Source: an uncultured Ruminococcus sp.
GTDB taxonomy: Bacteria; Bacillota; Clostridia; Oscillospirales; Acutalibacteraceae
Assembly: GCA_904393835.1 (NCBI GenBank)
Contig: CAJFNC010000012.1
Location: 45,557-109,556 of the forward strand
Direction of reading: 5' to 3'
DNA: 64,000 nucleotides
Shown: in pieces, positions 1-64,000 of the stretch
How positions within the stretch are numbered: the first letter of the stretch is position 1
Layout of the letters: each line of letters opens with the position of its first letter
Notes under the pieces: model-generated
Databases searched by the model: none
What the model saw: the letters and a program-made list of their open reading frames with translations, nothing else
Told to the model about the DNA's origin: nothing
Program-made: the position numbers and the translations under genes

Positions 1-298
1 TCATAAACGGCAGCATCGCGATTCCCGGCATTCCCGAAATCATAAAGCTGACAAGCGGTCCGAAAAGTCCGGCAACTGCTCCTGCGTAAGGGCCTGCCAA
101 AAGGCCTACAAGAATAATCGGAAGGTGCATCGGCAAAAATGTTTCACCGAGGGCGGTACCGAGTCCCGAAACAGCTCCGAGTAAATGGAATATCTGGGGA
201 ACTGCAACAGCTCCGACAATAGCGGCGATTGTTGCAACAACCTGTACTTTTACTGACAAACGTTTATTTGTCATAGATTGAATTGCAGTGCTTGGCAT
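1..298 (-). CDS. ECF-type transporter S component / small integral membrane protein (3' end cut by window edge)
   Basis: Reverse translation from ATG at 298: MPSTAIQSMTNKRLSVKVQVVATIAAIVGAVAVPQIFHLLGAVSGLGTALGETFLPMHLPIILVGLLAGPYAGAVAGLFGPLVSFMISG...; GGAGAG RBS upstream; hydrophobic S-component-like pattern. Confidence 0.6.
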   Translation of the reverse strand, partial: MPSTAIQSMTNKRLSVKVQVVATIAAIVGAVAVPQIFHLLGAVSGLGTALGETFLPMHLPIILVGLLAGPYAGAVAGLFGPLVSFMISGMPGIAMLPFM

Positions 299-335
299 AA
301 TAAATCTCTCCTTTATTATTTATATTGATTATATT

Positions 336-1166
336 TTATTCCGAAAAATCAGTAGAAGCCGCAAGCTCCGTCTGCTTTTCATAATCGGCAATACGTTCTT
401 TAAGTCGGGCAAGCGTTGCAGAAAGCGCCTGACTGCCCAAAACCATTCTGAGAGGCGCCGGCTCTTTATCCACGCTCTCGATAATGCGCTGAGCCATCTT
501 AACAGGGTCGCCCGGGGCAAGCCCTTTGGATGCGTCCAGCATATTTAAAAATCCGTGGCAGGATTCATATTCCGGCATCAAATTTGCTACCTTTGCGCTG
601 CCGTAGCGGAACTCGGTTCTTGCGCCTCCCGGTTCAACCATTGTTACGCCGATGTTGAATTGCGCAACCTCCTGCGCTAATGCTTCGCAAAAGCCCTCAA
701 TTCCGAATTTTGTTGCGTGATACATCGAGTTTGCCGCATAGGCAACCTGTGCGCCGTAAGTGGACATCTGAATAATCCTGCCGCCGCCCTGCCTGCGAAG
801 ATAAGGAACAGCCGTTTTTATAAGCTGAATAGATCCTACCAAATTGGTGGCGATAATATGATTAATTTCCTCATCAGACAGTTCCTCAACACATCCGAAC
901 AGACCGTATCCGGCGTTGCTGACTACAACATCTATGCGACCGTGCTTTTTAAAAGCGTCAGTTACCGTCTTTTGTACGGCGGCAACATCGGTCACGTCAA
1001 GGATTACGCAGTCAAAAGTTTGCGGATAAGCTTCTGTCAGCTTCTGAACCTTGTCTTTTTTGCGGACAGTTCCGACAACGGTCTCGCCCGCCTCCAAAAG
1101 CTGCTTTGTCATTTCGTATCCAAATCCGCTGGATACACCTGTAATAAGCCAAGTGCGTTTTTTCAT
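336..1166 (-). CDS. SDR family oxidoreductase
   Basis: TGVSSGFGYEM (TGxxxGxG), NAGYG, YHATKFG (YxxxK); start MKKRTW preceded by GGAGGA. Confidence 0.9.
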   Translation of the reverse strand: MKKRTWLITGVSSGFGYEMTKQLLEAGETVVGTVRKKDKVQKLTEAYPQTFDCVILDVTDVAAVQKTVTDAFKKHGRIDVVVSNAGYGLFGCVEELSDEEINHIIATNLVGSIQLIKTAVPYLRRQGGGRIIQMSTYGAQVAYAANSMYHATKFGIEGFCEALAQEVAQFNIGVTMVEPGGARTEFRYGSAKVANLMPEYESCHGFLNMLDASKGLAPGDPVKMAQRIIESVDKEPAPLRMVLGSQALSATLARLKERIADYEKQTELAASTDFSE

Positions 1167-1266
1167 TACAAAGTCCTCCATTCAAAATTATGTATTGTAT
1201 TCATCCGGGAAGACAAACCCTCTGATAATTTCCATACAGACACGCCATATTTCAAAAGCCGTAAGT

Positions 1267-2019
1267 TTACTGTTTAGCCGCATCATTTACGCAGCGCAGT
1301 GCGTTTAGCGAACGGGGATAACCGATATAGGGCAGGCACTGAGAAATAATTTTAATCAAAAATTCCTTGTCATTACCGATACGCATATTTGCCGCTGCGT
1401 GTGAGATAAGCTGCGGCTCGCAGCCGCCCTGTGCGGCAAGAAAACAAAATGTAATCATCTCACGCTGTTTGTAATCGAGTCCGCCGCGTGTGTAGTAATC
1501 GCCGAAGCAATTATCAGCCAGCCAAAGATTAATATGGCGGCTTTCCTGCGGTCCGGAACGCCAAAAATCACGCATACCTTCGCCGAAAATATCAACCTGA
1601 GCCTGTGTTCCGGCTTCTCTGCGATTTTCAACAGTCGTTTTAGCCTGCGACGGCAGCGGAAGTTCAACTCCGCGTTCGGTAAGCACCTCGTTGGTTATAT
1701 TAAGGAAAGGAAACACTCTTCCTATTCCGAGATATGCCACTGCCTGATAAACAATCTCCTTGACTTCAATTGCGGTAACACCGAAATTCAGCGCCGCAGG
1801 CAGCAGGACACGAAACTCGTCACTTCCCTGACATCCGATCAAAGTGGCAAGAATAGCCATAAACCGTGTTTTATCATCTAAATCATCGTGGTTAACAACC
1901 TCGTCAAAAGCAAAATTGTCGAAACGCTCGATAAATTCGGGATCTGTTTCTAAAAAATTTGAAACATAACCCGGAAACATTCTTTCATGATACTGTTTTG
2001 CATTTTCAGATAGAGCCAT
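1267..2019 (-). CDS. carboxymuconolactone decarboxylase family protein
   Basis: MALSENAKQYHERMFPGY...; internal CMD-like segments (TRFMAILATLIGCQGSDEFRVLLPAALNFGVTAIEVKEIVYQAVAYLG); RBS GGAAGG. Confidence 0.8.
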   Translation of the reverse strand: MALSENAKQYHERMFPGYVSNFLETDPEFIERFDNFAFDEVVNHDDLDDKTRFMAILATLIGCQGSDEFRVLLPAALNFGVTAIEVKEIVYQAVAYLGIGRVFPFLNITNEVLTERGVELPLPSQAKTTVENRREAGTQAQVDIFGEGMRDFWRSGPQESRHINLWLADNCFGDYYTRGGLDYKQREMITFCFLAAQGGCEPQLISHAAANMRIGNDKEFLIKIISQCLPYIGYPRSLNALRCVNDAAKQ

Positions 2020-2021
2020 AC

Positions 2022-3131
2022 TTATTTCCTTCCTTTTCCAAAATACTCTGCGTTTTTTTTCATTCGCTCCTGTTGATTTACGCCGAACGGGCAACGTCTG
2101 TTGCAATGTCCGCACTCAAGGCAGGCGTCCGCCTTGACCGAAAGCTTGTCGTAATGACCTGCCGCCAGCTTATCGCCTACCTGCGCCAAATCGTAATACT
2201 TGTTCACAAGTCCGATATCGATTCCCGCCGGGCAAGGCTGACAGTGATTGCAGTACACGCAGTTTCCGGCAACCTTTTCGGCTGTAAATGAGCCGATTAC
2301 CGTGTAATCCTTTTCCTCGGCGGAAGCGTCGGCAAAACCCAGCAGTTCATCAAGGTCGGAAAGATTCCGTACACCCGGAACGGCGGTAAGCACACCGGGG
2401 CGATCAAGGGCATATTGCAGGCACTGATATCGGCTCAGCGACGTACCGAACGGCGAAGTGTTTTTGTCGAGCAGCTTGCCCGCATGAAAGGGCTTCATAA
2501 CCGAAATCCCCACACCATCTGCTTCACAGCGGCGGAACAGAGCGAATCGCTCCGATACCGTGCCGATAGCGTATTCATCGCCCTTTTCAAAATCATACGC
2601 GGGGTTAATGCTGAACATCATCATATCAATTGCGCCGGTGTCTATGATTTTGTTTGCTACCGACGGCGTGTGAGACGAAAAACCGATATGGTGTACCACT
2701 CCCTGCGTCTTAAGTTTTTTAAGATAGTCAAAAACGCCGATTGAAACGAGCTTGTCAAAATCCTCGTCCTCGTCAACACAATGGAGAAAACCGAAGTCGA
2801 TATAATCTGTATTAAGTTCTTTTAATTCCCATTCGACCGTGCGCCTGATCTCGTCAAAATTTCTTGACCAGCCGTATTCTCCTTTGTCATTGTAAACAGC
2901 GCCGAAGTGCAGCTGCATATAAACGTTTCTGCGGTTATCACTAATTGCTCTGCCCACCGGAGCATACACGTGGCTTGCGCTTGCGCAGAGGTCAAAATAG
3001 TTAATCCCGTTTTCAATTGCCTTTCGTATAACTTGCTCAATCTCGCTGTCGGAGCTGTTATGTATGCCGCCCATACCTAAGCCGAGAACACTTATCTGTT
3101 CCTCGCCGTGAGGCAGTTTTCTGTATTCCAT
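2022..3131 (-). CDS. aldo/keto reductase with C-terminal 4Fe-4S ferredoxin-like domain
   Basis: AKR N-terminus (LGLGMGGIHNS...NGINYFDLCASA), C-terminal CVYCNHCQPCP...CLECGHCNRRCPF. Confidence 0.88.
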   Translation of the reverse strand: MEYRKLPHGEEQISVLGLGMGGIHNSSDSEIEQVIRKAIENGINYFDLCASASHVYAPVGRAISDNRRNVYMQLHFGAVYNDKGEYGWSRNFDEIRRTVEWELKELNTDYIDFGFLHCVDEDEDFDKLVSIGVFDYLKKLKTQGVVHHIGFSSHTPSVANKIIDTGAIDMMMFSINPAYDFEKGDEYAIGTVSERFALFRRCEADGVGISVMKPFHAGKLLDKNTSPFGTSLSRYQCLQYALDRPGVLTAVPGVRNLSDLDELLGFADASAEEKDYTVIGSFTAEKVAGNCVYCNHCQPCPAGIDIGLVNKYYDLAQVGDKLAAGHYDKLSVKADACLECGHCNRRCPFGVNQQERMKKNAEYFGKGRK

Positions 3132-3141
3132 ATCCGTCTCC

Positions 3142-4260
3142 TTATTTATCAAACTCTTTTGCAACCTCGGTCAGCAGTTTGCGTATTTCCAAATGTTGCG
3201 GGCATATCTGCTCGCATCTTCCGCACTTGATGCAGTCGGAGGCTCTGCCGCCGTTTTTGGTGTGTATATTGTTATAGTAGTAATCTGTGTTCCAGTTCTG
3301 AAACTGCTTTTTCGCATTCAGGCAGGCAAACAGATCGGGAATAGCGATTTTTTTCGGACACTGCTCCATACAATATCGGCAGGCAGTACACGGAATAAGA
3401 TTTTGCGAGCGGAATATGTCGCAAACCTGCTTTATTGCGTGCTTTTCAGTATCGTTGAGCGGTACAAAATCCTTCATAAATCCGACATTCTCGGTCATCA
3501 TTTCCATATTTCCCATACCCGAAAGCACAGTCATTACATTAGGAAAGCTTGCCGCAAAGCGAATTGCATAGCTTGCGGGACTGCCGCCGTGAAGATTATC
3601 TAGAATTTTCTTTGCCTTTTCGGGAAGATTTACAAGGCTGCCACCCTTAACAGGTTCCATAACTATAACAGGTTTGCCGTGCTTTTCACAGACTTCATAG
3701 CATTTTCGGCTCTCAACAGACGCGTCTTCGTAATCGACATAGTTAAACTGTATCTGCACCACTTCAATCTGTGGATATTCGGTCAAAATCTTGTCGAGCA
3801 CGGCAGCTTTGTCGTGAAAAGAAATTCCGAAATGCTTAATTTTTCCCTCTTTTTTGAACTCCAGCGCCGTTTCATAGGCGTGCAGCTTTTTATATTTAGC
3901 GTAAATACTCGCATCCTGTGCGTGCATTAAATAAAAATCAAAGTACTCTACACCGCAGGCTGAAAGCTGACTTTCAAACAGTGGACGGATTTCCTCCTGC
4001 TTTGAAAAATGATGTGTTGACAGCTTATCCGTCAATATATAGGTATCTCTCGGATAACGACTTGTCAGGCAGTCCCTCAGAGCTGTTTCACTCTTGCCGT
4101 CAACATAGCCGTGCGCTGTATCAAAATAGTTAAATCCGTTCTCAAGAAAAAAGTCGATCATTTTCGTAAATTCGTCATAATCGACCTCATTATTTTTCAT
4201 AGGCAGTCGCATACAGCCAAAGCCGAAATTTTTCTTTACTTCACTGAAAAAGCGATTCAT
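3142..4260 (-). CDS. aldo/keto reductase with C-terminal 4Fe-4S domain
   Basis: FGCMRLPMKNNEVDYDEF...FNYFDTAHGYVDGKSE; CTACRYCMEQCPKK...CIKCGRCEQICPQHL. Confidence 0.9.
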   Translation of the reverse strand: MNRFFSEVKKNFGFGCMRLPMKNNEVDYDEFTKMIDFFLENGFNYFDTAHGYVDGKSETALRDCLTSRYPRDTYILTDKLSTHHFSKQEEIRPLFESQLSACGVEYFDFYLMHAQDASIYAKYKKLHAYETALEFKKEGKIKHFGISFHDKAAVLDKILTEYPQIEVVQIQFNYVDYEDASVESRKCYEVCEKHGKPVIVMEPVKGGSLVNLPEKAKKILDNLHGGSPASYAIRFAASFPNVMTVLSGMGNMEMMTENVGFMKDFVPLNDTEKHAIKQVCDIFRSQNLIPCTACRYCMEQCPKKIAIPDLFACLNAKKQFQNWNTDYYYNNIHTKNGGRASDCIKCGRCEQICPQHLEIRKLLTEVAKEFDK

Positions 4261-4273
4261 AAAACCATCCTCC

Positions 4274-4792
4274 TTAACTGATTGCCTGTTTTGCCCATTG
4301 CGAAACCTCAGCCTGCGACTTTGCTGCGTCAGCTCCGTGAACGGCAATGCCTTTGCCGAATACCGCGCCCTTGCACAGCTTTTTGAGATCCGATTCGCAG
4401 TGTCCCAGCCCGCTGCCCTCGTGCGTCATAACCGCCATTACTTTTTTGCCGGTAAAGTCCAAATGTTCAAGCTGAGAGAAAACAGCGCATGGAAATGTTC
4501 CACACCAGCAGGGGCCGCAGACAAAAATGTTGTCGTAGCCGTTAAGACTGTCAAGGTATTTTTTCAGCACGGGGCGCGCATTATCTTGAAGCTCTTTCTT
4601 GGCTTCGTCGGTACAAGTATAATAGTCGTCCGAATACGGCTTTACAGTCTCCACCTCAAACAGGTCGCCTCCGACTGCGTCGGCAATAAACTGCGCGACA
4701 ATCTCGGTGTTGCCCTTCGCAAGATTTTTAATGATGCCGTTAACGTAATTTTCCCCTTTGCGGGAGTAATAAATTATTAAATTCCGTGCCAT
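4274..4792 (-). CDS. flavodoxin family protein
   Basis: MARNLIIYYSRKGENYVNG..., VCGPCWCGTFPCAVFSQLEHLDFTGKKVMAVMTHEGSGLG. Confidence 0.88.
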   Translation of the reverse strand: MARNLIIYYSRKGENYVNGIIKNLAKGNTEIVAQFIADAVGGDLFEVETVKPYSDDYYTCTDEAKKELQDNARPVLKKYLDSLNGYDNIFVCGPCWCGTFPCAVFSQLEHLDFTGKKVMAVMTHEGSGLGHCESDLKKLCKGAVFGKGIAVHGADAAKSQAEVSQWAKQAIS

Positions 4793-5008
4793 ATTATAAC
4801 ATCCTCCTTTGCTGATTTAATAAGTTAACGAATCTGATTTTGCATAGATTTTGTTCTTTCATCTATTCTATTTTTATTATATAAATTAACTGTTCCGAAA
4901 ACAATTTTAATTTTGGCTGTTTTACATAAGAAAAACTTATAAATAAGTCACGTTGCGTTTTATTGACGATTCAATGCCGATATAATATAAATCAGTACCA
5001 AATAAAAA

Positions 5009-5347
5009 TCATTGCTTGCTTTTTAAGTATTCTATATATTCATTTCCCCAAACTTCAAGTACCGACAATACCGCCTTGAACTTTTCGCCAACTTCGCTCA
5101 AACAGTAATCAACCCTGGGCGGAATCTGTTGGTATTCAGTGCGGATAATCAGTCCTTCATCTTCAAGCGTTTTCAGCTGCCTCGACAAAGTAGTATGCGT
5201 CATTTTTTCCGGCATACGTCTTTGCAATTCATTGAACCGTACAGGGCCGTCAGATAAAAGATATAAGATGTACATAGACCATTTACCTGTCAAAACTTTT
5301 TGCGCTGTAACATACGGACAACGCCCAAATAACTCTTTCTTTTCCAT
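5009..5347 (-). CDS. HxlR family transcriptional regulator
   Basis: CPYVTAQKVLTGKWSMYILYLLSDGPVRFNELQRRMPEKMTHTTLSRQLKTLEDEGLI... Confidence 0.92.
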   Translation of the reverse strand: MEKKELFGRCPYVTAQKVLTGKWSMYILYLLSDGPVRFNELQRRMPEKMTHTTLSRQLKTLEDEGLIIRTEYQQIPPRVDYCLSEVGEKFKAVLSVLEVWGNEYIEYLKSKQ

Positions 5348-5470
5348 ATATACGTTCCTTTCTGATACCGGTATCAATAAATATCGTACTTGTATTATCG
5401 ATCCTGTTAAATATAATTATACTTGTAAACAGTGGAAAATACAATCCACAATTTGAAAGGAGTTTTTAAA

Positions 5471-5866
5471 ATGAATGAAGTTTTAGATTATTTAAAATCC
5501 TGCGGCACATTTTACCTTGCCACCGACGAAGACGGACAGCCCCACGTCAGACCTTTTGGCGCTGTTTGCGCTTTTGAGGGCAAACTCTATTTTGTTACCA
5601 ACAACCAAAAGAAGGTATATCACCAGCTCAAGAAAAACGGAAAAGTCGAGATCTGCGGTATGCACAAAGGAACATGGATTCGTGTGACAGGCGAGGTAAA
5701 GGAAGATTTGCGCCGTGAAGCCCGTGTTGCAATGATGAACACAAACAAGGCTGCGCTTGAAAATATGTACACGGTTGACGATAATTTGATGACCGTATTC
5801 TGCTTTGAACATGGTACTGCTGCAATTTATTCATTTACCGACGAACCGAAAGTAATTGAATTTTAA
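5471..5866 (+). CDS. pyridoxamine 5'-phosphate oxidase family protein
   Basis: MNEVLDYLKSCGTFYLATDEDGQPHVRPFGAVCAFEGKLYFVTNNQKKVYHQL...; RBS AAAGGAG. Confidence 0.88.
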   Translation: MNEVLDYLKSCGTFYLATDEDGQPHVRPFGAVCAFEGKLYFVTNNQKKVYHQLKKNGKVEICGMHKGTWIRVTGEVKEDLRREARVAMMNTNKAALENMYTVDDNLMTVFCFEHGTAAIYSFTDEPKVIEF

Positions 5867-5893
5867 TTAAAGTAATCACTATAATACCCTTAA

Positions 5894-5928
5894 GGGCTGT
5901 TGCAAATTACTGTGATTTGCAACAGCCC
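5894..5928. terminator. intrinsic terminator hairpin
   Basis: GGGCTGTTGCAAAT-n7-ATTTGCAACAGCCC followed by CTTTT. Confidence 0.8.
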
Positions 5929-5942
5929 CTTTTATGTTAACG

Positions 5943-6833
5943 TTATGATTGTTCTGAAAACTGTTTTTTCAAAATGTCCGCAAATACTTCTACATAATAA
6001 TCCGAACTGTCCGCTTTCCAAAAAGCGCAGTAGTTGCGTTTGATAGGTTTATCACCTCTGCACAGTATCACACGGCTGATTGTCTGACTGAAATTGATTG
6101 TATTTTCCCCGCCTTCAATTGGCATAAACCCTTTTCCGCTGACCACCATAAGCCTGGCTTCCTCAAGATTTTCGGCAAACAGAAATTCGCCCGTAAAGCC
6201 AACTACATCACGGTAATAAGTCATTTCGTTATCCATTTGATTTTTCGAAGCTATCAAAATGCAGGAAATATTCTTTAAATCTGAAATATTTACGTATTCA
6301 AGCTGAGCAATAGGGTTGCGTTTTGATATTTCTATTGCGCAATTGTTTGTCGTAGGATGACAATTTACATACTCTTCGGAAAAAGCACGTCGTTGGTCAT
6401 TGATTACAATATCTGCTCCGCCGAATCGAAGCAGCTCATATAAGTCCTCATGATTTCCGCCAACTATATTTACAGACACATCAGGGTATTTTTCCAAAAA
6501 ATCCGAAACAGCAAATTACAATTCCTGACCGCCGTAGCATTTCAGGTATCCTATGCTGAGCTGAGTTTCATCACCGGCCGCAATGCGCGCAGTTTCACGG
6601 CAAAGCTTATCCAAGTCAGCGGTAAGGATAAGGCTTTTCTTATAAAAATGCTCTCCTGCGGGAGTAAGAAAAAATTTTCGTTTTTCCCTTTTTAACAGCT
6701 TGACTCCGAGCTCATTTTCCAGCGCTTGAATTTGCTGAGAAATGGCTGATTGAGATATGTAACATTCCTCGGCAGCTTCGGTAAAACTTTTACAACGCAC
6801 CACGGCTTGAAAATATTTTATCTGCTTAAGCAT
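5943..6833 (-). pseudogene. LysR family transcriptional regulator interrupted by an in-frame TAA at 6516-6518
   Basis: ORFs 6833..6516 (HTH: FTEAAEECYISQSAISQQIQALENELGVKLLKRE) and 6497..5943 (effector domain) are in the same frame; continuous reading GQEL*FAVSDFLEKYPDVSVNIVGG. Confidence 0.8.
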
Positions 6834-6886
6834 TTATACCCCTCCTCCGTTCTTTGAGCAGGCTTTTAATCAACTCATATAATGAT

Positions 6887-7222
6887 TTACCGTTTTTTGC
6901 ATATCGTATTTCCAAGCACTAAAATAACTACAAGATCCGCCAAAATAATTCCTATCGCAATATAAATAAAACTTGCAGGCAATACGTTTTCAAATAAGCC
7001 CATAATAAAAATAACAACTGTTATAACGGCAAATCCCAATCCTAATATTCTGCACAACTTTTGGGCATCATACTCTGCTTTTTCTTCATCCGAAGCCGTA
7101 TTATATCCTGCAATCAACATACTTCCGTGCCCTGAAATAAAAACAACAGATAATATTGCCATAATAATAACTATAACCCATATTACCCAATCCGATCCGT
7201 TAGAAATATCAGATAATTTCAT
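6887..7222 (-). CDS. small membrane protein (111 aa), function unknown
   Basis: MKLSDISNGSDWVIWVIVIIMAILSVVFISGHG...; three hydrophobic segments. Confidence 0.6.
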   Translation of the reverse strand: MKLSDISNGSDWVIWVIVIIMAILSVVFISGHGSMLIAGYNTASDEEKAEYDAQKLCRILGLGFAVITVVIFIMGLFENVLPASFIYIAIGIILADLVVILVLGNTICKKR

Positions 7223-7529
7223 AAATACTCACTCCGTAAAACTTGCTTTTCATCAGTTATAAACAGCTAATACAAATATCTTATACGTTTATTCAAAGCT
7301 TTGCCTTTATCAAAGCAACCAGCGCATTGCGCTGAAAATTAAGTGGTAGATTGTACCCCACTGCTGAATTTTGATACCGGAATATTAATAAAATTTGCAA
7401 GCAATACGTTTTCAAATAAACCCTTTCAGGTTTTCTGTCTTTATTATAAAGCATCCCGGTTTAAATGTCTAATACCTATTCTTTATTCTTTATAATGCGT
7501 TTTATGTATGGATAAATCAAAAAAACAAA

Positions 7530-7550
7530 AACCCCGATAAAATCGGGGTT
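7530..7550 (-). terminator. terminator downstream of tRNA-Ser(GCU)
   Basis: AACCCCGAT-AAA-ATCGGGGTT flanked by poly-T on the minus strand. Confidence 0.8.
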
Positions 7551-7553
7551 TTT

Positions 7554-7643
7554 TGGCGGAGGACAAGGGATTTGAACCCTCGCGCCGCGTTAGCGACCTA
7601 CTCCCTTAGCAGGGGAGCCTCTTCACCACTTGAGTAATCCTCC
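7554..7643 (-). tRNA. tRNA-Ser (anticodon GCU), CCA encoded
   Basis: GGAGGATTACTCAAGTGGTGAAGAGGCTCCCCTGCTAAGGGAG...GGTTCAAATCCCTTGTCCTCCGCCA; 7-bp acceptor stem, long variable arm. Confidence 0.95.
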
Positions 7644-7675
7644 GTATGGTAAAGTGTTAAGTCTATATAAAATAA

Positions 7676-7764
7676 TGGCGGAGAGGAAGGGATTCGAACC
7701 CTTGGTCCCTCGCGGGATCACTAGTTTTCAAGACTAGCTCCTTAAACCACTCGGACACCTCTCC
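7676..7764 (-). tRNA. tRNA-Ser (anticodon UGA), CCA encoded
   Basis: GGAGAGGTGTCCGAGTGGTTTAAGGAGCTAGTCTTGAAAACTAG...GGTTCGAATCCCTTCCTCTCCGCCA. Confidence 0.95.
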
Positions 7765-7903
7765 GTATAACTCTAGCTGTGTTTCAGCAAGAGTTATTTT
7801 ATCATAATGCCTATTTTTTGTCAATAGTTTTTTTGAATTTTTTGAAAATTTAGGAGAACAAACTCTCGACCCCTAACTCTCAAAAGCAATCCACTGCTTT
7901 AAA

Positions 7904-9280
7904 TCAGAATTTAACTTTTTCCGCAATATACTCGCTGAGCTTGTCGATTGAAACTCTTTCCTGCTGCATTGTATCACGGTCACGAACAGTTACGCAGCCG
8001 TCATCAACCGATTCAAAGTCATATGTAATGCAGAACGGTGTGCCGATTTCGTCCTGACGTCTGTAACGCTTACCGATTGAACCTGCGTCATCATAGTCAA
8101 CCATAAAGTCTTTTGTAAGCATTTCATAGACCTTTTCCGCCTGCTCGTTGAGCTTTTTGGAAAGCGGAAGAACCGCTGCCTTAAACGGAGCAAGCGCAGG
8201 ATGAAGTCTTAATACGACACGCGTATCTTTTTCATCAATTACTTCCTCATCGTATGCGTCAACAAACAGAGCAAGGAACAAACGCTCAACACCTAGCGAC
8301 GGCTCGATAACATACGGTACGTATTTTTCGTTTGTTGTCTGATCAAAATACTCAAGGCTCTTGCCGCTTGTCTTGATATGCTGAGTAAGGTCGTAATCTG
8401 TACGATCGGCAACACCCCAAAGCTCGCCCCAGCCAAACGGGAAAAGATACTCAAAGTCTGTTGTAGCCTTAGAATAGAAGCAGAGCTCCTCAGCAGAGTG
8501 ATCTCTGAGTCTGAGATTTTCTTCCTTAATACCGAGTGAATAGAGAAAATCACGGCAGAAAGATCTCCAATAATCAAACCACTCAAGGTCTGTGCCGGGC
8601 TTACAGAAAAATTCAAGCTCCATCTGCTCAAATTCACGCACACGGAAAATAAAGTTACCGGGAGTGATTTCATTTCTGAAAGATTTACCGATTTGAGCAA
8701 CGCCGAACGGGATTTTTTTACGGCTTGTTCTCTGGATGTTCGCAAAGTTAACAAAAATACCCTGCGCAGTTTCGGGGCGAAGATAGATTTCGTTTTTAGA
8801 ATCCTCCGTTACACCCTGAAAAGTCTTAAACATAAGGTTAAACTGACGGATATCGGTAAAGTTGTGCTTGCCGCAGTTTGGACAGGGAATCTGTTTTTCC
8901 TTTATGTAGTCCATCATCTGCTCATTCGACCAGCCTGCAACGTTAGTGCCGTCAAAGTTTTCAATAAGGTCGTCTGCACGGTGACGTGTTTTACACTCCT
9001 TGCAGTCCATAAGCGGATCGGAAAATCCACCGAGATGACCGGACGCAACCCATGTCTGAGGATTCATAAGAATTGCAGAGTCAAGACCCACGTTGTATTT
9101 GTTTTCCTGTACAAATTTTTTAAGCCATGCCTGCTTAATGTTATTTTTAAGAGCCATACCGAGCGGACCGTAATCCCATGTATTGGCAAGTCCGCCGTAA
9201 ATTTCAGAACCCGGATATACAAAACCTCTGCCTTTGCAAAGGGCAACGATTTTGTCCATGGTCTTTTTGCTGTTCTCCAT
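7904..9280 (-). CDS. glyS: glycyl-tRNA synthetase (single-chain class II type)
   Basis: [41 protein letters not shown]..., [38 protein letters not shown]. Confidence 0.97.
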
Positions 9281-9548
9281 AATACAACCTCACTTTGTAA
9301 CAATTATAAATATTAAAAACAATATATATTAAAAATAATACAATTAAATTTGCTTTGTGTCAAGGCTGAAAGGCAAGTTTATAGCCGTTTTAACATTTAA
9401 TTTAACGCAAATCTCAAGTTATTATGCTTTCAGATATTTAATTATAAATTAATTTATCATATTTCCTAAAAACTACTTGAAATTTTCTTATTTTTGATAT
9501 ATAATGTAATCACTCAGAATATGAGTAATTAAAGGAGGATTTATAGCG

Positions 9549-10601
9549 ATGAAAAAATCAAAAAAGCTCATCAGCATGATTCTTGCTGCTGTTATGGCTA
9601 CATCTTGCTTCGGCGTTTTGTCTCTCATTACAGCTTCTGCTGCTGAGGAAGAAACAAAAATTTACTTTGAAGTACCTACAATTGAAGCTTGGGGCGAAAC
9701 AAAATCGGTTTTCTGCCACGTTTATAATGTTTACGGAGGTACTCCTCTTACAGAAACATCATGGCAGTCAAAGAAAGAGTCTTGTAAGTTTGACTCTGCT
9801 ACCGGTTTGTATTACTTTGATACTTCAAAAATCGGTACAATCGAAGACGGTGCTGACTATGCGCTTCTTTTCTCAACTAAAGACTCAAACGGAAACGCTC
9901 ACCAGACAGGCAACATTACATTCGGTAAAGAATGTCTCGGTGATACAGTCTATGTAACAGGCGACATGGTTGAGAACACGGAAGACTCATCAAAAATGGA
10001 CTACGAAGGTGCTTGGAGAAACAACAGCGATAAGTACGGCTCTAAAGCAGCTCTTACTTCAACAGGTAAGATTGTAGGTAAATATTTCCCTGTTTATCAG
10101 CCTAAAGAAGAAATGGTTTCACAGTTCCTTTATTCTTGGGCAGTTGTAAACGCTTCTATAATTACTCCCGAAGTAGTTGCTAACGTTTGCACAGAACTCA
10201 ATGTTGAGCCTATTAATGTTTACAACACCTATTCAGAGATGTATGCTGAAGAGCTTGCCAATCCTGAGTCCGGCGCTCCTTCTCTTGAAGTGATTTCTGC
10301 TCTTCTCGGTGTTGAGCCGGAACCTACAACTGAACCCACTACAGAACCTACAACAGAAGCTACACCGGTTTACGGTGATGTTGACGGTGACGGTGCAATT
10401 ACAGTTACCGATGTAACACTTATCCAGAAGCTCGGTATCGGATTGGATATCAGCGCAAGTGCTACAGATAAAGTTGATGTAACAACAGCTGCTGATGTTA
10501 ACGGCGACGGCAGAGTTTCAATTCTCGACGCTACATTGACTCAGAAATATGTTGTTAACGCAGGCTACAATACAGCTCTTGTTGGTCAGGAAATCGCATA
10601 A
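9549..10601 (+). CDS. secreted protein with Thr/Pro linker and C-terminal dockerin type I domain
   Basis: Signal peptide MKKSKKLISMILAAVMATSCFG..., EPTTEPTTEPTTEATP linker, duplicated Ca-binding motif GDVDGDGAITVTDVTLIQK / ADVNGDGRVSILDATLTQK. Confidence 0.88.
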   Translation: MKKSKKLISMILAAVMATSCFGVLSLITASAAEEETKIYFEVPTIEAWGETKSVFCHVYNVYGGTPLTETSWQSKKESCKFDSATGLYYFDTSKIGTIEDGADYALLFSTKDSNGNAHQTGNITFGKECLGDTVYVTGDMVENTEDSSKMDYEGAWRNNSDKYGSKAALTSTGKIVGKYFPVYQPKEEMVSQFLYSWAVVNASIITPEVVANVCTELNVEPINVYNTYSEMYAEELANPESGAPSLEVISALLGVEPEPTTEPTTEPTTEATPVYGDVDGDGAITVTDVTLIQKLGIGLDISASATDKVDVTTAADVNGDGRVSILDATLTQKYVVNAGYNTALVGQEIA

Positions 10602-10624
10602 TTAAAACATAACTTTAAACACTC

Positions 10625-10644
10625 GGCTTCCCTTTTGGGAAGCC
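10625..10644 (+). terminator. intrinsic terminator
   Basis: GGCTTCCC-TTTT-GGGAAGCC then TTTGTTTTTT. Confidence 0.85.
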
Positions 10645-10846
10645 TTTGTTTTTTAATTGTTAATTTTAATTATATTATTCCAAATGAAAAAAGACTCAGG
10701 CTCAGAGGTCTTTAAATTTATTCAAATAACAGAATTTCCGATAATTCTGTTATTTTCAATTTTTTCTTGTTGTTTTCTGTCAAAATATGATATAATAGTA
10801 AAGTATGAAATGTTATGCAAAATTTTTTATGAACGTGGAGCATTAT

Positions 10847-12601
10847 ATGAGTAAAAACAGTTTGAGCAATAAAACCTCCTACATAATTTTAACCGTAATA
10901 ATTTTAGTAAGCCTTGCGCTCAGCACTTTTTTTATGTTTACAAAACAAGGTTTTCACGAAGATGAACTATTGACCTATAACCTCGCAAATTCCGCGCATC
11001 AGCTTACTACCGACGGCGGCTGGAATACCAAAGCAGATTTTAACAACTATCTTACGGTAAATCCTAGTGACCGTTTTGACGTTAACCTTGTAATTAAAAA
11101 TCAAATAATTGACGCTTCTCACCCGCCGTTTTACTATTTTCTTGTAAATACAGTATGCTCATTCTTTCCGGGCGTATTCTCCAAATGGTTTGCTTACTCA
11201 ATCAACGCTGTCGCCATGGCAGGTATTTTGATTATGCTTTTTAAAATCGGTAAGCTTGTAAGCAAAAATAATTTTTACTCGTTGACGGCAGTCGGCGCTT
11301 ATGCGTTAAGTATTGCGTGTATAACTACTACAATTTACCTCAGAATGTATGCCACTCTCACGTTTTTTGTGCTGTCGTTTATTTACCTCACGATTAAAAT
11401 ATATAATACAGTTTATAACAAAGACAAACCCGCAAAACCGTACATTGACTGCATAATGCTTTTTATTGTGGTCTTGCTCGGCGTGCTCACGCAGTACTAT
11501 TTCATTCTTTTTGCGGGACTTACAGGGCTCGTGTTCCTGATTTTCACCCTTAAGAACAAGGAATTTTCAAAACTTGTGCGATACATAATAACGGCTCTTC
11601 TTGCAGCTGCCGCGGCATTCGCGATTTATCCCTACATTATTTCAAACGTACTCGGCGGCAATCGCGGTCTTGGTTCACTCAGCTTTAACGTTGATTTTAT
11701 CACCATTGTCACATATGTCATTTACAAGCTCGGTACCTACGTGCAGATTGTCGCCAAAGAACTGTTTGTCAATCAGCTGTGGCTTGCCGTACTGTGCACC
11801 GTTTGCGCTTTGGCATTTGCGGTTTATATGCGCTTCTTTAAAAAGAAAAAGCTTTCGCGCAACGCCGTATTTATAGTTATTCCCGCTGTGATATTCTTTA
11901 CGGCAATTGCTCTTATCTCTCCGTTCAACAGCGACAGATACGTAATGGCGTCGCTGCCTCTGATTGTTATGATTTTTGTATTCGCATTTATAAAAATCAT
12001 TGAATTTGTCAGCGGTTTTGGATTTGCCAAAAAAAATATTCTGAAATTTGCCGCTCCTGTTCTCGTGCTTGCCGTTACTGTTTGCGGGCTTATAACGGTC
12101 AAGCCCTATTACACCTACGGCAAAACAAATTTATATAATCCACAGTCCGAAAACTGTATGTTTGTCGGAACGGCAATGCTCGAATGGAACAAATGCATTG
12201 ATAAAATGATGCAGTATGACAATACAATGATTGTACAGACAGATAAAATGTCGCCCACGCTCGGTCAAGAGCTTGAGAACTTCGCCGAAAAGCGAGGTGT
12301 AATCACCCACGGAAAAATTTCCGAAATGGCAAAGGCGTATATGAATAACGGCGGTGAAAAAGAAAAAACCGACAGTATGCAGGCTTTAAAAACCGACAAA
12401 AAATTGAACGAAAACGAAAATATTACCGTTTACGTTTCAAGACTTGCCGACAATGATTATGTGCTCAATTACATTAAAGAGAACACAAAATTTAAGCACT
12501 GCAAGCTTATTCAAAAGGATTATGATTTTGATGAATTTTACAACTGGTATGACTATTTTGCAGAAACAGAGTCATACTGCAATGTATATCTTTTTTATTG
12601 A
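10847..12601 (+). CDS. polytopic membrane protein, GT39/ArnT-like glycosyltransferase architecture
   Basis: N-terminal TM then GFHEDELLTYNLANS (acidic E/D motif), ~10 TM helices, soluble C-terminal domain. Confidence 0.6.
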   Translation: MSKNSLSNKTSYIILTVIILVSLALSTFFMFTKQGFHEDELLTYNLANSAHQLTTDGGWNTKADFNNYLTVNPSDRFDVNLVIKNQIIDASHPPFYYFLVNTVCSFFPGVFSKWFAYSINAVAMAGILIMLFKIGKLVSKNNFYSLTAVGAYALSIACITTTIYLRMYATLTFFVLSFIYLTIKIYNTVYNKDKPAKPYIDCIMLFIVVLLGVLTQYYFILFAGLTGLVFLIFTLKNKEFSKLVRYIITALLAAAAAFAIYPYIISNVLGGNRGLGSLSFNVDFITIVTYVIYKLGTYVQIVAKELFVNQLWLAVLCTVCALAFAVYMRFFKKKKLSRNAVFIVIPAVIFFTAIALISPFNSDRYVMASLPLIVMIFVFAFIKIIEFVSGFGFAKKNILKFAAPVLVLAVTVCGLITVKPYYTYGKTNLYNPQSENCMFVGTAMLEWNKCIDKMMQYDNTMIVQTDKMSPTLGQELENFAEKRGVITHGKISEMAKAYMNNGGEKEKTDSMQALKTDKKLNENENITVYVSRLADNDYVLNYIKENTKFKHCKLIQKDYDFDEFYNWYDYFAETESYCNVYLFY

Positions 12602-12615
12602 GGAAGAGTGATTTT

Positions 12616-13515
12616 GTGCTAAATACTGACAGAAAAAATTCAATCGGAATTGCGTTTTCAGGCGGCGGATTACAGGGAATTGCACACATAGGTGCGGTAA
12701 AAGCCCTGTATGAGCTGGGAATCAAGCCTCAATTTGTTTCGGGTACAAGTTCGGGCGCGGCTATGGCATCAATTGTAGCAATGGGGTTCAGCGCCGACGA
12801 AATGCAGGAAATTGCAAAAAAGCATTGGAAAGAACTTGCGGAAATAGACAACAAACTAATCTTCAAGTCGCTGGCTCAATTTATTTTGAACAAGAAAATC
12901 CGAAAAGACGGAATAAAGTCGGGTGAAATTATTTCCGACGTAATTAAAGAGATAATGCGTGAACGCGGCATAAGCGGTTTTAAGGATTTGCCGATAAATC
13001 TTTCTGTTTGTACTGTCGATACACTCACTACCGACGAATGTATTTTTACCACCGAAGATGAGCACCTTCAAAACGAACACATTCACTATATATGCGACGC
13101 CCCGCTTGAGATTGCAGTCAGAGCGAGTATGTCGTTCCCTGCAATTTACACCACCTGCCCGTATGACAAATACAACTTTATTGACGGCGGCTCAAAGGAT
13201 AATCTACCAGTTAAAATTCTGAAAGATATGGGTGTCGGCAAAGTGCTTGCGCTCGGATTTAACATTATGAATTATGATCCCGACTCGGGACTTGACGGTC
13301 TTATAAAGGTAATATGGCGTGCGCTTGACGTTTATTCAATAGACGGCACACGAAAATCAATGAAAATGGCTGATTATGCAGTAGAAATCAACAACAAAAA
13401 TACTCAGCTTTTCTCTATGGACAGCATTGAAGAAACCATTCAGGAAGGCTATGACGCCGTTATGGAACATAAGAATGATATTTTAAAAATCTTTGCGCCA
13501 AAAGAAATGACATAA
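12616..13515 (+). CDS. patatin-like phospholipase family protein (GTG start)
   Basis: IAFSGGGLQGIAHIGAVKAL, SGTSSGA (GxSxG), FIDGGSKDNLP (DGG); GAGGAAG RBS ahead of GTG at 12616. Confidence 0.88.
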   Translation: MLNTDRKNSIGIAFSGGGLQGIAHIGAVKALYELGIKPQFVSGTSSGAAMASIVAMGFSADEMQEIAKKHWKELAEIDNKLIFKSLAQFILNKKIRKDGIKSGEIISDVIKEIMRERGISGFKDLPINLSVCTVDTLTTDECIFTTEDEHLQNEHIHYICDAPLEIAVRASMSFPAIYTTCPYDKYNFIDGGSKDNLPVKILKDMGVGKVLALGFNIMNYDPDSGLDGLIKVIWRALDVYSIDGTRKSMKMADYAVEINNKNTQLFSMDSIEETIQEGYDAVMEHKNDILKIFAPKEMT

Positions 13516-13522
13516 AACAAAA

Positions 13523-13563
13523 ACACCTCTCACGTTACTTAAAATTGCGTGAGAGGTGTTTTT
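13523..13563. terminator. bidirectional terminator between convergent genes
   Basis: AACACCTCTCACG...GCGTGAGAGGTGTTTTT. Confidence 0.85.
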
Positions 13564-13613
13564 GTTTTACATTTTTTGCTGTAATCTCTATAATACATCC
13601 TCGGCAAAGTTGT

Positions 13614-15356
13614 TCAGCTCGTTTTTGCAAACTGACTGTTGTACAAAACACTGTAAAAACCATTTTTGGCAAGCAATTCATCGTGACTGCCCTGCTCAAT
13701 AATATTGCCGTCTTTCATTACAAGAATTACATCGCTTTCTTTAATTGTAGAAAGTCTGTGGGCTACCACAAAGCTTGTTCTTCCCTCCATTATACGCGCA
13801 AATGCTTTTTGAACCCTGATTTCCGTCAGCGTATCAATTGAAGAGGTCGCCTCATCAAGAATCAATATAGCCGGATTTGTGAGCATTGCTCTTGCTATGC
13901 ACAAAAGCTGTATTTGTCCTCGGCTCAGGTTTCCCCCGCCTTCGCTTATCACCGTGTTGTATCCGTTGGGCATACGGCGAATAAATCCGTGAGCATACGC
14001 TGCTTTTGCCGCTTTAATTACTTCTTCCTCTGTCGCGTTTTCGTTGCCGTATTTAAGATTTTCCATAATCGTTCCCGAAAACAACCAGCTGTCCTGGAGC
14101 ACCATTCCGAACTGCTTTCGCAAACCGTCGCGGGTCATTTCGCGTATATCGACGCCGTCAATCGTAATTTTGCCGCTGTCTGTTTCGTAAAAGCGCATTA
14201 AAAGATTAATAAATGTTGTTTTTCCGCAGCCAGTCGGGCCTACAATTGCAACGTGATTTCCGCTTTTTACATCAAGAGTAAAATGCTGTATAAGCGGCTT
14301 ATCCTTTGTATATGAAAAGCTTACATCGTCAATTTTAATATTTCCCTTGCAATTTTCAAGCGTTACGGGATTTTCGGGATCTGGCTGTTCATCCGCTGCC
14401 TCAAGCACCTCAAACACACGCGCTGCAGCCGCAATACCTGTTTGAAGCTGAGTCAGGACGCCTGTAACCTCATTGAACGGCTTTGTATATTGATTAGCGT
14501 ATGTCAGAAAGCACGATATCTGACCTATCGTCAAAGTACCCACAATTGCTGTAAGAGCACCGAAAATGCCTACCGCCGCATACACCATCGCATTTACAAA
14601 ACGTGTGCTCGGATTTGCAAGCGCACCGGCAAACTGAGCTTTAAAACCCACATCATAAAGTTCGTTATTGTATTTTTCAAACGCTTCAAAAGCCCTTTGT
14701 TCATACAAAAAGCTCTTAACAATACGCTGATTTCCTACATGCTCCTCAACATATGAAGAAATATCTCCCTGTAAAATTTGCTGACGAGTAAATCTACGGT
14801 GAGATAGTTTTCCTATAAACGACGCTACAAACAACGAAAGCGGTGTAAGAATAACTACGGTCAACGCAATGCGCCAGTCTATCATAAGCATAAATATCAG
14901 CGTACCCGCAATAGTTACAACTCCGGAGAACAGTTGTAAAAACATCTGCGTCAAACCATCGCCGACAGCGTCAATGTCGTTAATTACCCTGCTTATTAAA
15001 TCACCGTGCGAATGGGAGTCGATATACGAAAGCGGTACGTTGTTAAATTTTGCGAACACCTCACGGCGTAAATCTCGAACCGTTTTATAGCTGATAACAT
15101 TTGTAAAGTAGTTCATTATCCATTGAAACACCGTTACACCGACTACGCCGATTGCAATATACCCGAGCAATATTCCGACATTCTTAAAATTTACGTTGCC
15201 CGCGTCAATAATATTATCGATAGCGTCACCGACCAGAACCGGAATATACAACGTAAGAGAAACGCTGATTACAGCACTTATAATTGATAAAAAAAGGTAA
15301 CCCGAATAAGGCTTTATTTTCTTTAGTACTTTAGAAACGGTTGATTTATTTTTCAT
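13614..15356 (-). CDS. ABC transporter, fused permease/ATP-binding protein
   Basis: Walker A GPTGCGKTT, LSRGQIQ, Walker B AILILDEATSSID. Confidence 0.95.
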   Translation of the reverse strand: MKNKSTVSKVLKKIKPYSGYLFLSIISAVISVSLTLYIPVLVGDAIDNIIDAGNVNFKNVGILLGYIAIGVVGVTVFQWIMNYFTNVISYKTVRDLRREVFAKFNNVPLSYIDSHSHGDLISRVINDIDAVGDGLTQMFLQLFSGVVTIAGTLIFMLMIDWRIALTVVILTPLSLFVASFIGKLSHRRFTRQQILQGDISSYVEEHVGNQRIVKSFLYEQRAFEAFEKYNNELYDVGFKAQFAGALANPSTRFVNAMVYAAVGIFGALTAIVGTLTIGQISCFLTYANQYTKPFNEVTGVLTQLQTGIAAAARVFEVLEAADEQPDPENPVTLENCKGNIKIDDVSFSYTKDKPLIQHFTLDVKSGNHVAIVGPTGCGKTTFINLLMRFYETDSGKITIDGVDIREMTRDGLRKQFGMVLQDSWLFSGTIMENLKYGNENATEEEVIKAAKAAYAHGFIRRMPNGYNTVISEGGGNLSRGQIQLLCIARAMLTNPAILILDEATSSIDTLTEIRVQKAFARIMEGRTSFVVAHRLSTIKESDVILVMKDGNIIEQGSHDELLAKNGFYSVLYNSQFAKTS

Positions 15357-17092
15357 TTTTTCGCCTCCGCTTCATTAAGCTGAGAAAGACAAATTTCACG
15401 GTATGTTTCGCAATTGTCAAATAAATAATCGTGTGTGCCTTTTCCCACGAGACAACCGTCGTCAAGCACAAGGATTTGATCTGCATTGCGTATGGTAGAG
15501 CATCTTTGAGTTACGATTATAACTGTCATATCATTGGTAAACGCCTTAAGCGCTTTTCTCAACGCGGCGTCTGTCGCAAAGTCAAGAGCCGAAAAACTGT
15601 CGTCAAGAATAAGCACCTTTGGGTTACCCGTAATTGCACGGGCAATGCACAAACGCTGCCGCTGACCACCGCTGAAATTTTTTCCGCCCTGCTCGACGTG
15701 GCTGTCTATACCGTTTTTAAGCTTTGACACAAAATCATAAGCCTGCGCCGTTTTTAAGGCTCGTACAATATCGTCGTCTGTCGCGTCTTTATTTTGCCAT
15801 TTCATATTGTCACGAATTGTTCCGCTGAAAAGCACCGACTGTTGCGGCACAATGCCTATCTGTCCCCTTAGCTGTGTAAAAGGATATTCCTTTACGTTTA
15901 CGCCGTCAAAATTTACCTCGCCTGATTTCACGTCATAGAACCGAGGAATCAGATTAATTAATGTACTTTTACCGCAGCCGGTACCGCCTATAATTCCGAC
16001 GGTTTGTCCTCGCATTATTTCAAACGAAATATCCGTTAATTCGTCATCACCGTCGCCGTAGGTGAAAAATACATCTTTAAACTCAATTTTCGGTGTTTTT
16101 TCATCCGTAAACGTCTTAATATCCGTGTGTTTTTTCTCCACAACGCTTGGCTGAGTTTCAAACACCTCATTGATTCTTCCCGCACTTGCACTTGCCTTTG
16201 TGATGAGAATTACAAGATTTGCTACAACAATAATTGCTAGCAAAATCTGCGTCATATAGTTGACAAGAGCTATAATATCGCCTGACAACATACCGGTACC
16301 GTTGTTTACGCTTACAGCTCCGAACCAAACAATTGCAATAATTGCAACATCAGTTATTGCATATGTCGCGGGACTTAGCAAAGCTGACAAACGACTGACT
16401 CTGATAGATGTATTTGCCAAGTCCTCGGTAGCTTTATTAATTCTTTCCTGTTCGGACTTCTGTTTTGAAAATGCTCTGATAACACGATTGCCTGACAGAT
16501 TTTCTCTTGAAATTAAGCCGATTCTGTCAAGCTTTTTTTGAATCGCGGAAAAAGCCGGCAGACTTTTACTCATCACCAAGTAGAGTGTAATACCAATAAG
16601 TGCGGCGGCTAAAAAGAAAATTATTGACATTTTCAAATTAATCGTCATTGCCATTATCAGCGACCCAAAAACAATAAACGGCGCTCTTGACAAAAGTCGT
16701 ATTCCCATTGCCACACATTGCTGTACCTGGTTAACATCGTTTGTTATACGTGTTATAAGCGACGGCGTTCCCAACTTGTCAAGCTCTGCGTGAGAGAGAG
16801 AATTTATATGCAAAAACAGCTCGCTTCTGAGTTTTGTGCCTACTCCTTGCGACGCCCGCGATGCCAAATATTGACACACAAGCGCGCTCATCAGACCTAT
16901 TGCTCCCAGCGCTATCATAACTATACCCATTTTTATGACATAACCTGAATCGCGGTTTTTTACGCCGACATCAATAATGTTTGCCATGACAAGCGGGACG
17001 AGCAGCTCAAGTATTGCTTCAAACAGTTTGCACAACGGCCCGACTATACATTCTTTTTTATAATCCTTTAAAAATCGCCTTAATTTAAACAT
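15353..17092 (-). CDS. ABC transporter, fused permease/ATP-binding protein (likely heterodimer partner of 13614..15356)
   Basis: GGTGCGKST, FSGGQRQRL, VLILDDSFSALD; overlaps the next gene by 4 nt. Confidence 0.95.
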   Translation of the reverse strand: MFKLRRFLKDYKKECIVGPLCKLFEAILELLVPLVMANIIDVGVKNRDSGYVIKMGIVMIALGAIGLMSALVCQYLASRASQGVGTKLRSELFLHINSLSHAELDKLGTPSLITRITNDVNQVQQCVAMGIRLLSRAPFIVFGSLIMAMTINLKMSIIFFLAAALIGITLYLVMSKSLPAFSAIQKKLDRIGLISRENLSGNRVIRAFSKQKSEQERINKATEDLANTSIRVSRLSALLSPATYAITDVAIIAIVWFGAVSVNNGTGMLSGDIIALVNYMTQILLAIIVVANLVILITKASASAGRINEVFETQPSVVEKKHTDIKTFTDEKTPKIEFKDVFFTYGDGDDELTDISFEIMRGQTVGIIGGTGCGKSTLINLIPRFYDVKSGEVNFDGVNVKEYPFTQLRGQIGIVPQQSVLFSGTIRDNMKWQNKDATDDDIVRALKTAQAYDFVSKLKNGIDSHVEQGGKNFSGGQRQRLCIARAITGNPKVLILDDSFSALDFATDAALRKALKAFTNDMTVIIVTQRCSTIRNADQILVLDDGCLVGKGTHDYLFDNCETYREICLSQLNEAEAKK

Positions 17093-17221
17093 AACATCTA
17101 TCCTAAATGGTAATTCGTCTACTTTTTATTTTACACCAAAACGCAAATATCATCAACTAAAATTGAGTTTTTTTACAAAATCGGTAATTCAAGGCGAAAA
17201 ATTGAACTTTCAAGGAATATT

Positions 17222-17251
17222 TTTACAAATTTTACAATTGTATGATATAAT
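17222..17251 (+). promoter_or_regulatory. putative sigma-A promoter for orphan sRNA
   Basis: TTTACA (17222-17227), 18-bp spacer, TATAAT (17246-17251). Confidence 0.55.
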
Positions 17252-17257
17252 ATATTC

Positions 17258-17357
17258 ATAGCTCAATAATAAATTTAGTAAATGATATAGTGACGATAGG
17301 CATTACCGAATATTGATTGAGCTTGCTGAGCAGTACGTATGTACTGCTCTTTTTTTG
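17258..17357 (+). ncRNA. candidate small structured RNA with closing stem and intrinsic terminator
   Basis: AGCTCAAT (17260-17267) pairs with ATTGAGCT (17316-17323); terminator GAGCAGTAC-GTAT-GTACTGCTC-T8 (17328-17357); no ORF. Confidence 0.5.
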
Positions 17358-17514
17358 TACAATTTATTAATTAAATTAATCTGTCACTCAATTGTATTTT
17401 GTTATAAAGATTAAATAATAACAGTTAATATAATGATATTTTTTGTTTATTAAGGTTGTTGACAAAAATTTTCTCTTTCGATTTTCACGCAAACATTAAC
17501 TGAGAATAAAAAAA

Positions 17515-17535
17515 CGCCCTCCAAAACGGAGGGCG
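17515..17535 (-). terminator. terminator of the scaffoldin-like gene
   Basis: CGCCCTCC-AAAAC-GGAGGGCG with poly-T on the minus strand. Confidence 0.8.
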
Positions 17536-17573
17536 AAAAAATATTTTTTTAGAATAATTAAACCTTAATTTAA

Positions 17574-19193
17574 TTATTTAGCTCTTTTACGTGTGAAGTA
17601 CATTACACCGCTTGCTGATACAAGTACCAAGAGGATTATTGCAGCCATAGAAGCATTACCGGTCTGTACTGTACCGCCTGATGTTGTACCACCGCTAACA
17701 GAAGAACCACCTGTTGGTGTGTCAGATGTGCTGCCGCCACCAATACCTGAAGTTGCGTCTGTTGATGTTGTAGGAGCTGTTGTTTCATCAGATGCACCTG
17801 TTGTTGTCGGCTGAGTTGTTTCTGCCGTAACATCTGTTGAAGGCTCTGTTGCGCCGGTTGAAGGTTCTGTTGTACCTGAAGGCTCCGTTGTGCCTGTTGT
17901 AGGCTCAGTATCGCCTGTTGAAGGCTGCTCAACAGTAGTCTGTGTGATAACAGTGTTTACAGTGTACTGAGAAGCAATTTCCATAACTTCGCCGTTAACT
18001 ACGAGAGCCTCTTCCTGTGCCTCGTCAGTCATACCGTTATCGCCGAGAGCAGAAAGTGTAAGGTCTGTTACAGTAAGGTCAACGTTTGTTGTACCAACCT
18101 TGTTAAGTACCTTGAATGTAGCTGTTACAAACTCATTGTCTGATGCAGAGAGGTCATAAAGACCGAGGTTAGTGCAGCTGCCTGTTAATTTACCTGCTTC
18201 TGCCGCATATTCTGCACCCTGTGCAGCATAAGGCATAACATTGTTATCTACAAGCTCAAGGTATGCGGGATCATAAGAAAGTGTCCACTGTGTATCAAGG
18301 AGCTTCTTGTCTGTGTCGAGCATGAATACTACAGAAACATAATCCTCACCTGTCTTTGAGTTATCCCAAACATATGACTGTGCCGGGAAGAGGTTAGAAG
18401 ATGCTGTTACTGTAAATGCAGGTTCGGTAGGCTCTGATGTAGTCGGAGTTGTAGGAGCAACGTAGCTTGATTCAGTAATTGTTGTTTTTGTTTCAACATT
18501 GTACTGAGCAACGTTGTCTTCATCTACAACGCTGTGGTTTACAAATAAAGTGTCAGGATCAGAAAGGTTACCTGTGCTTCCTGACAATACTTCCATTTCA
18601 AGGTCCACAGTTGTATCAACTGCACCGGCATCCAAAGCACCGTCTTTTACCTTGAAGTTGAGCTGTACAAATACTGACTCAGTTGTGAAATCATACAATG
18701 ACAAGTTAGAAGCGTTAAACTTGAACTGATCTGCGAGATCGTAGTTGTAAACAACGCTGCCAATGGGAACTTCACCTACACCGGGTACATCTGCTACGAA
18801 TTTCGGGAATGCCTGTGAAGCAGGGTTGTCACTCTCTGAAAGTGTCAATACATCTGAATCATAGTGAACTGTGTACTGAGTGTTGATAAACTTCATATCT
18901 GATTTCAACAAATATGTTACAGTAATTGTATCTGTATCAGCATTGTATTCGCCCTTTGTTTCGGGGAAGAAGTTAGATGTTGCTGTTACAGTAAGAGGAG
19001 CCTCTGCAGGTACTGTAGGATCCGTCGGATCTGTAGGATCAAGAGGAGTTTCCTTCTCTTCAACAGTAATTGTCATCTTTGCGCCGCTCTTTGTAGCGTA
19101 GTCAAAGTTTCTGAGGTCAAGTGTAAGTGTTACGTCAGCGAGTTCATAAGGTACATCAACTACAATGTTTGAACCATTGTATGTTGCATCCAT
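17574..19193 (-). CDS. fragment 3 of modular surface protein: two cohesin-like modules, Thr-rich linker, C-terminal TM anchor
   Basis: Modules LTVTATSNFFPETKGEYNADTDTITVTYLLKSDMKFINTQYTV... and FTVTASSNLFPAQ...; T/P/S-rich linker; VQTGNASMAAIILLVLVSASGVMYFTRKRAK C-terminus. Confidence 0.7.
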   Translation of the reverse strand: MDATYNGSNIVVDVPYELADVTLTLDLRNFDYATKSGAKMTITVEEKETPLDPTDPTDPTVPAEAPLTVTATSNFFPETKGEYNADTDTITVTYLLKSDMKFINTQYTVHYDSDVLTLSESDNPASQAFPKFVADVPGVGEVPIGSVVYNYDLADQFKFNASNLSLYDFTTESVFVQLNFKVKDGALDAGAVDTTVDLEMEVLSGSTGNLSDPDTLFVNHSVVDEDNVAQYNVETKTTITESSYVAPTTPTTSEPTEPAFTVTASSNLFPAQSYVWDNSKTGEDYVSVVFMLDTDKKLLDTQWTLSYDPAYLELVDNNVMPYAAQGAEYAAEAGKLTGSCTNLGLYDLSASDNEFVTATFKVLNKVGTTNVDLTVTDLTLSALGDNGMTDEAQEEALVVNGEVMEIASQYTVNTVITQTTVEQPSTGDTEPTTGTTEPSGTTEPSTGATEPSTDVTAETTQPTTTGASDETTAPTTSTDATSGIGGGSTSDTPTGGSSVSGGTTSGGTVQTGNASMAAIILLVLVSASGVMYFTRKRAK

Positions 19194-19207
19194 TTCTACG
19201 CCGGATA

Positions 19208-20626
19208 CTACTGTCTGACCTTGCCGCCGTTTGCTGCAAACTTAACTTCGTAGTTAGCAAACATTTCTATGTCTTCATATGTGATTGTGTAGAGACCGTC
19301 AGCAACTTCTTCCATCATATTGCTGTCGTCTGCGGGATCCCAGTTTACACCGTTGAGCCAGTTACCGTCGCCGTTACCAACTGCGATAACTTTTTCAACA
19401 TCAAGATCTGTTACCATTTCAACGCCGTCGCCTGAAACTGTTACAAATTTTGTTGCGGGATCAAATGTTACTGTTACATCACATTCAGCTGTTACATTAA
19501 ATGTAACGTTGATTTCGCCGCCGTCCTGACCGTACCAGTTCTGTGTACCGTCGGCAAGGTTCTCTACAACTTTAAGCTGAAGTGATTCTGCGGGAGCTAC
19601 TGCTTTAAATACCTTTGTATATGTACCGTCAGCGTTCTCTGTCATTACATTATCGGGTGATGTTTGTGGGTTACCGTCCCATTCTGTTCCGCAAAGAACG
19701 GGCATACCTGCTACTACATATGTAGCATCACCTACGGGTTCGGAAGGAACTGTAGGATCTGTAGCTTCTGTAGGAGCTGTTGTCTCTGTAGCCTCTGTTG
19801 CAGAAGTTGTAGGAGCAACGTAGCTTGATTCAGTAATTGCTGTTTTTGTTGTAACATTGTACTGAGCTACGTTATCTTCGTTAACAACGCTGTTGTCTAC
19901 AAACGGAACATCTGTCTCGGAAAGTTCACCTGTGCTTCCTGACAATACTTCCATTTCAAGATTTACAGTTGTATCAACTGCACCTGCATCCAAAGCACCG
20001 TCTTTTACCTTGAAGTTGAGCTGTACAAATGCTGCCTCAGTTGTAAAATCATACAATGACAAATTTGAAGCATTGAATTTGAATTCATCTACGAGGTCGT
20101 AGTTGTAAACAACACTACCAACAGGAATTTCACCTACACCCGGTACATCTACTACGAATCTCGGGAATGCCTGTGAAGCAGGGTTGTCACTTTCCGAAAG
20201 TGTCAATACATCTGAATCATAGTAAACTGTGTACTGTGTGTTGATAAACTTCATATCTGATTTCAACATGTATGTTACAGTTACTGTATCTGTATCAGCA
20301 TTGTATTCGCCCTTTGCTTCGGGGAAGAAGTTAGATGTTGCTGTTACAGTAAGAGGAGCCTGAGCAGATTCTGTAGGCTTTGTTGTAGCTTCGGGAGCTG
20401 TTGTTGCGGGAACAGTTGTTTCCTGAGGCTCTGTTGTAACCTCCGGAGCTGATGTTTCGGGAACAGTTGTTCCGGGCTCATCCTGCGCATCAACTACGGT
20501 AATTGTCATCTTTGCGCCGCTCTTTGTAGCGTAGTCAAAGTTTGAAAGATCAAGTTTAAGTGTTACGTCAGCGAGTTCATAAGGTACATCAACTACAATG
20601 TTTGAACCATTGTATGTTGCATCCAT
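19208..20626 (-). CDS. fragment 2 of modular surface protein: cohesin-like module plus X25/pullulanase-associated-like modules
   Basis: Same modules as fragments 1 and 3 in a different frame; VIAVGNGDGNWLNGVNWDPADDSNMMEEVADGLYTITYEDIEMFANYEVKFAANGG. Confidence 0.65.
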   Translation of the reverse strand: MDATYNGSNIVVDVPYELADVTLKLDLSNFDYATKSGAKMTITVVDAQDEPGTTVPETSAPEVTTEPQETTVPATTAPEATTKPTESAQAPLTVTATSNFFPEAKGEYNADTDTVTVTYMLKSDMKFINTQYTVYYDSDVLTLSESDNPASQAFPRFVVDVPGVGEIPVGSVVYNYDLVDEFKFNASNLSLYDFTTEAAFVQLNFKVKDGALDAGAVDTTVNLEMEVLSGSTGELSETDVPFVDNSVVNEDNVAQYNVTTKTAITESSYVAPTTSATEATETTAPTEATDPTVPSEPVGDATYVVAGMPVLCGTEWDGNPQTSPDNVMTENADGTYTKVFKAVAPAESLQLKVVENLADGTQNWYGQDGGEINVTFNVTAECDVTVTFDPATKFVTVSGDGVEMVTDLDVEKVIAVGNGDGNWLNGVNWDPADDSNMMEEVADGLYTITYEDIEMFANYEVKFAANGGKVRQ

Positions 20627-21302
20627 TTCTACGCCGGATACTACTGTCTGACCTTCCGGATACTACTGTCTGACCTTCTCCTATACCCCAGCTGTCAGCC
20701 CAGCCGCCGTTTGCTGCAAACTTAACTTCGTAGTTAGAAAACATTTCTATGTCTGTGTAAGTGATTGAGTAAACGTCGGGTGCAATTTCTTCCATCTTGT
20801 TGCTGTCGTCAGCAGGATCCCAGTTAGCACCGTTGAGCCAGTTGCCGTCACCGTTACCTACTGCGATAACTTTTTCAACATCAAGAGATGTTACCATTTC
20901 AACACCGTCACCTGATACTGTTACGTAGTTAGTTGTCGGGTCAAATGTTACCGTTACATCACATGTATCTGTTACATTAAATGTAACGTTGATTTCGCCG
21001 CCGTCCTGACCATACCAGATCTGGCTGCCGTCAGCTGTGTTTTCAACAACTTTAACCTGGAGTGATTCTGCGGGAGCTACGTCTGTGAATACCTTTTCAA
21101 AGGTACCGTCACCTGTTGCTGTCATTACATTGTCGGGTGATGTTGCAGGATTGCCGTCCCATTCTGTTCCGCAAAGAGCAGGCATACCCGCTACAACAAA
21201 TGTCGAGTTAGTATCTGCAGCTGATACGCTGAAGATTGTAACTGACAATGATGTAACAATGAGCATCAATGACAACAAAAGGCTTGTTGCTTTTTTGAAC
21301 AT
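20589..21302 (-). CDS. fragment 1 of modular surface protein: signal peptide plus X25-like modules
   Basis: MFKKATSLLLSLMLIVTSLSVTIFSVSAADT signal peptide; AAGGAGGA RBS; frame disrupted at the 22-bp tandem duplication 20634-20677. Confidence 0.7.
   Translation of the reverse strand: MFKKATSLLLSLMLIVTSLSVTIFSVSAADTNSTFVVAGMPALCGTEWDGNPATSPDNVMTATGDGTFEKVFTDVAPAESLQVKVVENTADGSQIWYGQDGGEINVTFNVTDTCDVTVTFDPTTNYVTVSGDGVEMVTSLDVEKVIAVGNGDGNWLNGANWDPADDSNKMEEIAPDVYSITYTDIEMFSNYEVKFAANGGWADSWGIGEGQTVVSGRSDSSIRRRNGCNIQWFKHCS
20634..20677. repeat. 22-bp perfect tandem duplication causing a frameshift
   Basis: CCGGATACTACTGTCTGACCTT at 20634-20655 and again at 20656-20677. Confidence 0.95.
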
Positions 21303-21450
21303 TTCTTTTTCCTCCTTGTAAAATAATGCTTCTATAAGCAGTATCATTATATAACAAGCTTGTGTTAAAAGTCAATAAAAAAACCTGACAAAAGACCGGA
21401 AATCGAGCAAAATGTTGTTTTTTCGTTGACTTGCACAAACATTGTCGACG

Positions 21451-22464
21451 TTATTTGTAACCATTTACATTATGCGATTGCCAATTCCAGGAATCTCGGC
21501 ACATATCCTCAAGATTTTTCTCAGCTTTCCAGCCGAGGATTTTTTCCGCCTTTGTCGCATCAGCAAAGCATTCGGCAATGTCGCCTGCTCTCCTGGGTTT
21601 AATTACATACGGAATTTCGATATTATTAACCTTGCTGAACGCCTTTACAATGTCCAAAACACTGTATCCTACGCCTGTTCCAAGATTAAAAATTTCCGTT
21701 CCCTTGTGCTCCGCCGAATATTCAATTGCCTTTACATGCCCCTTTGCAAGATCAACAACATGAATGTAGTCGCGAACACCTGTGCCGTCGTTAGTGGGAT
21801 AATCGTTGCCGAAAACACCGAGCTCTTTGAGCCTGCCTGCCGCTACCTGAGTGATGTATGGCATAAGGTTATTTGGAATACCGTTGGGATCTTCGCCGAT
21901 TCTTCCGCTTTCATGAGCGCCGATTGGATTAAAATATCTGAGAATTACTATCGACAAATCGGAGTCAGCCTTTGCAGTATCTGTAAGAATCTGCTCCATC
22001 ATCAGCTTTGTCCAGCCGTAGGGATTTGTCGGTGAGCCTGTAGGCATTGTTTCTACAAGCGGAACAGATATAGGAGTTCCGTAAACTGTTGCCGATGAGC
22101 TGAAAATAAAATTCTTCACACCGTATTTTTTCATTGTTTCAAGCAACGTAAGTGTTGTATCAATGTTGTTGCGGTAGTACTCGACAGGCTTTTCACAGCT
22201 TTCACCCACTGCCTTTAAACCCGCAAAGTGTATTACTGCATCAATTTTATTTTCATTGAAAATTTTATCAACTGCCTCTTTGTCGCAAACATCTGCTTCG
22301 TAGAGCGGAATCTTTTTACCTGTAATTTCCTCAACTCTTGCCACAGCTTCGGGACAACTGTTAGAAAAATTGTCGGCAATAATTACATCGTGACCTGCGT
22401 TTACAAGTTCAACGCAGGTATGGGTGCCTATGTAACCCGCACCTCCTGCAAGTAAAACATTCAT
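21451..22464 (-). CDS. galE: UDP-glucose 4-epimerase
   Basis: MNVLLAGGAGYIGTHTCVELVNAGHDV, IHFAGLKAVGES, SSSATVYG, NPYGWTK, NLGTGVGYSVLD. Confidence 0.97.
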   Translation of the reverse strand: MNVLLAGGAGYIGTHTCVELVNAGHDVIIADNFSNSCPEAVARVEEITGKKIPLYEADVCDKEAVDKIFNENKIDAVIHFAGLKAVGESCEKPVEYYRNNIDTTLTLLETMKKYGVKNFIFSSSATVYGTPISVPLVETMPTGSPTNPYGWTKLMMEQILTDTAKADSDLSIVILRYFNPIGAHESGRIGEDPNGIPNNLMPYITQVAAGRLKELGVFGNDYPTNDGTGVRDYIHVVDLAKGHVKAIEYSAEHKGTEIFNLGTGVGYSVLDIVKAFSKVNNIEIPYVIKPRRAGDIAECFADATKAEKILGWKAEKNLEDMCRDSWNWQSHNVNGYK

Positions 22465-22495
22465 TGAAATTTTCCTTTCTTATATACGTATGTAA

Positions 22496-23014
22496 TTAAC
22501 ACTTTTCGGGTTCGGGAAATTCTTCACCGAAAGTGTCAACGGTTACTTTTTTCATCACCTGAGCGTCAAGAGGCTTGTCGGCAAAATCCGTGTCGCACTC
22601 TGCAATTTCATTTACAACGTCCATACCCTCAATAACTTTACCGAAAGCAGCATACTGACCGTCAAGGTGGGGCGCCGCCTTGTGCATAATAAAGAACTGC
22701 GAACCTGCCGAGTCTGGCATCATCGAACGAGCCATTGAAAGAACGCCTTCGGTGTGCTTGAGTTGATTGTCAAAGCCGTTGGCTGCAAATTCACCTTTGA
22801 TTGAATATCCGGGGTTGCCGCAGCCTGTACCGTCGGGACAGCCGCCCTGAATCATAAAACCGTAAATTACACGGTGAAATGTAAGTCCGTCATAAAACCC
22901 CTTTTTTACCAAACTTATAAAGTTATTTACCGTATTGGGAGCAATCTCAGGGTAAAGCTCCGCCTTGATTACTTTTCCGTTATCCATTTCAATTGTTACA
23001 ATAGGATTTGCCAT
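22496..23014 (-). CDS. cyclophilin-type peptidyl-prolyl cis-trans isomerase
   Basis: APNTVNNFISLVKKGFYDGLTFHRVIYGFMIQGGCPDGTGCGNPGY, GSQFFIMHKAAPHLDGQYAAFGKV. Confidence 0.96.
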   Translation of the reverse strand: MANPIVTIEMDNGKVIKAELYPEIAPNTVNNFISLVKKGFYDGLTFHRVIYGFMIQGGCPDGTGCGNPGYSIKGEFAANGFDNQLKHTEGVLSMARSMMPDSAGSQFFIMHKAAPHLDGQYAAFGKVIEGMDVVNEIAECDTDFADKPLDAQVMKKVTVDTFGEEFPEPEKC

Positions 23015-23250
23015 TAATTATATTCATTCCTTTCGGCCTTGCTTATCTTAATATTAAAATATTTTTATAATTTTTTCAAGTATTTTTTAGCAAAAAAGAT
23101 AAAATTACCGAAAAAATGTTACTTAAAACTATATATAGTATAAACAAAGCAAGTCATACATATATTGGGTATTTCACATTTAACAGACTTTAATAATAAA
23201 TACGCTCTTCCTGAGAAGAAATATATAATCACTCTGATTAATAAGATCAT

Positions 23251-24258
23251 TTACTTTTCAATAGACATTGTAGCGTACGCGTTCAAGTCTGTGCCAGCAA
23301 TATTGCCGCTTAAATATTCATAATATCCCTGAGAGCCTACCATTGCCGCATTGTCGCCGCAAAGAAATTTTTCAGGCATATAAAATTCATATCCGCGCTT
23401 TTTGCACTCATCCTGCAAGGTGCTGCGCAAAAGCGAGTTTGCCGACACACCGCCGGCAATGACAAGCTTCTTTGCGTTTAAATCCTCGGCTGCCTTTAAG
23501 AAATTAGTCGTAAGGCAGTCAACAACGGCATATCTGTATGAGGCGCACACATCAGCTTTATTAAGTTCAATCCCCTTTTGCTCTGCATTGTGCAAAAGGT
23601 TGATTACCGCTGTTTTAAGACCCGAAAAGCTGAAATCATAAGGGGCGTCGTGCACCGTAGGTCTGGGAAGCTTAAAGGCAAGCGGGTCGCCGTTTTGAGC
23701 AACCTTATCAAGCTCAATTCCTCCTGGATAAGGCATTCCCATTGTTCTTGCCGCCTTATCAAAGGCTTCGCCAGCGGCGTCGTCACGTGTTTTGCCGATA
23801 ATCTTCATTTTTGTATAATCTTCAACCATCACTATGTGACTGTGACCTCCCGAAACTACCAAACACAAAAACGGCGGCTTTAATTCGGGATTTGAAATGT
23901 AGTTTGATGCTATGTGCGAGCGCAGGTGATGTACAGGCACAAGCGGAAGCCCCGTCGCATAAGACAGACCTTTTGCGAAATTCACACCGACCAGCAGCGC
24001 ACCGATAAGTCCGGGAGCGTAAGTTACGGCAATTGCTGTGATATCGTTTAATGTGACATTTGCCTCCTCAAGCGACTGAGAAACCACCTTTGAAATCACC
24101 TCGGCGTGACGGCGTGAAGCAATTTCGGGCACTACGCCGCCGTAAAGCCGATGCTCGGCAACCTGCGACGCAACGACCGACGACAGCACCTTTCTGCCGT
24201 CTTCGACAACCGCCGCGGCTGTTTCGTCACACGAAGATTCTATTGCAAGTATTTTCAT
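23251..24258 (-). CDS. tsaD: tRNA N6-adenosine threonylcarbamoyltransferase
   Basis: MKILAIESSCDETAAAVVEDGRKVLSSVVASQ; HHLRSH; GGVSANSLLR. Confidence 0.98.
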   Translation of the reverse strand: MKILAIESSCDETAAAVVEDGRKVLSSVVASQVAEHRLYGGVVPEIASRRHAEVISKVVSQSLEEANVTLNDITAIAVTYAPGLIGALLVGVNFAKGLSYATGLPLVPVHHLRSHIASNYISNPELKPPFLCLVVSGGHSHIVMVEDYTKMKIIGKTRDDAAGEAFDKAARTMGMPYPGGIELDKVAQNGDPLAFKLPRPTVHDAPYDFSFSGLKTAVINLLHNAEQKGIELNKADVCASYRYAVVDCLTTNFLKAAEDLNAKKLVIAGGVSANSLLRSTLQDECKKRGYEFYMPEKFLCGDNAAMVGSQGYYEYLSGNIAGTDLNAYATMSIEK

Positions 24259-24280
24259 ATGTATATCCTTTCGTCAGCTG

Positions 24281-24715
24281 TTAAAAATATTTTGTCATAA
24301 TGACGGCGTCCTCTTTTGGAAGCGAATAGTAGTCCTTTCGCAATCCCGCCTTAATAAAGCCGAATTTTGAATAAAGTGAGCGCGCGTTTTCGTTGCTCTG
24401 CCTTACCTCAAGGGTTAAAAAGCAAAAATTATTCTTTTTGGCATATACTACAAGCTCGTTTATAAGTGCCGTCGCAACACCATTGTGTCTGTATTTTTCA
24501 TCAACCGCCACATTATATATATAGCCCTCGTCAATGACAAAGTTCATTCCGATATAACCTATTACTCTGTCGTTCTCGCAGGCAACCAGAAAAAGCGAAT
24601 TTTCGTTGTTAAGTTCCGCTTCAATGCTCTCTCTCGACCACGGGTGTACAAAACACTGTTGCTCTATTTCGCACACCCTGTCAAGATGCGAAACCGTCAT
24701 TTTACTTATTTTCAT
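24281..24715 (-). CDS. rimI: ribosomal protein S18-alanine N-acetyltransferase
   Basis: MKISKMTVSHLDRVCEIEQQCFVHPWSRESIEAEL...; adjacent to tsaD. Confidence 0.93.
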   Translation of the reverse strand: MKISKMTVSHLDRVCEIEQQCFVHPWSRESIEAELNNENSLFLVACENDRVIGYIGMNFVIDEGYIYNVAVDEKYRHNGVATALINELVVYAKKNNFCFLTLEVRQSNENARSLYSKFGFIKAGLRKDYYSLPKEDAVIMTKYF

Positions 24716-25142
24716 ATTCCTTGATAATTTCCTCAACCGATTTTAAAATTTCGTCGCGGCATTTTCTGTAAACCTCAATATTGCCGCCGTAGGGGTCGCT
24801 GACGTTGAGAACAACAATTTTTGAAACGGGAATCAGGAAAAATTCCGACAGCATATTTGCGTGCGACTGCGACATACAGTAAAACTTTTCGTACTTTTCA
24901 AGATCAATATCGTTTATTGCCGTTGAGGTATGCCCGGACAAATCAACGCCGATTTCCATACAGGCAATTTTTGAATTGTCTGACACATCCATTCCCGTAA
25001 CTGTAGCAATGCCGAAGCTCTCGGCAGTAACGTCAATCTTTTTTTCAACGGCAAGCTTGTTAAAAATCCCCTCTGCCATAGGGCTTCTGCACGTATTGCC
25101 CGTACAGACAAACGCTATATATCTGTTATCCTTTTGCATCAT
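24702..25142 (-). CDS. low molecular weight protein-tyrosine-phosphatase
   Basis: IAFVCTGNTCRSPMAEGIF (CX4CRS), VSDPYGG; start overlaps the polA end. Confidence 0.93.
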   Translation of the reverse strand: MMQKDNRYIAFVCTGNTCRSPMAEGIFNKLAVEKKIDVTAESFGIATVTGMDVSDNSKIACMEIGVDLSGHTSTAINDIDLEKYEKFYCMSQSHANMLSEFFLIPVSKIVVLNVSDPYGGNIEVYRKCRDEILKSVEEIIKEYENK

Positions 25143-27693
25143 ACCACGTCTTTCCGATTTCAGCGTCTGCCGTAAGCGGTACACTCAGCTTTACGGCGCT
25201 TTCCATTTCTTCTTTAAGAATTTCCTTTACCTTTTGGCACTCTTCCGCAGGTGCTTCGGCTATAAGCTCATCGTGCACCTGTAAAATAAGCCTTGCTTTA
25301 AGCTTTTCCTCTTTTATTCTGCGAGCAACTTTTATCATTGCGATTTTAATTATATCAGCCGCAGTGCCCTGAATCGGCATATTTCTTGCCACTCTTTCAC
25401 CAAACGCTCTGAGCATATGCTTGCTTGAGGTGAGTTCGGGAAGATAGCGTCTGCGGCCGAACATCGTTTCAACATAGCCGTCGATTTTTGCCTTTTCGAC
25501 AATGTTCTTCATATATTCGTCAACGCCGCTGTAGTGGGCAAGATAGCTCTTTATATACTGAGACGCCTCCTTGTTTGTTACACCTATATCCTTGGCAAGC
25601 GAAAAAGCGCCTATTCCGTACACAATACCGAAGTTTACCGCCTTTGCCCTGCTTCTCATTATCGGCGTAACCATATCGAGAGGAATATTGAATACCTGAG
25701 AAGCCGTTATTGCGTGAATATCGTCGTTATTTTTAAAAGCTGCAATCATATTTTTGTCGCCTGAAATATGCGCAAGCACACGCAGTTCAATCTGCGAATA
25801 GTCGGCGTCAACAAGCATCCAACCGTCTTTGGCGCAGAAAAATTTTCTCATTTCTTTGCCGAGCTCGGTACGAACGGGAATATTCTGCAAATTAGGCTCG
25901 GTAGAGCTGATTCTGCCGGTTCGTGTTTCGGTCTGATTAAAGTTTGAATGAATACGACCGTCCTTGGCAATCACCTTTAAAAGTCCTTCGCAGTAGGTGG
26001 AGTTGAGTTTTGCAAGCGCGCGGTAGTTAAGCACCATATCCACTATCGGGTGGCTGTATCTGAGGCTCTCAAGCACATCGGCACTTGTGCTGTATCCACT
26101 CTTGGTTTTCTTTTTGCACGGAAGTTGCAGATCCCCAAACAAAACTATACCGAGCTGTTTGGGAGAATTTATGTTAAATTCCTTGCCCGCACTCTCGTAA
26201 ATTGCCGTTTCAAGGCTTTTCAACTGAGCCGAGAGAACCTCACCGTAGCTCTTTATGCCTTCACGATCAACTTCAAAACCTATATTTTCCATTTTCGCGA
26301 GCACATCGGCAAGCGGAATTTCAACTTCGTGCAAAAGTTTGTCCTGTCCGTTTGCTTTAATTTCTGAATTGAGCTTCTCACAAAGCAAATCATATACTGC
26401 AAGAGGAGAATATTTTTTATCGTTTTCGTCCTCCGTATAGGGCAGCTCAATTTCATTTGTCTTGCATAGGTTTTCGTCGTTATAGTCCTTCGCCGACGGC
26501 TCAAGCAGATAAGCCGCAAGCTCAACGTCAAAACAGAGATTTTTTGTCTCAACTGAATTTTTATCGGCATATGCAAACAGCTTTTTACTGTTACGTGTGT
26601 ATTTTTCAATATCAGAAACGATTAAATTTTTAAACAGCTTTTCATCATTGCAAACAAGCACTTCTCCGCTGTGAGTATCAAGAATTGCAAACGATACAAA
26701 TTCCAAATCATTAAGCTCAAAATTGAGATATACACTCTTTTCATTATCAAGCGCCGAACTGATTTCATCAGCAGTACAATTGTATTTTACAACAAGCTTT
26801 TTTAACTCTTTTTTCTTTTCTTCGGTTTTGGGCGCGTCGCCGAGGTTAAATTTATCTATAAGAGAGAACAGCTCCAGTTTTGCCATATATCTTGCAGCGG
26901 CGTCAGGATCCTGCATATCAATCTTGTAATCGGCAACATTTGTGTCTATCGGAGCCGTACGGCAAATTTCTCCCAGCATACGGCTTAAAACAGCGTTTTC
27001 TTTGGAATTTTTCAGCTTGTTTCTCATACCCTCTTTAATATCAAGCTCGTCTATGTGCTCATAGATATACTCAACTGTGTGATATTTTTTTATCAGCTCA
27101 CCGGCGCCCTTGGGGCCGATTCCCGCAACACCCGGAATATTATCGGAGCTGTCGCCCTGAATTGCTTTTATCTCCACAAGCTCCGACGGCGTAACGCCGT
27201 ACTCCTCCATAATTTTTTGCGGAGTATATAAAATGTCATCCTTATTTGTGCAAAGGTGCACACTTGTTTTCTCGGAAACAAGCTGAAGGCTGTCACGGTC
27301 ACCCGTTGCGAGCACACACTCGTCTCCGCTCTTTTCACAGGCAGAGGCAAAGGTTCCCAGAATATCATCAGCCTCATAGCCCTCGCAGGTAACTATTTTA
27401 CAGCCAAGCAGGGTGAGAAGTTTTTTGAGCGGCTCAAGCTGAGAAGCAAGCTCCGGCGGCATTCCCTTTCGTGTCGCCTTGTAACCTGCATAAGCCTTGT
27501 GCCTGAAAGTTGGAGCCTTTAGATCAAACGCAATAGCGACAGCGTCGGGAGATACCGTATTTTTGATTTTTAAAAACATAGTCAAAAATCCGTAAATCGC
27601 ATTGGTAAACTGACCGTCCTTGGTGGTGAGCGGTCTTATGCCGTAAAAGGCTCTGTTCAAAATACTGTTTCCGTCAATAACAAGCAGTTTCAT
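25126..27693 (-). CDS. polA: DNA polymerase I
   Basis: 5' nuclease MKLLVIDGNSILNRAFYGIRPLTTKDG; DADYSQIELRVLAHISGD; RSRAKAVNFGIVYG; LQVHDEL. Confidence 0.98.
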   Translation of the reverse strand: MKLLVIDGNSILNRAFYGIRPLTTKDGQFTNAIYGFLTMFLKIKNTVSPDAVAIAFDLKAPTFRHKAYAGYKATRKGMPPELASQLEPLKKLLTLLGCKIVTCEGYEADDILGTFASACEKSGDECVLATGDRDSLQLVSEKTSVHLCTNKDDILYTPQKIMEEYGVTPSELVEIKAIQGDSSDNIPGVAGIGPKGAGELIKKYHTVEYIYEHIDELDIKEGMRNKLKNSKENAVLSRMLGEICRTAPIDTNVADYKIDMQDPDAAARYMAKLELFSLIDKFNLGDAPKTEEKKKELKKLVVKYNCTADEISSALDNEKSVYLNFELNDLEFVSFAILDTHSGEVLVCNDEKLFKNLIVSDIEKYTRNSKKLFAYADKNSVETKNLCFDVELAAYLLEPSAKDYNDENLCKTNEIELPYTEDENDKKYSPLAVYDLLCEKLNSEIKANGQDKLLHEVEIPLADVLAKMENIGFEVDREGIKSYGEVLSAQLKSLETAIYESAGKEFNINSPKQLGIVLFGDLQLPCKKKTKSGYSTSADVLESLRYSHPIVDMVLNYRALAKLNSTYCEGLLKVIAKDGRIHSNFNQTETRTGRISSTEPNLQNIPVRTELGKEMRKFFCAKDGWMLVDADYSQIELRVLAHISGDKNMIAAFKNNDDIHAITASQVFNIPLDMVTPIMRSRAKAVNFGIVYGIGAFSLAKDIGVTNKEASQYIKSYLAHYSGVDEYMKNIVEKAKIDGYVETMFGRRRYLPELTSSKHMLRAFGERVARNMPIQGTAADIIKIAMIKVARRIKEEKLKARLILQVHDELIAEAPAEECQKVKEILKEEMESAVKLSVPLTADAEIGKTWYDAKG

Positions 27694-28868
27694 ATTTTAT
27701 ACATCACATCCGTAATTTTTCCGTTTTTGTAGTAGATTCTCGGAACACGTTTTCCGACAAGACAAACCACTTCGTAATTTATGGTGGAGGTGTTATCTGC
27801 CAGGCTGTCGGCAGTCGGTCCGCCGTTCTCGCCTGTACCGAATACAACGACCTCATCGCCCGTTTTTACATTATCAATATCTGTAACGTCGAGCATTGTC
27901 TGATCCATACATATTCTACCCACAATTTTTGCTTTTTTTCCGTTGACCAGCATATAACCGTCCTTTGCATTACTGCGGATAAAGCCGTCGGCATAGCCGA
28001 TCGGAACTGTGGCAATTTTCATATCGCGGTCAGCGGTAAAGGTTCTGCCGTAGGAAATATCCGCGCCCTTGCGTAGATTTTTTACATACGCCACTTCCGT
28101 TTTAAGCGTCATTGCGGGAATAAGATTAAGCCTTCCCTTGAGCTTTGATGACGGCGCAAGACCGTAAAGGATAATCCCCGCACGAACCATATCGCAGTAG
28201 GTTTCCGGATAATCCTCAATTGCGCCGCTGTTTGAGCAATGGCAAACGGGAATATTAATATTTCTTTTTTCAAGCTCATTTTTTACATAAATAAAGTTCG
28301 CATACTGTTTTTTTGTAAACTCTTCCCCATCAGACGTTTCGTCTGATACGCAAAAATGCGTAAACAATCCCTCGGGCACAAGATTTTCAAGGGAACACGT
28401 ATTTACAATTTCGTCTATTGAGCAGTCGTCTTCGGGAAATTTTTGGCACATAAAGCCGATTCTGCTCATTCCCGTATCTATCTTGATATGTATTTTACAG
28501 GTGCAATTTGCTTTTACACATTCCTGCGATAAACTCTTTGCATAATCGTAGCTGAACGCCGCCTGAGAAATATTGTATTCGTAAAGTCTTTTCGCCTCAT
28601 CGGCAGGAGTATAGCCAAGAATAACTATGGGAAGCTTTGCTCCGGCATTGCGAATTTCAATACCTTCGTCAATGTTTGAAACGGCAAAATAATCCGCGCC
28701 GAGCTTTTCATATATATTGGCAAGCTCCGTTGCGCCGTGACCGTAGCCGTCGGCTTTGATTACGCAGCAAATTTTTGCTTTGCCGCCTATTTTATTTTTT
28801 ATCTCATTGAAATTATGAGCGATGGCATCAAGAGAGATTTCCGCCCACGTTCTTTTTACAAAATCCAT
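27690..28868 (-). CDS. alr: alanine racemase
   Basis: RTWAEISLDAIAHNFNEIKNKIG, VIKADGYGHGA, GRICMDQTMLDVT. Confidence 0.97.
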   Translation of the reverse strand: MDFVKRTWAEISLDAIAHNFNEIKNKIGGKAKICCVIKADGYGHGATELANIYEKLGADYFAVSNIDEGIEIRNAGAKLPIVILGYTPADEAKRLYEYNISQAAFSYDYAKSLSQECVKANCTCKIHIKIDTGMSRIGFMCQKFPEDDCSIDEIVNTCSLENLVPEGLFTHFCVSDETSDGEEFTKKQYANFIYVKNELEKRNINIPVCHCSNSGAIEDYPETYCDMVRAGIILYGLAPSSKLKGRLNLIPAMTLKTEVAYVKNLRKGADISYGRTFTADRDMKIATVPIGYADGFIRSNAKDGYMLVNGKKAKIVGRICMDQTMLDVTDIDNVKTGDEVVVFGTGENGGPTADSLADNTSTINYEVVCLVGKRVPRIYYKNGKITDVMYKI

Positions 28869-29068
28869 TATTATACCTCTTTGGATACAGAGAATTATTC
28901 ATATATAATAAGATTATATTACTTTTTTCATTTTAAATCAACCGATATAAAAAATATGGGCAAAAACAATTTTGCAGGTTTTAAACCAAACTTTATTTTA
29001 GAACATTGCAATAAGATAGTTCATATGATATAATCGTAAACAACATAATATTCCGATAGGAGAAATTT

Positions 29069-29767
29069 ATGAAAATTGTTATTATCAACGGTCAGAATCA
29101 TAAAGGTTCTACATATCATACAGCAAGAATGTTGGCTAACAAAATCGGCGGCGAAATCACCGAATTTTTTCTTCCGATGGATTTTGGAGAATTTTGCTTA
29201 GGATGCACAAACTGCTTTACAAAATCCGAAAAATTGTGTCCCCATTATGCCAAGCTAAACCCTATCACAAATTCTATGCTTGAAGCTGATGTTATTATTC
29301 TTGCAAGTCCTGTTTATGTTTTTCACAGTACCGGGGCAATGAAAGCACTTCTCGACCATTACGGTTATATGTGGATGGTACATCGTCCTGATGAAACAAT
29401 GTTCTCAAAACAAGCCGTATGCGTATCTACAGCAGCAGGAGCAGGTATGAGGTCCACTAACAAAGATATGTCACACAGCTTATTCTTTTGGGGAATTCCA
29501 AAAAGGTATAAAATAGGTCTTGCCGTTTTTGAAACTAAATATTCTAATCTCAGCGATAAAGTTAAAAACAAGATTGATAAGAAAACATCTTGTGTAGCAA
29601 GAAAAATAAAGAAACACAACGGTAAAGTTCGAGTCGGACTAATCACAAGAGTGTTATTTTTTGTTATGCATATTGCTCAAAAGAATGGTTTTAATGAAGC
29701 GGACAAGAACTATTGGCATAGTAAAGGTTGGACCGGAAAATCAAGACCTTGGAAATATGATAAATAA
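29069..29767 (+). CDS. NAD(P)H-dependent FMN oxidoreductase / flavodoxin-like protein
   Basis: MKIVIINGQNHKGSTYHTARMLA..., DVIILASPVYVFHSTGAMKALLDHYGYMW. Confidence 0.88.
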   Translation: MKIVIINGQNHKGSTYHTARMLANKIGGEITEFFLPMDFGEFCLGCTNCFTKSEKLCPHYAKLNPITNSMLEADVIILASPVYVFHSTGAMKALLDHYGYMWMVHRPDETMFSKQAVCVSTAAGAGMRSTNKDMSHSLFFWGIPKRYKIGLAVFETKYSNLSDKVKNKIDKKTSCVARKIKKHNGKVRVGLITRVLFFVMHIAQKNGFNEADKNYWHSKGWTGKSRPWKYDK

Positions 29768-29789
29768 CATTTACATATTGAATTAGTGA

Positions 29790-29818
29790 TTGACAAATTA
29801 TGAATTTTTTTGTATAAT
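29790..29818 (+). promoter_or_regulatory. tRNA-Leu promoter
   Basis: TTGACA-17 bp-TATAAT. Confidence 0.8.
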
Positions 29819-29850
29819 GACATTCGTAATTTTTATAATTAAACATATAT

Positions 29851-29935
29851 GCGGGCGTGGCGGAATTGGCAGACGCGCCAGATTTAGGTTCTGGTGTCAA
29901 CCGATGTGCAGGTTCAAGTCCTGTCGCCCGCACCA
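29851..29935 (+). tRNA. tRNA-Leu (anticodon UAG), CCA encoded
   Basis: GCGGGCGTGGCGGAATTGGCAGACGCGCCAGATTTAGGTTCTGG...GGTTCAAGTCCTGTCGCCCGCACCA. Confidence 0.96.
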
Positions 29936-29945
29936 CCTAAGATAT

Positions 29946-29977
29946 GCACCGCTGACATTGTATCAGCGGTGCATTTT
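29946..29977 (+). terminator. terminator downstream of intact tRNA-Leu
   Basis: TGCACCGCTGA...TCAGCGGTGCATTTT. Confidence 0.75.
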
Positions 29978-30312
29978 CCCATTCCTATGCGTTTTTTAAA
30001 GAGCGGTAATATAATTCAATGATAAAAGACCATCTTTTTCGCTGCCTTTTCAGGCTTAATAACGATAAAGGTGGTCTTTTTATTTTTGCATAAAATACGT
30101 TTTATACATTAGTTAGTTCGTATTTTTTAGCCTCACTCAAATTCTTATAAGAACCGGTTGAAGTATGCTTAACATATCAGATTGCTATTGATGCGTTCTG
30201 TACCATATAATCGTTTCTCTGAGGGATTGCCTTTAACTCTCTTAACTTTATCAAGTGCAAATCCTGTAATTTCAAGTCTTTATGTTTTAATGTTCATAAC
30301 TTTCTCCTTGTT

Positions 30313-30861
30313 TCAATTCAACGATTTATACATTGTGTAATCAACCACACCGTTAATTCTTTTGCAAGCGTCAATCTCAAGCTCCTGCACCATAAGACAC
30401 TCGGGGGCAGGAAGTCCTACACTTTCTCCTGCAACTATTCCAAAATTTAAGGAAGTCTTGAAACCTCTATTTCTGTAATTCATCGGGTTACCCTCAACGA
30501 TAACCACCTTGAATCCCATTTTCTTTGCTTTCTCTAAACCGTATTCGATAAGTTCTTTAGAGATGTGCTGTCGCTGTAATTCTGTTTTTACTGCAACAGG
30601 ATTGAGAATCAAAAGTTCATCTGAAAACTTGCCCTCAAGGTGGAATCTTGAAAACATAGCATAGCCGATAACTTCGTCATTTTCATCCACCATGATAAGC
30701 TCAAGTTCAGGCATATAATAATCATTTGCTCTGATTTCCTCAACTAAGTTTACGACAATCTGTGCTTCCTCAGCAGTTTCAGAGTTTGTAAAAGTTCTTC
30801 TTATCATACCGAGGGAACTCTGTAGATACTTATATTCCATTGATAAAATTTTCCTGTTCAT
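30313..30861 (-). CDS. GNAT family N-acetyltransferase
   Basis: MNRKILSMEYKYLQ...; LLILNPVAVKTELQRQHISKELIEYGLEKAKKMGFKVVIVEGNPMNYRNRGFK; RBS GGAGA ahead of ATG at 30861. Confidence 0.85.
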   Translation of the reverse strand: MNRKILSMEYKYLQSSLGMIRRTFTNSETAEEAQIVVNLVEEIRANDYYMPELELIMVDENDEVIGYAMFSRFHLEGKFSDELLILNPVAVKTELQRQHISKELIEYGLEKAKKMGFKVVIVEGNPMNYRNRGFKTSLNFGIVAGESVGLPAPECLMVQELEIDACKRINGVVDYTMYKSLN

Positions 30862-30862
30862 A

Positions 30863-31900
30863 TTACCAAATCTCCTTTTTATTCTGTTTTTCAAATTTTC
30901 TCAAATTTTTACCCCATTGCTGTTTTTGCCTGCGATAATCGGCGGTATCTTCGTTGTACTTTGCCTCTGACTTAAGCTTTTTATAGCTTTCAAAACGGGC
31001 AGGGTCAAGAATACCATCTTCTATAGCTTTTCTTACTGCACAGTGGGGTTCGTTTTCGTGTTTGCAATCACGAAATTTACACTTTCCTATAAACTCCTCA
31101 ACATCTGCAAAAGCTTCGCCTAAACCCTCACTCACATCCCACATACCAAGCTCACGCATACCGGGAGTGTCGATAATCATAACACCATTCTTGAGCATAA
31201 TAAGTTCTCGGTGGGTTGTGGTGTGTCTGCCTTTTGAATCATCCTCACGGATACCATTTACATCCATAATATCTTGACCTGCAAGAGCGTTTACCAAGCT
31301 TGATTTACCAACACCTGACGACCCTAAAAAAACATGAGTCTTTCTCTTTTGCATATACTTTGAAAGCTCATCTAAGCCAAAGCCTGTTTTCGAACTTACT
31401 ATGTGTGTGCTTACGTTTGGTGCTACACGGCTCACTTCAAGAATATAGGGCAAATAGTCATCAACTAAATCCGCCTTTGTCAAAATAATGACAGGTTCAG
31501 CCCCCGACTGTCTGACTGCAGTTAAGTACCTTTCAAGTCGCTTTGGGTTAAAATCGTTATTCAATGACTGCATAATGAATACATAATCAAAGTTTGCAGC
31601 AACCGCTTGTTCGCCTCTGCCTTTGTCGGGGTCACGGCGAGAAAAGTAGGTTCTGCGTTTTAGTGTTGCTATAATTCTGCTATCACCGTTTTCAACATAA
31701 TCTATCAGCACAAAATCGCCTACTGTAGGGAATTTTTCACCCTCGTAGTAATATACCTTTGACTTTAACTGAGCGTAGCCCTCGCCAAAATCAGATACAA
31801 CGCCAAATCTGCCTTTATGCACAGAGGTTATGCGTGCAGGTGTACCGCTTGTATTTTCGGGGATCAAATCGTAATTAAATCCAAAATCTGTTATATTCAA
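30863..31900 (-). CDS. rsgA: RsgA-family (circularly permuted) ribosome small subunit-dependent GTPase, probable TTG start
   Basis: ILTKADLV (NKxD-type), LGSSGVGKSSLVNALAGQ, DTPGMREL, CKFRDCKHENEPHCAVRKA Zn motif; GGAGGA 8 nt upstream of TTG at 31900. Confidence 0.9.
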   Translation of the reverse strand: MNITDFGFNYDLIPENTSGTPARITSVHKGRFGVVSDFGEGYAQLKSKVYYYEGEKFPTVGDFVLIDYVENGDSRIIATLKRRTYFSRRDPDKGRGEQAVAANFDYVFIMQSLNNDFNPKRLERYLTAVRQSGAEPVIILTKADLVDDYLPYILEVSRVAPNVSTHIVSSKTGFGLDELSKYMQKRKTHVFLGSSGVGKSSLVNALAGQDIMDVNGIREDDSKGRHTTTHRELIMLKNGVMIIDTPGMRELGMWDVSEGLGEAFADVEEFIGKCKFRDCKHENEPHCAVRKAIEDGILDPARFESYKKLKSEAKYNEDTADYRRQKQQWGKNLRKFEKQNKKEIW

Positions 31901-31976
31901 CTTATGTTCCTCCAAAATCAGTTGTGTTTTTATTAAAGTTATAATCTTTCTGCTAACTGAAAATGGACGCAAAAAT

Positions 31977-32011
31977 GCCGCAGAAAGTAACCCTCAAAGG
32001 ATTTCTGCGGC
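31977..32011 (-). terminator. second leader hairpin/terminator upstream of rsgA
   Basis: GCCGCAGAAA-n15-TTTCTGCGGC followed by ATTTTTG; loop contains CCTTTGAG. Confidence 0.7.
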
Positions 32012-32043
32012 TGAGCAAATCGAGTGATTATTGAAACAAAAAA

Positions 32044-32062
32044 GCACACCCTTTGAGTGTGC
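32044..32062 (-). terminator. first leader terminator upstream of rsgA
   Basis: GCACAC-TCAAAGG-GTGTGC followed by TTTTTT. Confidence 0.75.
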
Positions 32063-32162
32063 CATAACATCAGTCATAGAATTCACGAAAGGTTCCTTAA
32101 AACGGCACGACAAACAAAGGGGCTTAAAAGTCCCGATTTTATTTAGACGCACCAATATTCAG

Positions 32163-32192
32163 TTAGCGGTTAATTACCTCGCTGTAAATCAT
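32163..32192 (-). CDS. putative 9-aa leader peptide MIYSEVINR
   Basis: AAAGGAGAATTTCAGT-ATG ATT TAC AGC GAG GTA ATT AAC CGC TAA, downstream of a near-consensus promoter. Confidence 0.6.
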   Translation of the reverse strand: MIYSEVINR

Positions 32193-32251
32193 ACTGAAAT
32201 TCTCCTTTCTCGTTTGCCTTTAATATTAAGTCAGCAAACTAATACGCTTAA

Positions 32252-32280
32252 AGTATACTACTATAACTGAAATTTGTGAA
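32252..32280 (-). promoter_or_regulatory. promoter of leader-rsgA-GNAT unit
   Basis: Minus strand TTCACA-17 bp-TATACT. Confidence 0.65.
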
Positions 32281-32414
32281 AGGTTTTTGCAACCGTTTTT
32301 CAATAGGTTGGCCGTATAATAAATTCTATATATCTTTGTATCAAAGTTTGACGGATTTGCCGCCTTAAAAGCTTGATTTCATCTGGCTTTTTCTTGTTTT
32401 GAGCAAAAATAAAG

Positions 32415-32484
32415 TTGGCAGACGCGCCAGATTTAGGTTCTGGTGTCAACCGATGTGCAGGTTCAAGTCCTGTCGCCCGCACCA
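32415..32484 (+). repeat. truncated tRNA-Leu copy (exact 70-bp direct repeat of 29866-29935)
   Basis: TTGGCAGACGCG...GCCCGCACCA identical to the tRNA-Leu 3' part; the 5' 15 nt of the tRNA are missing. Confidence 0.95.
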
Positions 32485-32489
32485 ACATT

Positions 32490-32524
32490 TAAAGCCGAAC
32501 TCTGCAAAGTGCAGAGCTCGGCTT
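32490..32524 (+). terminator. terminator downstream of tRNA-Leu remnant
   Basis: AAGCCGAACTCTGCA-AAG-TGCAGAGCTCGGCTTTTT. Confidence 0.8.
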
Positions 32525-32593
32525 TTTGTTTCAAAACTTTGCTTTTATCAAAGCAAGCAACGCATTGCGCAGCAAATTCAGTGAAATGAATTT

Positions 32594-32633
32594 TGATAAT
32601 GTCCTCTGTCTTTAAAGGCATAGGACATTATCA
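32594..32633 (-). terminator. hairpin at 3' end of SLC13-like gene
   Basis: TGATAATGTCCT...AGGACATTATCA perfect 12-bp arms. Confidence 0.6.
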
Positions 32634-33767
32634 CGTTTGTTGTAATATGATGTACAAAAGTAACAGCGCCATAAGAAAAATTATGTTGGCAAATGTAAAC
32701 CAAAACACGTATTTGCCATTTGACAAATTTTTCTTTTGCGATATAAATTTATATGAAATCAGGCTTGCCATAGACGCTATTAAAGTCCCCAGTCCTCCTA
32801 TGTTTGTGCCGACAATCAGCGCGGGTATATCGCTTGTAAAATCCGACAAAAGCAGCGCTGCCGGAACATTGCTTATCACCTGCGAAGCAATCACCGCAGT
32901 CAACACCTCGTTGTCCGAAACAAAGCCACGAATCAAATCCGAAAACGCCGTTATTCTGCCCATATTTCCGATGAATATAAAAAATCCGATAAATGTAAGC
33001 AGCAGCGAATAATCCACCCTTTTTAACACCCTTGTATCAATAATTGCAACCGCACAAAGGGTAACGGCAAAAGCAAATTCAAAACCGATAACGCGCAGCA
33101 CGGCAAGAATGCAAATACAAAACAGCACTGCGTACATAATCAGCCTGCCGACGTTTTTATCTTGATTTTTCGCGGAAAGGCTGACACTTATTTCCCTGTT
33201 ACCGACGCTGCCCACTAAAAAACCGCCGAGCAGCAGCATTGCAAGCGACAAAGCCGTATATGGCAGCATAAGCTGAATAAACTCAAAAAATCCCATACCG
33301 GATTTTCCGTAGAGGTACAAATTCTGCGGATTGCCTACAGGGGTGAGCATACTGCCCAAATTAGCCGCGATTGTTTGCAAAACAACAACGGGAATTAACA
33401 GCTTTTCAGTCTGTTCCCGTCCAAGCATATCGAACAGGACAACGGTAAACGGAACAAAGGTTATCAGCGCCACGTCGTTTGTAATTACCATACTGAAAAA
33501 GAAACAAAGCAGAATAAGCATTATTGTCAGCCTGCGTATGTTTTTTACTCTGTTAAACAGCCCGCGCGAAATCTCCTCAAACACGCCCATACGCTGAAGT
33601 CCCGCCGTAATCGCCATTAATGAAAAAAGTATTCCCAGCGTTTTGAAATCTATATACTCCAAATATTTTTCGTCGGGAGGCACAAAAAATGCCGAAATCA
33701 CCGCAAGCACACAGGCGGCAATCGCCACGGTTTCCTGTTTTACAAATTTTAAAATTTTACTCTTCAC
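32631..33767 (-). CDS. SLC13/ArsB-NhaD superfamily anion permease
   Basis: ~11 TM helices; TNDVALITFVPF; ANLGSMLTPVGNPQNLYLY; SNVPAALLLSDFT. Confidence 0.85.
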   Translation of the reverse strand: MKSKILKFVKQETVAIAACVLAVISAFFVPPDEKYLEYIDFKTLGILFSLMAITAGLQRMGVFEEISRGLFNRVKNIRRLTIMLILLCFFFSMVITNDVALITFVPFTVVLFDMLGREQTEKLLIPVVVLQTIAANLGSMLTPVGNPQNLYLYGKSGMGFFEFIQLMLPYTALSLAMLLLGGFLVGSVGNREISVSLSAKNQDKNVGRLIMYAVLFCICILAVLRVIGFEFAFAVTLCAVAIIDTRVLKRVDYSLLLTFIGFFIFIGNMGRITAFSDLIRGFVSDNEVLTAVIASQVISNVPAALLLSDFTSDIPALIVGTNIGGLGTLIASMASLISYKFISQKKNLSNGKYVFWFTFANIIFLMALLLLYIILQQT

Positions 33768-33974
33768 TTTCTACCCCGAGCCTTACGTTTTGTTAATCGG
33801 CGGCTGAGCGCAGCACATATAATCGCCGACCGCAAAATATGATAGCATTTGCACTGTTGTTTGTCAATAAAAAGCTCTTTTCTTCCGTCCTCGACAGGGG
33901 CATTATCGCTGTTGTAATACCGATTGCTTAATTTTAAATTTAATGATATAATCAAAATTAAATTAATCGGATAT

Positions 33975-34078
33975 AAAACCGCGTTTATTCAATGATTACG
34001 AGGAGTAAAATCATGAACATAAAGTACAGAAAAGCAATACTTGATGAAGCGGAAAAAGTATGCTATATTGTGCAGTAA
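33975..34078 (+). pseudogene. truncated duplicate of the 36040-36142 GNAT start region
   Basis: ACCGCGTTTATTCAATGATTACGAGGAG...ATGAACATAAAGTACAGAAAAGCAATACTTGATGAAGCGGAAAAAGTATGCTATATTGTGCAG then TAA; matches MKIEYRKATLDEAQRVCYIVQ. Confidence 0.75.
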
Positions 34079-34118
34079 TTAAGAATGAATTTTTAAAAAT
34101 TATACAGGTAAACTTATT

Positions 34119-35192
34119 ATGATAAAACCAAAAAAATTACAAAAGGGCGATAAAATTGCAATAGTATCCTTGTCAAGCGGTGTTCTGGGCGAAGATTTTT
34201 GCAGACACGAATTAGAGATAGCATTAAATCGTTTAAAATGCTTCGGTTTAATACCTGTGGTTATGCCAAATGCTTTAAAGGGTATTGAATATTTGAAAAA
34301 TCATCCTGAAAAGCGTGCCGATGATTTGAAATCAGCGTTTTCAGACGAAGACATACAGGCGGTAATTTGCTCAATCGGCGGCGACGATGCATACAAGCTT
34401 ACACCATATCTTATGAATGACAAAGAGTTCATAGAGAATGTCAGAAAACATCCGAAAATTTTTACGGGATTTTCAGATACAACTATCAACCATATGATGT
34501 TTCATAAAATCGGTATGAGTACCTTTTACGGTCCTAATATTTTATGCGACCTTGCTGAGCTTGATAATGATATGCTTCCTTACACCAAGGAATACTTTGA
34601 GCTTTTCTTTAATTGCAGTGGGAGTTTTGAAATAAAGTCCGCCGATACTGTTTATTTTGACAGAGAAAGCTACGGAAAAGAAGAAATCGGCAAACCTAGA
34701 AAATCTACTAAGGAAAATTACGGCTACGAAATTTTGAACGGCAGCTCGGTTGTAACAGGACAGTTGCTCGGCGGTTGTATTGAAAGCATTTACGAAGCCT
34801 ACAGCAGTTGCAGATACGCAGATGAATTTGATGTGTTAAATAAATACGGTATCTTGCCAAATGTTGAGGATTGGAAAGGCAAAATTATGTTTCTTGAAAC
34901 AAGTGAAGTAAAGTCCTCGCCCAAAAAACTTAAAGTAATGCTTGATTTCTTTATGAATAAAGGTATATTCAACCAAATCAACGGTTTGATAGTCGGAAAA
35001 CCCTCAGATGAGGTTTATTATGATGAATATAAGGTTGTATATAAAGAAGTATTCAAAGGTACAGATGTTCCTGTTATGTATAATCTTAATTTTGGGCATT
35101 GTCAACCCAGATGTATTTTGCCTTACGGAATAACTGCGGAATTAAATGTTGATGATAAAACTTTAACAATACTTGAAAGCCCATTTAATTAG
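34119..35192 (+). CDS. S66 family peptidase (LD-carboxypeptidase / MccF-like)
   Basis: MIKPKKLQKGDKIAIVSLSSGVLGEDF...; ICSIGGDDAYKLTPYL; KIFTGFSDTTINHMMFHKIGMSTFYGPN; GQLLGGCIESI. Confidence 0.9.
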   Translation: MIKPKKLQKGDKIAIVSLSSGVLGEDFCRHELEIALNRLKCFGLIPVVMPNALKGIEYLKNHPEKRADDLKSAFSDEDIQAVICSIGGDDAYKLTPYLMNDKEFIENVRKHPKIFTGFSDTTINHMMFHKIGMSTFYGPNILCDLAELDNDMLPYTKEYFELFFNCSGSFEIKSADTVYFDRESYGKEEIGKPRKSTKENYGYEILNGSSVVTGQLLGGCIESIYEAYSSCRYADEFDVLNKYGILPNVEDWKGKIMFLETSEVKSSPKKLKVMLDFFMNKGIFNQINGLIVGKPSDEVYYDEYKVVYKEVFKGTDVPVMYNLNFGHCQPRCILPYGITAELNVDDKTLTILESPFN

Positions 35193-35203
35193 GAAATTAA
35201 AAT

Positions 35204-35627
35204 ATGGATATTTGGAACAAATTATACGAAAAAACAAAGAAGGAGTACCGCCCTAAAGATGTATCGCCGTTTGTTACGGCACATGACGTTGTATGCGCTT
35301 TGGAAGCTGAAAGCGGAGAGATATTCACAGGTTTTTGTATTGAGAGCTGCAGCGACGTTATGAATTTATGCGCTGAGCGAGCAGCCGGACTTAATATGTA
35401 TATGAACAGCGGTCAAACTGTTGTAAAGCATATGATTGCATTTATGGATAAAAGCCAATACAACGAGGGCATTCTTTATTCAGCTTAACGAGAAAAATGA
35501 AGATATGGAAATATTAGAAAAATATCTTATTTGGTATTCAACTCCTGAAAAATTAGGAATTGAAGAGCACACAACACCTAAAGTATTTTTTGAATTATCA
35601 AACAAAAAGTTTAATGAAGTTTGGTGA
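35204..35627 (+). pseudogene. cytidine/blasticidin-S deaminase-like gene with deletion and frameshift removing the PCxxC segment
   Basis: MDIWNKLYEKTKKEYRPKDVSPFVTAHDVVCALEAESGEIFTGFCIESCSDVMNLCAERAAGLNMY... then KSQYNEG and a frame change to FFIQLNEKNEDMEILEKYL. Confidence 0.65.
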
Positions 35628-35632
35628 TAATA

Positions 35633-36067
35633 ATGATTAGAGAAATCAAAATAAATGAACTGAACGAGCTACTCGAATTATATACACATTTGCACGAGCT
35701 TGGTGTTCCTGCGCACAGCGAACAATTGGAGAAAACTTGGAACACAATTTGCAATGACGAAAATCATCATATTATTGTTTGTGAGGTTGACGGAAAAATT
35801 GTATCTTCCTGCGTGTGCGTTATAATTCCGAATCTTACAAGAAATATTCGTCCTTACGCTTTTATAGAAAATGTTGTTACTCACGCCGATTACAGAGGAA
35901 AAGGTTATGCAACCGCTTGTCTGAACTACGCAAAGGAGCTTGCACAAAAAGCAAATTGCTACAAAATGATGTTGCTCACAGGTTCGAAGAACGACAGCAC
36001 TTTAAATTTTTATAAAAAAGCAGGTTACAACTCAGAGGACAAAACTGCGTTTATTCAATGGTTATAG
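35633..36067 (+). CDS. GNAT family N-acetyltransferase
   Basis: MIREIKINELNELLELYTHLHE...; FIENVVTHADYRGKGYATACLNYAKELA. Confidence 0.9.
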   Translation: MIREIKINELNELLELYTHLHELGVPAHSEQLEKTWNTICNDENHHIIVCEVDGKIVSSCVCVIIPNLTRNIRPYAFIENVVTHADYRGKGYATACLNYAKELAQKANCYKMMLLTGSKNDSTLNFYKKAGYNSEDKTAFIQWL

Positions 36068-36078
36068 GGAGTTATGGT

Positions 36079-36540
36079 ATGAAAATAGAATACAGGAAAG
36101 CAACGCTTGATGAAGCTCAAAGAGTATGTTATATTGTTCAGCACACAAAGGCTGAAATTTATCCCGATTACTATACAAAAGCAGTTGTTGACTTTTTCGG
36201 CAGGCTTCACAGCATTGATAATATAGTAAAAGATATAAAAGCAGGCAGAATAAGCGTTTTAATCAAGGACGGCAAAATCATCGGCACAGGCAGTCATACC
36301 GATAATCACATTACAAGGGTTTATGTTCTGCCTGAGTTTCAGGGACAAGGCTGCGGCAGTCGTATTATGGATGAATTGGAAAAAGAAATTTTCTCAAAAT
36401 ACGATTACTGCGAGCTTGACGCTTCACTTCCGGCTTGTATCTTCTATGAAAACCGTGGTTTTAAAACTGTAAAGCACATCAAATATGACATCGGCAACGG
36501 CACATTTATGATTTATGAAATTATGAGGAAAGAAAAATGA
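36079..36540 (+). CDS. GNAT family N-acetyltransferase
   Basis: MKIEYRKATLDEAQRVCYIVQHTK...; RVYVLPEFQGQGCGSRIMDELEKEIF. Confidence 0.9.
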   Translation: MKIEYRKATLDEAQRVCYIVQHTKAEIYPDYYTKAVVDFFGRLHSIDNIVKDIKAGRISVLIKDGKIIGTGSHTDNHITRVYVLPEFQGQGCGSRIMDELEKEIFSKYDYCELDASLPACIFYENRGFKTVKHIKYDIGNGTFMIYEIMRKEK

Positions 36541-37007
36541 TTCGAAAAATGCAACCGAACGAATATCACCTGCTTGACGATTTCTTGTATCAGGCGATTT
36601 ATCAGCCCGATAAAACGAAATTAGCGCCGAAATCAATTATAAAAAATCCCGAACTTCAGATTTACATAAAGGATTTTGGAAAACAAAAAGACGATTATTG
36701 TTTTTGTGCCGAGGTCGATAACAGAATTGTCGGAGCAGTGTGGGTTCGTAATATCAACGGATACGGCGGTATCGATGATAACACAGTTGAGTTTGCCGTC
36801 TCGGTTTTTGATGAATACCAAAAAATGGGTATCGGCACTGCACTGACGAAAAGAATGCTTGAACATCTGAAAGGACTGAATTATTCAAAGGTCTCTCTCA
36901 GCGTTCAAAAGAAAAACTACGCTGTAAAAATGTATCAGAAAGTCGGTTTTGAAATTGTTGATGAAAACGAGCAGGAATTTATTATGATACACAGGTTGCA
37001 AATTTAG
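36537..37007 (+). CDS. GNAT family N-acetyltransferase
   Basis: FAVSVFDEYQKMGIGTALTKRMLEHLKGLNYSKVSLSVQKKNYAVKMYQKVGFEIV. Confidence 0.9.
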   Translation: MIRKMQPNEYHLLDDFLYQAIYQPDKTKLAPKSIIKNPELQIYIKDFGKQKDDYCFCAEVDNRIVGAVWVRNINGYGGIDDNTVEFAVSVFDEYQKMGIGTALTKRMLEHLKGLNYSKVSLSVQKKNYAVKMYQKVGFEIVDENEQEFIMIHRLQI

Positions 37008-37204
37008 TGCAAAAGAAAACAATAGTCGTACCGTATCTGATACACGATGATTCGGTATTTACCTTAAACAGCGAAAACAACAGAAAAGTATTTATCAATT
37101 TAGGCGTGCCTGATTTACGGAAAGAATACGATAGAATTATTAGCTTAGGTATTGCGGCCGAATTAACGCCTATAAGGTATCTGAATGTGTTTTCTCCTTA
37201 TTGA
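37007..37204 (+). pseudogene. possible VOC/glyoxalase-fold fragment
   Basis: VFINLGVPDLRKEYDRIISLGIAAELTPIRYLNVFSPY then stop; lacks the rest of a VOC module. Confidence 0.4.
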
Positions 37205-37248
37205 TATCAGGAGAAAAATTGATTATTGATTTTAGGAGTGAATTATAT

Positions 37249-37833
37249 ATGAAAAATCTCGGAACAGTAACACTTGAAACAGAAAGACTGATACTTCGTA
37301 AGACGAGGCAGAATGACGCTGAACCGATGTTCAGAAACTGGGCAAACGATGAGAGAGTAACTAAATATATGACTTGGGCTCCATATGAAAGCGTTGAGCA
37401 ATTGGAAACTACATATCACCAATTTTTGTTGGATAATCAGGATAAGCTTGATTTTTATGACTGGAAAATAGAGCTCAAAGAAATCGGCGAGCCTATAGGC
37501 GCAATCAGCGTGGTACAGCTCAGAGAGGATATTGAAGCTGCTGTAATCGGGTATTGTCTTGGTTATAATTGGTGGAGCAAAGGAATAATGAGCGAAGCTT
37601 TTAGAGAAGTAATCAGATTTTTGTTTGAAGATGTAGGCTTAAATCGTATTGAAGCTTATCATGATCCCCGTAATCCGCACTCAGGCGATGTGATGAAAAA
37701 ATGCGGATTAGTATATGAGGGAACTGCAAGACAGGCGGATAAAAATATGCAGGGCATTTGCGACAAAGTGCATTACGCAATATTGAAATCTGATTATATG
37801 ATAAGCAATTTAAAAGATTTATTGGTGATATAA
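37249..37833 (+). CDS. GNAT family N-acetyltransferase (RimJ/RimL type)
   Basis: VTLETERLILRKTRQNDAEPMFRNWANDERVTKYMTWAPYE; YNWWSKGIMSEAFREVIRFLFEDVGLNRIEAYHDPRNPHSGDVMKKCGL. Confidence 0.93.
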   Translation: MKNLGTVTLETERLILRKTRQNDAEPMFRNWANDERVTKYMTWAPYESVEQLETTYHQFLLDNQDKLDFYDWKIELKEIGEPIGAISVVQLREDIEAAVIGYCLGYNWWSKGIMSEAFREVIRFLFEDVGLNRIEAYHDPRNPHSGDVMKKCGLVYEGTARQADKNMQGICDKVHYAILKSDYMISNLKDLLVI

Positions 37834-37835
37834 CT

Positions 37836-38435
37836 ATGAAAATACCAACTGTTAATCAAGCGGAAAAATTTTTAAGTGAAGCTGAAAAGCTCAATCCCGG
37901 CAAGTGGATTGCCCACAGCAGAACAGCCGGACATTGCGCTGGAGTCATTGCTAAATGCTGCGATAATTTAGATGAAAATACTGCTTATGTTCTCGGTTTA
38001 CTTCACGATATAGGCAGACGTGAAGGCGTTACCGATATGAAGCATATCATTGACGGCTACAAATTTATGCTATCAAAGGAATATGGTGACAGCGCACGGA
38101 TATGTTTAACACATTCTTTTCCGTATAAAAATATAAACGCCTACAACGGACAAAATGATTGCAATAAAGAAGATACCGAGTTTATACAATCTTTCCTTAA
38201 AAATACAGAGTATGACGACTACGACAAACTAATTCAGTTATGCGATGCAATTTCATTTCCTGATGGTCCTGTATATATTGAAAAAAGACTTGTCGATGTT
38301 GTTTTACGCAGAGGGTTTAATGATTATACTATATCAAAATGGAAAGCTTTTTTCAGTTTAAAAGACTATTTTGATAATAAAACAAGTACTGATATATATA
38401 ATATAATCGGAATTAATGGTGAATACAATGGATAA
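37836..38435 (+). CDS. HD domain-containing protein
   Basis: HSRTAGHCAGVIAKCC...AYVLGLLHDIGRREG (H...HD motif). Confidence 0.85.
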   Translation: MKIPTVNQAEKFLSEAEKLNPGKWIAHSRTAGHCAGVIAKCCDNLDENTAYVLGLLHDIGRREGVTDMKHIIDGYKFMLSKEYGDSARICLTHSFPYKNINAYNGQNDCNKEDTEFIQSFLKNTEYDDYDKLIQLCDAISFPDGPVYIEKRLVDVVLRRGFNDYTISKWKAFFSLKDYFDNKTSTDIYNIIGINGEYNG

Positions 38436-39240
38436 CTTAAAAGAAGTATATGATTTTTATAACAACGGTGCTGAAATTGACCGTCTTGAACACGGCTTGG
38501 GTATAGTAGAATTCTACCGCTCAAAGGAGATTATTTCTCATTACATAACCGAAAAAAGCACAATCTATGACATTGGCGGCGGTATCGGTAAATACTCGGA
38601 GTGGCTTGCCGAGCAGGGACACGATGTAACGCTGATTGAGCTTGCACCGACTGCCGTTGCGTATGCAAAGGAAAATATGACAACGCCTTACATTGCGGAA
38701 GTCGGAGATGCAAGAGAAATAAGCAAGCCTGACGAGAGCGCAGATGTTGTTTTGCTTATGGGGCCTCTGTATCATCTACAGAATGAATCTGACCGAGAAA
38801 AAGCATTAAAAGAAGCGTACCGTGTACTGAAAAAGGGCGGTTTGCTTATTGCAGCAGGTATATCAAAATTCAGCTCAACAACTTGGGCATTATCGGTTTA
38901 CGGCAACGGCTGTGACTTTATAGATGACGATATTTATATGAATATGCTCAAACAAGAACTTACAACAGGAAAACATAACCGTCCAAAGGAGTATCCTTAT
39001 TTTATCGCAAACGCATATTTTCATACTATAGACGAATTAAGAAACGAAGTAAGAAAATGCGGATTTAAGGTTGTCGATAATCACGCCGTTGAGGGTTGCA
39101 TATGGATAACACCGAAGCTTGATGAAAAGTGGCAGGATACAGAAAGCAGAAACAGACTGCTCGATATTATCCACACAACCGAGCGTGAAGAAACACTTAT
39201 GGGGTTAAGTCCTCATTTCTTAGCAGTCGGAAGAAAATAA
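38428..39240 (+). CDS. class I SAM-dependent methyltransferase
   Basis: IYDIGGGIGKYSEWLAEQGHDVTLIEL; ADVVLLMGPLYHLQNESDREKALKEAYRVLKKGGLLIAAG. Confidence 0.92.
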   Translation: MDNLKEVYDFYNNGAEIDRLEHGLGIVEFYRSKEIISHYITEKSTIYDIGGGIGKYSEWLAEQGHDVTLIELAPTAVAYAKENMTTPYIAEVGDAREISKPDESADVVLLMGPLYHLQNESDREKALKEAYRVLKKGGLLIAAGISKFSSTTWALSVYGNGCDFIDDDIYMNMLKQELTTGKHNRPKEYPYFIANAYFHTIDELRNEVRKCGFKVVDNHAVEGCIWITPKLDEKWQDTESRNRLLDIIHTTEREETLMGLSPHFLAVGRK

Positions 39241-39490
39241 TTTCAAATATAATTCGATCGGAATTATATTCTGTATTTGATATAAAACATCAATTAATCA
39301 GAACAGTGAAAGTTGATTGAGGGGGACTTTTACTTTAATTAATTGTATTTACGCATAATTGATAGATAAGCACATTGATACGCAGTGATTGCAGTTTAGA
39401 ATAACAATAGGAAATATTATAATACTGACAAGACAAAAGCTTATTCTTTATAGTTATTTAATTACATATTTTACTTTACAGGAGTTATGT

Positions 39491-40144
39491 ATGAGCAAAT
39501 ATATTTTACCTAAGGAAACAGCCAAACTTTTATATAAATATTTTGACGCAGCGCAGAATCTATACGGAATTGCGCCTCTGAATAAACTATTGGAAATATA
39601 TAATAATCAAAATCAACCGATTACCGAAGAACAGTTTTTGAAATTCGTCGATAATATGGATTTAAGCAATAAGTTTTATGATATTATAGGCGTAGATGAA
39701 ATGTATGAGGATGTTCCTCCCGTAAAACCCATCAATCGGGATATTGTTGCTGAATATTTGTATTATCCAAATACGGAAACATATTATAAAGTCAAAGAAA
39801 ATCAACGTATATTTTCATTTTATGTTCCTAAAAAGGAAAAATTTCTTAAATATGCTGACGAATTCTACTTTGAAAAAACATTGGAATTTATAAGCTTAAG
39901 GGCATTTCTTCGCAATCAGAAATATTTGACAAAAGAAAAAGCCGATGAAATTGCCGGAGAACTTCAGTTTGTGGCAAGGATAGAAAACGGCAATCCCGAT
40001 TTCATAATACAATGTGCCGAATCAATGGGTGTCAACCTTGACAATCTTAATATTTATCAGGAATTTGTGGATTTGTTTATTGATGTTGACAACAACACCA
40101 GAAAACATATATATTGCGGACATACTCATAACGAAGTATTCTAA
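39491..40144 (+). CDS. uncharacterised protein (resembles the N-terminal region of SEC-C-associated proteins)
   Basis: MSKYILPKETAKLLYKYFDAAQNLYGIAPLNKLLEIYNNQ...NNTRKHIYCGHTHNEVF; RBS CAGGAG. Confidence 0.6.
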   Translation: MSKYILPKETAKLLYKYFDAAQNLYGIAPLNKLLEIYNNQNQPITEEQFLKFVDNMDLSNKFYDIIGVDEMYEDVPPVKPINRDIVAEYLYYPNTETYYKVKENQRIFSFYVPKKEKFLKYADEFYFEKTLEFISLRAFLRNQKYLTKEKADEIAGELQFVARIENGNPDFIIQCAESMGVNLDNLNIYQEFVDLFIDVDNNTRKHIYCGHTHNEVF

Positions 40145-40251
40145 TATTTTTGCACCGTACCATAGCACATTCCGAGAACAGTTACTTTAAACGCAATGTT
40201 TATCGAGACTGTTCTTTTTTTATTTTTAATAATTCAAAAATTTTTAAAAAA

Positions 40252-40278
40252 TTAGCACTCTCCCCTTGACAGTGCTAA
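40252..40278 (+). promoter_or_regulatory. CIRCE (HrcA) operator overlapping a sigma-A promoter
   Basis: TTAGCACTC-N9-CAGTGCTAA (one mismatch to CIRCE); TTGACA 40266-40271, 17-bp spacer, TATAAT 40289-40294. Confidence 0.88.
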
Positions 40279-40375
40279 TAATCAGAGTTATAATATAATT
40301 GTTCCGAAAGGAACAAAACAAAAGGTTCTTTTTGGAGGGCAAAAAACAGCATAAATACGAATGGAGGAATGACTT

Positions 40376-40816
40376 ATGTTGCCCAGCATTTTTGGTGATA
40401 ATTTGTTTGATGATTTCTTTGATGATTTTGCAATGGTTCCCGCACACGGCAAGCGTAATCCTCTGTACGGAAAACACAGTAAAAATCTTATGAAAACCGA
40501 TGTTCGTGAAACAAACAATACCTATGAAGTAGATATTGATCTTCCCGGTTTCAAAAAAGATGAAATTAACGTTGATTTACAGGACGGTTACCTGACCATC
40601 AGCGCGTCAAAGTCTCTCGATAAAGACGAGAAAAACAAAAAAGGTAAATATATACGTCAGGAACGTTACAGCGGAGCATGCAGCAGAAGCTTTTATGTAG
40701 GTGACGTTGAACCCAAGGATGTATCCGCTAAATACGAGGACGGTATCCTTAAAATTTCAATGCCCAAAAAAGCTGACAAAGAACTCCCGGGCAGTTCAAA
40801 TATAGCCATTGAATAA
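40376..40816 (+). CDS. Hsp20/alpha-crystallin family small heat shock protein
   Basis: VDIDLPGFKKDEINVDLQDGYLTISASK...RSFYVGDVEPKDVSAKYEDGILKISMPKK. Confidence 0.95.
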   Translation: MLPSIFGDNLFDDFFDDFAMVPAHGKRNPLYGKHSKNLMKTDVRETNNTYEVDIDLPGFKKDEINVDLQDGYLTISASKSLDKDEKNKKGKYIRQERYSGACSRSFYVGDVEPKDVSAKYEDGILKISMPKKADKELPGSSNIAIE

Positions 40817-40828
40817 ACCGACAAAGGC

Positions 40829-40856
40829 GTCCGTAAATTTGCGGGCGCTTTTTTTA
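40829..40856 (+). terminator. terminator after hsp20
   Basis: GGCGTCCGTAAATTTGCGGGCGCTTTTTTTA. Confidence 0.65.
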
Positions 40857-41074
40857 TTTACTTTCAGTCTTTTACCAAAATAATTTTGAACTGAGCAAAA
40901 CAAAATTAAAATATAAATGCACATACTTCAGCCGTTTTTATTTACAGTTGATTGTCAATAACGTTTAACAAGAGTTTATACATATTAGCATAAATGACTA
41001 CTTGTTTGCGGTTGATTATAGACTGTTATAATGATATAATAGAAAATAACTATTTCAAAAGGGAGTGACTGTTT

Positions 41075-44000
41075 ATTCTTCAGATTAAGCACATATGCAA
41101 ACAGTATAAAACAGGGGGATTGGTACAAAAAGCACTTGACGGTGTCAGCCTGAATCTACGTGAAAATGAATTTGTCGCTATTCTCGGTCCCAGCGGTTCG
41201 GGAAAAACAACGCTGCTCAACATTATCGGCGGACTTGATCGATATGACAGCGGAGACCTGATTATAAACGGTATATCCACTAAAAAATATAAAGACCGTG
41301 ATTGGGATTCTTACCGAAATCATACGGTCGGTTTTGTTTTCCAGAGTTATAATTTGATTCCGCACCAAAGTGTGCTGTCAAACGTTGAGCTTTCATTAAC
41401 TATTTCCGGTATTTCAAAATCAGAACGCAGAGAGCGCGCAATAAAATCCTTGGAACAGGTAGGGCTCGGAGCACAACTGCATAAAAAGCCGAATCAAATG
41501 TCAGGCGGTCAGATGCAGCGTGTAGCAATTGCGAGAGCTTTGGTAAATGATCCCGACATTTTGCTGGCAGACGAACCGACAGGTGCTTTGGACAGCGAAA
41601 CAAGCGTTCAGGTTATGGAATTGTTAAAAGAAGTGGCAAAAGACCGTTTGGTTGTTATGGTAACTCATAATCCCGAACTTGCCGAAGAGTATGCCACACG
41701 TATCGTAAAACTAAAAGACGGCAAAATTATCTCCGACTCCAACCCTTTTGAAATTGACGAATACGCTTTGGACACTCCCGTACATAAGAATATGGGAAAA
41801 TCTTCAATGTCGTTTTTGACCGCTTTGTCGCTGAGCTTTAATAATCTGCGGACAAAAAAAGCACGCACGCTTTTAACATCTTTTGCGGGCTCAATCGGCA
41901 TTATAGGTATTGCGTTGATTTTGTCGCTTTCAAACGGTGTCAACACTTATATAAAGTCCATAGAAGAAGATACTCTATCTGAATATCCGCTGCAAATTCA
42001 AAGCTCTCAAATGGATATCACATCCATGATGGTTGACACCATGGGCAACAACAGCGCCAAAAATAATTCGGGCGAAGTTAAAGTTACACAAATGCTGACC
42101 AATATGTTTTCTAACGTAGATCCAAATGACTTGGAATCTCTTAAAAAATATTTTGACAGCGGGCAAAGCGGCATTGACAAGTACGCCAACGCAGTTGAGT
42201 ATTCATACAATGTATCTCCGCAAATTTATCGCATGGATAATGACGACATACGACAGGTCAACCCCGACAGCTCTTTCTCTGCTCTCGGACTCGGCTCAGC
42301 GGCAAATTCCAACAATCTGATGTCAACAATGATGAGCACCGACGTTTTTTATGAAATGCCCGAGGATACGGATCTGTATGAAGGGCAGTACGATGTCAAA
42401 GCGGGGCACTGGCCGACAAACTATAACGAATGTGTTATAGTTCTCACTTCAAGCGGAAGTATCAGTGACTTTATGCTTTACACTCTGGGATTGCGTGACT
42501 CTGTTGAACTTGATGAAATGATTAAACAGTTTATCGAGGAAGAAAATGTTGACACGCCCGATGATATCGGCTCTTATAAATACGACGATTTTTTGGGAAT
42601 TAAATTTAAACTTGTCAACGCAGCCGATTATTATCAATACGATAAAGAATATGATGTATGGAAAGATAAATCCGACGACACCTCATATATGCGAGATTTG
42701 GTAAGCAAGGGTGAAGATATAACCGTTGTAGGCGTTGTACAGCCTGCGGAAAACGCTAACGCGTCTATGCTTACATCGGGCATCGGTTATCCAGAATCAT
42801 TGACAAAACACGTAATTAACCAAGCCGCTGCCGCTCATATTGTCAAGGAACAGCTTGAAAAGCCGAGCATTAATGTGCTTACGGGAAACACCTTCGGCGA
42901 GGATGAAAACCAAAACAAATTTAATATGGAATCATTGTTTACAGTCGATGAAGACGCGCTTAAAAACGCGTTTGGGTTTGATACAAGCTCACTTAATCTT
43001 GACACAAACATAGCAGATTACTTGAATATGAGCAGCAACTTTTCGGATTTATCCGATATGGTTGACTTAAGCAGTATTAAACCGGATATACCCGAGCTTT
43101 CCGGATTAAATATGGAAGATATTATGGGGCAGGCTGAATTATCCGTTTCTGCTGAAAATATTCAACAGCTTATAAACAAACTGCTCCAAGGCTACGACGA
43201 CTACGCTGTTAATAACCCTGAGGCGGATTATTCTAAATTAGGCGAGTCTTTCTCTCAATATTTGCAAACAGAAGAAGCTAAACAGCTTCTTCTGGAAAAA
43301 ATAAGTAATATTGTCCGGTCTAATATTGAAACGTCGATTTCTCCCGAAAAAACAGAGGAACTGGTTCAGAATATTATGAAAGGCTATCAGGAATATGCCG
43401 CCGAAAATCAGCTTACCGATCCCACTAAATTCGGTGAATATCTGGTTGAATATCTGAAAACGCCCGAAGCCGAAAAGATAATTAAAGACGGAGCGTCAGA
43501 AATTTTCCGATTTAACGGCGACCTTGTTATTTCTCCCGAACAGACATCAGCTGTAATTGATGATATTTTGTCGGGCTACCGGGAATATGCAAACGCCAAT
43601 TCTCTCCCCGACCCGAGCAAAATCGGTGAGAATTTCACGGAATATTTGCAGACATCACAGGCACGTCAGCAGTTATCGGAGGGCCTTTCCGAAATTATTG
43701 ACACAGACAAATTAAAAACTCAGATTTCAGATTCCCTCAAAAGCTATATGCAAACTGTGATGTCCTCATATACGACCGCAATTTCAAGCGCTTTGCAAAA
43801 TCAGGTTTCATCAGTAGTACAACAGATGATGAGCCAAATGAGCAGCAATATGCAAAACGCTATGCAGCAAGTCGCAGCACAAATCGGAACAAATATGGAA
43901 AACTCATTCAGCTTTGATTCGGACGCTTTTAAAAACGCAATAAACATCAATATGGACGAAAATGAGCTCAAGGAATTGCTCACGTCATTAATGACGTCAG

Positions 44001-44632
44001 AGAATACTTCATATGACAACAATCTTAAAAAGTTCGAATATGCCGATTTAAACAATCCCGACAGCATAGATATTTATCCCAAAGATTTTGAAAGCAAGTC
44101 GGAAATAATTAATATACTCGACTCATACAACAGCCGTATGGAGGAGCAGGGCGAGACCGATAAGGTAATAGGTTATACCGATGTAGTCGGAACTCTGATG
44201 TCATCTGTTACGAATATTGTAGATACAATAAGCTATGTGCTTGTGGCCTTTGTGGCAATTTCACTGATTGTATCCTCTATTATGATCGGTGTAATTACTT
44301 ACATCAGCGTATTGGAACGTAAAAAAGAAATCGGTATCCTGCGTGCTATAGGCGCGTCAAAGCGAAATATTTCCCAGGTGTTCAACGCGGAAACGTTTAT
44401 CATCGGATTGTGCGCCGGCATTATCGGCATAGGATTGACGCTGTTGATTCTGATACCCGGAAATATGCTTATTCACTCACTAGCCGGCACAACAAACATA
44501 AACGCTTCACTTCCCGCGTTATATGCAGTAATATTGATTTTGCTCAGCGTGCTGCTGACGCTTATCGGCGGATTGATTCCGTCCAAAAAAGCGGCAAAGA
44601 GCGACCCTGTAGCGGCTTTGCGCTCGGAGTAA
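41075..44632 (+). CDS. ABC transporter, N-terminal ATPase fused to FtsX/MacB-type permease with a very large extracytoplasmic domain (non-ATG start)
   Basis: GPSGSGKTTLLNIIGGLD, MSGGQMQRVAIARALVNDPDILLADEPTGALD; C-terminal FtsX TMs (VLERKKEIGILRAIGASKRNI). Track start 41120 (TTG) would truncate the conserved LQIKHICKQYKTGGLVQKALDGVSLNL. Confidence 0.85.
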   Translation: MLQIKHICKQYKTGGLVQKALDGVSLNLRENEFVAILGPSGSGKTTLLNIIGGLDRYDSGDLIINGISTKKYKDRDWDSYRNHTVGFVFQSYNLIPHQSVLSNVELSLTISGISKSERRERAIKSLEQVGLGAQLHKKPNQMSGGQMQRVAIARALVNDPDILLADEPTGALDSETSVQVMELLKEVAKDRLVVMVTHNPELAEEYATRIVKLKDGKIISDSNPFEIDEYALDTPVHKNMGKSSMSFLTALSLSFNNLRTKKARTLLTSFAGSIGIIGIALILSLSNGVNTYIKSIEEDTLSEYPLQIQSSQMDITSMMVDTMGNNSAKNNSGEVKVTQMLTNMFSNVDPNDLESLKKYFDSGQSGIDKYANAVEYSYNVSPQIYRMDNDDIRQVNPDSSFSALGLGSAANSNNLMSTMMSTDVFYEMPEDTDLYEGQYDVKAGHWPTNYNECVIVLTSSGSISDFMLYTLGLRDSVELDEMIKQFIEEENVDTPDDIGSYKYDDFLGIKFKLVNAADYYQYDKEYDVWKDKSDDTSYMRDLVSKGEDITVVGVVQPAENANASMLTSGIGYPESLTKHVINQAAAAHIVKEQLEKPSINVLTGNTFGEDENQNKFNMESLFTVDEDALKNAFGFDTSSLNLDTNIADYLNMSSNFSDLSDMVDLSSIKPDIPELSGLNMEDIMGQAELSVSAENIQQLINKLLQGYDDYAVNNPEADYSKLGESFSQYLQTEEAKQLLLEKISNIVRSNIETSISPEKTEELVQNIMKGYQEYAAENQLTDPTKFGEYLVEYLKTPEAEKIIKDGASEIFRFNGDLVISPEQTSAVIDDILSGYREYANANSLPDPSKIGENFTEYLQTSQARQQLSEGLSEIIDTDKLKTQISDSLKSYMQTVMSSYTTAISSALQNQVSSVVQQMMSQMSSNMQNAMQQVAAQIGTNMENSFSFDSDAFKNAININMDENELKELLTSLMTSENTSYDNNLKKFEYADLNNPDSIDIYPKDFESKSEIINILDSYNSRMEEQGETDKVIGYTDVVGTLMSSVTNIVDTISYVLVAFVAISLIVSSIMIGVITYISVLERKKEIGILRAIGASKRNISQVFNAETFIIGLCAGIIGIGLTLLILIPGNMLIHSLAGTTNINASLPALYAVILILLSVLLTLIGGLIPSKKAAKSDPVAALRSE

Positions 44633-44700
44633 AACAATACAATTTCAATACCGAGAATTTTTGAATTATATTTTTAATCAATTAACGAATTGATTTTAGC

Positions 44701-44743
44701 ATGCCCCAAAAAGTCAGAACGAAAAATCTGATTTTTTGGGGCA
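44701..44743. terminator. long hairpin, probable terminator of ABC transporter gene
   Basis: TGCCCCAAAAAGTCAG...CTGATTTTTTGGGGCA. Confidence 0.55.
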
Positions 44744-45004
44744 ATTATTTGTTCTTGAATTGACTCATCGGTTTGCAGCCATAAAACCTGAATTTGCTTA
44801 CGGAATTTTTTAAAAATTGAGAGCAAAACCGCTTGAGCCTGAGTTAAATTCGAGCGGTAAATATTACCAAAAAATATGGTTTTTTTTGGATTAATATCCA
44901 AACTTTTGAAAATTAAGATTATTTTTATATTTTTTGTTGAATGGGCAAAACTTTATATGATATAATTACTGTACTTTTATTACTGAAAAATGAGGGGTAT
45001 AAAT

Positions 45005-46360
45005 ATGGAGAAAAAAAGAAGTAATTTTTCGGGCGGAATAGGCTTTGTGCTTGCGGCGGCGGGAAGCGCCGTAGGTCTGGGCAATCTGTGGCGATTTCCG
45101 TACCTTGCGGCTCAGTACGGAGGCGGAGTATTTATTCTTGTCTATATAATTCTCGCCGTAACCTTTGGTTTTGCTTTGCTCACAGCTGAAATAGCAATAG
45201 GCAGAAAAACAGGGCTCAGTCCCGTACTCGCCTATAAAAAGCTCGACAAGCGTTTTTCATTTCTCGGTTACGTCGCAATCATCGTTCCCGTAATAATCGT
45301 ACCCTACTACTGCGTTATCGGCGGCTGGGTGACAAAATACATTACCGTATATGCCACCGGGCTGGCTTCCGAGGCGGCCGGAGACGCATACTTTGACAAC
45401 TTTATAAGCAACCCCGTTTCACCGATGATATTTTTCCTGATATTTATGATTATAAGCGTAATCATAGTTATGCTCGGCGTAAAAAACGGCATCGAAAACC
45501 TAAGCAAGTTCTTAATGCCGATACTTCTGATAATTTCCGTAGGAATTTCAATATACGCGCTCACTCTGCCCGGAGCTTCCGAGGGCGTGGCTTATTACCT
45601 GATACCCGACTTCAGCAAATTTTCGCTTATGACAGTTGCGGCAGCCTGCGGTCAGCTGTTTTACTCTCTGAGTATAGCAATGGGCATTATGATAACATAC
45701 GGCTCGTACACAAAAAAGAATGTAAATTTGAGCAAATCAATTAACCAAATTGAGATTTTCGACACCGCAGTTGCTCTGCTTGCCGGACTTATGGTAGTTC
45801 CTGCTGTTTATGTGTTCAGCGGCGAATCAGGACTTTCTGACAGCGGTCCCGGGCTTATGTTTATTACTCTGCCAAAGGTTTTTGAGCAGATGCCCGGCGG
45901 AAATATTATAGGTCTGTTTTTCTTTATACTCGTTTTCTTTGCCGCAATAACAAGCTCGATTTCAATAATTGAAGCTATCGTTTCTTCAATTATGGACAAG
46001 TTCAAACTCTCACGCAACATTTCGTGCTTCATTGTCATAGGTATTTGCCTGCTTCTGGGAATCCCATCATCGCTGGGCAACGGCTTGTGGGAAAATGTAA
46101 AAATACTCGGAATGGATTTTTTGACTTTCTTCGATTTTATAAGCAACAGCATACTGATGCCGATAGTTGCACTGTTCACCTGTATTCTTGTCGGATGGGT
46201 AATCAAGCCGAAAGCTATTACAGACGAAGTAACACGCAACGGCGAAAAATTTGCGCGAAAAAAGCTTTTCAATATAATGATAAAATACATTGCGCCTATT
46301 TTTTTGATTATCATTTTGATTACAAGCACGCTCTCACAATTCGGAATTATTAAAATGTAA
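45005..46360 (+). CDS. sodium-dependent (NSS/SNF family) transporter
   Basis: FVLAAAGSAVGLGNLWRFPYLAAQYGGGVFILVYIIL; 11-12 TM helices. Confidence 0.95.
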   Translation: MEKKRSNFSGGIGFVLAAAGSAVGLGNLWRFPYLAAQYGGGVFILVYIILAVTFGFALLTAEIAIGRKTGLSPVLAYKKLDKRFSFLGYVAIIVPVIIVPYYCVIGGWVTKYITVYATGLASEAAGDAYFDNFISNPVSPMIFFLIFMIISVIIVMLGVKNGIENLSKFLMPILLIISVGISIYALTLPGASEGVAYYLIPDFSKFSLMTVAAACGQLFYSLSIAMGIMITYGSYTKKNVNLSKSINQIEIFDTAVALLAGLMVVPAVYVFSGESGLSDSGPGLMFITLPKVFEQMPGGNIIGLFFFILVFFAAITSSISIIEAIVSSIMDKFKLSRNISCFIVIGICLLLGIPSSLGNGLWENVKILGMDFLTFFDFISNSILMPIVALFTCILVGWVIKPKAITDEVTRNGEKFARKKLFNIMIKYIAPIFLIIILITSTLSQFGIIKM

Positions 46361-46393
46361 ATATACAATTACCGATAAATACAGACAAAAATG

Positions 46394-46429
46394 CCGTTGC
46401 CCCTCCAATTTATTTTGAAGGGGCAACGG
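46394..46429. terminator. bidirectional terminator between convergent genes
   Basis: CCGTTGCCCCT...AGGGGCAACGG followed by TTTATTTTT. Confidence 0.85.
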
Positions 46430-46466
46430 TTTATTTTTAACTATGGATTTGGCTGTAATAATAAAT

Positions 46467-47039
46467 TTACATCTCGAGGTCATTAATTGACATTACCGAG
46501 CCTGTCTGAAAATACTCAATATTGTCAAGTGCCGCCTGCTCAACATCTTCGGGGCTGTGAGTGTGACAAGCCTCTCGGATAACGTGAATGTGGTAATTGC
46601 GCTGGTGAGCATCTACTGCCGTATAGTGCACACAAATATCAGTCATACCGCCGCATATAAACAGGTGTTCAATTTTTTTGCCTCTGAGCAAAAGTTCAAG
46701 GTCGGTGTCAAAAAATGCACTGTATCTTCTTTTCGGAACGACATATTCACCGTCAATCGGAGCGGCGGGCTCCCAGAAAAAGGAATCTTTTTCAAGGCAA
46801 TGAACGTGTTCGGAACCATCGAGTTCACGCCCGAAATCGGATAAATCATCACGGTGAAGCTCAATAATATGTACAATCGGCACATCTTCTTTTTTTCTGA
46901 AAAAATCGACTACCCTAATCATATTTTCGTGGTAATATTTGAGCCTTTTTTGCTGATACTCTCCGTCGTAAACTTTCATATGCTGTTTTGAATCCTGCAC
47001 ATCTACTAATATTAAGGCGCTGTTTTCGGGGATTTTCAT
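46467..47039 (-). CDS. isochorismatase-family cysteine hydrolase
   Basis: ALILVDVQDS, VVPKRRYSAFFDTDLELLL, ICGGMTDICVHYTAVDAH. Confidence 0.9.
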   Translation of the reverse strand: MKIPENSALILVDVQDSKQHMKVYDGEYQQKRLKYYHENMIRVVDFFRKKEDVPIVHIIELHRDDLSDFGRELDGSEHVHCLEKDSFFWEPAAPIDGEYVVPKRRYSAFFDTDLELLLRGKKIEHLFICGGMTDICVHYTAVDAHQRNYHIHVIREACHTHSPEDVEQAALDNIEYFQTGSVMSINDLEM

Positions 47040-47040
47040 C

Positions 47041-47610
47041 TTAACATACAACTCCTTCCAAAATATCCTGCGTAGCAATGTTTGACTCCCTTTGCAGATA
47101 TTTCATATTCCTAAGCGCATATTCGTGAGCCTTTCGCGAAGAACCCGTAACGCTGTCGGTAACCACGTAAAAATGGTAATTGCTTTGATGAGCGTCAACT
47201 GCCGTAAATCTTACACAAACATCGGTAAGACCGCCTATCAGAAAAACGGTGTCAACCTTTAGACACTGTAAAAGCAGGTCAAGGTCTGTGCCGATAAACG
47301 CACTGTATCTTCTTTTTGTAATAAGATAGTCGTTACCTTCGGGTTTTGTAAGATGATGGTAATTTTCTGCGTTCGTACCCTCAAGACAGTGAACCCCCTC
47401 AACGCCGTCGAGCTCACGTCCGAAATCTGACATATCCGCACGGTGAACCTCTCTTATTTGAATAACAGGCAGTTTGTGGTCACGGAAAAATTTAATAATT
47501 TTAGGAGCGTTTTCGTAAGTAGTTGAGCCGCCCATAACGGGAATATTGTCGTTTTCGCTGTCCTCTTGAATATCTATTACAAGAAGAGCGCTGTTCTTTG
47601 AAATTTTCAT
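47041..47610 (-). CDS. isochorismatase-family cysteine hydrolase (paralog of 46467..47039)
   Basis: ALLVIDIQEDSEN, LITKRRYSAFIGTDLDLLL, LIGGLTDVCVRFTAVDAH. Confidence 0.9.
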   Translation of the reverse strand: MKISKNSALLVIDIQEDSENDNIPVMGGSTTYENAPKIIKFFRDHKLPVIQIREVHRADMSDFGRELDGVEGVHCLEGTNAENYHHLTKPEGNDYLITKRRYSAFIGTDLDLLLQCLKVDTVFLIGGLTDVCVRFTAVDAHQSNYHFYVVTDSVTGSSRKAHEYALRNMKYLQRESNIATQDILEGVVC

Positions 47611-47642
47611 ATTATTGTATCCTTTCTATGTGCTGAACAAAG

Positions 47643-48992
47643 CTATGCGCTGATTGACAATTTATGCAACCACCGCTTTGAACGATAGCGTTTTGTGCCG
47701 ATAATAAATTTGTAAATTTCGACAAAAACAAACGCACAGTAAACAATCAAAATCGGCAAGCCGAGTATCTGGCCAAACAAGAATGTAATCGGCATACCTA
47801 TCATCCATATACCTCCCATGTCAATAAGAAGTACAAATCTTACGTCGCCGCCGCTGCGAAACAGTCCCTCGGTATTCATTGAATTGTAGCAGTTGAGCGG
47901 AAGCAAAATTGACAATACAACAAGGCACTGAGCCAAATATGTTCCGGTAGTTGTACCCGAAAGCTGATACAATGCGACAATGGGATGAATAATACAAAGC
48001 ATTATTACACCTGTAACCGCACCCAAGCAAATTGCGATGCGGTGAAAACGTTTGCAGAAAACAAACATCTCACCCATATTGTTCTTGCCGATTTCGTTAC
48101 CTATAATAACGGCAGCCGAGCTTGCAAGACTGAGGCTGAAGGTCTGGGTCATTGTCTGAATTGTATTTACAATGCTCATTGCAGCGAGTTCGTCTGTGCC
48201 CATATGACCGTAAATTATAAAGTAAAGCGTAGTGCCTACACCCCACAAAAATTCGTTTCCGGCAAGCGGCAGCGCTTTTTTTATAAACGTCACAAAGTTA
48301 GTTTTATTAAACGAGAACATAACTTTCGGCGATGAAAAAGCCTTGTTTTTTGTAGCAATTAGATAAACCACAAGAACACCCAGTTCTACCGCTCTTGTTA
48401 TTACAGTTCCGACTGCCGCGCCGACTACACCGAGTTCAGGCATTCCGAAATTGCCGAATATAAACAAATAGTTTGCAATTATATTCATAATAACCGAAAG
48501 CGATGATGAACACAAAATGATTTTTACGTTTGCCGTTCCTCTGAGCAAATAGTTTATCGGATAAATAAAACTAAGCAATAGGTATGAAGCCGATATTGTT
48601 CTTAAATATCCTACGCCGCTTTCAATAACCGAAACGTCGTCGGTAAACAGAGACAAACATTGCTGCGGAAAAAGCGCTGTCGCTATTGTTACAATAATGC
48701 CGAGTGAAATTGTTACGGAACACGTCATACCCATAATTTTTCGGATACCGTCTATTTCACGTCTGCCCCAGTATTGAGATACAAACATTACACATGCGCA
48801 ACACGTACCGTACAACACAAGATAATAAAGCGAATAAATTTTGTTTGCCGCTCCTACGGCAGCAATTTCCGCAACACCGAGCTCGCCGACCATAATCTGG
48901 TCAATAAAATTAACGCACGATGTAAACAGAGATTGCACCATAAGAGGAATTACCGTAAAAAGAGTGAGTTTGTAAAATTGTTTCTTTTCCAT
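47643..48992 (-). CDS. MATE family efflux transporter
   Basis: IPLMVQSLFTSCVNFIDQIMVGELGVAEIAAVGAANKI; 12 TM helices. Confidence 0.93.
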   Translation of the reverse strand: MEKKQFYKLTLFTVIPLMVQSLFTSCVNFIDQIMVGELGVAEIAAVGAANKIYSLYYLVLYGTCCACVMFVSQYWGRREIDGIRKIMGMTCSVTISLGIIVTIATALFPQQCLSLFTDDVSVIESGVGYLRTISASYLLLSFIYPINYLLRGTANVKIILCSSSLSVIMNIIANYLFIFGNFGMPELGVVGAAVGTVITRAVELGVLVVYLIATKNKAFSSPKVMFSFNKTNFVTFIKKALPLAGNEFLWGVGTTLYFIIYGHMGTDELAAMSIVNTIQTMTQTFSLSLASSAAVIIGNEIGKNNMGEMFVFCKRFHRIAICLGAVTGVIMLCIIHPIVALYQLSGTTTGTYLAQCLVVLSILLPLNCYNSMNTEGLFRSGGDVRFVLLIDMGGIWMIGMPITFLFGQILGLPILIVYCAFVFVEIYKFIIGTKRYRSKRWLHKLSISA

Positions 48993-48993
48993 A

Positions 48994-50094
48994 TTACTCT
49001 GCGGAGGACATCAAGCTACCTGCTGCAAGTTTCACCTCCGACCAAACCTGATCATAAACAAGTGAAGCTGAACCGATATTTTCCATATAGTGCGCATTTT
49101 TGTATGCAGAATCATCGGGGTATGCAATTGACAGTAATTTATCGGATATACCTGCTTCTTTCGCCATTTTTTCAACGTCAGTATTTACATATCCGTAACC
49201 CCAGTTGGTATCGTCACCGTTACGCGTCATATATTCTGTACTTATAACAGCATTTATAAATTTATATGCCGCATCCATATTTGCGCCCTTAGGAATTACA
49301 TAGCTGTCCATATACATATGCTCGCCTTCCGACGGTACTACAAATTCAAAGTTATCCATTTCTTTTGCCGCCTTGTATTCATTACCTGTTGCGCAAACAA
49401 TTACACTTGCTTCGCCGTTTAATATGAGCTTATGACCCGTGCTTGTAAAAGCATGAATATTCGGAATGAGTTCCTTAAGCTTTTCACCCGCAGCCTCGAT
49501 TTGTTTTTCATCGGTTGCGTTAAAGTCATTGCCGTTTACAAGGTTGCAGATGGAAAGCGCCATTCTTTCATCATCGACAAATGCAATACTGTCTTTTAAG
49601 TCCGACTGCCACAAGTCTGCATAAGAAGTGATTTTTGCGTCCGTCTTGTCGCGGTTAATCAAAATTCCTATTCCGCCGCCCGAATACGGAACTGACCATT
49701 TATTATCGGGGTCGTATGATGGACTTAAATATCCCTTTCCTATCTTACTGTAATTCGAAATTTTTGAAGTATCGATTTCCTCAAGTTCTCCCTGCTCTAC
49801 GAGCGCAGTGATAATATAATCGGAGCACATTGCAACGTCATACTGAGTACTGTTTGACATTACCTTTGTCTGCATTTCCTCAAGTGAAGAAAAAGAGGTG
49901 TAGTTGATTTTGTAACCCGAAAGCTCTTCAAGCTTTTGAATAGCTTCGTCTTCAATGCCCGACCATGCAAGCAGGTTGAGTGTTTTGGAATCGCTGTTAT
50001 TTGATTCTGAGCCGCCGCATCCGGCAAAACCCATAAGCATTGTTGATGCCAATGCACACCCCAATAATCCTTTGAATAATGCTTTCACTTTCAT
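48994..50094 (-). CDS. potD: spermidine/putrescine-type ABC transporter substrate-binding lipoprotein
   Basis: Lipobox MGFAGC; LNLLAWSGIEDEAIQKLEELSGYKINYTSFSSLEEMQTKV. Confidence 0.88.
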   Translation of the reverse strand: MKVKALFKGLLGCALASTMLMGFAGCGGSESNNSDSKTLNLLAWSGIEDEAIQKLEELSGYKINYTSFSSLEEMQTKVMSNSTQYDVAMCSDYIITALVEQGELEEIDTSKISNYSKIGKGYLSPSYDPDNKWSVPYSGGGIGILINRDKTDAKITSYADLWQSDLKDSIAFVDDERMALSICNLVNGNDFNATDEKQIEAAGEKLKELIPNIHAFTSTGHKLILNGEASVIVCATGNEYKAAKEMDNFEFVVPSEGEHMYMDSYVIPKGANMDAAYKFINAVISTEYMTRNGDDTNWGYGYVNTDVEKMAKEAGISDKLLSIAYPDDSAYKNAHYMENIGSASLVYDQVWSEVKLAAGSLMSSAE

Positions 50095-50187
50095 AAATAT
50101 TACCTCTCTTCATAAAATTTTTAAACTATAATCGGACAACAGCCTGTAACAGTTATTGCCGTATAGGTTTTATAACTTGTAAATTAC

Positions 50188-50976
50188 TCAGTTTGCGGTA
50201 TTTTTAGCCGCTTTGTTCTGAGCCATCTGCATAAGCACGCCGATAGCAACCGTTGCAGCAATCCACAGAGTGCTGAGCGCATTAAGCGTGGGCTTCATAC
50301 CTGTTCTCATTTGACCGAAAATGTACATCGAAAGCGTTTCATCCGACGGACCGGCAACAAAAAATGTTGTGAGCACATCCTCAAGTGAGAATGTAAACGC
50401 CAAAAGTCCGCCCGAGAGCATTGCCGGTACAATATTCGGCAAAATCACTTTAAAAATAGTCTGAAACTTTGTACAACCCAGGTCAAGCGCGGCTTCCTCA
50501 ATTGATTTATCAAATCCGTTCAGCGCTACTCGAATGGTATTGAACGTTACCGGTGCGCAAAATGTAACGTGAGAAATTATAATCGTTGCTTTGCTCAGCG
50601 GTATGTGCAAAAGTTCAAATATCATCAGCAGCGATACACCGAGGAGCATTGCGGGGACTATTGTAGGAATGTAAAAAAACGAATCAAGCGCCGCTTTTCC
50701 CCTGAAGTCAAGCTCGTGAAATCCGATTGCGGCAAATGCGCCGAGCAGTACTGAAATTACCGTACTGAAGCTTGAAACTATCAAGCTGTTTATTACTGCT
50801 TTACCTGCGTCGCTTGAAGCAAGCAGCTCTTCGTACCACTTTAGGGTAAAGCCGCTCCATCCCACATCGATTTCTGAATTGTTAAACGAGTATGCTATCA
50901 TTACTACTATCGGGGTGTACAGTAAAAACAGAAAGAACACAGCATACAAAAATGAACCGTAATGAACTTTTTTCAT
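50188..50976 (-). CDS. potC: ABC transporter permease, PotC type
   Basis: FLLYTPIVVMIAYSFNNSEIDVGWSGFTLKWYEELL; EEAALDLGCTKFQTIFKVILPNIVPAM. Confidence 0.92.
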   Translation of the reverse strand: MKKVHYGSFLYAVFFLFLLYTPIVVMIAYSFNNSEIDVGWSGFTLKWYEELLASSDAGKAVINSLIVSSFSTVISVLLGAFAAIGFHELDFRGKAALDSFFYIPTIVPAMLLGVSLLMIFELLHIPLSKATIIISHVTFCAPVTFNTIRVALNGFDKSIEEAALDLGCTKFQTIFKVILPNIVPAMLSGGLLAFTFSLEDVLTTFFVAGPSDETLSMYIFGQMRTGMKPTLNALSTLWIAATVAIGVLMQMAQNKAAKNTAN

Positions 50977-50977
50977 A

Positions 50978-51859
50978 TTACTGCACCTCCGTTCGCTTGC
51001 TGATTATGTTTTTGATAACAATAATCAACGTGCTGAAAAGCATAATTGCTACCGCAAGCGCTGCACCGAACGGCCAGTTTTTGGCAACGGAGAACTGGTT
51101 TGAAATAAGGTTGCCGATAATCATTGTCTTGCCGCCTCCGAGCGCGTCTGCAATATAGAAGTTAAACATTGCCGGTACAAATACCAGAATTACACCGCCC
51201 ATAATTCCCGGAATACTGAGCGGGAACACCACCTTAGTAAACAGTTGGAACGAAGAAGCGCCCAAATCTCTTGCCGCTTCAAAAACCGCAGGATCGATTT
51301 TTTGCAAAGATGTGTAAAGCGGCATAATCATCATCGGCAGTAAACTGTAAACAAATCCCATATATACTGCCGGGGTGTTGTACAAAATCTGCAACGGCTC
51401 TTTTATAATTCCCAAATTCATTAAAAAAGAATTTATAATACCGTTTTGTGAAGTTATGTTCATAATTGCGTAAATTCTCAAAAGAGAGTTTACCCAAAAC
51501 GGAATCATTATACCGATAATCATAAGGTTTTGAATTTTCTTTCTTGCCCTTGCCGCTATGTAAGCATACGGATATGCAATAACTACAACGAGTATAGTTG
51601 TAATAAACGCCATCTTTATGGTATTGAAGATGATACTTAGATACGTCGGTTTTAATAATGTTTCATATGATTTCAGAGAAAATTCATATACGACATTGCC
51701 AAATTGGTCAAGCGAGCAAAAACTTACAATGATAATATAAATAAACGGAAATACAAAGAACAAAAGCGTCCAAATTCCCATAGGACCTATTGTCATTGCA
51801 ACAGTGCTCCAAAAACCGGTTTTTTTCTTTTTGGCATTAGTGTTATCAAGCTTCCTCAT
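50978..51859 (-). CDS. potB: ABC transporter permease, PotB type
   Basis: IIVSFCSLDQFGNVVYEFSLKSYETLLKPTY; FEAARDLGASSFQLFTKVVFPLSIPGIM. Confidence 0.92.
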   Translation of the reverse strand: MRKLDNTNAKKKKTGFWSTVAMTIGPMGIWTLLFFVFPFIYIIIVSFCSLDQFGNVVYEFSLKSYETLLKPTYLSIIFNTIKMAFITTILVVVIAYPYAYIAARARKKIQNLMIIGIMIPFWVNSLLRIYAIMNITSQNGIINSFLMNLGIIKEPLQILYNTPAVYMGFVYSLLPMMIMPLYTSLQKIDPAVFEAARDLGASSFQLFTKVVFPLSIPGIMGGVILVFVPAMFNFYIADALGGGKTMIIGNLISNQFSVAKNWPFGAALAVAIMLFSTLIIVIKNIISKRTEVQ

Positions 51860-52961
51860 CAGTAGGTCCGCCTCCCTCATCGTGTACAATTACACAACGT
51901 TTTTTACTCCAGCAAATTTTAATTTTCTGTCCTCTTTCAAAATGTTCTCCCTTGCGGGTAAAACGCGAAATTTTAAACTGATGGCCGTCAGACGTATGAA
52001 GAATGTGGCGGCTGATGTTGCCGATATAAACTTCCTCGTCATAGATTGCTTCTATTGCGTTATATTTTTCAGTATTAAAATCGGAAATACAGTCTGCAAA
52101 ATGAACATTTTCAGGTCTTATTGAAAGATAAACATTGTACCCGGCTAAGTACTTTCTGGGGTTGTTGTAAACCTCCAGCACCTGACCCTGCCACTCGACC
52201 TTGCTTGTTTTATCCACAATATCGAGCATTTTGCATTTAAGCAAATTTGTTTCACCGATAAAGTCGGCAGCAAATTTTGTACACGGATATTCGTAAATTT
52301 CCTCAGCTGTACCGATTTGCTCAATATTGCCTTTGTTTACAATTGCAATTCTGTCTGAGATTGTCAAGGCCTCCTCCTGGTCGTGCGTTACATATATAAA
52401 TGTAATGCCAAGCTCCTTTTGCAGATGTTTGAGCTCTATCTGCATTTCTTTTCTCAGCTTCAGGTCGAGCGCTCCTAGTGGTTCGTCAAGAAGTAAAACC
52501 TTCGGCTCGTTTACAAGCGACCTCGCGATTGCCACTCTCTGTTTCTGACCGCCGCTTAACTGTGACGGCTTTTTGTCCATATGTTCTTCAAGCTTAATCA
52601 GCTTAATCATTCTGTCAACTTTTTCATTGATTACCTTTTTAGGAAGCTTTTTTATCTTTAAGCCGAAAGCTATGTTGTCGCGAATACTCAAATGCGGAAA
52701 CAACGCATAGTTTTGGAACACCGTGTTTACATCTCTCTTGTTGGGAGGGATGTTGTTGCACTCCTTGCCGTTAATTACAACGGTTCCCGCGGTTACATCC
52801 TCAAAACCGGCAATCATCCTTAGCGTAGTTGTTTTGCCGCATCCGGAAGGTCCGAGGAATGTCAAAAACTCACCTTCCCTGACGTCGAGGTTAATGCCGT
52901 TTACTACGGTTACATCGCCATACTGCTTTGTTACACCTCTGAGTTCTATCATATTTCCCAT
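51846..52961 (-). CDS. potA: spermidine/putrescine-type ABC transporter ATP-binding protein
   Basis: GPSGCGKTTTLRMIAGFED, LSGGQKQRVAIARSLVNEPKVLLLDEPLGALD, C-terminal TOBE-like region. Confidence 0.95.
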   Translation of the reverse strand: MGNMIELRGVTKQYGDVTVVNGINLDVREGEFLTFLGPSGCGKTTTLRMIAGFEDVTAGTVVINGKECNNIPPNKRDVNTVFQNYALFPHLSIRDNIAFGLKIKKLPKKVINEKVDRMIKLIKLEEHMDKKPSQLSGGQKQRVAIARSLVNEPKVLLLDEPLGALDLKLRKEMQIELKHLQKELGITFIYVTHDQEEALTISDRIAIVNKGNIEQIGTAEEIYEYPCTKFAADFIGETNLLKCKMLDIVDKTSKVEWQGQVLEVYNNPRKYLAGYNVYLSIRPENVHFADCISDFNTEKYNAIEAIYDEEVYIGNISRHILHTSDGHQFKISRFTRKGEHFERGQKIKICWSKKRCVIVHDEGGGPTDEEA

Positions 52962-52976
52962 AAAAACTCTTCCTTT

Positions 52977-53009
52977 CTATAACCAAAAAAGCACAAAGAG
53001 GAGTTCCAT
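52977..53009 (-). CDS. putative 10-aa uORF MELLFVLFWL inside the leader hairpin of potA
   Basis: GAGGAG-TTCTTT-ATG GAA CTC CTC TTT GTG CTT TTT TGG TTA TAG. Confidence 0.4.
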   Translation of the reverse strand: MELLFVLFWL

Positions 53010-53025
53010 AAAGAACTCCTCTTTG
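52994..53025 (-). terminator. 13-bp perfect hairpin plus T-run in the potA leader (possible attenuator)
   Basis: CAAAGAGGAGTTC-TTTATG-GAACTCCTCTTTG-TGCTTTTTT. Confidence 0.75.
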
Positions 53026-53083
53026 AGTAAGAATATGTTTATGTTCAACCTGTTTTTGTTGATGTTTTTAATTTGTTAACCTC

Positions 53084-53114
53084 ATTATATACCTTTGTGT
53101 AACACAAAGGTCAA
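53084..53114 (-). promoter_or_regulatory. MerR-type promoter/operator
   Basis: TTGACC-19 bp-TATAAT with perfect dyad ACCTTTGTG-TTA-CACAAAGGT (53091-53111) between the elements. Confidence 0.85.
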
Positions 53115-53146
53115 GCTTTATTTTAAAATTTTATATATTGCACAAA

Positions 53147-53995
53147 TTATAATTTTTTTATTGGGACTCTAAAGTCAAAAATGACTTCATTTAAATCATT
53201 TGTCAGTGAAATATCTATATTATCGCTTTCAATAACATCTCCGCAAATTTTATACTCATTATCTTTTAGCCATTGCAAAATCTTATAATGAGTATCTGAA
53301 TTATATTTAAAAAGTTTCCTGCCCGAACCGCACAGGTAAAGTCCCGACGGTGCTGTAAAATACGTGTATTTGCCGTCATCTTTTTTGCATAAATCGTACG
53401 GCAGCGCCGCCTTTCTGAGAAAAGATTTTGATTTTTCATCTGAGAATGAATTTTTCTCTATAAGCGAATATACATAATTTGTAGCAAAAATATAAATCCT
53501 GTCATTAAGATTACTCTTTAATTTTGTTACATCCAGCAAGTATTCCTTAAGTTGAATTTCGGGCTTAAAAGAATCTGTAACAATAAACTTCTCATCACCA
53601 AGCTCCTTAACTGTCCAGGCGTCGGGCTCAATGCTGTAATCATTATTTTTCATTTTTTTAATATTCTTTAGTTTTTCACGTATCGTTTTAAGCTGCATAC
53701 GTATTTTTGAATACTCCGACGACAGATCTTTTTCCTTTTGCTTTAAAAGCTCATACGATAAATCAAGTGTTCTGTTTTCAATAAAATACTGAATATCCGA
53801 CAACTTCATTCCCATATTTTTAAGCTCCAAAATCGTATCGATTTTTTCAATCGCAGATATGGAATAATAACGATAGTGCGTATCCGGATCAACATAGTCC
53901 GGCTTAAAAAGTCCTATTCTGTCATAATGGCGCAAGGTTTCGGATGAAACATTGAGTATTTTGCTTAGCTGAGTTATATTCAAATAATTTTTCAT
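53147..53995 (-). CDS. MerR family transcriptional regulator (BltR/BmrR-like, C-terminal effector domain)
   Basis: NITQLSKILNVSSETLRHYDRIGLFKPDYVDPDTHYRYYSISAIEKIDTILELKNMGMKLSDI. Confidence 0.92.
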   Translation of the reverse strand: MKNYLNITQLSKILNVSSETLRHYDRIGLFKPDYVDPDTHYRYYSISAIEKIDTILELKNMGMKLSDIQYFIENRTLDLSYELLKQKEKDLSSEYSKIRMQLKTIREKLKNIKKMKNNDYSIEPDAWTVKELGDEKFIVTDSFKPEIQLKEYLLDVTKLKSNLNDRIYIFATNYVYSLIEKNSFSDEKSKSFLRKAALPYDLCKKDDGKYTYFTAPSGLYLCGSGRKLFKYNSDTHYKILQWLKDNEYKICGDVIESDNIDISLTNDLNEVIFDFRVPIKKL

Positions 53996-54012
53996 AATAA
54001 CGCCTGCTTTTT

Positions 54013-54687
54013 CTATTTTACAGTACTGTTTTTGGTTTTATTTTTGACAATATCGTAGCTCTTTTTGATAAGCGAAAACAACTTTTCCTCACCTAAATCA
54101 CGGTTTAGCAAAACTGTTATCCAGTATTTTTTGTTCATGTGATAAGCGGGAAAAAATGTTTTGAAATCAATCAGGCTCTTAATTTCATCAGGGGCAAGTT
54201 TTAGGTTGATAACGTCAACCTTAACGTCGCTGTCACCTGTGATAAAGCGTTTCGGAATGTTCATCACAAGTCCGAACCACTTTCCCGAGTTTAAATTCAG
54301 CGTGACGTATTCGGGAGTTCTTTTCCACGGCGTGCGCGTGCAGGTATCGTCAAGCGACTTTACAAAATTCAGCACCGCCCCACGCAAACTTTTGCTCGTA
54401 AAGCAACGCTTTGCAATGTCATTTGCAATCTCCTCTGTTTTTCCACGCAGAGTTCCCACAAAATTACCGGTGCTGTCGGACAATTCAAAGGGTGTGTATT
54501 TTTCATTGGTGTCGCTATCAAAGACCGATACTGTAAACGCCGACTGCGACAGACAAAAAACTGCCGTCATCCCCGTTGTTTCAAGCTCTTTATGGAGCAA
54601 ATAGCAACTGCCGTTTTGCACAAAGCCGTAATCAAGTAAAGCTTTGGGATTAAAACTGAATTTTTCAAGCCAAAAACTTATGTCCAT
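54013..54687 (-). CDS. MmcQ/YjbR family protein
   Basis: TPWKRTPEYVTLNLNSGKWFGLVMNIPKRF...DVINLKLAPDEIKSLIDFKTFFPAYHMNKKYWITVLLN. Confidence 0.85.
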   Translation of the reverse strand: MDISFWLEKFSFNPKALLDYGFVQNGSCYLLHKELETTGMTAVFCLSQSAFTVSVFDSDTNEKYTPFELSDSTGNFVGTLRGKTEEIANDIAKRCFTSKSLRGAVLNFVKSLDDTCTRTPWKRTPEYVTLNLNSGKWFGLVMNIPKRFITGDSDVKVDVINLKLAPDEIKSLIDFKTFFPAYHMNKKYWITVLLNRDLGEEKLFSLIKKSYDIVKNKTKNSTVK

Positions 54688-54904
54688 AAAATCACCCCTT
54701 TCATTATATCACGCAGACCTTAAACATTCAATTAAAGCGGCAGCAAGGGACATTCGTCAAAATATATTTAATTATTTGCAAAAATTGTCAGATAAATTTT
54801 AGCCAAAGGCGGAAAAAAGCGGAATAAACCGCCGCGAAAATCACAAAATATTAACGCAATTTAATTGCTTTTAATTACAAATTACAGCGAGGGAGATTTT
54901 AGAT

Positions 54905-55447
54905 ATGAAAGCAACAGGAATAGTACGGCGCATTGACGACCTTGGCAGAGTAGTAATTCCAAAGGAAATTCGCCGAACCCTGAGAATACGAGAGGGCGAC
55001 CCACTTGAAATATACACGGCAACCGACGGTGAAGTTATTTTTAAAAAATATTCACCTGTGGGCGAGATGTCAGACTTTGCATCGCAATATGCCGATGTGA
55101 TTGCGCGCATAAGCTCAATGCCTACGATTATATGTGACAAAGACCACGTCATAGCGGCGTCAGGTGTTTCAAAAAGAGAATTTTTGGAACGGCGGGTAAG
55201 CACCGTGCTTGAAAATTATATGGAAAACCGCAAAAGCTATGCGGCGACCAACCAAACCCAAAACGATGTTCAGCCGATAGAGGGCATCGAAAACAGCGCT
55301 GCGGTAATATATCCGATTATAGCGGCGGGCGATGTAACGGGAGCAGTGATAATGCTTTCGGGCGACAGCATAAAAGTGCCGACAAACACGGAAATAAAGC
55401 TTGCTCAGTCGGCGGCGGCATTTTTGGGAAAACAAATGGAAGAATAG
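54905..55447 (+). CDS. spoVT: AbrB-type stage V sporulation regulator T
   Basis: MKATGIVRRIDDLGRVVIPKEIRRTLRIREGDPLEIYTATDGEVIFKKYSPVGEMSDFA plus GAF-like C-terminal half. Confidence 0.92.
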   Translation: MKATGIVRRIDDLGRVVIPKEIRRTLRIREGDPLEIYTATDGEVIFKKYSPVGEMSDFASQYADVIARISSMPTIICDKDHVIAASGVSKREFLERRVSTVLENYMENRKSYAATNQTQNDVQPIEGIENSAAVIYPIIAAGDVTGAVIMLSGDSIKVPTNTEIKLAQSAAAFLGKQMEE

Positions 55448-55453
55448 ACAAAA

Positions 55454-55485
55454 GCGGAAAAGAGCAACTCTTTTCCGCCTTGTTT
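55454..55485 (+). terminator. terminator after spoVT
   Basis: GCGGAAAAGAG-CAA-CTCTTTTCCGC then CTTGTTTTTATTTT. Confidence 0.8.
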
Positions 55486-55490
55486 TTATT

Positions 55491-56525
55491 TTAATATGCC
55501 GCAAGCAATGGAGATAATCCGCCTTTGCCCTCAAAATTACCCGCGGCGGCTTTATCTGCCTCCGCCATATATGCAATGGCTGCTCCGCAGCCCATAATTA
55601 CACAGTCCTGAGGCGTCTTGTGCACCCTGACTTTGATTTTTGTTTCCTCGCTTATAAGCTTTGCAAGGCCGGTGAGCTTTGCAAGACCGCCGGTCAGAAT
55701 AATTCCGTCACTGTATATGTCACCGATGAGCTCGGGCGGCGTTTGCTCAAGAACGTCCTTTATCGCACCCACAATTCCCATTGCAGTTTCTTCAACAGCC
55801 TGTTTTATGTCGGCATATCCCACCTCAACAAACTTAGGCATACCTGTCACGGCGTCTCTGCCCTTTACCTTAAATGTTTTTTCCTCTTTGGGGATTTTGA
55901 CGCAGCCGACCTCTATTTTACAGCTTTCCGCCATATTTGTTCCGATAATCAGATTATACTTTTTGCGTATATACCTGACAATATCATCGTCCATTTCGCT
56001 GCCGGCACGCTTGACGCTTTTTGAAACGGAAATTCCGCCCAGCGACATTACCGCAATATCGGCAGTGCCGCTGCCGATGTCGGCTACCATAACGCCGTGC
56101 GGCGTTGAAATATCGACTCCGCAACCGAGCGCGGCAGCTTTTGGACTTTCAATAAGATAAACTTTTCTTACGCCGAAGGAACTTACCGCATTTACTACGG
56201 CACGCTTTTCAACCTCTGTCACGTCGCAGGGAATCGCCGTTACAACCCTGGGCATAACCACCTTTACGCTGCAAACCTCTTTTAAAAGAATTGACACCAT
56301 ATCTTCCACAAGCTCCGACTGAGCAATTACACCGCTGTCAAGAGGGTGAACCGCACGGATACCCACGGGGGTTTTTCCTATCATACGATACGCTTCGTCC
56401 CCGACGGCATAAATTTCGTTGGTGTCAACATCGTATGTGATGACGCTGGCTTCGTCGAGCACCTTGCCTTTGTTCTGTATAAAAACTCGTGTTCTGTCCG
56501 AACCGAGGTCAATTGCTATATCCAT
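55491..56525 (-). CDS. MreB/Mbl-family rod shape-determining actin-like protein
   Basis: MDIAIDLGSDRTRVFIQNKGKVLDEASVI; GVMVADIGSGTADIAVMSLGG; GIILTGGLAKLTGLA. Confidence 0.92.
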   Translation of the reverse strand: MDIAIDLGSDRTRVFIQNKGKVLDEASVITYDVDTNEIYAVGDEAYRMIGKTPVGIRAVHPLDSGVIAQSELVEDMVSILLKEVCSVKVVMPRVVTAIPCDVTEVEKRAVVNAVSSFGVRKVYLIESPKAAALGCGVDISTPHGVMVADIGSGTADIAVMSLGGISVSKSVKRAGSEMDDDIVRYIRKKYNLIIGTNMAESCKIEVGCVKIPKEEKTFKVKGRDAVTGMPKFVEVGYADIKQAVEETAMGIVGAIKDVLEQTPPELIGDIYSDGIILTGGLAKLTGLAKLISEETKIKVRVHKTPQDCVIMGCGAAIAYMAEADKAAAGNFEGKGGLSPLLAAY

Positions 56526-56595
56526 TTTCATCTCTCCGTAAAGCAGAAATTTTGTAATAATTATAGTATATGTTTTTGTTAAATTCAAGCGAATT

Positions 56596-57267
56596 TTATC
56601 GCAGCTGTGCGTCACACAAAGCGGCGCATATAACCTGATTACATCCGCTCTTTTCAAGTACCCTGCAACATTCACCCAAAGTATTTCCCGTTGTGATAAT
56701 GTCGTCAATCAAAAGAATATTTTTGCCTTTAACAAAATTTTTGTTACACACCCTGTAAACGCCTTTTACGTTCTGTTCCCGCAAAGAAGCCCTCAGGTTG
56801 TGCTGAGTTTCGTTTTCCCTGTACTTTTCAAGCGCGTCAATATAGGGAATTTTAAGAATTTCGGCACAATCCCGCGCAAGCAGTTTTGCCTGATTATATC
56901 CGCGCTGCCTGAGCTGCTTTTTGTGCATAGGAACGCAGGTTACATAATCAATATCGGCAAGTATGTCAGGGTAGCACTCACTTATGCTTTTGGCAATTAC
57001 CGCAGAAAGCTGCGGCGAATAACCTCCGCCGTTTGCGAATTTAAAGCGTTTTGCCGCTGCTGCAAATATTCCCCTATACAGAAACGGCGTGCAGCACTTA
57101 TAGCCACCACTCGCAAATCGCCGATATGAAATTTCAGGAAACATATTAAGACAATTTTTACACGCAATCTGTGTTTTGTCGATAACCTTGCCGCAGTAAG
57201 GACAGCGCACGGGAAACAGAGCATCGTATATATTCTTCCTTATTTTCTTAATAAAGTCCGTCGTCAC
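56596..57267 (-). CDS. ComF family protein (phosphoribosyltransferase-like)
   Basis: CPYCGKVIDKTQIACKNC; RGYNQAKLLARDCAE; NILLIDDIITTGNTLGEC. Confidence 0.93.
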   Translation of the reverse strand: MTTDFIKKIRKNIYDALFPVRCPYCGKVIDKTQIACKNCLNMFPEISYRRFASGGYKCCTPFLYRGIFAAAAKRFKFANGGGYSPQLSAVIAKSISECYPDILADIDYVTCVPMHKKQLRQRGYNQAKLLARDCAEILKIPYIDALEKYRENETQHNLRASLREQNVKGVYRVCNKNFVKGKNILLIDDIITTGNTLGECCRVLEKSGCNQVICAALCDAQLR

Positions 57268-59458
57268 GCTGTAAAAACTCCTTTAATCCGCTGTAACGCT
57301 TTGTGCGGCGGTCGTTGTTTACCATTTGCTGTACTACGCCGGGTCTTCCCACAAGTATGAGAGTCTTTTTCGCCCTGGTGACTGCCGTATAAAGCAAATT
57401 TCTGTACGAAAGCTGAGGTGCACCGTTGAACATTGGAATAATAACGGCGTCAAATTCATTGCCCTGGCTTTTGTGCACCGTAATTACATATGCAAAATCA
57501 AGCTCCGACGCATTTTCGTAGTTGAAATTTGCCGTTCGGTCGTCAAACCTGATTTTTATATTTTTAGCCCTGCGATCTATCTTCTGTATTATTCCGATAT
57601 CGCCGTTAAATATGCCCTCGCCCGTTTCGCCGTCGTCTTTGAACCAGCGTATATCGTAGTTATTTTTTGTCTGCATCACCTTGTCGCCCTCGCGAAAAGT
57701 TTTTGGACCGAGCGTCACTTCCGCTTTGTCGTCGCTTTTAGGGTTTAAGGTATTCTGCAATTTTTTATTGAGTTCCACCGTGCCGAGTTCACCCTTGCGT
57801 GTGGGCGAAAGCACCTGAAGATTGTCAAAAACCGTGTAACCGTAGGCTTTTGGCAGGCGGCTTGCACAGAGCTCGCAGACTGTGTCCGAGATTTCCTCTT
57901 TTCCGTTGCGCAACATAAAGAAAAAGTCGTTGTCCGAATCGGTCAGAACAGGCATTTCGCCCTGCACAATTTTGTGTGCATTGGTAACGATTAAACTTTT
58001 TTGAGCCTGGCGAAAAATCTCGTTAAGCTTTACAACCGGCAAAATTCCGCTTTCAATCAAGTCGCTGAGCACATTGCCGGGGCCCACGGACGGAAGTTGA
58101 TCCGAGTCGCCCACAAGAATAAGGCGGCAACCCACGGGAAGCGCGCGCACTACGCTTTCAAATATATAGGTATCCACCATTGACATTTCATCAACTATAA
58201 GTGCGTCGCATTTGAGCTGATTCGTTTCGTTTCTGTTAAAATAAGGCGTGTCGCTTTTATCCCAGCTAACCTCAAGCAGGCGGTGAAGAGTTTTTGCCTC
58301 GCTTCCGGTAACCTCGCTCATTCGCTGAGCGGCTCTGCCGGTAGGAGCGGCAAGCGACACCTTTTTGCCGTTTCGTTTAAGAATTTGTATTATTGCGTTG
58401 AGGGTGGTTGTTTTTCCCGTACCGGGTCCGCCCGTCATTACAAGAATACCTTCGGTCAGCGCTGTTTTTATAGCCTGTTTTTGCAAGTCGGCGTACTCTA
58501 TTCCGTCTGACTTTTCACACTCTTTTATCTCTTTTTCAACATCTCCGATTTTTTCACAGTCAAAACTTATCAACATTTTTATTCGTGACGATATGTACAT
58601 TTCACTCAGGTGAAGTTCCGGAGTAAAGATAAATTCTTTTTCGCCGATATTATCCGATATTAATGAACGTTCAAATGTCATTTCATCAAGACAGCCCTGC
58701 ACAAGCTCAAGAGGGACCTCAAGAAAATCTGACGACACCTTGGCAAGCTGTTCCCTCGGCAAACAGGTGTGTCCGTTTTGCTCGTTGTGCTTTAACACAT
58801 AGACTAAACCTGCCCTTAGCCTTATGCCGCTGTCATGCTCGAGGTTTTCCTTTTTTGCTATAAAGTCGGCGCTTTCAAACGAAACCGAAAATCCGCCCTG
58901 ACACAGAATGTAGGGATTTTTTTTGATTCGCGCAACACACTCGGGTCCTAAAGCGTTGTATATTTTAAACGCCGATGAATTTGAAATTCCGTATTCGCTG
59001 AGATAAATCATCAGCTTGCGAACGCCGACGTTGGTTTTGAGCTGTTGAGAAAAGCTCTTTGCCTTGTCAAGTGAAATGCCTTTAAACGCTGCAATTCTCT
59101 CCGGCTCGTTTTCCATTATGTCAAGAGTTTTTTCACCGAGCTGAGATACAAGCTTTTGCGCCGTTGACGGTCCTATTCCCTTAATTGCGCCCGATGAGAG
59201 GTATCTCAGAATATCGGCACTTTCGGTGGGACGGCAAATTTCGCACACCTGAACCGAAAACTGTCTGCCGTAGTTGCGGTGGTTGGTAAAAAATCCCGTC
59301 AGTTTTACGCTGTCGCCCTGCCCTATTTGCGGCATTGTGCCGACGGCGGTGATTGCGTCATCTCCGTCGGCAACTTCAAATACCGTATATCCGTTTTGTT
59401 CGTTACGGTAAATTATCTCTTCAATTATGCCCGTGATTTCAAGTATTTTTTCCGACAT
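57248..59458 (-). CDS. recD2: RecD2-type ATP-dependent DNA helicase
   Basis: LMTGGPGTGKTTTLNAIIQIL-type Walker A (VMTGGPGTGKTTT), DEMSMVDTYIF, VITVHKSQGNEFDAVI, YTAVTRAKKTLILVG. Confidence 0.95.
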   Translation of the reverse strand: MSEKILEITGIIEEIIYRNEQNGYTVFEVADGDDAITAVGTMPQIGQGDSVKLTGFFTNHRNYGRQFSVQVCEICRPTESADILRYLSSGAIKGIGPSTAQKLVSQLGEKTLDIMENEPERIAAFKGISLDKAKSFSQQLKTNVGVRKLMIYLSEYGISNSSAFKIYNALGPECVARIKKNPYILCQGGFSVSFESADFIAKKENLEHDSGIRLRAGLVYVLKHNEQNGHTCLPREQLAKVSSDFLEVPLELVQGCLDEMTFERSLISDNIGEKEFIFTPELHLSEMYISSRIKMLISFDCEKIGDVEKEIKECEKSDGIEYADLQKQAIKTALTEGILVMTGGPGTGKTTTLNAIIQILKRNGKKVSLAAPTGRAAQRMSEVTGSEAKTLHRLLEVSWDKSDTPYFNRNETNQLKCDALIVDEMSMVDTYIFESVVRALPVGCRLILVGDSDQLPSVGPGNVLSDLIESGILPVVKLNEIFRQAQKSLIVTNAHKIVQGEMPVLTDSDNDFFFMLRNGKEEISDTVCELCASRLPKAYGYTVFDNLQVLSPTRKGELGTVELNKKLQNTLNPKSDDKAEVTLGPKTFREGDKVMQTKNNYDIRWFKDDGETGEGIFNGDIGIIQKIDRRAKNIKIRFDDRTANFNYENASELDFAYVITVHKSQGNEFDAVIIPMFNGAPQLSYRNLLYTAVTRAKKTLILVGRPGVVQQMVNNDRRTKRYSGLKEFLQRDDGLY

Positions 59459-59471
59459 CTGCCGTCATACC

Positions 59472-60203
59472 TCAATTACTGTTGTTTTCCATTCTTTTTG
59501 TAAGTTCCGACAATGTCACCTCATAGCCCGCACGCTCATAGCTTAGATAATCTGTGAAGACCTCAAATTTATCGGTGTTGCCGGACAAAATTTTTGCAAT
59601 GTATTCCAAAAAATACGGATTTTTAATCAAAACCGGACCCGTAAGGTGTGTGCCGTACATATGATTGAGCATTACACCCTCTTTTTTGTCGCCCGAACAG
59701 TTGCCGATTCCCATTTTTACGTCAAAAATCGGTGTTTCAACGCCCTTTATCTCGCTGCATTTGTTTACAAAACCCACAAGCGGTTCATCAAGAAAATCAG
59801 CCGTAAAAATAACGTCGGAGGTTACTCGTGTTTTGTTCTGCTCTACGGTTTCAAAGTCAAAAATTCCCATACCATCGTATTTGTTTGAATCGGCGTCTGT
59901 TATGGATTTTCCGAGCATTTCAAAACTGTTGCCTGTAAAAAGCGCAACCTTGCCCGCCTCAATGTAATCATTAAGCTGATTTGTGTATTTTTTAAAGTCG
60001 TCCAGCACAATTTTTTGATTTTTTTCGGTACCCGAACCGATATAGATAAAATCAAAGTCGTCAAAATTCACGCTGTCGCCCAGCGTCGCCGTTACAACTT
60101 CGGGATTTGCGTTGCTTTTTTGCAAAATTCTTTCAACGGCACGCACATTACCGTACTCGCCGTACAAATTCATAATATCGTGATACAGATGTAAAATTTT
60201 CAT
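59472..60203 (-). CDS. gatD: lipid II isoglutaminyl synthase glutamine amidotransferase subunit
   Basis: MKILHLYHDIMNLYGEYGNVRAVERIL; ALFTGNSFEMLGKSI; MYGTHLTGPVLIKNPYFLEYI. Confidence 0.92.
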   Translation of the reverse strand: MKILHLYHDIMNLYGEYGNVRAVERILQKSNANPEVVTATLGDSVNFDDFDFIYIGSGTEKNQKIVLDDFKKYTNQLNDYIEAGKVALFTGNSFEMLGKSITDADSNKYDGMGIFDFETVEQNKTRVTSDVIFTADFLDEPLVGFVNKCSEIKGVETPIFDVKMGIGNCSGDKKEGVMLNHMYGTHLTGPVLIKNPYFLEYIAKILSGNTDKFEVFTDYLSYERAGYEVTLSELTKRMENNSN

Positions 60204-60205
60204 AA

Positions 60206-61531
60206 TCAGTCCACCTTTACTTTTCCGAGAAATTTATCTTTGTCCGAGAAGCAGGTTATTACATAAATGTACTCTTTTCGGTCGCTGTCGAGATACTCGC
60301 AAGCCTGCCCGATATCCTCTGTCACCTTGATTTTATCCGACGGAATGTCGGTGTAAGAAAATCTTACCGCAAGGTCGTTGCAGTATTTGCCCGCCAGCAC
60401 AATCTGACGAACGTTGTCGTTGTTGAGCATTTCAAAGTAAATATCCCAAAGCCATGAAACGTCGCTTGTAAAATATTTTCTACTGACTGCGTCAACTATG
60501 AACATAACATCGCAGCCGTTTGTATCGGCGCACGCAAGGCGGATTGACTGGTTGTATGAAATGCTGTTTTCGTGTTTTGAAGTGAGCAGCATCCCCCTTC
60601 TGCCGCCAAGCTCAAAAGTAACGACACGTCCGTTTTTAAGTACGTAGTTGCTGATGTTTTTCGCAATTTTATCCTGATCTATACCGGCAATTGATGCAAC
60701 CGTAAAGGCGGCAAGTAGGTTATATATGTTGTAAAGAGACTTAAGAGCAAGCTTAATTGTGTACTTGCCGTTAATCTGAGCCTCGCCTTTTTGCAGGTCA
60801 ACCGCTGTCACGGTGTATTCGGTATTATGACGTTTGTATCCGCAGGAGGTACACTCATAGTGACCTATATGGTCGTAGTGGTATGTCGAATATTTCATCG
60901 GTGATTTGCAGATCGGACAATACGCGCCGTCGTTGTAAACACCCACAAATTTTTCCGTGTCGCTTGAAAGCTTGTCCGCTCCGAACCAAATGACGTTTTC
61001 TCTGTCCTTGCCGAAAGAAGATACAAGCGGGTCGTCGGCGTTTAAAATAAGCGTTGTTTCGGGATGAATACTGTCTTTTATTGCGTTGTAAACCCACTCG
61101 GGATGGCCGTTTCGTGTGAGCTGATCACGGTAGAGGTTAGTAATTACGTAGTGAGTAGGCACAATATATTTAAAAGTATATTGTGCAAATCGTTCGTCGC
61201 TTTCAATGAGCAAAATATCGCTTTTCACCTTACCTGTCAGGGTGGCGCTGTTTAAAATAAGAGTTGTTACACCCTCGATCTGGTTTGAACCCTCTTTATT
61301 CCACGCAACATTTTTGCCGTTTTGAGTAAGTATGTGAGCAATCATTTCCACAGTCGAAGTTTTGCCGTTGCTGCCGGTAACGGCAATAATGTATTTGGGA
61401 AGCTGTACTCTTTTTAAAATATCGGGACAAATTTTGAGCGCAATCTGACCCGGCAAACTGCTGCCCTTTCCCACCAATTTACCTATAAAGCGTAAAATCT
61501 TGCATACTATTATGGTAAACAGAACCTTCAT
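60206..61531 (-). CDS. murT: lipid II isoglutaminyl synthase Mur ligase-like subunit
   Basis: IIAVTGSNGKTSTVEMIAHIL; Zn-ribbon CPICKSPMKYSTYHYDHIGHYECTSCGYKR; adjacent to gatD. Confidence 0.94.
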   Translation of the reverse strand: MKVLFTIIVCKILRFIGKLVGKGSSLPGQIALKICPDILKRVQLPKYIIAVTGSNGKTSTVEMIAHILTQNGKNVAWNKEGSNQIEGVTTLILNSATLTGKVKSDILLIESDERFAQYTFKYIVPTHYVITNLYRDQLTRNGHPEWVYNAIKDSIHPETTLILNADDPLVSSFGKDRENVIWFGADKLSSDTEKFVGVYNDGAYCPICKSPMKYSTYHYDHIGHYECTSCGYKRHNTEYTVTAVDLQKGEAQINGKYTIKLALKSLYNIYNLLAAFTVASIAGIDQDKIAKNISNYVLKNGRVVTFELGGRRGMLLTSKHENSISYNQSIRLACADTNGCDVMFIVDAVSRKYFTSDVSWLWDIYFEMLNNDNVRQIVLAGKYCNDLAVRFSYTDIPSDKIKVTEDIGQACEYLDSDRKEYIYVITCFSDKDKFLGKVKVD

Positions 61532-61681
61532 AATCCATTTCCTCCGTAAGACTTAATAATATTTATTATACCACAATTCTCCTGTAATGAATATAATAAG
61601 TTGCAAAAAATTAAGGTCTTGAATTATTTTTTTAAAGGTGTATCATAATAATATATAATAATGGAAGAGGGATTTTTTATT

Positions 61682-62125
61682 ATGTCAAAGATTGATGAAG
61701 TAAGAGCAGCCATGGTTGCTGCTATGAAAGCCAAAGATAAACCCAGAAAAGACGCTTTGTCGATGCTTTTGTCGGCGCTCAAGGCTAAATTTATTGATAA
61801 AAGAGCCGACTTAACCGAAGAGGAGGAAAATACAATCATCCTGCGTGAAATAAAACAGGCTCAGGAAACCTTGGACAGTGCTCCCGCAGACAAGACCGAT
61901 TTAATTGATGAGTGCAAGCTCAGAATTGAGGTTTACTCGGAATTTGCTCCCAAACAAATGAGTGAGGATGAAATCAGAGCAACAATTGAAGGGGTTTTAA
62001 AAGAATTGGGAATTGAAAAACCTCAGCCAAAGGATAAGGGAATAATTATGAAAAATCTTATGCCCAAAACAAAGGGCAAAGCTGACGGCTCGCTTGTAAA
62101 CAAAATTGTCGGCGAATATATGTAA
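61682..62125 (+). CDS. GatB/YqeY domain-containing protein
   Basis: MSKIDEVRAAMVAAMKAKDKPRKDALSMLLSALKAK...FAPKQMSEDEIRATIEGVLKELG. Confidence 0.94.
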   Translation: MSKIDEVRAAMVAAMKAKDKPRKDALSMLLSALKAKFIDKRADLTEEEENTIILREIKQAQETLDSAPADKTDLIDECKLRIEVYSEFAPKQMSEDEIRATIEGVLKELGIEKPQPKDKGIIMKNLMPKTKGKADGSLVNKIVGEYM

Positions 62126-62129
62126 GTTA

Positions 62130-62161
62130 AAAGGCAGAACGCAAAAGTGTTCTGCCTTTTT
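62130..62161. terminator. bidirectional terminator
   Basis: AAAAGGCAGAAC-n-GTTCTGCCTTTTT. Confidence 0.8.
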
Positions 62162-62508
62162 CATTCATTTTGCGCTCGTGTGAGCATTTCGATTAATTCG
62201 CTTTTTTCCATAAATTTAACCGTCGGGTTATCTTTGCATATTTTCTGACAAACTTCCTTTGTATTTTCGTCCATATCGCAGTCGAGGCAAATCACACAGT
62301 CGTTTTTGCCGCGACTTACCCACTTTATTTTTGCAACGGCGCAGCGAAGCAGCATTTCGGCGTTGCTGCAATTTTTTTTAACGGGCGTCAAAAGCACAAT
62401 GCCGTTTGAGCATTTGTCCTTAAAAATCCAGAAGCACAGCTCCCTTGCAAAAGCTATCACCCCAAAGGTTGCAAACACAACAAGCAGTACCGCCGACAAA
62501 ATATCCAT
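62161..62508 (-). CDS. uncharacterised protein with N-terminal TM
   Basis: MDILSAVLLVVFATFGVIAFARELCFWIF... Confidence 0.65.
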   Translation of the reverse strand: MDILSAVLLVVFATFGVIAFARELCFWIFKDKCSNGIVLLTPVKKNCSNAEMLLRCAVAKIKWVSRGKNDCVICLDCDMDENTKEVCQKICKDNPTVKFMEKSELIEMLTRAQNE

Positions 62509-62653
62509 GTAATTCACCTCATTACATTTTATTTGAAATTTCAAAAAATGTTCGGTATATTTTAAAAAAAATCAGAAACACTACTAAAGACAAGCCGAAA
62601 CATTACGGATTGTCACGACATTAGCATGCAATGATTTTTATGAGGTGAAAAAA

Positions 62654-62830
62654 ATGATGGACAATTCTTATGTAAACCACTGTATTGAGTGTTCTGTAAC
62701 TAACTGTAAGTTCCACAACAGCTCAAAGAATTACTGTTCTCTTGAAACAATCAAGGTAGGCACACACGAGGCTAACCCCACAATGTGCCAGTGCACTGAC
62801 TGCCAGAGCTTTCAGGCTAAGAGCTGCTGA
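62654..62830 (+). CDS. DUF1540-like small cysteine-rich protein
   Basis: MMDNSYVNHCIECSVTNCKFHNSSKNYCSLETIKVGTHEANPTMCQCTDCQSFQ. Confidence 0.85.
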   Translation: MMDNSYVNHCIECSVTNCKFHNSSKNYCSLETIKVGTHEANPTMCQCTDCQSFQAKSC

Positions 62831-62903
62831 TAATCAGCTGTACAAATTGCCCTCAAAATTTGAGGGTGATTTGTACTGTACATATGTGTAAAGGGGCGGC
62901 AAA

Positions 62904-63836
62904 ATGAGCATTTTTTCTTCAGTAATTTTCAGGATTGCCGTTCTGTTTTCGTTCATCCTTATCGGCTTTATCCTGTGCAGGTTTAAACTTTTGCCTCAAG
63001 AAACGTCGGTGGTGTTTTCAAAGCTTGAAAACAAAATCCTAATGCCCGCCGTTGTCATTAATACATTTCGTACAAACTGCACTGTAAAAAACATTACCGA
63101 AAAATGGAATTTTATCGTTTACAGCGTGGCGGTACTTCTATTTTGTATAATAACAGCTTATATTGTGTCGCGTTTTCTTTCCAAAGACAGCTATATGCAA
63201 AAAGTTTACCGCTACTCAATTGCTGTTTCAAACTTTGGTTTTGTAGGTACTGCAATGGTTTCGGGCATATATGGCGCCGACAGCATTGAGCTTTTTGACT
63301 ACCTTATGTTTACTTTACCGCTTAATATGTTCACCTACTCATTGGGAATTGCTTGGCTTGTGCCCGAAGAACAAAACAAATTCAGTTTTAAGTCATTTTT
63401 AAACCCGATTTTTGTGTCGCTTTTTATAGGCGCAATTTTAGGATTATTTTCTTTCCCGAAATTCAAATTTGTGACCGAAATTATCTCAAGCGCCGCCGAC
63501 TGTATGTCGCCTATTGCAATGATACTGACGGGATTTGTTATCGGACAGTATAAGCTTTTGTCGCTGCTTAAACAGAAAAACACCTATATTGTAGCCGCAA
63601 TCAGGCTTGTGGCAATCCCCGCCGCAGCAGTTTTAGTGCTTGAGCTTTTAAATACTCCGAGCGAAATTATAGTCGCCACACTCTGCGCCCACGCAATGCC
63701 TTTGGGGCTTAATACCGTTATTATTCCGTCCGCTTATGGCAAAAACCCCGAAACGGGGGCTGGTATGGCGCTTGTTTCACAACTTTGTTCGGTTGTTACA
63801 ATACCGCTGTTGTTTTATATTTTCGGCTACGCTTAA
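62904..63836 (+). CDS. AEC family transporter (auxin efflux carrier/malonate permease type)
   Basis: 10-TM pattern; LPQETSVVFSKLENKILMPAVVINTFRTNC; HAMPLGLNTVIIPSAYGKNPETGAGMALVSQ. Confidence 0.9.
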   Translation: MSIFSSVIFRIAVLFSFILIGFILCRFKLLPQETSVVFSKLENKILMPAVVINTFRTNCTVKNITEKWNFIVYSVAVLLFCIITAYIVSRFLSKDSYMQKVYRYSIAVSNFGFVGTAMVSGIYGADSIELFDYLMFTLPLNMFTYSLGIAWLVPEEQNKFSFKSFLNPIFVSLFIGAILGLFSFPKFKFVTEIISSAADCMSPIAMILTGFVIGQYKLLSLLKQKNTYIVAAIRLVAIPAAAVLVLELLNTPSEIIVATLCAHAMPLGLNTVIIPSAYGKNPETGAGMALVSQLCSVVTIPLLFYIFGYA

Positions 63837-63847
63837 TGCTTTAATCA

Positions 63848-63876
63848 TTGACACAAATGTATATTTGTGTTATCCT
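63848..63876 (+). promoter_or_regulatory. putative promoter with 8-N4-8 operator-like dyad in the spacer
   Basis: TTGACA-17 bp-TATCCT; ACACAAAT-GTAT-ATTTGTGT at 63851-63870. Confidence 0.5.
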
Positions 63877-63906
63877 TAATTCATATTGATTTAATATGAA
63901 TTAAGG
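63874..63906. promoter_or_regulatory. 14-bp perfect inverted repeat at 5' leader of the downstream transcript
   Basis: CCTTAATTCATATT-GATTT-AATATGAATTAAGG. Confidence 0.55.
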
Positions 63907-64000
63907 AGTCCTGCAAATAAAAGTCAAGTCGTAAAATGAAAAAAGTTAAAAAATTTTTTGGCAGCAGAAAAAGGGTATAACAAAGCAAGCCGGACTTTAA

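Follow-up and report, generated by a model that had tools for sequence, protein, structure and literature searches.

Known leaders that respond to drugs each serve, as a rule, a single resistance gene and a single drug class. MsrDL stalls at its UAA stop codon, relieving an intrinsic terminator, and the MsrDL-msrD system resembles the leader described below in its very short UAA-ended leader ORF and its intrinsic terminator, with a resistance gene behind it where the present leader has resistance-type genes (PMC10314930). The rli80-hflXr attenuator of Listeria, which is induced by lincomycin and erythromycin, has a comparable series of leader ORF, alternative structures and terminator ahead of a ribosome-associated GTPase paralogue (PMC6310831). 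A uORF, an anti-SD element and an intrinsic terminator are also found at cplR / lmo0919 (vgaL) (PMC10201436), and toiL-topAI-yjhQ of E. coli is similar in that one uORF senses several ribosome-inhibitor classes (PMC12121999). Here we describe a leader that would work like these leader-peptide attenuators, having an ORF with an SD and an intrinsic terminator. On balance we favor the view, drawn from its sequence, that it represents a family of leader-ORF transcription attenuators which occurs in Bacillota and is not tied to any one gene, probably acting via a ribosome held by translation inhibitors.

The window analyzed is a stretch of 64,000 nucleotides from an uncultured Ruminococcus sp. The leader lies on the minus strand, upstream of an accessory rsgA gene (RsgA2), and is composed of a promoter, an SD, an ORF, a hairpin (P3), an anti-SD-like sequence, AACCTTTCGTG, and two intrinsic terminators. 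All the elements that a first-pass annotation of this DNA had named on the minus strand were found where it had placed them or a few bases off. A consensus scan identified a sigma-A-type promoter, TTCACA-N17-TATACT (32252..32280, minus strand, as for all leader features below), with 10/12 matches, and the family consensus has a TATAAT-like box at an equal distance. Directly 5′ of the leader SD is a hairpin, P1 (GTTTGC...GCAAAC, 32212..32239), identified by genus conservation and RNAalifold, with a mean pairing of 28% across the family. The leader SD itself, GAAAGGAG (SD1, 32202..32209), is near-invariant in the family. It is followed by the leader ORF, MIYSEVINR plus TAA (32163..32192, ATG at 32192), which is conserved in start, length, stop and frame. 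Within the ORF, the duplex energy with the 16S tail and the spacing revealed an internal SD-like site, GAGGTAAT (SD2, 32173..32180), with 10 nt from its GGT end to the stop codon.

About 9 nt past the leader stop begins the P3 hairpin, GGTGCG...CGTGCC with an inner GGG/CCC stem (32104..32153), which is supported by covariation; the segment CCCCTTTG...GTGCC was read from the sequence at 32122-32104. The anti-SD motif CCTTTCGTG (aSD', 32084..32092) is complementary to SD1 and is the family's strongest conserved stretch. Terminator 1, GGCACACTCAAAGGGTGTGC-T6 (32037..32063, hairpin 32063-32043), was found by a scan and by covariation, and terminator 2, GCCGCAGAAA...TTTCTGCGGC-ATTTTT (31971..32011, hairpin 32011-31977), from the sequence and by covariation. 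The RBS and start of rsgA, GGAGGA-TTG, were read at 31913-31898. In the window, the whole leader RNA was more stable than its dinucleotide shuffles (z -2.44).

The gene behind the leader, rsgA2 (30863..31900, minus strand), has a TTG start and encodes an accessory RsgA GTPase of 345 aa, as identified with PF03193 (170 bits), TIGR00157 (179 bits, cut-off 100) and PDB RsgA chains. It has the family's circularly permuted GTPase domain, PF03193 and TIGR00157 both scoring above cut-off. A second RsgA of the same genome, on another contig (G000:C21), is 31% identical to it. In a tree, 38 leader-linked RsgA proteins formed one group (support 93/93), parted by a long branch (100/100) from 18 housekeeping RsgA proteins; a leaderless relative (L018) was placed beside the leader-linked group. 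By its sequence, RsgA2 is a second, accessory RsgA and not the housekeeping orthologue. It is no known resistance gene.

Downstream of rsgA2 and overlapping it is a gene for a GNAT acetyltransferase (30313..30894, minus strand; PF00583, 34 bits). The tRNA setting seen in the first-pass annotation proved to be a perfect 70-nt tRNA-Leu repeat flanking the 2.5-kb leader-rsgA2-GNAT module. A repeat comparison identified the 3′ 70 nt of tRNA-Leu(TAG) at 29866..29935 and a second, truncated copy at 32415..32484 (both on the plus strand), 100% identical over 70 nt and 2549 bp away. Among 100 genus genomes, only that of the window had a second copy of the repeat with 100% identity. No integrase between the tRNA-Leu repeats was present in the window's ORF list. 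The arrangement suggests that the module was inserted at the tRNA gene. A few kb from the module there is also a closely spaced run of GNAT-like ORFs (window 35621-37833, plus strand).

The same leader was found upstream of orthologous rsgA2 genes in eight relatives. A pattern of the SD and the ORF start gave a single match in each of 17 genomes out of 161 in the genus, while a reversed control pattern matched none. A covariance model built from the genus copies (R1) found distant copies in further genera and families. Nine weak R1 matches (L070, L074, L075, L077, L078, L079, L088, L091 and L093) were without the leader anatomy and were rejected as chance. When one genome of each GTDB species was scanned with a DNA pattern, 94 stretches were obtained, and a further covariance model (R2) detected the leader in 8 of 399 genomes sampled from the phylum (about 2%) and in 15 of 392 from the class. 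In total, about 135 distinct leader copies were found across Bacillota; the carriers include Oscillospiraceae, Lachnospiraceae, Paenibacillus, Lysinibacillus, Neobacillus and Shouchella. In the genome of the window, the leader occurs once. None of the 4227 Rfam models, T-box and riboswitch models included, gave a relevant match to the window or to 20 relatives. Searches of plasmid and phage collections gave no homologue of the leader core, and a distant variant gave chance matches only. The papers searched, a set that excludes subscription papers and preprints, held no description of the leader. As judged from Rfam and these papers, our best reading is that the leader belongs to a previously undescribed, gene-independent family.

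The genes behind the leader were classified by motif and by eye in the 127 copies with a readable gene, and representatives were checked with Pfam and NCBIfam. rsgA2 was the downstream gene in 83 of the 127 copies. The others included about 20 APH-type kinases, 9 GNATs, 4 methyltransferases, 5 ABC transporters (one of these assignments, L094, is from a Walker A motif alone, the truncated query having no Pfam match), 2 Tet(M)-like ribosomal protection proteins and 1 MutS2-like protein. Some of the leader-linked GNATs are fused to an APH-like or beta-lactamase-like domain. The Tet(M)-like protein, divergent and of 629 aa, follows the leader in L160 and L182; that of L160 (Acetatifactor muris) reached 650.6 bits with the tet_protect model, whose cut-off is 775, and is therefore a divergent relative. 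In L084, the leader anatomy precedes the MutS2-like protein (PF00488). In genome G112 (locus L048), the leader stands directly before the GNAT gene, with no rsgA2 between them; it precedes a different GNAT gene in G089 and an ABC drug-exporter-type ATPase gene in G148. It is therefore a cassette and not a part of rsgA2. The downstream genes appear to be of ribosome-protection or drug-modification types, as predicted from their families, and share no common ancestry. The link to ribosome-protecting or drug-modifying genes, first proposed from rsgA and GNAT alone, thus holds more widely than the window showed, extending to APH-type kinases, GNATs, methyltransferases, ABC exporters and Tet(M)-like proteins.

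A leader ORF was present in 133 of the 135 distinct copies. Its start was ATG in 131 of the 133 ORFs, its length 9 or 10 codons in 114, and its stop TAA in 123, TGA in 8 and TAG in 2; for L163 the leader table has a mis-picked start, the real one being TTG. Length varied by whole codons, the GGTR motif was nearly always in the same frame, and a Val codon was found four codons ahead of the stop in 108 of 124 distinct ORFs. The suggestion that the leader has an ORF with its own SD is borne out by the SD, start, frame and stop kept across these 133 ORFs, a pattern that points to translation. Two copies have lesions. In L054 (genome G084), a small deletion around 1501-1560 removed the leader stop, leaving a 29-codon reading through P3 that ends just before the anti-SD motif. 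In L055 (genome G116), a 14-nt duplication in the ORF shifts the frame, and a TGA overlapping the TAA (TAACTGA) ends the ORF at about the same place.

A short leader ORF and a terminator close to a tRNA gene would be expected of an amino-acid or tRNA-charging attenuator of the trp or T-box type. The 133 ORFs, however, had no regulatory codon run and their variable codons differed from copy to copy, no Rfam T-box model matched, and the downstream genes are not biosynthetic. We regard such an attenuator as extremely improbable.

The leader peptide had no known drug-arrest motif. The codon preceding the conserved Val almost always ended in G (GAG, ATG, AAG, AGG or TTG). Where it encoded Glu, it was GAG in 85 of 85 cases, whereas the downstream genes favor GAA (1906 vs 1297). 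With the 16S 3′ tail, the ORF formed a stronger duplex (-9.79 kcal/mol) than its synonymous recodings did (-7.04 kcal/mol), and none of 200 recodings was as strong. This excess held separately in GAG-type and ATG-type leaders, two unrelated codon types, and in the ATG-type leaders it was not explained by pairing to the leader's own anti-SD motif. A reversed-tail control was also in excess, to a smaller extent (-6.25 vs -5.30), and general G-richness therefore accounts for part of the effect. Of 117 leaders, 114 had SD2 placed 10 nt before the stop codon, a geometry in which that codon would occupy the A site of the ribosome. SD2 is kept beyond coding need, as if to hold a ribosome at the stop codon. 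The leader might offer a natural case of an SD-like sequence within an ORF positioning the ribosome.

Two helices downstream of or involving SD1 were analyzed across the family. P2 is formed by the leader SD, with its 5′ flank, and CCTTTC of the anti-SD motif; it was paired in 92.7% of cells and recurred across the family in ensemble folding. For P3, changes on both sides were seen at all six of the outer pairs (6/6). P2 and P3 together had 50 cells with two-sided changes, a number reached by none of 500 shuffles (0/500), and slid controls failed. Both strands of P2 hardly vary, one of them having to match 16S rRNA. Because SD1 and the anti-SD motif barely vary, the support for P2 is mainly complementarity, and covariation cannot prove this helix. 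In the large copy set, the search pattern fixed both P2 strands, which biases any P2 covariation test there; in copies found without that pattern, both strands were still nearly invariant. In the GNAT/beta-lactamase group, the anti-SD motif is AACTTTC and one P2 pair is lost. Four copies, L067, L081, L087 and L206, have a leader variant without terminator 1 in which AACTTTC replaces AACCTTTC and which precedes a fusion of GNAT and beta-lactamase-like domains.

The single-stranded stretches around P3 were nearly invariant, such as GAATA, found in 105 leaders, and AACCTTTCGTGAATACT. Together with the failure of the family tests to identify an antiterminator, they could be explained if the leader were riboswitch-like, P3 and the invariant single strands sensing a ligand or a protein and the ORF being incidental or auxiliary. 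Against this, almost all copies keep the ORF, its variation is of the coding type and its stop does not move, the invariant motif complements an SD that is itself held invariant by 16S rRNA, and no Rfam riboswitch model matched. A riboswitch-like leader is in our judgment very doubtful. Terminator 2 is followed, in most copies of the family alignment, by a short tail, TTTTTGCGCC/ATGCC, that resembles the 3′ arm of P3. With a ribosome masked at the start codon, this tail was a weak alternative partner of the P3 5′ arm (12% mean pairing).

Between the leader ORF and the gene, a hairpin with a T run was present in 127 of 130 members, and two terminators in 84. In the family alignment, the covariation z was up to 13.6 for terminator 1 and about 10 for terminator 2, whose hairpin was found in most relatives and is more widespread than terminator 1. 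These results agree with the intrinsic terminators predicted for this interval. Terminator 1 was missing altogether in L061, L062, L064, L067, L081 and L087.

In the model of the first-pass annotation, a ribosome stalled on MIYSEVINR would free CCCCTTTG...GTGCC to pair with terminator 1 as a mutually exclusive antiterminator. In the window, this pairing (CCCCTTTGTTTGTCGTGCC with GGCACACTCAAAGGG) was indeed strong, at -18.0 kcal/mol compared with -10.2 kcal/mol for the terminator 1 hairpin. Across 122 members it was not above chance: the duplex of P3 with terminator 1 was -10.38 for native partners, -10.63 for swapped partners and -10.88 for shuffled sequences. A second proposed pairing, between the loop of terminator 2 and terminator 1 (CTCAAAGG/CCTTTGAG), failed, being absent in several relatives. 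In brief, folding and covariation across homologs upheld the ORF, P3 and both terminators as conserved, but not the proposed alternative pairings.

Masking by a ribosome gave a similar picture. In equilibrium folding with a ribosome placed at the start codon, in mid-ORF or at the last codon, the terminators stayed formed on average (probability 0.857 to 0.850 for terminator 1, 0.866 to 0.856 for terminator 2). When the mask was extended through the P3 5′ arm, terminator 1 fell from 0.94 to 0.43 in the window and to near zero in two relatives, as the antiterminator model would require; a ribosome at the stop codon, however, covers only the first few bases of P3, and the terminators then stay formed. 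Several members are, moreover, without terminator 1. We therefore consider the exact antiterminator model improbable. Ribosome masking, the swap and shuffle tests and family-wide contact maps revealed no conserved alternative fold. The anti-SD motif paired slightly better with the terminator 1 loop (-7.07) than with shuffled loops (-6.40, 0/200), and for the terminator 2 loop 2 of 200 shuffles were as strong; the copies being related and the effect small, this is only a hint that SD1 and the terminator loops would compete for the anti-SD motif. Folding here is at equilibrium, and cotranscriptional kinetics may be essential for the switch.

In the leader-ORF attenuator that we favor, transcription would start at the promoter, and the strong SD would start translation of the ORF of 9-10 codons. 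Without inhibition, the ribosome would finish and leave, and the freed SD would be captured by the anti-SD motif (P2). With P2 formed, the terminators would form and the gene would be off. Translation inhibitors, which are probably the inducers of the family, would keep the ribosome from leaving the ORF, with the stop codon as its most likely position, and would thereby block P2. The polymerase would then read through, and the accessory RsgA or another drug-protection protein would be made. MsrDL (PMC10314930) is a precedent for a ribosome held at a UAA stop codon ahead of a terminator, and HflXr (PMC6310831) for an inducible ribosome-associated GTPase paralogue. Points against this explanation are that the family tests revealed no conserved antiterminator, that the ribosome mask left both terminators almost unchanged, that P2 is supported mainly by complementarity and loses one pair in the GNAT/beta-lactamase group, that the leader is present in only about 2% of the genomes sampled from the phylum, and that the ORF has lesions in G084 and G116.

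The same ribosome-dependent switch might instead respond to trouble in translation at large, such as termination or recycling that is slow, starvation or faulty 30S subunits, the resistance-type genes then being general ribosome-care genes. The position of SD2 near the stop codon fits the sensing of termination or recycling, the peptide has no known drug-arrest motif, and the commonest partner is rsgA2 (83/127), with a MutS2-like gene among the others. The APH-type kinases, GNATs, ABC exporters and Tet(M)-like proteins are hard to explain without drugs, and we find induction by general trouble rather unlikely.

A broader interpretation can be put forward tentatively: a single transferable RNA sensor, detecting by way of SD2 the ribosomes held at a stop codon, might serve across Bacillota as a plug-in 'ribosome in trouble' switch for unrelated protection genes, and its main client, the accessory RsgA, might represent a new class of inducible factors for 30S protection or drug tolerance. 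Since genes of at least seven unrelated families follow one conserved leader in many Bacillota, the leader could be used as bait, any unknown gene behind it being a candidate resistance or ribosome-rescue factor. The prediction for the accessory RsgA, otherwise annotated as a routine assembly factor, is that it protects ribosomes from inhibitors, as shown for the HflX paralogue HflXr.

The leader differs from each of the described systems. The toiL-topAI-yjhQ system acts on translation and Rho and not on intrinsic terminators, belongs to a toxin-antitoxin operon and is unrelated in sequence (PMC12121999). The rli80-hflXr peptide has 14 aa and includes an RLR macrolide motif, and the gene behind it is hflX rather than rsgA; no sequence shared with the present leader was seen in a comparison made through Rfam only (PMC6310831). 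In cplR / lmo0919 (vgaL), the uORF has three codons, the gene is of the ABC-F type and the terminator stem is described as sequestering the main-gene SD (PMC10201436), whereas the conserved anti-SD motif of the present leader complements the SD of the leader ORF. MsrDL-msrD has a macrolide arrest peptide, MYLIFM, and one gene (PMC10314930). In the present leader, by contrast, the peptide varies and it is an SD-like sequence inside the ORF that is kept, and many gene families are served.
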